Positions 1 to 32,236 of a DNA stretch of 32,236 bases are shown piece by piece; the first letter of the stretch is position 1, and the number at the start of each line of letters is the position of its first letter. The stretch spans positions 4,340 through 36,575 of the forward strand of contig PHBR01000010.1 of NCBI GenBank assembly GCA_002840675.1, in the 5' to 3' direction. Source of the stretch: Chloroflexi bacterium HGW-Chloroflexi-9. Its GTDB lineage: Bacteria; Chloroflexota; Dehalococcoidia; UBA2979. The notes under the pieces are model-generated. The model was not told the DNA's origin. It searched no databases and saw nothing but the letters and a program-made list of their open reading frames with translations. Position numbers and translations under genes: made by a program.

Positions 1-1
1 C

Positions 2-355
2 CATTCGGTCACCGTCGGCGCGCACCCCCCCGCCAGCACGTACGAAATGCTGGCCGACTTCCTGATCCTGGGGATGGTGCTCTGGCTGATCAGCGGGCCG
101 TTCAAGCGGCGGCCGGGGATGGCCTTCTTCGCCTTCCTCAACGTGTACGCGGTGATGCGGTTCCTGGTGTCGTACCTGCGCGTGGACTCGGCCGGTACCG
201 TGCTGACCGATGTCACCGTCCCGCAGCTCGTCTCCCTGATCGTCGTCGCGCTCTCGATCCCCGTGGCCGCCCTGTTCTGGCGCCGCGGACCCAGCGACCG
301 GGGCCCGGCCGAGGCGGCGAGCCCCGCGGGCCGCGTGCAGGTGCGGCGGACCTAG
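2..355 (+). CDS. lgt: Prolipoprotein diacylglyceryl transferase, C-terminal part (truncated by window edge)
   Basis: Open frame from base 2 reads HSVTVGAHPPASTYEMLADFLILGMVLWLI...MAFFAFLNVYAVMRFLVSYLRVD, resembling the Lgt C-terminal TM/LRVD region. Confidence 0.75.
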   Translation, partial: HSVTVGAHPPASTYEMLADFLILGMVLWLISGPFKRRPGMAFFAFLNVYAVMRFLVSYLRVDSAGTVLTDVTVPQLVSLIVVALSIPVAALFWRRGPSDRGPAEAASPAGRVQVRRT

Positions 356-657
356 TGGTGGCGCCGGCGTCCCCGCGCCCGGAGGTCGTCCTTTACTGGC
401 GCCCCGGCTGCCACCTCTGCGCCGTCGCGAAGCAGATGCTCTACGCGCTGGGCCGCACGATTCCCTTCGATCTGCGCGAGGTGAACATCGAGGCCGACCC
501 GAACCTCGAGAAGCGGTTTCTGCTGGAGATCCCGGTCGTGGAGGTGGCGGGCGAGGTCGTCAGCACCGCCCCAATTGACCTCGACCGGGTGCGGCAGGCC
601 GTGAACGAGGCGCGGATGCGCGCGGTCCGGGGCGGTGCGCCGCCCCTGGGCGGGTAG
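355..657 (+). CDS. Glutaredoxin-like (DUF836-type) thioredoxin-fold protein
   Basis: VVLYWRPGCHLCAVAKQML with CxxC redox motif; GTG start overlaps the lgt stop. Confidence 0.8.
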   Translation: MVAPASPRPEVVLYWRPGCHLCAVAKQMLYALGRTIPFDLREVNIEADPNLEKRFLLEIPVVEVAGEVVSTAPIDLDRVRQAVNEARMRAVRGGAPPLGG

Positions 658-670
658 GTCCGGGCACTGA

Positions 671-700
671 TTGACAGAACGGATGGCCCGTCCGTAGTCT
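671..700 (+). promoter_or_regulatory. Sigma70-type promoter upstream of the SAM riboswitch (TTGACA-N18-TAGTCT)
   Basis: TTGACA at 671-676 and TAGTCT at 695-700; about 40 nt upstream of the riboswitch aptamer. Confidence 0.6.
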
Positions 701-738
701 CGAACCGATACGCGTCGTGCGGGCCGGTGGCCCCTCGG

Positions 739-867
739 CGGTTCATCCAGAGCGGTGGAGGGTTCCGGCCCTGAGAAACCGCGGCAACCGGTCGCCCTTC
801 GCCGGGGCGGACACGGTGCTCCCTCCGGCCCGGCCCTCGGAACCTCCGAGGCGGGAAAGATGAACGG
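739..867 (+). promoter_or_regulatory. SAM-I (S-box) riboswitch aptamer
   Basis: Canonical S-box core: TTCATCCAGAGCGGTGGAGGGTTCCGGCCCTGAGAAACCGCGGCAACCGG...CACGGTGCT...GGGAAAGATGAAC. P1 closes GTTCATC (741-747) with GATGAAC (859-865). Confidence 0.93.
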
Positions 868-948
868 AAGGCGCGAACCGCACATGCCCGTCTCCACCTC
901 CTCCGCCGGCACGCTTCCGCCCTCGATGGGCCGCATGGCGATGCGCTA

Positions 949-985
949 GCCCGATCGCGCGCCCCCACGGCGCTGCGGATCGGGC
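949..985 (+). terminator. Strong GC hairpin between riboswitch and start codon (possible expression-platform or attenuator stem)
   Basis: GCCCGATC (949-956) pairs with GATCGGGC (978-985), with further GC pairing inside; no clear U-tract follows. Confidence 0.35.
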
Positions 986-1034
986 GTCACCGACGACACC
1001 CCTCAGTCACCAGTTCTGCCCAAGGAACATCGCC

Positions 1035-2294
1035 ATGTCTTCGTTCAATCGTGCCCTGAAGTGTCGGGAGTGCGGCCGCGAGTACGCGATCGCCCCGATC
1101 TTCTCCTGTGAGTTCTGCTTCGGCCCGCTGGAAGTCGCCTACGACTACGACGCGATCCGGGAGGCCGCCACCCGCGACGCCATCGAGGCGGGCCCGAACA
1201 CCCTCTGGCGTTACGCGCCGTTCCTGCCCTGTGACCCGGCGTTCAAGGTGGACCTGGGCACCGGCTTCACGCCGCTGCTCCGCGCCGACCGGCTGGCGAA
1301 GGCGATCGGCCTCGACACGCTGTGGATCAAGAACGACACCGTGAACCCCACCTGGTCCTTCAAGGACCGCGTGGTCTCCGTGGCGATCGCGAAGGCGCGC
1401 GAGTTCGGCTTCGACGCCATCGCCTGCGCCTCCACGGGGAACCTCGCGAACTCCGTGGCGGCACACGCGGCGGGCGCTGGGATGGACTGCTTCGTCTTCA
1501 TCCCGGACGACCTGGAGCGCGGCAAAGTGGTCGGCAGCGCGATCTACGACCCGCACCTGGTGACCGTGCGCGGCTCCTACGACGACGTGAACCGGCTCTG
1601 CACCGAGCTCTCGATGCAGTTCAACTGGGCGTTCGTGAACATCAACGTCCGCCCGTACTACGCGGAGGGCTCGCGGTCGCTCGGGTACGAGATCGCAGAG
1701 CAGCTGGGCTGGCGCGCTCCCGACCACATCGTGGCGCCGATGGCGTCCGGCTCCATGTTCACGAAGATCTGGAAGGGGCTGAAGGAGTTCCACCAGGTCG
1801 GCCTGATCGAGAAGCCGCACACGAAGATGTCCGGCGCGCAGGCGACCGGCTGTTCGCCGATCGCCACCGCGTTCGCGAATGACACGCTGAACTTCGTGCC
1901 GCAGAAGCCGAACACGATCGCGAAGTCGCTTGCGATCGGGAACCCGGCGGACGGCTACTACGCGCTGAAGCAGATGGAAGAGACCGGCGGCGGCGCGGAG
2001 ATGGCGACCGACCCGGAGATCGTGGACGGCATCAAGTTGCTCGCCGAGACCGAGGGCATCTTCGCCGAGACGGCCGGCGGCGTGACGATCGCCTGCCTCA
2101 AGAAGCTGGTGGCCTCCGGGTTCATCAAGCGGGACGAAGAAACGGTCGCGATCATCAGCGGCGGTGGCCTCAAGACGATCGAGGCCGTGATGGACGAGGT
2201 CGTCGAGCCGCTCCACATCCAGCCGAGCGTGAACGCATTCATCGAGGCCCGCGCCGCGCGTGAAGCGCAGCGCGGCCAGCCCGTGACGGCGTAA
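1035..2294 (+). CDS. Threonine synthase-like PLP enzyme (fold type II) with N-terminal CxxC...CxxC zinc-ribbon; possible homocysteine-forming paralog
   Basis: LKCRECGREYAIAPIFSCEFC; PLP-Lys motif NPTWSFKDRVVSVA; SGSMFTKIWKGL; IISGGGLKT. Located downstream of a SAM-I riboswitch. Confidence 0.85.
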   Translation: MSSFNRALKCRECGREYAIAPIFSCEFCFGPLEVAYDYDAIREAATRDAIEAGPNTLWRYAPFLPCDPAFKVDLGTGFTPLLRADRLAKAIGLDTLWIKNDTVNPTWSFKDRVVSVAIAKAREFGFDAIACASTGNLANSVAAHAAGAGMDCFVFIPDDLERGKVVGSAIYDPHLVTVRGSYDDVNRLCTELSMQFNWAFVNINVRPYYAEGSRSLGYEIAEQLGWRAPDHIVAPMASGSMFTKIWKGLKEFHQVGLIEKPHTKMSGAQATGCSPIATAFANDTLNFVPQKPNTIAKSLAIGNPADGYYALKQMEETGGGAEMATDPEIVDGIKLLAETEGIFAETAGGVTIACLKKLVASGFIKRDEETVAIISGGGLKTIEAVMDEVVEPLHIQPSVNAFIEARAAREAQRGQPVTA

Positions 2295-2304
2295 GGGGGA
2301 CCGT

Positions 2305-2550
2305 ATGCCCGAGAAGCACGTCCGCCTGACCTTCGGCGCGGAGCAGGTCCGCGAGCCGGTGGTGTACCAGATGGGCCACCTGTTCAAGGTCATCACCAGC
2401 ATCCGCATGGCGGCGATCGACCAGAGCATCGGCTGGGTCATCCTCGGCCTCGAGGGTGACGACGACGAGATCCAGCGCGCGCTCGACTGGGCGCGCTCGA
2501 AGGGCGTCCGCGTGGACGACGCCACCCTCGGCGACGTCGTCGAGGGGTAA
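2305..2550 (+). CDS. NIL-domain protein
   Basis: VRLTFGAEQVREPVVYQMGHLFKVITSIRMAAIDQSIGWVILGLEGDDDEIQRALDWARSKGVRVD matches the NIL fold pattern seen at the MetN C-terminus. Confidence 0.75.
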   Translation: MPEKHVRLTFGAEQVREPVVYQMGHLFKVITSIRMAAIDQSIGWVILGLEGDDDEIQRALDWARSKGVRVDDATLGDVVEG

Positions 2551-2601
2551 CCGCGCGCGTTCCGACTGCGAGACCAGACAGCATTGAGAAGGACTGACCT
2601 G

Positions 2602-2880
2602 ATGGCCGTGACCGTGAAGATCCCCACCCCGCTCCGCGGGCTCACCCAGAACCAGGACACCGCGAAGATCGACGCGGCCGACCTCCAGACGGTGGTCGGC
2701 GCGCTCGAGACGCAGTTCCCCGGCATGCGCGAGCGCCTGTTGGACGAGGGCGGCGAGATCCGCCGCTTCGTGAACATCTACGTGAACGGCGAGGACGTGC
2801 GCTTCCTCCAGGGCCTGAGCACCGCCCTCAAGAGCGGCGATGAGGTCTCGATCGTCCCGGCGGTGGCGGGCGGGGCGTAG
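2602..2880 (+). CDS. MoaD/ThiS-family sulfur carrier protein, C-terminus -VAGGA
   Basis: Ubiquitin-like carrier: VTVKIPTPLRGLTQNQDTAKIDAADL...FVNIYVNGEDVRFLQGLSTALKSGDEVSIVPAVAGGA; ATG at 2602 in the 2584 ORF frame. Confidence 0.9.
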   Translation: MAVTVKIPTPLRGLTQNQDTAKIDAADLQTVVGALETQFPGMRERLLDEGGEIRRFVNIYVNGEDVRFLQGLSTALKSGDEVSIVPAVAGGA

Positions 2881-2892
2881 GCCCGGCCCACC

Positions 2893-3240
2893 GTGAAGCG
2901 CGGACGCATCTCAGCAGCAGGGTTCGCGGCGGCGGCGCTTTCGGGTGCCGTCGCCGTGCTGTATCTGTCGCTGATCGCGCAGGGTGCGGTCGACACCGAC
3001 GGGGCAAGGTTCCGGGTCGCCGTGTTCGCGGCGCTCTTTGCCCTGATCCCGATCCTCGCGGCGCTCGGCTCGCTGCAGCCGGACTCGAAGGGCGGCACCC
3101 GCCTCCTCGCAGTGGCCGCTACCGGGATGACGGTGCTGGGGCTGCTGGCGATCGCCTCGATCGGTCTCCCGCTGTTGCTGGGGGCCGTGGCCGGCTGGGG
3201 GGCAGTCATCCGGTCGGTCCGAGGCGGCTCGCCGCAGTAG
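2893..3240 (+). CDS. Small multi-TM hypothetical membrane protein
   Basis: ORF with several hydrophobic segments (AAGFAAAALSGAVAVLYLSL; VAVFAALFALIPILAAL; GLLAIASIGLPLLLGAVAG). Confidence 0.55.
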   Translation: MKRGRISAAGFAAAALSGAVAVLYLSLIAQGAVDTDGARFRVAVFAALFALIPILAALGSLQPDSKGGTRLLAVAATGMTVLGLLAIASIGLPLLLGAVAGWGAVIRSVRGGSPQ

Positions 3241-3274
3241 ACACCCATTCATAACCTGCGCGTCCGGGATCTTC

Positions 3275-3305
3275 TGGTACAATGTCGACTGAATTAGTCG
3301 TGAAT
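3275..3305 (+). promoter_or_regulatory. Extended -10 promoter (TGGTACAAT) overlapped by IscR type-1-like operator (CGACTGAATTAGTCG)
   Basis: TGGTACAAT at 3275-3283; AATGTCGACTGAATTAGTCGTGAAT at 3281-3305, perfect inverted repeat CGACT-N5-AGTCG at 3286-3300. Confidence 0.75.
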
Positions 3306-3321
3306 ACCCACCGGGGTCTCG

Positions 3322-3762
3322 ATGCTGCTCAGTACCAAGGGTGACTACGGCGTCCGCGCCATGATCGACCTCGCGAAGCACGAGGGCGAAGGCCCGGTGC
3401 AGCGCGCCGAGATCGCGAAGCGCCGCCAGATCCCGGAGTCCTACCTCGATCATCTGCTTGCGCAATTGCGGCGGGCAGGGTTCGTGCGGAGCGTCCGAGG
3501 GCCGGGTGGCGGGCACCTGCTGGCGAAGCCGGCGGAGGAGATCTGTCTCCTCCACCTGCTGGAGGCGCTGGAGGGGTCGCTTGCCCCGCTCCAGTGTCTG
3601 GACAACCATGAACCTGGCTCGGAAGCGATCTGTGGCCAGGAGTGGGTCTGGCAAGAGATTTACGATGACATGCGGCGCAAACTGGCTGCTGTCTCGCTGG
3701 CGGCGCTGGCCGAGCACGAGCGGGAGCACGAGCGCACAGCAGTGGTGAACTACAGCATCTAA
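3322..3762 (+). CDS. Rrf2/IscR/CymR-family transcriptional regulator
   Basis: MLLSTKGDYGVRAMIDLAKHEGEGPVQRAEIAKRRQIPESYLDHLLAQLRRAGFVRSVRGPGGGHLLAKPAEEI, a classic Rrf2 wHTH; Cys pair C-x11-C. Confidence 0.92.
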   Translation: MLLSTKGDYGVRAMIDLAKHEGEGPVQRAEIAKRRQIPESYLDHLLAQLRRAGFVRSVRGPGGGHLLAKPAEEICLLHLLEALEGSLAPLQCLDNHEPGSEAICGQEWVWQEIYDDMRRKLAAVSLAALAEHEREHERTAVVNYSI

Positions 3763-3825
3763 TCGACTGCACTGAGCATCTTCGCCCGGCCTGGACTGGC
3801 CCGGCGATGGCAGGAGCGCGCCACG

Positions 3826-4767
3826 GTGGTAGCCCCGGATCACCTGACGACCCGTCAGCCGGCGATCGCGGACTCCGTGCTGGACCTGATCGGCAACACG
3901 CCGCTGGTCCGGCTGAGCCGCATCGCGGGTCCGGACGCCGCCGAGATCCTCGGCAAGTTCGAGGTGTTCAACCCGGCGGGCTCTGTGAAGGACCGCATCG
4001 CGCTGGCGATGGTGGAGGCCGCGGAGCGCGAGGGGAAGATCAAGCCCGGCGACACGCTGGTGGAGCCAACCTCCGGGAACACCGGGATCGGCCTGGCGAT
4101 GGTGTGCGCGACGAAGGGCTACCGGCTGGTGCTGACCATGCCGGAGGATATGTCCCTGGAGCGCCGCCGCCTGCTGGAGCGCTTCGGCGTTGACCTGGTC
4201 CTCACCCCCGCCATCGAGGGCATGACCGGGGCGGTCTACGCCGCGCAGGAGATGGTGGACGAGAAGCACTACGTGATGCTCGGGCAGTTCGAGAACCCGG
4301 CGAACCCGCAGGCGCACCGCGACACGACGGCGGTGGAAATCATCGAGGCGACGGGGGGCCGGCTGGACGCGTTCGTCGCGGGCGTCGGCACCGGCGGCAC
4401 GATCACCGGGGTCGGCGAGGCGCTGTGGGATGCAGGGATCCAGGCGCGCATCGTGGCCGTGGAGCCCGCCCGTGCGCCGGTCCTGCAGGGCGGGCGCGCG
4501 GGCGTCCACGGCATCCAGGGCATTGGCGCCTCGTTCATCCCGGGTGTGCTGAACCGGGACGTGTACGCCTCCGTGATTGGCGTGCGCGACGAGGATGCGT
4601 ACGAGATGACGAAGCGTCTCACGCGCGAAGAGGGACTCCTGGTGGGCGTCTCCTCGGGCGCGAATGTGTGGGCGGCGTTGAAGGTGGCACGTGAGCTGGG
4701 GCCCGGCAAACGGGTGGTGACCATGCTCTGCGACACCGGAGAGCGATACCTGACGGTTGCGCTGTAG
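3826..4767 (+). CDS. cysK: Cysteine synthase (O-acetylserine sulfhydrylase type)
   Basis: LIGNTPLVRLSRI, NPAGSVKDRIALAMVEAAE, EPTSGNTGIGLAMV, GVGTGGTITGVG. Confidence 0.9.
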   Translation: MVAPDHLTTRQPAIADSVLDLIGNTPLVRLSRIAGPDAAEILGKFEVFNPAGSVKDRIALAMVEAAEREGKIKPGDTLVEPTSGNTGIGLAMVCATKGYRLVLTMPEDMSLERRRLLERFGVDLVLTPAIEGMTGAVYAAQEMVDEKHYVMLGQFENPANPQAHRDTTAVEIIEATGGRLDAFVAGVGTGGTITGVGEALWDAGIQARIVAVEPARAPVLQGGRAGVHGIQGIGASFIPGVLNRDVYASVIGVRDEDAYEMTKRLTREEGLLVGVSSGANVWAALKVARELGPGKRVVTMLCDTGERYLTVAL

Positions 4768-4812
4768 CGCCCACCTGAAACCTGAAGTCAATCTGTTGGA
4801 GCAACAATCGGC

Positions 4813-5103
4813 ATGCCGGTGAGTGTCTACATCCCGTCCCCCTTCCGCCGCATCACGGCCATGCACGAGCGCGTGCAGGTTGAGGGCGCGACCGTGGGCG
4901 AGGTGCTGGACGCGGTGGAGGCGTTGTACCCGGGGTTCGCGGACCTGGTCTACGACAGTGACCGGCATGTGCCGACCCACATCAACGTGTACCTGAATAA
5001 CCAGGAGATTCATGAGCTGGCTGGCGTGGACACCCCGGTGTCCGAGGGTGACCAGGTGGCAGTGATCCCCGCGCTGGCGGGTGGAGCAGGGGGACGATCA
5101 TGA
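4813..5103 (+). CDS. MoaD/ThiS-family sulfur carrier protein, C-terminus -LAGGAGGRS
   Basis: SVYIPSPFRRITAMHERVQVEGATVGEVLDAVEALYPGFADLVYDSDRHVPTHINVYLNNQEIHELAGVDTPVSEGDQVAVIPALAGGAGGRS; stop overlaps the downstream ATG (ATGA). Confidence 0.9.
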   Translation: MPVSVYIPSPFRRITAMHERVQVEGATVGEVLDAVEALYPGFADLVYDSDRHVPTHINVYLNNQEIHELAGVDTPVSEGDQVAVIPALAGGAGGRS

Positions 5104-5963
5104 CGAACGCACCACAGGGAGCGCCGGTTTCGGTGGCGCTGACCCCGGATGAGGTGATGCGGTACTCGCGGCACATCATCATGCCGCAGGTCGGGCCGCA
5201 GGGTCAGCGGAAACTGCGCAACGCGAAGGTGCTGGTGATCGGCGCGGGCGGCCTCGGCGGCCCCGTGGCGCTCTACCTGGCGCTCGCCGGCGTGGGCACG
5301 ATCGGGCTGGTGGAGTTCGACACGGTCGACCTTTCCAACCTCCAGCGGCAGGTGCTGCACCAGACCGCGGATGTGGGTCGGCCGAAGATCATCTCCGCGC
5401 AGGAGACGCTCCGGGCGTACAACCCGCACGTGAACGTGGTGCTGCACCACATGCCGATCACCAGCGACAACGCCATGGAGATCATCCCGCAGTACGACAT
5501 CATCGTGAACGGCGCGGACAACTTCGCCACGCGCTACCTGGTGAACGACGCCTCGTACCTCGCCGGCAAGACGCTGGTGGACGGCGCGATCCTGCTGTTC
5601 GATGGCCAGGCGACGGTCTACCAGCCGGGTAAGGGCTGCTACCGCTGCCTGTACCCGGATCCGCCCCCGCCGGGCCTGGTGCCCTCCTGCGCCGAGGCGG
5701 GCGTGCTGGGCGCCATTACCGGCATCGTCGGTTCCATCCAGGCGACCGAGGTGTTCAAGCAGATCCTGGGCGTGGGCGAGTCGCTCGTGAACCGCCTGCT
5801 GCTCATCGATGCGCTGACCATGGAGTTCCGCACGATGAAGACGCGGCAGGACCCGAACTGCCCGCTGTGTGGCCTGAACCCGACGGTGACGGAGCTCATC
5901 GACTACGACCAGTTCTGCGGCTCCGCGCCGCTGGAGATGCCGGTCGCGGGCGCACACGCCTAG
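5100..5963 (+). CDS. moeB: ThiF/MoeB-family E1-like adenylyltransferase (no fused rhodanese domain)
   Basis: RYSRHIIMPQVGPQGQRKLRNAKVLVIGAGGLGGPVALYLALAGVGTIGLVEFDTVDLSNLQRQ; CYRCLYP...CPLCG zinc cysteines. Confidence 0.92.
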   Translation: MTNAPQGAPVSVALTPDEVMRYSRHIIMPQVGPQGQRKLRNAKVLVIGAGGLGGPVALYLALAGVGTIGLVEFDTVDLSNLQRQVLHQTADVGRPKIISAQETLRAYNPHVNVVLHHMPITSDNAMEIIPQYDIIVNGADNFATRYLVNDASYLAGKTLVDGAILLFDGQATVYQPGKGCYRCLYPDPPPPGLVPSCAEAGVLGAITGIVGSIQATEVFKQILGVGESLVNRLLLIDALTMEFRTMKTRQDPNCPLCGLNPTVTELIDYDQFCGSAPLEMPVAGAHA

Positions 5964-6074
5964 CGCCTCGTGACCACGATTGCCGGGGATCGCGGCCGAC
6001 GCCGCGCCGGCCCCGCGAGGGGCTCCCGGACGCCACCGAGATTCGGGGCGCACGTACAGGGAAGGGACTGACCG

Positions 6075-6353
6075 ATGCCGGTGACCGTACACGTCACCTC
6101 CGTCATCCAGCAGGCCGTGAATGGCCAGCGGGAGTTCGCGGCCGACGGCAAGACCGTTGGCGAGTTGATCGACAACATCGAGCGGGACTACCCCGGCTTC
6201 GCCACGCGCATCATGGATGAGCAGGGTGACCTGCGACGGTTCGTGAACATCTACCTGAACGACGAGGACGTGCGTTACCTGGGCGGCAAGGACACCCCGC
6301 TCAGCGACGGCGACTCCGTCTCCTTCCTCCCCGCCCTCGCGGGCGGGATCTAA
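6075..6353 (+). CDS. MoaD/ThiS-family sulfur carrier protein (CysO-like), C-terminus -LAGGI
   Basis: VTVHVTSVIQQAVNGQREFAADGKTVGELIDNIERDYPGF...FVNIYLNDEDVRYLGGKDTPLSDGDSVSFLPALAGGI. Confidence 0.92.
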   Translation: MPVTVHVTSVIQQAVNGQREFAADGKTVGELIDNIERDYPGFATRIMDEQGDLRRFVNIYLNDEDVRYLGGKDTPLSDGDSVSFLPALAGGI

Positions 6354-6369
6354 CGACAGGAGCGCTCCG

Positions 6370-7305
6370 ATGAAGTACCGGAGCGTGGTGGACATGATCG
6401 GCAACACGCCGCTCGTCGACGTCTCTGTGATGTCGCCGAACCCGCGCGTGGAGATCTGGGCGAAGCTGGAGGGCGAGAACCCCACCGGCTCCGTGAAGGA
6501 CCGCATCGCCAAGTACATGATCGAGGAGGCCGAGCGGAGCGGCCGGCTGACGCCGGGCGCCACGATCGTGGAGCCTTCTTCCGGCAACACTGGCATCGCC
6601 CTGGCGATGATCGGCGGGCTGCGCGGGTACCGCGTGAAGATCGTGATGCCGGACGCGGTGTCGCGGGAGCGCACCCAGCTGCTGGAAGCGTTCGGCGCGG
6701 AGATCATCCTGTCGCCGGGCGACCTGGGTTCTAACGGCGCCGTGCGGATGGCGACGGAGATCCGGGACGCCAACCCGGACTGGGTGATGCTGTTCCAATA
6801 CGAGAACGAGATGAACCCTCGCGCGCACTACGAGACGACGGCCCCCGAGATCATCGCCGACCTGCCGGACCTAGACGTGTTTGTGGCGGGCCTCGGCACC
6901 GGCGGGACGCTCACCGGCAACGGCCGGCGGCTGAAGGAGCACAACCCGGCGATCCGGGTGGTGGCGGCGGCACCGCACCCGGGCGACCTGGTGCAGGGGC
7001 TCCGCGCGCTGGAGGACGGCTACATCCCGCCGGTGTTCGACGACACGGTGCTGGACGGCAGGATCGTGGTCGACTCCAAGACCTCGTTCGCGATGACGAA
7101 GGAACTGACGCAGAAGACCGGCGTCTTCGCCGGCGTGTCCTCCGGCTCCGTGGTGCGCGCCGCGCAGCGCACCGCCGAGAAGATGGAGTCCGGGAAGATC
7201 GTCTGTCTGCTGGCCGATGGAGGATGGAAGTACCTCTCCACCGGCCTCTGGAATACCGACTACGAAGAGATCCGCGAACAGGTCGCAGAAAAGCTCTGGT
7301 GGTAG
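6370..7305 (+). CDS. cysM: CysM-type cysteine synthase (CysO-thiocarboxylate/O-phosphoserine-like clade)
   Basis: MIGNTPLVDVSVMS, NPTGSVKDRIAKYMIEEAE, EPSSGNTGIALAM, AGLGTGGTLTG, and C-terminal LLADGGWKYLSTGLW resembling mycobacterial CysM. Confidence 0.88.
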   Translation: MKYRSVVDMIGNTPLVDVSVMSPNPRVEIWAKLEGENPTGSVKDRIAKYMIEEAERSGRLTPGATIVEPSSGNTGIALAMIGGLRGYRVKIVMPDAVSRERTQLLEAFGAEIILSPGDLGSNGAVRMATEIRDANPDWVMLFQYENEMNPRAHYETTAPEIIADLPDLDVFVAGLGTGGTLTGNGRRLKEHNPAIRVVAAAPHPGDLVQGLRALEDGYIPPVFDDTVLDGRIVVDSKTSFAMTKELTQKTGVFAGVSSGSVVRAAQRTAEKMESGKIVCLLADGGWKYLSTGLWNTDYEEIREQVAEKLWW

Positions 7306-7354
7306 ACGAGCCCTCACGGCCGTCTCGCCTCGTGAAGATCAGCAGGAGTAGATG

Positions 7355-8176
7355 ATGACTGACAAGCTCGTTTCCGTGGACTGGGTCCAGGAGCACAAGA
7401 ACGACCCCGGCGTCCGCCTGGTTGAGGTGGACGTGGACACGGAGGCCTACCGAGAGGGCCACATCGAGGGCGCGGTGGCGTGGAACTGGACCAGCCAGCT
7501 CCAGGACAACGTGCGCCGGGACATCCTGACGAAGGCCGACTTCGAGGCGCTGATGGCGAAGTCCGGCATCTCGAACGACACGCACATCGTGCTGTACGGG
7601 GACAACAACAACTGGTTCGCGGCGTACGCGCTGTGGCTGACCGAACTGTACGGGCACGAGAAGGTCTCGCTGATGAACGGCGGCCGCGTGAAGTGGCTGG
7701 CCGACAACCGTCCGACGACCACGGCGGAGCCGAGCGTTCCCGCCGCCTCCTACACCGCGAAGGAGCCGAACCCGGCGCTGCGCGCGGTGCGTGACGAGGT
7801 GCTGCAGGCGCTGAAGCAGCCCGTGCAGCTGGTGGATGTGCGCAGCCCCGCCGAGTATTCCGGCGAGGTGATCGCGCCTCCCGGCATGTCGGAGACGGCG
7901 CAGCGCGGCGGGCACATCCCCGGCGCGAAGAACATCCCGTGGGCACGCGCGGTGAACGAAGACGGCACGTTCCGCTCCGTGGACGAGCTTGAGACGCTCT
8001 ACGGCACGCAGGGTCTGAAGTCGGACACGCCCACGATCGCCTACTGCCGCATCGGTGAGCGCTCCAGCCACACCTGGTTCGTCCTGAAGCACATCCTGGG
8101 CTACCCGGACGTCCGCAACTACGACGGCTCATGGACCGAGTACGGCTCCATGGTCGGCGTGCCGATCGAGCGATAG
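7355..8176 (+). CDS. Two-domain rhodanese / thiosulfate sulfurtransferase
   Basis: DPGVRLVEVDVDTEAYREGHIEGAVAWNW ... LVDVRSPAEYSGE... active-site loop YCRIGERSSHTWFVL. Confidence 0.9.
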   Translation: MTDKLVSVDWVQEHKNDPGVRLVEVDVDTEAYREGHIEGAVAWNWTSQLQDNVRRDILTKADFEALMAKSGISNDTHIVLYGDNNNWFAAYALWLTELYGHEKVSLMNGGRVKWLADNRPTTTAEPSVPAASYTAKEPNPALRAVRDEVLQALKQPVQLVDVRSPAEYSGEVIAPPGMSETAQRGGHIPGAKNIPWARAVNEDGTFRSVDELETLYGTQGLKSDTPTIAYCRIGERSSHTWFVLKHILGYPDVRNYDGSWTEYGSMVGVPIER

Positions 8177-8178
8177 CG

Positions 8179-8571
8179 ATGACCTCCGCGAAGCCAGTCG
8201 CGGCGCTGGAGCAGTCCCTGCTGCGCCGCGTGCTGTCGTCCGGCGACGGCCGCCGCCTCCACCTCCGGTTCCGGCCGGAGGTGGTGGAGCGGTACCGGGG
8301 CATGCCGGGCGCGCAGATCATCCGGACGCGCACCGTGGGCCGCATCGCCTTCGCGAACCGCTGGTCGATTGACCTCGGCATCGCGGAGACCGATGCGGGC
8401 GAGACGGTGCTGCATGCCACGCTCGGCGACCTGCTCGACCGGGTGCCGGACGAGGAGCGTGACCACTGGATCGCGCACCTGTGGATCGAGCCGGCGAGCA
8501 CGAACTTCCTGCAGATGAAGATGGTGGCCGGCGCGTGCATCGACGACGGCGAGCCAGAAGCCTGGACCTGA
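8179..8571 (+). CDS. Hypothetical protein of unknown function in the sulfur cluster
   Basis: ATG at 8179 in the 8131 ORF frame, 2 bp after the rhodanese stop; MTSAKPVAALEQSLLRRVLSSGDGRRLHLRFRPEVVERYRG...EPASTNFLQMKMVAGACIDDGEPEAWT; no family recognised. Confidence 0.75.
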   Translation: MTSAKPVAALEQSLLRRVLSSGDGRRLHLRFRPEVVERYRGMPGAQIIRTRTVGRIAFANRWSIDLGIAETDAGETVLHATLGDLLDRVPDEERDHWIAHLWIEPASTNFLQMKMVAGACIDDGEPEAWT

Positions 8572-8595
8572 CGCGGTCCTGGAGCGGATGACCCC

Positions 8596-9027
8596 ATGCC
8601 TCGCATCCCGCAGTCGATCCTCGACGAGATGGTGGCGCACGCTCGGGAGGACCTGCCGGACGAGTGCTGTGGCATGGTGCACGCCGCCGACGGCGTCCCG
8701 ACGGCCGTCCATCGTGTGAAGAATGACGCCGCCAGCCCCTACCGCTACGAGATGAACCCGCTGCAGATGATGCGGCTGGAACGCGCTCGTGACGCCTCCG
8801 GTGAGACGCTCTTCGCGATCTACCACTCGCATGTCGGGTCGCCGGCGCGCCCGTCACCGACCGATGTGCGGATGGCGTTCTTTCCGCCCGGCGAGGTGGA
8901 GCAGGAACCGATGTTCCCGGGGACGTTCTACATCCTCGTGTCACTCGCTCAGGACCCGCCGGATGTCCGCGCCTACCACATCCGCCGTGGCGGGGTGATC
9001 GAAGAAGAGACGATCGAGGTGGTCTGA
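8596..9027 (+). CDS. mec: JAMM/MPN+ metallopeptidase (Mec/HcyD/QbsD-like)
   Basis: Complete JAMM motif: E in PDECCG, then HSHVGSPARPSPTD (HxHx7SxxD). Confidence 0.92.
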   Translation: MPRIPQSILDEMVAHAREDLPDECCGMVHAADGVPTAVHRVKNDAASPYRYEMNPLQMMRLERARDASGETLFAIYHSHVGSPARPSPTDVRMAFFPPGEVEQEPMFPGTFYILVSLAQDPPDVRAYHIRRGGVIEEETIEVV

Positions 9028-9869
9028 TGGTGTCCCCGACGAACCCCGCCCCGCTCACGATCGGCTCCCGGACGTTTGAGTGGGGCCAGCGGACCTACGT
9101 CGTCGGGATCATCAACGCGACGCCCGACTCCTTTTCCGGTGACGGCATCGTCGACCCGCAGGCCGCCGTTCACCTCGCGGAGCGGATGGTGGAGGCGGGC
9201 GCGGACATCCTCGACCTCGGCGCGGAGTCCACGCGCCCGGAGTTCGCCGCGATCGACGCCGAAACGGAGTGGGGACGGCTGATGCTGGTGCTGGGCGCCG
9301 TGCGTCGGGCTGTCTCCCTTCCCATCACCGTCGACACCAGCAAGGCAGAGGTCGCACGGCGCGCCCTGGACTACGGTGCGGACGCCATCAACGACGTGAC
9401 GGGGTTCCTCGGCGACGCCGGCATGGCACGCGTCGTCGCGCAGGCGGGCGCGCCCGCGATCCTGATGCACAACCAGCGCGGCCGTGAGTTCGGTGGCGAC
9501 GTGATCCGCGACACGCGCGCGGGCTTCGAGCGTTGCATCGCGGCGGCCGTCGCCGGCGGGGTGTCGCGCGAGCGGCTGATCCTCGATCCGGGCTTTGGGT
9601 TCGGGTGGGGGCCGGTCCAGAACTTCGAATTGCTCCGGCGCCTGGGCGAACTGCGGGACCTGGGACGGCCGCTCATGATCGGCACCTCCCGGAAGTCCTC
9701 GATCGGCTACATCATCGACCGACCCGCGCAGGAGCGTGAGTGGGGGACCGCCGCCACGGTGGCCCTGGCGATCCAGCAGGGGGTCGACCTGGTGCGGGTG
9801 CACGACGTGGACGAGATGGTGCAGGTCGCGCGCGTGGCGGACGCCGTCGTGCGCCAGGCCGTGCCGTGA
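9027..9869 (+). CDS. folP: Dihydropteroate synthase
   Basis: VGIINATPDSFSGDG, GADILDLGAESTRP, LDPGFGFG, IGTSRKSSIG. Confidence 0.95.
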   Translation: MVSPTNPAPLTIGSRTFEWGQRTYVVGIINATPDSFSGDGIVDPQAAVHLAERMVEAGADILDLGAESTRPEFAAIDAETEWGRLMLVLGAVRRAVSLPITVDTSKAEVARRALDYGADAINDVTGFLGDAGMARVVAQAGAPAILMHNQRGREFGGDVIRDTRAGFERCIAAAVAGGVSRERLILDPGFGFGWGPVQNFELLRRLGELRDLGRPLMIGTSRKSSIGYIIDRPAQEREWGTAATVALAIQQGVDLVRVHDVDEMVQVARVADAVVRQAVP

Positions 9870-10405
9870 CCTCGGACGGGCGAGGCCGCCGGCGCCGCCG
9901 CATCTGGCTGGCGCTGGGCTCCAACCTCGACGACCGCGAGGCGCACCTGCGGGCCGCTGTTGCCGGGCTCCGCGCCGACGGCATCGAGGTGGACCGCGTG
10001 TCGTCCCTGTACGAGACGCCGCCGTGGGGCGTGGTGCGCCAGCCGGCGTTCCTGAACGCGGCGGTCTCCGGCCTCACCGACCTCGACGCCCGCGACCTGC
10101 TGATCCTGGCGAAGCGCCTCGAGGCGGCCGAAGGCCGCGATTTCCGTGCGCCGCGCTGGACGGCGCGCCCGCTCGACATCGACATCGCGCTGATCGAGGG
10201 CGAGACGGTCGACCGGACCGACCTGCAGGTGCCGCACGTGCTGCTGGGCCAACGGTCGTTCGTGCTCGTGCCGCTCGCGGAGGTAGGTGGCGACGTCATC
10301 CACCCGCAGACGGGTCTTCGTATCGCCTCGATGCGCGACCTGCGTCCCGCCCTCGAACGGGCCGAAGTCGTGCGGGTGCGCGGCCCGGAGTGGGCGGAGG
10401 GTTAG
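9866..10405 (+). CDS. folK: 2-amino-4-hydroxy-6-hydroxymethyldihydropteridine diphosphokinase
   Basis: GTG at 9866 overlaps the folP stop; IWLALGSNLDDREAHLRAAVAGL, SSLYETPPWGVVRQPAFLNAAV, RWTARPLDIDIALIEGE, VPHVLLGQRSFVLVPLAEV. Confidence 0.94.
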   Translation: MTSDGRGRRRRRIWLALGSNLDDREAHLRAAVAGLRADGIEVDRVSSLYETPPWGVVRQPAFLNAAVSGLTDLDARDLLILAKRLEAAEGRDFRAPRWTARPLDIDIALIEGETVDRTDLQVPHVLLGQRSFVLVPLAEVGGDVIHPQTGLRIASMRDLRPALERAEVVRVRGPEWAEG

Positions 10406-10417
10406 GAGCGGCAGGCG

Positions 10418-10687
10418 TTACCCGAGGGCGTCGGGGGGCGGGGAGCCCTCGGCGGCGGCGGTGTCGGGGGGCCAGTCGGCGGGGTTGTCCCAGTTCGTCG
10501 TCGCCATCGTGTAGCCCACCCACAGCCCGACCCCGGCGGCGATGCCGGAGATGATGCCGACGGGGATCGCGACCACCAGGTAGGAGCGGCGGACGGCGCC
10601 CAGCAGGAAGCAGGCCAGCTGGAAGACGGAGAGCGCCATCAGCGCCCGCCCGATCTGGCGCGACCGCTCCTGGGTCATGCCTTCCAT
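10418..10687 (-). CDS. Small hypothetical membrane protein
   Basis: Two TM-like segments (ALMALSVFQLACFLLGAV; YLVVAIPVGIISGIAAGVGLWVGYTM); adjacent to the Trm112-like ORF. Confidence 0.6.
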   Translation of the reverse strand: MEGMTQERSRQIGRALMALSVFQLACFLLGAVRRSYLVVAIPVGIISGIAAGVGLWVGYTMATTNWDNPADWPPDTAAAEGSPPPDALG

Positions 10688-10906
10688 CTAGTGGCCCCCG
10701 CTGCGGGATGCCTCCTGCTCCATCGCGCGACGGAGGTCGGGCGGGAGCAGGTTTGGGATGCCTTCGGTGATGGGGAACGCCTCGCCGCAGGCGGTGCAGG
10801 TGAGGGTGCCGGAGAGCACCTCGACCGCGTCTTCCGCCGTCACGGCGAGGGTGAGCGGCGCCTTGCAGAGCGGGCAGGCGAGGATCTCGACGAGTTGGCG
10901 TTGCAT
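10688..10906 (-). CDS. Trm112/UPF0434-like zinc-ribbon protein
   Basis: LVEILACPLCKAPLTLA...TLTCTACGEAFPITEGIPNLLPP. Confidence 0.88.
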   Translation of the reverse strand: MQRQLVEILACPLCKAPLTLAVTAEDAVEVLSGTLTCTACGEAFPITEGIPNLLPPDLRRAMEQEASRSGGH

Positions 10907-10987
10907 GCGGTCTCCTGCCGGAATCGTAGGCGGGCGCGCTCAGGAGCAGCAACCGGGACGCCGTCCTAGACTCGAAGTCAGACAGCG

Positions 10988-11674
10988 ATGCGGGGCGGGG
11001 TGACGATGAGCGACGGGGCGACGGGCGCGCGCGGCTCGGAACGGATCGCGCTGAACCGCGCCTACGCGGTGATCTCGCCCGACCAGATCACGATCAAGCC
11101 GGCGCGCATGGGCCTCGTGGGCCCCGCCATCCAGGCGCTGCTGACGCTGGCTGCCGTGTGGGCGATGGCGACGTACATCAACTCGCTGCCACTCTGGCTG
11201 CTGATGGTGCTGCTCACGTTCGTGATCGTTTCCGGGCCGATCGCCGTGCTGGGGCTGGTCTACAACATCCTGGGCTCGGCGTTCCTGATGGAACGCAAGA
11301 AGGGGACCTGCCGCTGGCAGCAGGGCTTCCTGGGACTGGGGCTGGGGACGCGCGAACTGGTGCCGTTCCCGCGCATCGGGTCGATCGAAGTGACGGGCAA
11401 CTTCGAGGAGGAGCTCGGCTCCGGTGACCTGCAGGACGTGGTGCACTGGCAGGTGTGGCTGGTGAAGGACAACGGCCGGACGCTGCCGATCGCCTCGATC
11501 AGCGCCGCGCGCCCGCTGGCCGAGGTCGGGCTGGAGCGCGCGAACACGCTCGCCGAGGCACTCGCGGAGATGAGCGGCAGCCGGGCCGTCCCGGGCGTCA
11601 TCCCGGAGTGGGCGCTGCTCCTCGATGAAGACGACGACGACGAAGACGATCCGGAGGGCGAAGGAGACCGCTGA
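10988..11674 (+). CDS. Conserved hypothetical membrane protein
   Basis: Long ORF with two TM segments; overlaps the downstream start (ATGG/TGA). Confidence 0.65.
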   Translation: MRGGVTMSDGATGARGSERIALNRAYAVISPDQITIKPARMGLVGPAIQALLTLAAVWAMATYINSLPLWLLMVLLTFVIVSGPIAVLGLVYNILGSAFLMERKKGTCRWQQGFLGLGLGTRELVPFPRIGSIEVTGNFEEELGSGDLQDVVHWQVWLVKDNGRTLPIASISAARPLAEVGLERANTLAEALAEMSGSRAVPGVIPEWALLLDEDDDDEDDPEGEGDR

Positions 11675-12066
11675 TGGACCGAGCGATGGAACTGATCCGG
11701 GACGCGAAGACAATTGCCGTGGTTGGCGTCTCTGCCCGCCCGGGCCGCCCGTCCCACGATGTCGCGCGTTACCTGATCGACCACGGCTACGAGGTCTACC
11801 TGGTGAACCCGACCGAGACCGAGATCTTCGGGATGCCGGTCTACGCCTCGGTGCGCGACCTGCCGAAACCGGTGGACATCGTGGACATTTTCCGCCGGCC
11901 GGGGGATGTGCCGCCGATCGTGGACGACGCGATCGCCGCCGGTGCGAAGGTCGTGTGGATGCAACTGGAGATCGTGAACGAGGAGGCGGCGGCGACGGCC
12001 CGCGCCGCCGGGCTGGAGGTCGTGATGGATCGCTGCACGGAGATCGAACACCAGCGCCTGGGCTAA
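11674..12066 (+). CDS. CoA-binding (YccU-like) protein
   Basis: AKTIAVVGVSARPGRPSHDVARYLIDHGYEVYLVNPTETEIFGMPVYASVRDLPKPVDIVDIFR...VWMQLEIVNEEA. Confidence 0.92.
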   Translation: MDRAMELIRDAKTIAVVGVSARPGRPSHDVARYLIDHGYEVYLVNPTETEIFGMPVYASVRDLPKPVDIVDIFRRPGDVPPIVDDAIAAGAKVVWMQLEIVNEEAAATARAAGLEVVMDRCTEIEHQRLG

Positions 12067-12085
12067 CGCCCGTCCCGGGGACGCG

Positions 12086-12094
12086 TGCTACAGT
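12086..12094 (+). promoter_or_regulatory. Extended -10 promoter (TGCTACAGT) ahead of purF
   Basis: TGC-TACAGT about 41 nt upstream of the TTG start at 12135. Confidence 0.4.
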
Positions 12095-12134
12095 GGGTAT
12101 TCAAGAGGCCTCCCGGCCGTCTGGGGGTAGTCGG

Positions 12135-13655
12135 TTGCTCGACAACCTCGGTGAGAAATGCGGCATCTTCGGGGTGTTTGCCCCCGGGGACGACGTTGCG
12201 CGGCTCACCTTCTTCGGCCTTCACGCGCTGCAACATCGCGGACAGGAGTCCGCAGGCATCGCGACAACGGATGGCCGCCGCCTCCACCTCTTCGCCGACA
12301 TGGGCCTGGTCTCCCAGGTGTTCGACGAGGAGGCGCTGGCAGCCCTCACCGGGTACGCGGCCATCGGCCACACCCGTTACTCCACCACCGGATCCAGCAC
12401 CATCGGCAATGCGCAGCCCTTCCACCTGAAGGGGCAGCATGGCGAGTTGGCGATCGCGCACAACGGCAACGTGGTGAACGCGGACGTGATGCGCGAGGAG
12501 TTGCTCGACCGTGGGCTCACGTTCGAGACCTCCAGCGACACCGAGGTGCTGGGCCGCATCCTGATCGACGGCGACGGCGAGGACTGGAACGCCCGCTTCG
12601 CGCAGTTGATGCGCCGGGCGAACGGCGCGTACTCGCTGACGATCCTCACGCACGACGCGGTCTACGCCGTGCGTGACCCCCTGGGCATCCGCCCCCTGAG
12701 CATTGGCCGCCTGAACGGCCACGGGTACATCATCGCCTCCGAGACGTGCGCGCTGGACCACCTGGGCGCCGAGTTCCTCCGCGACGTACGCCCCGGCGAG
12801 GTTGTGCGCATCGACCGGGACGGCATGACCTCCTCCTTCCCGCTCGGCGAGCCGCTGACGATGACGTCGGGCAAGGAGTCGCAGGCGCTCTGTCTGTTCG
12901 AGTTCACCTACTTCGCCCGCCCGGACTCTCGGGTCTCGGGACAGTTGCTCCACCCGGTACGCGGGCGCATGGGCGCGCGGCTGTCGGAGGAACACCCGGT
13001 GGAGGCGGACCTGGTGATCGGCGTCCCGGACTCGGCGACCGCCGCTGCCATTGGCTACGCGCGGGCCTCCGGCATCCCCTACGCGGAGGGCCTGGTCAAG
13101 AACCGCTACGTGGGCCGCACGTTCATCCAGCCCGACCAGCGCATCCGCGAGCGCGGCGTCCAGATGAAGTTCAACCCGCTCCGCGAGGTGCTGGAGGGGA
13201 AGCGGGTGGTGGTGGTGGACGATTCGATCGTCCGCGGCACCACGACGCCGCACGTGGTGAAGATGCTTCGCGATGCCGGGGCGCTGGAAGTCCATATGCG
13301 CATCACGGCGCCGCCGATCACGCATCCGTGCTTCTACGGCGTGGACATGGCCACACGCGGCGAGTTGATCGCGGCGAACATGAGCCTGGAAGAGATCCGC
13401 GAGTACATCAACGCCGACTCGCTGGGCTACCTCTCCCTCGAAGGTACGATCTGGGCGACCAACCTGGGCCCGGGCCAGCACTGCACGGCCTGCTTCTCCG
13501 GCCAGTACCCCTCCGAGGTGCCGCTCCAGTTCGACAAGTTCGCGCTGGAGGACGAGGCGCAGCGCCCGGACCACGAGATCCCGCGATCCGTGCCGGAGCC
13601 GGTCATGCACCCGCTCTCCATGCTCCAGACGCCCGCCGGCTCCGGGCGCACGTAG
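12135..13655 (+). CDS. purF: Amidophosphoribosyltransferase
   Basis: LLDNLGEKCGIFGVF (nucleophile Cys after short propeptide), ALQHRGQESAGIAT, VVVVDDSIVRGTT. TTG start inferred. Confidence 0.95.
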   Translation: MLDNLGEKCGIFGVFAPGDDVARLTFFGLHALQHRGQESAGIATTDGRRLHLFADMGLVSQVFDEEALAALTGYAAIGHTRYSTTGSSTIGNAQPFHLKGQHGELAIAHNGNVVNADVMREELLDRGLTFETSSDTEVLGRILIDGDGEDWNARFAQLMRRANGAYSLTILTHDAVYAVRDPLGIRPLSIGRLNGHGYIIASETCALDHLGAEFLRDVRPGEVVRIDRDGMTSSFPLGEPLTMTSGKESQALCLFEFTYFARPDSRVSGQLLHPVRGRMGARLSEEHPVEADLVIGVPDSATAAAIGYARASGIPYAEGLVKNRYVGRTFIQPDQRIRERGVQMKFNPLREVLEGKRVVVVDDSIVRGTTTPHVVKMLRDAGALEVHMRITAPPITHPCFYGVDMATRGELIAANMSLEEIREYINADSLGYLSLEGTIWATNLGPGQHCTACFSGQYPSEVPLQFDKFALEDEAQRPDHEIPRSVPEPVMHPLSMLQTPAGSGRT

Positions 13656-13737
13656 CCCCGTCCGGCGTTACCGTGAGCCTGCCGGAACCGCCGACCCCGG
13701 CACCATCCCGACCTCCCCGTCCGAGCGAGCCCTCCCG

Positions 13738-14802
13738 ATGAGCGACGAGGCCCGCCCCTCGATCACCTACGCCGCTTCCGGCGTCGATCTCGACGCGCGC
13801 GAGGCGATCGCGAAGCGCTTCGGCGCCATCGCGCGCACGACCCACGGCCCGCAGGTCATGGGCCGCTCCGGCGGCTTCGCCGGGCTCTTTCACCTGGGGG
13901 CGCGCTTCCGCGACCCGGTGCTGGTGGCGACAACCGACGGCGTGGGGACGAAGGTGCTCCTGCACGCCACGCTGGGGACGATCCGCCTCGCCGGCCACGA
14001 CATCGTGAATAACAACGTGAACGACCTGATCACGGTGGGCGCGGAGCCGCTGTTCTTCCTGGACTACATCGCCACGAATGGCCTGCCCGCCGCGCAGCGC
14101 GTTGAACTGGTGGAGGGCATCGCGGAGGCGTGCCGCCAGAACGGGGTGGCGTTGATCGGCGGCGAGACCGCGGACATGCCGGATATCTACAAGCCCGGCG
14201 ACTTCGACCTGGCCGGGTTCGTGGTCGGCGCCGTGGAGCGCGACGGCGCAATCGACGGCTCCACCATCACCGCCGGGGACGCGCTGGTCGCGCTGCCCTC
14301 GAACGGGCCGATGACAAACGGATATTCGCTCGTGCGGGAGGTGTGGGCGCTGGGCAAGGGCCTGGGCGACGAGCACGACCGCAAGGTGCTGAACGAGCGA
14401 TACGAAGAACTGGGCGGGACGCTGGGCGAGGCGCTGACCGCGCCCCACCCCGCCTTCTGGCCGCTCCTGCGGCCCGCCCTGCCCTATGTGAAGGGTGTGG
14501 CGCATATCACCGGCGGAGGCATCCCCGGGAACCTCCCACGGGTGCTCCCGGAGGGCGTAGCGGGGCAGGTGGACCGCGCCTCCTGGCAGGTTCCGCCGCT
14601 GTTCGACCTGATCCGGCAGACAGGGAACGTCGACGAGGCGGAAATGTTCCGCACGTTCAATATGGGCGTGGGGATGATCCTGGCCGTGGCGGAGGCCGAC
14701 GCGCAGGCGGTGCTGGACGCGATCCCCGGGTCGTGGCGCATCGGCTCGGTCGTGCCGCGTGAAGATGGCGAGGCGATCCGCGGGCTGCCCCGGCGGGGCT
14801 AG
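13738..14802 (+). CDS. purM: Phosphoribosylformylglycinamidine cyclo-ligase
   Basis: TYAASGVDLDAREAIAKRF, TTDGVGTKVLLH, DIVNNNVNDLITVGAEPLFFLDYIA, LIGGETADMPDIY. Confidence 0.96.
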   Translation: MSDEARPSITYAASGVDLDAREAIAKRFGAIARTTHGPQVMGRSGGFAGLFHLGARFRDPVLVATTDGVGTKVLLHATLGTIRLAGHDIVNNNVNDLITVGAEPLFFLDYIATNGLPAAQRVELVEGIAEACRQNGVALIGGETADMPDIYKPGDFDLAGFVVGAVERDGAIDGSTITAGDALVALPSNGPMTNGYSLVREVWALGKGLGDEHDRKVLNERYEELGGTLGEALTAPHPAFWPLLRPALPYVKGVAHITGGGIPGNLPRVLPEGVAGQVDRASWQVPPLFDLIRQTGNVDEAEMFRTFNMGVGMILAVAEADAQAVLDAIPGSWRIGSVVPREDGEAIRGLPRRG

Positions 14803-14833
14803 CGGGCACGCACAGGCGAGAGGGCGGGCGAAG

Positions 14834-16423
14834 ATGACGCGACGGGCGATCCTCGCGGTCTACGACAAGACCGGCATCGTGGAGTTCGCGCGCGGGCTCC
14901 ACGACATGGGCTGGGAGCTCGTGGGGACCGGCGGCACGGCGAAGACGATCGCCGACGCGGGCTTACCGATCACGCAGGTGGCGGACCTCACCGGCAGCCC
15001 GGAGATGCTCGGCGGGCGCGTGAAGACGCTGCACCCGAAGGTGCACGGCGGCCTCCTCTACCGGCGCGGGCTGGCGGAGGACGAGGCGGACGTCCAGCGC
15101 TACGACATCCCGAACATCGACCTGATGGCGGGGAACCTCTACCCGTTCGTCGAGACCGTCACGAAGGGCTCGCCGACGCTGGCGCAGGCGCTCGAAGAGA
15201 TCGATATCGGCGGGCCGACAATGATCCGGGCCTCCGCGAAGAACCACCCGTGGGTGATCCCGCTGATCGACCCGAGCGATTACACCTCGATCCTGGTGGC
15301 GCTGCGCGCGGCGAACGGCGACCCCGTGGGGGTGGACGCGAACACGCGCCGTCGGCTGGCGGCGAAGGCCTTCCAGCACGTCGCCCACTACGACACGGCC
15401 ATCGCCGAGTACCTGCGGGACGAGGCGGATCTGTTCCCCGAGCAGTTGACCTTCGGCATGACCCGGCGCGAGGTGCTCCGCTACGGCGAGAACCCGCACC
15501 AGCAGGGCGCCTTCTACACCTGGGACTCCGTCCGCACGCCCGTGGAGGGCATCGGCGGACTGACGCAGCACCACGGCAAGGCGCTGTCGTACGTGAACAT
15601 CCTGGACGCGGACGCCGCCTTCAACTCCGTCGCCGAGTTTGACCTGCCGGCGATCTCGATCATCAAGCACACCAACCCGGCCTGCTTCGCGGCGGGGGAC
15701 GCCTCGGTCGCCTCGCTCTACGAGCGCGCGCTGACGGAGGGCGACTTCGTGTCTGCCTACGGCGGGATCGTGGCGGTGAACCGGGTGGTGGACATGGCGC
15801 TGGCGGAGGCGCTACGCGAGGTGCGCAGCCCGTCTGACGGCGACACGCGCATGTTCTACGAGATCGTGATCGCGCCGGGCTACGAGCCGGACGCGCTGGA
15901 GCACCTCAAGAAGAAGTCGAAGGACCTCCGCATCCTGGAGGCGCCGATCGGCGACGCCCGGCGCGAGCGCGTCGAGTTCAAGAGCGTGCGCGGGGGCGTC
16001 CTGGTGCAGAACGCCGATGTCTCCTTCGAGAGCGAGGCCACCTTCCAGGTGGTGAGCGAGCGGCAGCCGACGGCGTCTGAGATCGCGGACCTACGGGTCG
16101 CCTGGAACATCTGCAAGCACGTGAAGTCCAACGGCGTGGTGTTCGTGAAGGACGGCGTGCTGGTGGGCATGGGCGCCGGCCAGCCGAACCGCGTGGGCAG
16201 CGCCCGCCTCTGCAAGGAGCAGGCGGGCGAGCGTGCTCGCGGCGCCGTCTGCGCCACGGACGCCTTCCTGCCGTTCCCGGACACGCTGGAGGTGGCCGCC
16301 AGCGCCGGCTGTACGCTGGTGGCGCACACCGGCGGCTCTATCCGGGACCAGGATTCCGTGGAGGCCGCCAACCGCGAGGGCGTTTCCCTGGTGGTCACCG
16401 GCGTCCGGCACTTCCGTCACTAG
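14834..16423 (+). CDS. purH: Bifunctional AICAR transformylase/IMP cyclohydrolase
   Basis: AILAVYDKTGIVEFARGL, GTGGTAKTIADAG, GGRVKTLHPKVHGGLLYRR, RYGENPHQQGAFY, ACTDAFLPF-like CATDAFLPFPD. Confidence 0.96.
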   Translation: MTRRAILAVYDKTGIVEFARGLHDMGWELVGTGGTAKTIADAGLPITQVADLTGSPEMLGGRVKTLHPKVHGGLLYRRGLAEDEADVQRYDIPNIDLMAGNLYPFVETVTKGSPTLAQALEEIDIGGPTMIRASAKNHPWVIPLIDPSDYTSILVALRAANGDPVGVDANTRRRLAAKAFQHVAHYDTAIAEYLRDEADLFPEQLTFGMTRREVLRYGENPHQQGAFYTWDSVRTPVEGIGGLTQHHGKALSYVNILDADAAFNSVAEFDLPAISIIKHTNPACFAAGDASVASLYERALTEGDFVSAYGGIVAVNRVVDMALAEALREVRSPSDGDTRMFYEIVIAPGYEPDALEHLKKKSKDLRILEAPIGDARRERVEFKSVRGGVLVQNADVSFESEATFQVVSERQPTASEIADLRVAWNICKHVKSNGVVFVKDGVLVGMGAGQPNRVGSARLCKEQAGERARGAVCATDAFLPFPDTLEVAASAGCTLVAHTGGSIRDQDSVEAANREGVSLVVTGVRHFRH

Positions 16424-16456
16424 CCGGCGCCCGGTGCGCGAAGAGGGGTAACGCAG

Positions 16457-17182
16457 ATGGCGACCGTGGACCTGGTGATCCCCTGCTACAACGAAGAGCA
16501 CGTGCTGGCGGGCAGCGTGGAGCGCGTGCTGGCGTTCGCGGATGCCCACCCGGAGCACCAGTGGCGGGTCGTGGTGGCGAATAACGCCTCCACGGACGGC
16601 ACGCTGGAGGTCGCCCGGGGGCTGGAGGGCCGCTTCCCGGGCCGGGTGGCGGCGCTCGACATCCCGGTGAAGGGCCGCGGCATCGCTCTGCGCACCGCCT
16701 GGCTCACGACCGAGGCGGACGTGATGGCCTACATGGACGTGGACCTGTCCACGGACCTGGCCCACCTCCCGGCGATGGTCGACCCGATCGCGGCCGGGGA
16801 GGTGGACCTGGCCTACGGGACACGGCTCCACCGTGACTCCCAGACCACCCGCTCCGCCAAGCGGGAGTTCATCAGCCGCTCCTACGTGTTCATCCTCAAC
16901 CGTATCGCCGGTCTGCGGGTCACGGACGCCCAGTGCGGGTTCAAGGCGATCAGCCGGGAGGCAGCCCGGGCGCTGGTGCCCCTGGTGCGGGACACGCAGT
17001 GGTTCTTCGACACGGAGCTGCTGTGGATCGCCCAGGTCAACGGCTACCGCCTGCGCGAGGTGCCGGTGCACTGGGTGGAAGACCCGGATACGCGCGTGAA
17101 GATCATCAAGACGGCGCGCGAGGACCTCTCGGGTATCTGGCGGCTGAAGCGGGGCGGCGTGCCCCGGGTGGCGGGTCGATAA
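16457..17182 (+). CDS. Family 2 glycosyltransferase (dolichyl/polyprenyl-phosphate glycosyltransferase type)
   Basis: VDLVIPCYNEEHVLAGSVERV, NNASTDGT, MDVDLSTDLAHLP, DAQCGFKAISREAA. Confidence 0.9.
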   Translation: MATVDLVIPCYNEEHVLAGSVERVLAFADAHPEHQWRVVVANNASTDGTLEVARGLEGRFPGRVAALDIPVKGRGIALRTAWLTTEADVMAYMDVDLSTDLAHLPAMVDPIAAGEVDLAYGTRLHRDSQTTRSAKREFISRSYVFILNRIAGLRVTDAQCGFKAISREAARALVPLVRDTQWFFDTELLWIAQVNGYRLREVPVHWVEDPDTRVKIIKTAREDLSGIWRLKRGGVPRVAGR

Positions 17183-17292
17183 GGCCGGTCGACGTCACCG
17201 GATGGGCTTCCGCAGGTTCAGTCCCGCCACCCTCCGATTTCGGGCGTGATACCCGCAGGCTCGAACTTGGTGTTCCCCGGGGGCGGGGAACG

Positions 17293-17322
17293 TTGACCGT
17301 ATCCTTGCCCGCTCGTTACATT
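17293..17322 (+). promoter_or_regulatory. Promoter of the cytochrome b/Rieske operon (TTGACC-N18-TACATT)
   Basis: TTGACC 17293-17298 and TACATT 17317-17322; upstream inverted repeat GTTCCCC/GGGGAAC at 17272-17291. Confidence 0.6.
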
Positions 17323-17397
17323 CGCCCCGGCCCCGCAGCCCCGCTGCGGTGGCGGCTGTGTGTCGGCCGAAGAGGCGTGTACCGCGAGGAGGCAGCA

Positions 17398-17499
17398 ATG
17401 CTGGGAATGGGCGAGGGCCTGGAACTGCTCGCTGTCTTCTTCACCTTCGTTGGTGGGCTGGCCGTGATGACCGTGCTCGGCAAGTGGTGGGAAGCCTAG
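17398..17499 (+). CDS. 33-aa single-TM micro-ORF heading the cytochrome b/Rieske operon
   Basis: GAGGAGGCAGCAATG SD+start; MLGMGEGLELLAVFFTFVGGLAVMTVLGKWWEA. Confidence 0.65.
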   Translation: MLGMGEGLELLAVFFTFVGGLAVMTVLGKWWEA

Positions 17500-17566
17500 T
17501 CAGGCGTGATCGCGCTGCTGGCGGGGGTGCCGGACGTGAGTCCGGCGTAGTGACGAGGAAGTGCTG

Positions 17567-18322
17567 ATGGCCGCGACGGAACGACCGCAGGGCCGCTCGA
17601 TGGGTGACCGGCTCTACGACGCGATCTTCGGAAACCGTCTGTGGCGCTCGATCTTCCGTTCCGGGTACCCGAACACCCCGCGGAACCAGATGCTGGCAGT
17701 GGCGACCAACGTCTTCCTGCACCTGCACCCGACCCGTATCCACCGCACCCACGTCAAGATCACCCACACGTTCTGCCTGGGTGGCCTCTCGTTCTTCCTC
17801 TTTCTGGGCCTGACCATCAGCGGCGTGCTGCTGATGTTCTATTACGTCCCCTCCGTGGACCGCGCGTACACGGACATCCTGGCGCTGGAGACGGACGTCC
17901 GCTTCGGCCAGTTGATGCGCAACATGCACCGCTGGATGGCGCACGGCATGGTGCTGACCGTCCTGATGCACATGATGCGGGTGTTCTACACCGGCGCGTA
18001 CAAGCCCCCCCGGGAGTTCAACTGGGTGGTCGGCGTCGTTCTGCTCGTCCTGACCCTGCTGCTCTCGTTCACCGGCTACCTGTTGCCGTGGGACCAGCTG
18101 GCCCTGTGGGCCATCACGGTCGGCACCAACATGGTGGGTTCCGCCCCGCTGCTGGGTGAGCCGAACCGGTTCATCCTGGTCGGTGGCTTCCAGGTGGGTC
18201 AGGCCGCGCTGACGCGGTTCTACGCCCTCCACGTCATCGGGCTGCCGCTGCTGGCGGCGGTCTTCATGATGGTCCACTTCTGGCGCATCCGCCGCGACGG
18301 CGGCCTCGCCCGCCCGCTGTAG
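17567..18322 (+). CDS. Cytochrome b6-type subunit of a quinol:cytochrome c reductase
   Basis: [101 protein letters not shown]. Confidence 0.94.
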
Positions 18323-18344
18323 GTAGAGCCGGAAGGAAGCGACG

Positions 18345-19223
18345 ATGGCAGCCGCACCACAGACCCAGGCTCAACCCGCCTCCGCAGCGGTCAAGGCGCG
18401 TCAGCGCCGTGCCCGTGAAGAAGAGTTGCTGGTCTGGCCGGATCTCGTATTCATCGAGTTCATCTGCGCCGTCCTGTTCACGATCCTGATCGTGGGCCTG
18501 GCGGTGATGGTGGACTCCATCCTGCTGGACCGGGCGAACCCGGCGGTGACGCCGAACCCGTCCAAGGCCCCGTGGTACTTCCTGAACCTGCAGGAGTTGC
18601 TGCTCCACATGCACCCGGCACTTGCCGGTGTGGTGGTGCCCACGGTCGCCCTCATCGCGCTCGGCGCCATCCCGTACTGGGACAACACGCCCGAGGGCCA
18701 GGGCGAGTGGCTGTCGACGCCTCGCGCGTGGCTGAACCTGAGGGTCGGCGCGGCGGTCGGCGCCATCGGCACGACCCTGCTGATTTTCTACGATGAGTCG
18801 AAGCACATTCAGCTCTTCGAGATGATCGCCGGCAAGGACTCCTGGCCGGAGCAGCTCAACTTCATGCGCGGCCTCCGCGGCATCCAGAACGAGATCAACT
18901 GGCCGGCATGGACGCTGGACGTGCCGCTGGGCAACGTGCTGCGCCTCGATCTCCTGGGGCTGCCCAAGATCGAGCTGGACTGGAATATCCCCGGCTTCAT
19001 CGTGGAGCAGTTCATCCCAGTCAACACGATGGTCGGCCTGCCGATCCTCCTGTCGCTGGTGGCGCACAAGTTGAAGATCGCCCAGACGAAGCGGGATCAC
19101 ATGGTCCTGCAGTTCTCTGGCTTCATCGCTGTGTACGTGACGCTGACGATTGTCGGCACCTACTTCCGAGGCGAAGGCCTGGCCCTGGTGCCGTACACCA
19201 TTTTCGCTGACCCCTCGCACTAA
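18345..19223 (+). CDS. Cytochrome b C-terminal/subunit IV-like protein
   Basis: DRANPAVTPNPSKAPWYFLNLQELLLHMHPALAGVVVP plus additional TM segments. Confidence 0.88.
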   Translation: MAAAPQTQAQPASAAVKARQRRAREEELLVWPDLVFIEFICAVLFTILIVGLAVMVDSILLDRANPAVTPNPSKAPWYFLNLQELLLHMHPALAGVVVPTVALIALGAIPYWDNTPEGQGEWLSTPRAWLNLRVGAAVGAIGTTLLIFYDESKHIQLFEMIAGKDSWPEQLNFMRGLRGIQNEINWPAWTLDVPLGNVLRLDLLGLPKIELDWNIPGFIVEQFIPVNTMVGLPILLSLVAHKLKIAQTKRDHMVLQFSGFIAVYVTLTIVGTYFRGEGLALVPYTIFADPSH

Positions 19224-19252
19224 GCGACGGTCGGACGCGGAGGGACGCGAAC

Positions 19253-19912
19253 GTGTCGAACGAACCCAGCAGCCAGTCGCCGACCGACGCATGGAAGGCG
19301 GCACTGGCCAGCCGCAAGACGGAAGTCGCCGATGCGGAGACGCTGCCGCTGACGGCTGTCTCGCCGATCGACCGCGACCTGTCGCGACGGAACTTCATTC
19401 GCGCCTCCTTCTGGGGCGGCCTGGGCATCACGCTCCTCGGGAGCGTCGGCCTGCTGCTCGACTTCCTCTACCCGCGGAACGTGAAGGGCTTTGGTGGCCC
19501 GGTCCCCGCGGGGAACGTGAAGGACTTCCCGAAGGGTGGCGAGCCGAAGGCGAACTCCGAGGGTCAGTTCTGGATGGCGAACCTGTCGCCGGACGAGACC
19601 CGGCCCGGTGGTTCTGGCGGGGCGGACGGCCTGCTGGCGCTCTGGCGCAAGTGCCCGCACCTGGGCTGCACGGTGCCGTGGCGCGAGAGTTTCTCCTACG
19701 AGGGCGACGCGGGTTGGTACCGCTGCCCCTGCCACGGTTCGACCTACACGAAGGCCGGTATCCGGGTGTTCGGCCCGGCGCCGCGGTCCATGGACACCAT
19801 GGCGATCGAGATCGACGCCGCGGGGAACATCACGGTTCAGACGGGCTCGGTCACCCCGGGTGGCGCTAACAACCCCGAGCGGGCGGTCCAGCATCCGTTG
19901 CTGCCGGCCTAG
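19253..19912 (+). CDS. Rieske [2Fe-2S] iron-sulfur protein with Tat-like anchor
   Basis: SRRNFIRASFWGGLGITLLG; Rieske motifs CPHLGC and CPCHGS. Confidence 0.95.
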   Translation: MSNEPSSQSPTDAWKAALASRKTEVADAETLPLTAVSPIDRDLSRRNFIRASFWGGLGITLLGSVGLLLDFLYPRNVKGFGGPVPAGNVKDFPKGGEPKANSEGQFWMANLSPDETRPGGSGGADGLLALWRKCPHLGCTVPWRESFSYEGDAGWYRCPCHGSTYTKAGIRVFGPAPRSMDTMAIEIDAAGNITVQTGSVTPGGANNPERAVQHPLLPA

Positions 19913-19963
19913 TCTCGATCACGGCAGAATCAAGAACACCGCGGCGCGGAGAGTGGTGAGCGG

Positions 19964-20884
19964 ATGAACACGAGCAAACAGGTCAACGTGATGATCGGGC
20001 TCCTGTTCCTGGCCTTCGCGACGTTCGGCGGGTACATCCTCTACGAGGTGCCGCGCGCCGAGAGTGCGACCGAGCGCCAGGACGAGTTGCTCGCCCACCG
20101 CGGCGCGGCCCTGTTCGTCGCGAACTGCCGCAGCTGCCACGGGCTCATGGGCCTGGGCGGGGAGGAAGGCGGCATTGCGCCGGCCCTCAACCGCACCTCG
20201 TTCCTGATCCTGGGCGAGACGAACTCGTATGGTGCGCCGGCCACGCCGGAGGGCGAAGCGCGCGCGGTCCACGACTTCCTGTTCAACACGATTTCCTGCG
20301 GGCGCACCAACACCGCCATGCCGGTCTGGTCGGAGCACTACGGCGGGCCACTGTCGGACACGCAGATCGATTACCTCGTGACCATGATCACCGCCGGCCG
20401 CTGGGACCTCGTGGAGGAACTCGGGCACGAGCACGACATCGCGACCGATCCTCCGACGACGGCGGCGGACATCCTGATCTCCGATCCGGCCGCGCTGTCC
20501 CTGACCACGAAGAACTGTGGCCAGTTCAACGCGCTGACTGCCAAGGAGTTCTACGAGCGTGACCCGTTGGCGGCTGCTCCCGTGGACGGCGAGCCGACGC
20601 CGGTCCCGGGTGACGGGACGCCCGCCCCCGCCGGCCCGACCGTCCAGGGTCTGCCGGTGGCGGACTTCTTCCTGGCGACCTGCGCTACCTGCCACGGCCA
20701 GAAGCGCGAGGGCCTGATCGGTCCGGCGCTGACGCCATCGGTACTGACGCAGTCGGCGGACTTCTACTTCACGACGGTCGTGGAGGGCCGTGCCGGCACG
20801 GCGATGCCGTCCTGGCGGGCGGCCGGCCTGACGGACGACGAGATCCACGCGCTGGTCGAATACATCATGACGGTTGAGCCCTAG
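19964..20884 (+). CDS. Membrane-anchored diheme cytochrome c
   Basis: Two CxxCH motifs (NCRSCHGLMG and TCATCHGQKREG) after an N-terminal TM segment. Confidence 0.93.
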   Translation: MNTSKQVNVMIGLLFLAFATFGGYILYEVPRAESATERQDELLAHRGAALFVANCRSCHGLMGLGGEEGGIAPALNRTSFLILGETNSYGAPATPEGEARAVHDFLFNTISCGRTNTAMPVWSEHYGGPLSDTQIDYLVTMITAGRWDLVEELGHEHDIATDPPTTAADILISDPAALSLTTKNCGQFNALTAKEFYERDPLAAAPVDGEPTPVPGDGTPAPAGPTVQGLPVADFFLATCATCHGQKREGLIGPALTPSVLTQSADFYFTTVVEGRAGTAMPSWRAAGLTDDEIHALVEYIMTVEP

Positions 20885-20955
20885 CGGGCGGGGCGTCCGG
20901 GCGATCGGATGCCGCCCCACGGGAATGCTCGCTGAGGGACAAGAGGGGGAGACGA

Positions 20956-21075
20956 ATGGCTGCGACGACCGGTAAGCGGTACCGGTGCCCAGACTGCGGC
21001 GCCGAGTTCATTGTTACTAAGGGCGCTGAAGACGCCGAACTTCGCTGCGGCGAGACGCCGCTCGAGCAGCTGTAG
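20956..21075 (+). CDS. 39-aa desulforedoxin-like zinc/iron-ribbon microprotein
   Basis: MAATTGKRYRCPDCGAEFIVTKGAEDAELRCGETPLEQL. Confidence 0.75.
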   Translation: MAATTGKRYRCPDCGAEFIVTKGAEDAELRCGETPLEQL

Positions 21076-21085
21076 GAGGCGCCAG

Positions 21086-21229
21086 ATGGCTGTTGCACTG
21101 GGTAAGCGCTACAAGGACGACGTTTCCGGCGTTGAGGTGCTCTGCATCAAGCCAGGTGACTGCAACCTGAACGTGAACGGTCGCGGGATGGAAGAGCTCC
21201 AGCCGAAGGTGCTCCCCTCCGCCGACTAG
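21086..21229 (+). CDS. 47-aa paralog of the preceding microprotein lacking the metal-binding cysteines
   Basis: MAVALGKRYKDDVSGVEVLCIKPGDCNLNVNGRGMEELQPKVLPSAD; good SD (TAGGAGGCGCCAGATG). Confidence 0.7.
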   Translation: MAVALGKRYKDDVSGVEVLCIKPGDCNLNVNGRGMEELQPKVLPSAD

Positions 21230-21249
21230 CCTGACACTCAGGCACCGCA

Positions 21250-21273
21250 CGACGCGGCCCTCCGGCCGCGTCG
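21250..21273 (+). terminator. Hairpin terminator
   Basis: CGACGCGGCC-CTCC-GGCCGCGTCG perfect 10-bp stem, followed by CTGTGTCTGT. Confidence 0.65.
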
Positions 21274-21307
21274 CTGTGTCTGTGGGGGGTGAGGGGCGTC
21301 GCCGCGA

Positions 21308-21337
21308 TTGACCTCCGGCGCAGAGGCTCCATACGAT
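21308..21337 (+). promoter_or_regulatory. Promoter upstream of rpsU (TTGACC-N18-TACGAT)
   Basis: TTGACC 21308-21313, TACGAT 21332-21337. Confidence 0.55.
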
Positions 21338-21415
21338 GTCTGATGCGCGCCTGTGATGGGCGCCTGACCAGAGCAAGTGACCGGCGGGCGAGGCCCGCTG
21401 GCGGGGGTGGTACGA

Positions 21416-21625
21416 GTGAGCGAAGTCTACGTCGGCGACTCTGAGTCCCTGGAGTCCGCGCTGCGGCGCTTCAACAAGCGGGTGCAGGCCGACGGGATCC
21501 TGACCGACGCGCGCCGGCACGAGTTCTACGAGAAGCCGTCCGAGCGTCGCAAGAAGAAGGAAGCGGCCCGCCGCCGCAAGATGCGCAAGGCGATCATCCG
21601 CCAGGCGCGTCGCACTGCGGCGTAG
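21416..21625 (+). CDS. rpsU: 30S ribosomal protein S21
   Basis: [59 protein letters not shown]. Confidence 0.92.
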
Positions 21626-21700
21626 TCGCCCATCGACCCGCCCCGGCCGACGCGCCGGGGCGAGGTGTCTCTGGCGCATCGCCCCGATCCGGGAGGCCGC

Positions 21701-22147
21701 ATGTCGATCCAGGAGACCATTCGCACCGAGATGACCACTGCGTGGAAGGCGGGTGACACCGTCCGCCGCGACGCGCTGCGCCTACTCATCGCCGCGCTCG
21801 AGAACGCACGCATCGAGGCGGGCCGCCTCCTTGAGGACGCCGACACGATCCGTGTCCTCCAGAAGGAGGCGAAGCAGCGCCGCGACTCGATCACCGAGTA
21901 CGACAAGGCCGGCCGCTCCGACCTCTCCGCGAAAGAGCAGCAGGAGCTGGAGGTCATCACCACCTTCCTCCCGACGCAGTTGAGCGACGACGAGATCCGC
22001 GACCTGGCGCGCGGCGTGATCACGGAGACCGGCGCTTCCGGCGCGGGCGACGTCGGCAAGATCATGCGGCCGCTGATCGCGAAGGTCGCTGGACGCGCGG
22101 ACGGCGGGCGGGTGAACCAGATCGCGCGCGAACTGCTGGGCGGCTGA
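21701..22147 (+). CDS. yqeY: GatB/YqeY-domain protein
   Basis: SIQETIRTEMTTAWKAGDTVRRDALRLLIAALENARIEAGR...EYDKAGRSDLSAKEQQELEVITTFLPTQLSDDEIRDL. Confidence 0.93.
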   Translation: MSIQETIRTEMTTAWKAGDTVRRDALRLLIAALENARIEAGRLLEDADTIRVLQKEAKQRRDSITEYDKAGRSDLSAKEQQELEVITTFLPTQLSDDEIRDLARGVITETGASGAGDVGKIMRPLIAKVAGRADGGRVNQIARELLGG

Positions 22148-22176
22148 CCGCCCGGCCCGACGCCGGCATCACCCCG

Positions 22177-24450
22177 ATGGCTACCCGCTCCCTGCCCTTC
22201 ACCCCAGAGAACACCGGCGACCCGCGTGGCCGGGCGGCGCTCACCGTGGCCGTCTTCGCCAGCGTGGCGCTCTTTGCGGTGCTCTTCCCCTGGTACCCCG
22301 GCGGGCAGCGCCTGGAGGTGGGCGTCACGCTCGACCAGCCGATCGCGGCGCCTCGGGACCTGTCGTACGAGTCGGTGGTGCGGACGGCACAGGTGCGGGA
22401 GCAGGCGGCCTCCGTGATCCGGGAGGTCCTGATCCTGGATCCGGAGATCCGCGACCGGCAGCTGGCCGAACTCGATCGGATCATGCAGGCGATCAGCCAA
22501 CAGCGGAACGACACAGGGCTCTCCGCTTCGGCTCGCGAGACGCAGATCCGCGCGATCCCGGGCGCGAGCCTGTCGGAGGCGTCCGCCTCCGTACTGGCCG
22601 CGGCTGAGCCGCAGCGCTGGGTCGCGCTGCAGACCGAGGCGCAGAACGCGCTCTCGCGCACGCTGACTGGCGCCGTGGGGCCGGAGGAGACCGCCGCCGC
22701 CCGCACCCGCGCCTCCGGCTTCATCTCTCCCCTGCTGAGCGTGGACGAAGCACTGGCGCTGACCGAACTCATGGATCCGCTGGTCGTGCCGACGCTCATC
22801 GTCTCGGAAGAGCGCACCGAGGCGCTGCGCCGCGAGGCGCGCGCGAATACGCCGCCCGTGGTGGCGGCCTACACCGCCGGACAGGTCGTGATCCCGGCCG
22901 GCACGCCGATTGATGAGGCCGGTGTGGAGGCGATTGAGCGGTTGGGGCTGAAGCAGGACACGGCGACGCGGTCGGCGATCACGAGTGCGGCGATCGCGGC
23001 CCTGCTCGCCGGCGCGGCGCTGGGCGCGCACGTGCTGACCGTGCGTCCGCCCTCGATCCGCGGCGGGGCGGGGCGGCGCGTGTTGTTCGTCATGTTGCTG
23101 GTGGCCCCGGTCGCGATCGCGAAGTTCTCGCTGACGTTGACCGTGCCGGACTCAGACCGGCTGTTCCTGGCGCACGCGCTGCCGCTGGCCGCAGCGCCGA
23201 TCGCGGCGGCAGTCCTGCTCGATATCGGCTCCGCGGTCCTGATCGCCGGGCTGCTGGCGGCGCTGGTGGGGTTCATCTCCACGTCCGTCCCCGTGTTCGG
23301 CTGGTCCGGCGTCGCCTCGCAACTTGAGACGGTCAGACTGCTGCTCGCGACCGGTGCGGGGGGGCTGGCGGGAGCGTACTCAGTGGCGCGCATCGAGCGG
23401 CTGCAGGGCTACCTGGGCGCTGGGCTGGCTGCCGCTGCCGCTGCCGCGCTGGGCGCCGCGGCGGTCCTGTTCCTGGATCCGGACCGGGAGTGGCTGGATG
23501 CCGTGTGGATCGCCGGCACGACGGCGATCGGCGGGATCTTCGCGGCGCTGCTGGCGGTCGGAGTGGTGGTGCTGCTCAGCCGCCCGTTCGGGATCATCAC
23601 GCGCGTCGAACTGATGGAACTGGTTCAGCTCAACCACCCGCTACTCCGCCGTCTCCAGGACGAAGCCCCCGGCACCTTTCAGCACTCGATGCTGGTCGGC
23701 AACCTGGCCGAGCGCGCGGCAGACCGCATCGGCGCGGACGCGCTCCTCGTGCGTGTCGGCGCCTACTACCATGACATCGGGAAGCTCCACGCGCCGTCCC
23801 TGTTCGTGGAGAACTTCGGCGATAGCGCCAACCCGCACGAGGCGCTGGACCCTCTCCAGTCGTCGCGCGTGATCATGCTGCACGTGACTGCCGGCGTGGA
23901 GCTGGCGCGGAAGCACCGCCTGCCGGAGGCGGTCGTGCAGTTCATCCCTCAGCACCACGGCACGCGCCTCGTTGCGTTCTTCTACCGCCGCGCGGCGGAG
24001 GTGGATCCTGAGGTGAACCCGGACCTGTTCCGCTACCCCGGCCCGAAACCACAGAGCCGGGAGACGGCGCTGGTGATGCTGGCCGACTCGTGCGAGGCGA
24101 CCGTGCGCGCCGCGCCGGACCGATCGGGCGACCGCATCCGCGAGATCGTGGAGGCGGTGGTCCGCGAGCGCCTGGAGGAGGGCCAGTTCGACGAGTGCGA
24201 CCTGTCGCTGCGCGACCTCCGGGTCGTCGTCGAGTCGTTCACGCTCGCGCTCGGTGCCGTGTACCACCCGCGCGTGGAGTACCCGCAGCCGACGAAACGG
24301 GAGATCGAGGCGCGCCGCACTCCGGCCGCGCCCCCCGCGATCGAGGCTGCGACGGCGGCACCCGCGCCGGCCCCGCCGTCACAGCCGGCCCTCCCGCGTC
24401 CGACGTCCCGCCAGCCCGACCGTCCCGTGCGTGGCGAGGACGACATCTAG
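22177..24450 (+). CDS. 7TM-HD family phosphohydrolase (PgpH-like)
   Basis: Extracytoplasmic 7TMR-HDED-like region, multiple TM segments, then LRRLQDEAPGTFQHSMLVGNLAERAADRIGADALLVRVGAYYHDIGKL (HDIG). Confidence 0.93.
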   Translation: MATRSLPFTPENTGDPRGRAALTVAVFASVALFAVLFPWYPGGQRLEVGVTLDQPIAAPRDLSYESVVRTAQVREQAASVIREVLILDPEIRDRQLAELDRIMQAISQQRNDTGLSASARETQIRAIPGASLSEASASVLAAAEPQRWVALQTEAQNALSRTLTGAVGPEETAAARTRASGFISPLLSVDEALALTELMDPLVVPTLIVSEERTEALRREARANTPPVVAAYTAGQVVIPAGTPIDEAGVEAIERLGLKQDTATRSAITSAAIAALLAGAALGAHVLTVRPPSIRGGAGRRVLFVMLLVAPVAIAKFSLTLTVPDSDRLFLAHALPLAAAPIAAAVLLDIGSAVLIAGLLAALVGFISTSVPVFGWSGVASQLETVRLLLATGAGGLAGAYSVARIERLQGYLGAGLAAAAAAALGAAAVLFLDPDREWLDAVWIAGTTAIGGIFAALLAVGVVVLLSRPFGIITRVELMELVQLNHPLLRRLQDEAPGTFQHSMLVGNLAERAADRIGADALLVRVGAYYHDIGKLHAPSLFVENFGDSANPHEALDPLQSSRVIMLHVTAGVELARKHRLPEAVVQFIPQHHGTRLVAFFYRRAAEVDPEVNPDLFRYPGPKPQSRETALVMLADSCEATVRAAPDRSGDRIREIVEAVVRERLEEGQFDECDLSLRDLRVVVESFTLALGAVYHPRVEYPQPTKREIEARRTPAAPPAIEAATAAPAPAPPSQPALPRPTSRQPDRPVRGEDDI

Positions 24451-24527
24451 CCGTCGACCGGGTGAGCGCAGGCGGGGCCCCGTCTATACTCGTGGTCTCG
24501 CCTCCCCCCTCGACCATGGAGCCGCCG

Positions 24528-25223
24528 ATGCGTGCCGCAGTCCTCGTGTTTCCCGGCACCTGGAGCGATGGCGACTGTGTCTGGGCGCTCCAGCAAGTCG
24601 GCATCGAGTCGCGTCGGGTCTGGCACCGCGAGACGGAGATCGCCCCGGACGAACTGGTCGTCCTGCCCGGCGGCTTCTCGTACGGCGACTACCTGCGCTG
24701 CGGGGCCATCGCGCGCTTCTCCCCGATCATGGAGGCGGTCCGGCGCCACGCGGAGGCGGGCGGGCTGGTCATCGGCATCTGCAACGGCTTCCAGATCCTC
24801 TGCGAGGCCAGCTTGCTGCCCGGCGTACTGATGCGGAACGAGTCGCTCCAGTTCCGCTGTCAGGACGCCTACATCGTGCCGGTCAATCAGACCTCGCCCT
24901 TCACGAGCGGGCTGGACGCCGACCGCGGCTACATGACCCCGGTCTCACACGGCGAGGGTCGCTACACGGCGGACGAGGCGACCGTGCGGATGCTGGAGGA
25001 CAGCGACCGCATCGCGTTCCGCTACGGGACGCTGGACGGCCGGGTGACGCCCGAGGCGAATCCGAACGGCTCCGTGCACGGCATCGCCGGGATCCTCAAC
25101 GAGCGCGGCAACGTGCTGGGACTGATGCCGCACCCGGAGCGGTCCTGCGAGGCGCTGCTGGGGAACGAGGACGGCAACGCGATCTGGCGCTCCGCGCTGG
25201 CGGCCGTCGGGGCTCGCGTCTAG
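24528..25223 (+). CDS. purQ: Phosphoribosylformylglycinamidine synthase, glutaminase subunit
   Basis: AAVLVFPGTWSDGDCVWAL, LPGGFSYGDYLRCGAIARFSPIM, GICNGFQILCEASLLPGVL, LMPHPER. Alternative ATG at 24516. Confidence 0.95.
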   Translation: MRAAVLVFPGTWSDGDCVWALQQVGIESRRVWHRETEIAPDELVVLPGGFSYGDYLRCGAIARFSPIMEAVRRHAEAGGLVIGICNGFQILCEASLLPGVLMRNESLQFRCQDAYIVPVNQTSPFTSGLDADRGYMTPVSHGEGRYTADEATVRMLEDSDRIAFRYGTLDGRVTPEANPNGSVHGIAGILNERGNVLGLMPHPERSCEALLGNEDGNAIWRSALAAVGARV

Positions 25224-25314
25224 GCGCGGAACCCGCGCACCTGACTCCCGCCTGCGTCCGCCCGCTGCTACGCTCGACGTATCTCCTCCCCGACCTGCCT
25301 CCGAGGGTGCGTGC

Positions 25315-27519
25315 ATGCCCGTCGACGACCACGTCTTGCAGCAGGTCGCGATGTCCCGCGACGAATACGCGAGGCTGCTCGACCTCCTCGACCGTGAGCC
25401 GACCGATGTCGAACTGGGCATGGCCGGGGCGCTCTGGTCGGAGCACTGCGGGTACAAGCACTCACGGCCGCTGTTCCACCACTTCCCCTCGACCGGCCCA
25501 TACGTCCTGACCAAGGCGGGCGAGGAGAACGCCGGGGCGATCGACCTCGGTGATGGGTGGGTGGCCGTCTTCAAGATGGAGTCACATAACCACCCGAGCG
25601 CGCTCGAACCGTACGAGGGCGCGGCGACCGGTGTCGGCGGCATCCTCCGCGACATCTTCGCGATGGGCATGCGCCCGGTGGCGCTGCTCGACTCGCTTCG
25701 CTTCGGGCCGCTGACCGAGCGCGCCAACCGCCGGCTGTTCCGCGGGGTGGTGGCGGGCATCGGCGGCTACGGAAACTGCATCGGCGTGCCCACGGTGGGC
25801 GGCGAGGTGCAAATGCACCCGGCCTACTCCGGCAACCCGCTCGTGAACGCGATGTGCGTGGGCATTGGGCGGCGCGAGCATCTGCTCTCCGCGTCTGCTG
25901 CCGGCGTCGGCAACCCGCTCGTCCTCGTGGGCGCGGACACCGGCCGCGACGGCATCCACGGCGCGACGTTCGCGTCTGTCGAACTGGCCGCGGACTCGAG
26001 TGAGCGCCGGCCCGCCGTGCAGGTGGGTAACCCGTTCATGGAGAAGTTGCTGATGGAGGCGTGCTGCGAACTGGCCGAGCAGCACAAGGACTGGATCGAG
26101 GGCCTCCAGGACCTCGGCGCGGCCGGGCTCACCTCCTCCGCGGTGGAGGCGGCGAACCGCGCCGGCACCGGGATCGAGATCGATGTCGCGCGTGTGCCGC
26201 GCCGCGCCCAGGGCATGACGCCGTATGAGGTGATGCTGTCTGAGTCGCAGGAGCGGATGCTGGTGATCCCGAAGCGGGAGCACCTGGACGATGTGCTCGC
26301 CCACTTCCGCCGCTGGGAACTGCACGCCGACGTCATTGGTGTGGTCACGAACGACCGGATGGCGACGATCAAGGACGGCGATCAGGTGGTCGCGCGCATC
26401 CCGATCGGCATCCTGGTGGACCCGCCGCAGTACCCGCCGATCGGCGTGCGCCCCGCCGACCTCGACCGCATCCAGAATGAGGACCTCGCCGCGCAGCCGG
26501 ACGTCACGGACGCCTCCGGCGCGTTGCTCCGGCTGCTGGGCTCCGAGAACCTCGCGAGCCGCCGCTGGATCTACCGGCAGTACGACCACCAGGTGCAGAA
26601 CAACACTGTGGTCCGCCCCGGCGGCGACGCGGCGGTGCTGCGGCTGAAGCAGTCCCGCCGAGGCATCGCCGTCTCCACCGACTGCAACGGCCGCATGGTC
26701 GTGCTCGACCCGCGCGCCGGCGGCGCGATCGCGGTCGCAGAGGCGGCCCGCAACGTGGTGGCGACCGGCGCCCGGCCGGCGGCGTTGACCGACTGCCTGA
26801 ACTTCGGCAACCCGGAGAAGCCGGAGATCGCCTACCAGCTGGAGGAGGCGATCATCGGCCTGTCGGAGGCAGCGCGCGTGCTGAACGCGCCGGTGATCTC
26901 CGGCAACGCCTCGCTCTACAACGAGGCGCCCGGCGGCTCGGTGCTGCCGACGCCCTCGATCGGCATGGTTGGCATCCTGCAGGACGTGACGACGCGGCTG
27001 ACGATCCGCCCGAACGTCGGCGACAGCATCGTCCTGCTCGGGGCGGACGTGCCCCAGGGAGCCGCCACGTTGGCCGGGTCGGAGTACCAGTGGCTGGCGC
27101 TTGCTCGGCTTGCCGGACGGCCGAGGATCGACCTCGCGCACGAGGCACGGGTGCAGGACGCGGTCCTGACGCTGCATGGCACCGGCCGCCTGACGGCGGC
27201 GCATGACCTGGCAGACGGTGGCCTGGCCGTGGCGCTGGCGGAGATGTGCATCGCCGCGGGCGCGGGGATCGACGCCGCGGGCATCGAGGTTGGCGACCGG
27301 CTGGATGGGGCGCTGTTCGGCGAGGCGCAGTCGCGCTTCCTCGTCGCGACGGCGGAGCCGGGGGCAGTGGCGGCGCTCGCGGAGGCCGCGGGCGTGCCGG
27401 CGACGGTGCTGGGGGTGGTCGGTGGCGACCGCCTGCGCCTCGGGCCGATCGATGTCGCCATGGCGGACGCCACGCACGCCTGGGAGACCGGGCTGGACGA
27501 GATCATCGCCCAGATCTAG
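25315..27519 (+). CDS. purL: Phosphoribosylformylglycinamidine synthase, large subunit
   Basis: MAGALWSEHCGYKHSRPLF, FKMESHNHPSALEPYEGAATGVGGILRDIFAMGMRPVALLDSLRFG. Confidence 0.96.
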   Translation: MPVDDHVLQQVAMSRDEYARLLDLLDREPTDVELGMAGALWSEHCGYKHSRPLFHHFPSTGPYVLTKAGEENAGAIDLGDGWVAVFKMESHNHPSALEPYEGAATGVGGILRDIFAMGMRPVALLDSLRFGPLTERANRRLFRGVVAGIGGYGNCIGVPTVGGEVQMHPAYSGNPLVNAMCVGIGRREHLLSASAAGVGNPLVLVGADTGRDGIHGATFASVELAADSSERRPAVQVGNPFMEKLLMEACCELAEQHKDWIEGLQDLGAAGLTSSAVEAANRAGTGIEIDVARVPRRAQGMTPYEVMLSESQERMLVIPKREHLDDVLAHFRRWELHADVIGVVTNDRMATIKDGDQVVARIPIGILVDPPQYPPIGVRPADLDRIQNEDLAAQPDVTDASGALLRLLGSENLASRRWIYRQYDHQVQNNTVVRPGGDAAVLRLKQSRRGIAVSTDCNGRMVVLDPRAGGAIAVAEAARNVVATGARPAALTDCLNFGNPEKPEIAYQLEEAIIGLSEAARVLNAPVISGNASLYNEAPGGSVLPTPSIGMVGILQDVTTRLTIRPNVGDSIVLLGADVPQGAATLAGSEYQWLALARLAGRPRIDLAHEARVQDAVLTLHGTGRLTAAHDLADGGLAVALAEMCIAAGAGIDAAGIEVGDRLDGALFGEAQSRFLVATAEPGAVAALAEAAGVPATVLGVVGGDRLRLGPIDVAMADATHAWETGLDEIIAQI

Positions 27520-27530
27520 CGCGGCACGGC

Positions 27531-28874
27531 CTACGGGACGATCAGCACCTGCCCGATGTGGAGGGCGTTCGGGTTCGTGAGCCCGTTCGCCTCCTGCAGT
27601 CGCGCGGTGCTGACGCCGAGGCGCTCCGCGATGTGTCCCAGCGTGTCGCCGGACTGCACCGTGTACGTCCCGCCCGAGGTCGCGGCGGGGGGTGTCGAGG
27701 TTGTGCCGGACGGGGCCCCCGCACTACCGGTGCTCGGGACGCGCAACTCCATTCCGACGTGGATCAGGTTCGGGTTCGTGATCTCGTTTTCGGCGGCGAC
27801 TTCCTCGACGGTGGTGCCGTAGCGCGCTGCGATCCGCCCGAGCGAGTCGCCCGGCTGGACGACGTAGATCTCGAAGCCGGCGCGCGGCGGGTTGTCGCGC
27901 AGGAACTCCCAGATTGCTGGCTCGACGACGCCGTAGCGCCAGACGGAGACGGCATCGGCGCGGGCGCCGTAGGACTGCTCCAGGAACTCCGGCCACGCCG
28001 GGTCGCGCAGCACTGTGCCGTCGCCGATCGGGTGGACCGGGAGCGCGAACGCCTCCAGCTTCCGCATCGCGGAGGCGAGCACGAACGCGGGGGTGACGCC
28101 GGACTCATCCGGGATGTCGCCGGCGAGCGCGTACTTCACGAGGTTCGCCTTCGAGCCGAACATGCCCCAGTACACCTGTGGCGAGATCTCGTCCGTGAAC
28201 GCGGCGAACTCCGCCAGCGGGATGCGGTCGATCTCCCACGGACGCGGGTCGATCGATGTGGACAGACGCGCGGACGGCTGGAGCGCGCGCAGGCGCTCGC
28301 CGTACTCGGTGGCGTCATCGGTGGTGCCCACCCAGAAGCCCGCGTGCGCCTCCAGGTCCAGGAACAGGCTGCGGGCGCCGGCGTCCAGCACGGCGGACGC
28401 CAGTTCCGCCTCGCGCTCCACGTTCGAGCCTTTCACTACGGCCCAGGCGTGGAAGGGGACGCCGCCGTCTTCGAAGAACCGTGCGAACTGCTCCACGCTC
28501 TTCGGTCCCTTGATGGCGTTGTCCGTGGGGTCGTAGCGCGACATCCACTGCGCGCCATCGTGCGTCTTGAGGACGACGCCGAGGCCGTGCGCGGCGAGGG
28601 TGTCGCGGATCGCCACGGGGTCCCCGTCGTGGCGGAACTGCCACACCCACGCCAGGTGACGTGGACGGGTGCCGGCAAGCCGCGGGATGCGCGTGGTCGC
28701 CGGGCTGGTGGCCTCGCGGGCGAAGAGTGACCCGGGCAATGCCGAAGCGGCGGCGAGGCCCACAGCGGCCCCCAGCAGCCGACGGCGGGTGAGGCGAAAT
28801 CGGGATTCGGTCACGGTCACGCTCCGGGATCGGCAACGCTCAGGGGCGCTGCGCAGGCAGACTGGGGTCGACAA
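27531..28874 (-). CDS. Tat-exported protein with glycosidase-like middle region and two C-terminal LysM domains (start uncertain)
   Basis: LTRRRLLGAAVGLAAASALPGSLFA; LysM repeats YVVQPGDSLGRIAARYGTTVEEVAAENEITNPNLIHVGMELRVP and YTVQSGDTLGHIAERLGVSTARLQEANGLTNPNALHIGQVLIVP. Confidence 0.85.
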   Translation of the reverse strand: MSTPVCLRSAPERCRSRSVTVTESRFRLTRRRLLGAAVGLAAASALPGSLFAREATSPATTRIPRLAGTRPRHLAWVWQFRHDGDPVAIRDTLAAHGLGVVLKTHDGAQWMSRYDPTDNAIKGPKSVEQFARFFEDGGVPFHAWAVVKGSNVEREAELASAVLDAGARSLFLDLEAHAGFWVGTTDDATEYGERLRALQPSARLSTSIDPRPWEIDRIPLAEFAAFTDEISPQVYWGMFGSKANLVKYALAGDIPDESGVTPAFVLASAMRKLEAFALPVHPIGDGTVLRDPAWPEFLEQSYGARADAVSVWRYGVVEPAIWEFLRDNPPRAGFEIYVVQPGDSLGRIAARYGTTVEEVAAENEITNPNLIHVGMELRVPSTGSAGAPSGTTSTPPAATSGGTYTVQSGDTLGHIAERLGVSTARLQEANGLTNPNALHIGQVLIVP

Positions 28875-29020
28875 CCGCCGGTGTGGAAGCGTGATCAGCG
28901 GTTAATGCATCTTAGCGGATGATCAAAATCGCTCTCGACCGTCTCTCAGACGCTGAGGGGCGCCCCGGGGTTCCCAGCGGGCGTGGATCGGCCCCGCTCA
29001 CGCCAAGGCGCCGTGGAGCC

Positions 29021-29488
29021 CTAGTTGAACACCCAGCGCGCCGCGGTCTTCAGGAAGTCGCTCTCCAGCCAGGTGAGCGCGACGGAGGGCGCGAAGCGGT
29101 ACCACGCGGCACCCTCCGCCTCCTGGTCGTCCGGCTGCGCGTACTTGCGGTTGTAGGCCAGCACCAGTTCGGGCGTGGGGGCGATCACCTGCACGCGGCC
29201 CTCGAGGATGACGGTGTCGTCGCCGCTCTCGAGATGGACCGCGATACGCGGGTCGCGCGCCAGGTTGCGGCCGGTGACGGAATTCGCCGCGCAGCCGAAC
29301 CAGAGCGCGCCGTCCCGCCAGAGTCCCCAGACCGGCTTCGCATGCGGCGCGCCGTCCCGCCGGGTGGTGGCGACCCAGTAGTTCCTCGACGCGGCCAGCT
29401 TCGCCTCCGTAGCCGGCCAGGAGGCGCCCTCCGGCTCGCCGGTGATGCCGTATGAGGGGTCGAAGTGCGGTCGTTCGAGTCGCGGCAT
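29021..29488 (-). CDS. Pyridoxamine 5'-phosphate oxidase-family (FMN/F420-type split barrel) protein
   Basis: YWVATTRRDGAPHAKPVWGLWRDGALWFGCAANSVTGRNLARDPRIAVHLESGDDTVILEGRV; ATG at 29488 preceded by GGAAGGGA. Confidence 0.85.
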   Translation of the reverse strand: MPRLERPHFDPSYGITGEPEGASWPATEAKLAASRNYWVATTRRDGAPHAKPVWGLWRDGALWFGCAANSVTGRNLARDPRIAVHLESGDDTVILEGRVQVIAPTPELVLAYNRKYAQPDDQEAEGAAWYRFAPSVALTWLESDFLKTAARWVFN

Positions 29489-29530
29489 GGCGGGGGTCCC
29501 TTCCACGGAACGGGGGCTGGCGAGCGGATG

Positions 29531-29577
29531 ATAGTAGAACTAGCGTTCTTGACAGGCAAGAACGCTAGTTCTACGGT
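29531..29577. promoter_or_regulatory. Overlapping divergent promoters with 18-bp inverted repeat / twin GAAC-N4-GTTC operators
   Basis: Inverted repeat GTAGAACTAGCGTTCTTG (29534-29551) ACAGG CAAGAACGCTAGTTCTAC (29557-29574). + strand TTGACA-N17-TACGGT; - strand TTGCCT-N17-TACTAT. Confidence 0.8.
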
Positions 29578-29648
29578 GTTCAGGTCGCCTTCGATGTTCG
29601 GGGAGCGACGTCGGGTCATGGATTGCCCGAGACGTAACGGCACGAGTA

Positions 29649-29713
29649 CCCTGTGATGGCGGCGCTTACGGAATGTCGGGCGTGATGCTCGACGGTTCGT
29701 CCACGTCACAGGG
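29649..29713 (+). promoter_or_regulatory. Putative structured 5' leader of rplI
   Basis: CCCTGTGA (29649-29656) pairs with TCACAGGG (29706-29713); internal hairpin GTCGGGC-GTGAT-GCTCGAC. Confidence 0.4.
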
Positions 29714-29721
29714 GGTCAGTC

Positions 29722-29739
29722 TGGACAACCCGTTGTCCA
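29722..29739. repeat. 18-bp palindrome TGGACAACCCGTTGTCCA (operator-like)
   Basis: TGGACAAC-CC-GTTGTCCA, perfect arms, in the intergenic region upstream of rplI. Confidence 0.65.
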
Positions 29740-29847
29740 ACTTGGCCAAACTTCTCACTACGTCTTGAAAAGTCCCGGGCCGGGCGTCGCCGTCTGAACG
29801 AAGATGGCGTCAGTCCCGGCTCCGGCACGCCGAGAGGGTCATCCGAC

Positions 29848-30453
29848 GTGAAGGTCGTGTTTCTGGAGACCGTTGAAGGTTCGGGCGCCATGGGCGAGGT
29901 CAAAGACGTCGCCCCGGGTTACGCCCGTAACTATCTGTTGCCCCGCGGCCTGGCCGCGCCGGCAACAGCGCAAGTCCTTGCCCGCGCCGAACGGCTGCGG
30001 GAGATCGAGGAGGAGCGGCAGCGGTCCGAGGACGAGCGGGCTCGAGGGCTTGTCGGCAAGCTCGAGAGCACCCCGCTCGTAATCGCCGTTCGCGTCGGAG
30101 AGCAGGGACGACTGTACGGCTCTGTCACAAATGCTGACGTCGCCCAGAAGGCTGGGGAGATTCTGGGCGAAGAGCTGGACCGTCGTCGCATCCTGCTGCC
30201 CGAGGCGATTCGTCGCGTGGGGGTCTACACCGTGGGAATCAGGCTGAGCCGAAACGTTCAGCCGGAGATCGCGGTGGTGGTCGTGGACGTGGATGCGCCG
30301 GAAGGCGCAGAAGCGGCCGCGGCAGCCCTGCTTGCTTCCCTCGAGGAAGAAAAGCAGGCGCAGGCCGCCGCCGCCGCAGGGCAACTTGCGGCACGGATCG
30401 TTGTTGGCGAGTCGGAGCCGGGCACCGAAGACAGCACGGAGGAGCAGGAATAA
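29848..30453 (+). CDS. rplI: 50S ribosomal protein L9
   Basis: MKVVFLETVEGSGAMGEVKDVAPGYARNYLLPRGLAAPAT; GTG start; Glu/Ala-rich C-terminal extension. Confidence 0.96.
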   Translation: MKVVFLETVEGSGAMGEVKDVAPGYARNYLLPRGLAAPATAQVLARAERLREIEEERQRSEDERARGLVGKLESTPLVIAVRVGEQGRLYGSVTNADVAQKAGEILGEELDRRRILLPEAIRRVGVYTVGIRLSRNVQPEIAVVVVDVDAPEGAEAAAAALLASLEEEKQAQAAAAAGQLAARIVVGESEPGTEDSTEEQE

Positions 30454-30489
30454 CGCTCCTCTGAATCGTGAGAGAACGGGTAGGCCGCC

Positions 30490-31932
30490 GTGGTGCTCGA
30501 TGGCCGGCCCGCTCCACTCCGCCAGGAGGCGCGGCCGCGTCCCGCCTCCGGCCTTCCACCGCATGACGTCTCCGCCGAAGAGGCGGTGATCGCAGCCCTC
30601 CTCCTCGACGACGACTCCTACGCCCGCGTCCTGCCGATTGTGCGCCAGGAAGACTTCTTCCGGGAGCAGAACGGCTGGGTCTACGAGGCCTGTCTGGCCG
30701 TCGCCGAGCGTGGCGAAGTCCTCACCATCCCGACCGTTGCACACGAACTCGACCGCATGGGCCGCCTGGACGCGGCCGGCGGTGAGCCGTACCTCGTGGA
30801 ACTCGCGGGCAAGTACTTCACCGCCGTGGGCGTGGAGGCGCACGCGCGCATCGTGGCGCGCGATTCCCTCTACCGGCAGTTGATCTCTGCGGCCGGCCAG
30901 ATCGCGCAACTCGCCTACCAGGGCGGGCCGGACGTGAAGCACGTCCTGAGCCAGGCGGAGACGCTGCTCCTGGGCCTGCGCACCGCGGAAGCAGCGGGCG
31001 ACTTCAAGCGCCTGCGCGACCTGCTGGACGAATTCCTCGAAGCCCCCGCGGAGGACGAGGACGGCGAACTGGTGCAGTCCGTCCGCACCGGGTTCATGGA
31101 CCTGGACCAGATGCTGGGCGGCGGCTACAAGCGCGGCGACCTGGTGATCCTCGCGGCCCGCACCGGTGTTGGTAAGACCAGCCTGATGCTGAACTTCGCG
31201 CGCAACGCCGCCGTCGGGCAGCACGGCACCGTCGCGCTCTTCTCGCTGGAGATGGGTGGTGAGCAACTGGCGATGCGCATGCTCTCCGCCGAGTCCGGCG
31301 TGGAGATGGCGCGCCTGCGCCTGGGCCGCCACACCGAGGCCGAGGAGGCGCGCGTGATGCGCTCGCACGGTCTGCTCGCGGGCGCGTCGCTGTTCATCGA
31401 CGACTCCGCCGTGCTGACGGTGCCGGAGATCCGCGCGAAGTGTCGTCGTCTGCAGACCGACCACGGCCTGGACCTCGTGATCATCGACTACTTGCAGTTG
31501 TTGCACGGCGCCGGCCGGGCGGACACGCGTGCGAACGAGATCAGCCACATCTCTCGCGCGCTGAAGGAGATGGCGCGCGAACTGAACGTGCCGGTGATCG
31601 CCGCTGCGCAGCTGTCCCGTGCCGTGGAGAACCGCACGCCGCACATCCCGATGCTGTCCGACCTGCGCGAGTCTGGCTCGATCGAGCAGGACGCGGACAT
31701 CGTGATGTTCATCTACCGCGAGGACATCTACCTGAAGCCGCAGGAGTGGCAGGACCAGCACCCGGATCAGCCGGGCGGCGCGCACCCGACCGGCCTGGCG
31801 CAGATCATCCTGGCGAAGCACCGCAACGGCCCCACCGGCACCGTGACCGTCCGCTTCGTGGACAAGACCGCCTCGTTCCAGGACCTGCTCCTGCGTCCCG
31901 AGCCCGGGTGGGACGGGGCAGGCGGCTACTGA
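30490..31932 (+). CDS. dnaB: Replicative DNA helicase
   Basis: LPPHDVSAEEAVIAALLLDDDSYARVLPIV, RTGFMDLDQMLGGGYKRGDLVILAARTGVGKTSLMLNFA, FSLEMGGEQLAMRML, LVIIDYLQLL; no intein seen. Confidence 0.96.
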   Translation: MVLDGRPAPLRQEARPRPASGLPPHDVSAEEAVIAALLLDDDSYARVLPIVRQEDFFREQNGWVYEACLAVAERGEVLTIPTVAHELDRMGRLDAAGGEPYLVELAGKYFTAVGVEAHARIVARDSLYRQLISAAGQIAQLAYQGGPDVKHVLSQAETLLLGLRTAEAAGDFKRLRDLLDEFLEAPAEDEDGELVQSVRTGFMDLDQMLGGGYKRGDLVILAARTGVGKTSLMLNFARNAAVGQHGTVALFSLEMGGEQLAMRMLSAESGVEMARLRLGRHTEAEEARVMRSHGLLAGASLFIDDSAVLTVPEIRAKCRRLQTDHGLDLVIIDYLQLLHGAGRADTRANEISHISRALKEMARELNVPVIAAAQLSRAVENRTPHIPMLSDLRESGSIEQDADIVMFIYREDIYLKPQEWQDQHPDQPGGAHPTGLAQIILAKHRNGPTGTVTVRFVDKTASFQDLLLRPEPGWDGAGGY

Positions 31933-32236
31933 TGCCGCCCGCCTCCGGCGCGCCGTTCGAGGGCTTCCTGGCGGGCCAGCGGGCCGCCTCCGTCCCCGCG
32001 CAGTTCTTCACCGAGGTGCTGCCGCAGATCGAGGACGCGGACGAACTGCGCGTGACGATGTACGCGCTGTACGCGATCCCTCGGCCCGGCCACGTCGCTG
32101 CGCGGCGCGCCTCCGAACTGCTGGCGGAGGAACCGCTCGCACGGTGGTTCGCGCCCCGCGGGGGCATGGAGGCGGGGCGGTGTGCGGTGGACGCGGCGGT
32201 GACGCGCGGCGTGCTGCTGGCGCTGCCGCTGACGGA
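31932..32236 (+). CDS. Partial ORF, possibly a DnaD-like primosome component (runs off window)
   Basis: MPPASGAPFEGFLAGQRAASVPAQFFTEVLPQIEDADELRVTMYALYAIPRPGHVAARRASELLAEEPLARWFAP...; ATG overlaps the dnaB stop. Confidence 0.5.
   Translation, partial: MPPASGAPFEGFLAGQRAASVPAQFFTEVLPQIEDADELRVTMYALYAIPRPGHVAARRASELLAEEPLARWFAPRGGMEAGRCAVDAAVTRGVLLALPLT

Follow-up and report, generated by a model that had tools for sequence, protein, structure and literature searches.

A riboswitch-controlled threonine synthase-like gene of a Chloroflexota genome is predicted to encode a homocysteine synthase of the MetM/MetO type, with an additional NIL-domain component

Introduction

What does an enzyme of the threonine synthase (ThrC) fold do behind a SAM riboswitch and beside a small sulfur carrier? 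This question is raised by a locus in a 32,236-nt stretch of DNA from Chloroflexi bacterium HGW-Chloroflexi-9 (called the window throughout), whose nearest named relatives in the public genome collection are Chloroflexota/Dehalococcoidia. A preliminary description of this DNA proposed that the ThrC fold had been repurposed to form homocysteine from O-phosphohomoserine (OPHS) and a carrier thiocarboxylate. Our analysis supports that proposal: the locus matches the MetM/MetO system, its enzyme belongs to a separate clade, and the genome holds a second ThrC. Judging from sequence, the "threonine synthase" of the window is almost certainly a homocysteine-making enzyme for methionine that works with a small sulfur carrier.

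The core MetM/MetO mechanism is already known, having been published in 2024. Hasebe et al. reportedly found in that year that Streptomyces MetM, a threonine synthase-like enzyme, converts OPHS to homocysteine with the thiocarboxylate of MetO. A citing paper describes MetM as a novel homocysteine synthase, and the metM gene of S. albulus as having a SAM riboswitch upstream (PMC12172450). Automatic pipelines would call members of the MetM clade "threonine synthase", and under that name methionine biosynthesis would look incomplete in many genomes of Chloroflexota, Nitrospirota, Cyanobacteria and Actinomycetota.

Results

The preliminary description had read this locus as a complete S-box aptamer followed by a ThrC-fold PLP enzyme, a NIL protein and a carrier ending -VAGGA. 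All of these were found, on one strand and with short gaps, and the full-length match to the riboswitch model bears out the completeness of the aptamer:

740-866, + strand: SAM-I (S-box) riboswitch aptamer, RF00162 (63.7 bits against a gathering threshold of 44.4; full-length, model positions 1-108)
934-943, + strand: possible anti-start arm, a perfect 10/10 complement of 1028-1037, around the start codon of metM
1035-2294, + strand: metM, ThrC-fold PLP enzyme, predicted homocysteine synthase (419 aa; PF00291, E 6e-69; TIGR00260 thrC above cut-off, PRK08197 just under cut-off)
2305-2550, + strand: stand-alone NIL-domain protein, proposed methionine-sensing partner of MetM/MetO (81 aa; PF09383, E 1e-14)
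2602-2880, + strand: metO, ThiS/MoaD-type sulfur carrier ending -VAGGA, with one residue after GG (92 aa; PF02597, E 3e-15)

The order metM-NIL-metO recurs in all 23 of the same-family loci fetched (L001, L003-L024), many of which also have the riboswitch upstream; the arrangement is therefore not due to chance.

Phylogeny separates the window enzyme from threonine synthases. In a first tree, 54 MetM-family sequences from 10 phyla fell on one side of a single branch (SH-aLRT 100, stem of 1.35 changes per column), and on the other side stood 28 bacterial ThrC sequences including the solved enzymes of Aquifex, B. subtilis, Thermus and M. tuberculosis. A second tree, from which long-branch sequences were left out and to which actinobacterial sequences were added, gave three clean groups (support 99). 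The window enzyme lies inside the MetM clade and outside canonical ThrC (support 99-100), and its active-site residues are substituted. The clade includes actinomycete members with the order SAM riboswitch-metM-metO (from Nonomuraea and from seven Streptomyces-sized genomes of 7.8-9.9 Mb), which served as proxies for S. albulus MetM in judging membership; the actinomycete homologues are 52-55% identical to the window protein.

Twenty-five alignment columns are near-fixed in both the MetM and the ThrC families and yet differ between them. Diagnostic changes from ThrC (T. thermophilus numbering) to MetM are GM64-65 to VV113-114, T88 to L137, S155 to N204, N157 to R206, R160 to Y209 and N188 to S238. 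Several of the Thermus residues T88, S155, N157, R160 and N188 presumably form the substrate-phosphate site; a literature search gave no source on what single residues of T. thermophilus ThrC do. The PLP-lysine motif reads NPTWSFKDRVVS, as had been described, but its tryptophan position is W, Y, N or H across the family, and the W of NPTWSFKDR was dropped as a diagnostic. Nearly invariant in the family is instead the VV that stands in place of the canonical GM. The best PDB matches of an AF2 model of the window enzyme (pLDDT 86) are threonine synthases, with a superposition rmsd of ~12 A that makes the model usable for fold class and not for residue geometry.

The window's own genome (2.5 Mb) is 82% complete, and absences from it lean on its relatives. 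The second canonical thrC for which the preliminary description had suggested searching is present, as one further ThrC homologue, 35% identical, with the motif NPTGSFKDRGM. Homoserine kinase ThrB and a PF02574 homocysteine S-methyltransferase/MetH-family domain were also found. A check for other homocysteine routes had been suggested as well: MetX, MetA and a full-length MetY/MetB-family (PF01053) enzyme were not found in this 82% complete genome, and DUF39/HcyBio (PF01837) was found neither there nor in the same-family genomes. What the preliminary description had named as speaking against its proposal, a sole ThrC together with a complete MetY/MetB pathway elsewhere, is thus not the situation in this genome.

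Several weaker matches were considered on the way. We assigned those to PF01053 in this genome (E 1e-7 to 1e-4, over ~120-170 residues) to other PLP enzymes of fold type I, and those to MetX (best E 1.5e-5, over some 50 residues) to other alpha/beta hydrolases. A search of the genome for a MetY/MetB-based pathway at another place found none, and that reading was rejected.

The availability of related genomes allows MetM to be compared with the other routes. Full-length PF01053 enzymes are missing from 22 of 24 same-family genomes (own included), and the two exceptions (G011 and G018) have MetA directly beside the PF01053 gene. In the class at large, G034, G035 and G039 have DUF39, and in G029, G034 and G036 MetX lies beside a PF01053 gene; only G029 among these has MetM too, all three DUF39 genomes being without it. 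Among 22 near-complete relatives, a complete alternative route is present in 1/17 genomes with MetM versus 4/5 without (Fisher P 0.003, or 0.02 when lone PF01053 genes are counted; the genomes are related, so that both values are indicative only), and in this set MetM and the other routes to homocysteine are for the most part mutually exclusive. Beyond the family, a second ThrC-family gene was found in each of the 16 MetM genomes tested from different phyla, and 8 of them, the Microcoleus vaginatus HSN003 chromosome among these, lack a full-length PF01053 enzyme. From these phyletic data it seems that the homocysteine gap of many such genomes is closed by MetM, including the chromosome-level assemblies of M. 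vaginatus HSN003 and the Epithemia turgida endosymbiont.

In the class relative G030 (90% complete), MetM, MetX, MetA, DUF39 and full-length PF01053 were all not found, which may reflect methionine auxotrophy, a gap in the assembly or yet another route. In the class relative G031 (locus L029, C58:25999-27123) a full-length Cys_Met_Meta_PP gene lies directly upstream of metM-NIL with no adjoining metO, and the sulfur donor at this locus may differ.

The carrier gene adjoins or follows metM in 77 of 80 public loci from 10 phyla, with a median gap of 136 bases; at a few MetM loci (L029, L030, L037 and L074) NIL is present with no adjacent metO. MetO orthologues terminate in GG or in GG plus a tail: tails occur in many Chloroflexota and Nitrospirota carriers, whereas almost all cyanobacterial carriers stop exactly at GG. 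In the seven actinomycete genomes, the MetM-clade gene stands between a SAM-I riboswitch upstream and, downstream, a carrier that ends in -AVAGG or -AVAGGC, and NIL was not found in the stretch fetched around that gene; the Nonomuraea locus (L128) likewise has the riboswitch and a carrier ending -AVAGG. MetO of the window has an extra Ala after GG, and processing would therefore be needed. Further downstream lie the following genes:

3322-3762, + strand: Rrf2/CymR-like regulator (PF02082; NF047409 CymR 105 bits, below the cut-off of 195)
3826-4767, + strand: cysteine synthase, CysK/CysM family (TIGR01139, 428 bits, above cut-off)
4813-5103, + strand: second ThiS/MoaD carrier in a CysO-like position, ending -LAGGAGGRS (PF02597)
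5100-5963, + strand: MoeB/MoeZ-like E1 activating enzyme, for adenylation of carriers (PF00899, E 9e-81; MoeZ/MoeB models)
6075-6353, + strand: third ThiS/MoaD carrier, ending -ALAGGI (PF02597, E 6e-16)
6370-7305, + strand: second cysteine-synthase-family enzyme, CysM-like (TIGR01136, 342.7 bits, just under the cut-off of 344.15)
7352-8176, + strand: two-domain rhodanese sulfurtransferase (PF00581, two stretches)
8596-9027, + strand: JAB/JAMM metalloprotease, Mec+/HcyD-like (PF14464, E 4e-21; HxH-x10-D motif, HSHVGSPARPSPTD, in the translation)

Positions 3826-9027 form a dense thiocarboxylate island in which each of two cysteine-synthase-family enzymes is paired with a ThiS-type carrier of its own; the MoeB-like E1, the two-domain rhodanese and the JAMM protease belong to it too, and the Rrf2 regulator lies just upstream. 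Trimming of the carrier tails could be the work of the motif-bearing protease. A conceptual protein of ~130 aa with no Pfam match, encoded at 8179-8571 between the genes for rhodanese and JAMM protease, is possibly a further member of the island.

SAM-I aptamers were found at every MetM locus tested from Actinomycetota and at the majority of those from Chloroflexota, and were not found at the tested cyanobacterial and Nitrospirota ones. No T-tailed terminator was found in the expression platform of the window. Its 10-nt inverted repeat (934-943/1028-1037) spans the metM start codon, which weakly points to a candidate translational switch that would hide the metM start under control of the SAM aptamer. 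The pairing is retained, with one G-U, in a same-genus locus (L004) and was not seen in more distant relatives among the 19 loci compared; start-codon sequestration as a general expression platform was rejected, as it holds in the genus only.

In a profile comparison with the PDB, the window NIL protein hit the NIL domains of MetN structures (E 2e-7). Among the 80 public MetM loci, the order metM-NIL-metO occurs in 13 from Chloroflexota, with two more from that phylum having NIL alone, and metM-metO-NIL in 14 from Nitrospirota and one each from Nitrospinota, Rokubacteria and Armatimonadota; NIL was not seen in the 32 cyanobacterial or 11 actinobacterial loci. A Syntrophaceae locus (L077:5282-5797) has a single 171-aa ORF in which MetO is fused to NIL with the GG internal, in a cluster with Rrf2, metM, a rhodanese-E1 fusion, a second carrier, a JAMM protease and a cysteine synthase (neighbours of metM named to family by eye). 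Where E. coli MetN has N295, most MetM-linked NILs have Asn (in "TNIR"), and the window, its genus and a few others have Ser. An invariant Arg and Trp (R34, following the N295 position, and W44, in "GW") are family-specific, with no counterpart in the MetN NIL alignment, and no conserved Cys was found in the MetM-linked NILs.

Discussion

We consider it very probable that 740-2880 encodes a homocysteine module of the MetM/MetO type that has NIL as an additional component. Where the carrier is tailed, we infer that the downstream JAMM protease would trim MetO to -GG. By homology to MetM/MetO, the MoeB-like E1 would then adenylate the carrier, and sulfur supplied via the rhodanese or as sulfide would give MetO-COSH. 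On the same grounds, MetM would take OPHS from ThrB, eliminate phosphate on PLP and add the MetO-COSH sulfur at C-gamma to yield homocysteine, where ThrC would add water at C-beta. Methionine synthase would methylate the homocysteine. SAM would throttle expression of the module through the S-box, and the likeliest role of NIL is to bind methionine, or an amino acid related to it, and to exert feedback on MetM/MetO.

The window enzyme might instead be a threonine synthase paralogue that makes threonine, its carrier serving molybdopterin or tRNA thiolation, as its TIGR00260 score, ThrC-like fold and PLP lysine would allow. We set this reading aside because of the tree, with its long separate clade and substituted active-site positions, the second ThrC, present here in canonical form and as a ThrC-family gene in 16/16 other MetM genomes, and the SAM riboswitch; carrier adjacency across phyla also speaks against it, and we give it hardly any credence. 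It is unlikely, too, that the MetM clade uses another activated homoserine or free sulfide, MetO and NIL then being enhancers that it can do without, or that it joins cysteine to form cystathionine in the manner of the plant OPHS cystathionine gamma-synthase. Four loci lack metO beside metM, and in related systems the carrier can be optional in vitro; however, metO adjacency is the rule, no acyl-homoserine enzymes were found, and a candidate for cystathionine beta-lyase is lacking, since the search of the genome gave no full-length PF01053 enzyme. Homocysteine formation from OPHS and MetO-COSH remains the preferred reading of the module, with the reservation that the MetM clade may not be uniform: a Microcystis "ThrC" that shares 51.6% identity with MetM is reported to act chiefly in threonine deamination, to form threonine weakly when OPHS is high and to give no product clearly identified as homocysteine (PMC12172450).

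For NIL, our best guess by likeness to MetN and L-aspartate semialdehyde sulfurtransferase (L-ASST) is a methionine-sensing regulator. Methionine at the C2 domain of MetN, which is its NIL domain, inhibits MetNI (PMC12357092), and the NIL domain of the methanogen L-ASST is described as methionine-binding and regulatory (PMC12068725). We tentatively propose, at somewhat less than even expectation, that NIL is an unrecognised third MetM/MetO component in Chloroflexota, Nitrospirota and allied phyla, methionine-sensing or complex-forming, which would provide post-translational feedback beside or instead of the SAM riboswitch; in some lineages a MetO::NIL precursor would have its internal GG freed by the neighbouring JAMM protease. 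NIL could also be a structural or sulfur-relay subunit of a MetM-MetO complex, a role that we rather doubt. The Syntrophaceae fusion, the R34 and W44 without MetN counterpart, the Ser at the N295 position in this genus and the requirement for NIL/ferredoxin in Desulfovibrio homocysteine synthesis (PMC5764234) would suit such a subunit, but methionine binding by the MetN and L-ASST domains, the lack of a conserved Cys and the cyanobacterial and actinobacterial MetM/MetO loci without NIL argue against it. The recurrence of NIL and its fusion to MetO make post-translational regulation of the MetM/MetO pathway a testable idea.

Among known systems, the window shares with Streptomyces MetM/MetO a ThrC-like PLP enzyme followed by a GG-ending ThiS-type carrier, a SAM-I riboswitch and a separate ThrC for threonine. 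It differs in the NIL gene between metM and metO, in the residue after GG, and in the downstream JAMM protease, E1, rhodanese and two further carrier/cysteine-synthase pairs. Carrier-thiocarboxylate homocysteine synthesis is shared with HcyS/HcyD/HcyF and MetY of Wolinella succinogenes, whose HcyS, like the window carrier, has what we take to be a residue after GG removable by a JAMM-type protease. In contrast to Wolinella, the PLP enzyme of the window is ThrC-fold and not MetY (PF01053, of which no full-length member was found in the genome), and its predicted substrate is OPHS, not O-acetylhomoserine. With CysM/CysO/Mec+ of Mycobacterium tuberculosis the window has in common a fold-type II PLP enzyme, a GG carrier and a JAMM protease, and its downstream genes resemble that cysteine branch, whereas the metM product is predicted to be homocysteine rather than cysteine and the enzyme is of the ThrC family, not an O-acetylserine sulfhydrylase. 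L-ASST (DUF39/COG1900 with NIL-ferredoxin) likewise involves a NIL-domain protein in homocysteine synthesis; unlike it, the window NIL stands alone without ferredoxin domains, and DUF39 was found in neither the genome nor the family.

We traced no published source for the NIL partner, the MetO::NIL fusion or tailed carriers beside JAMM, the 2024 MetM/MetO description being available through a citing paper, and to that extent these features appear to go beyond the published system. The carrier also occurs in a fusion of another kind: in one Chloroflexota locus (L038:5304-6344), MetO is joined, after GG, to a C-terminal carboxymuconolactone decarboxylase (CMD/AhpD-like) domain.
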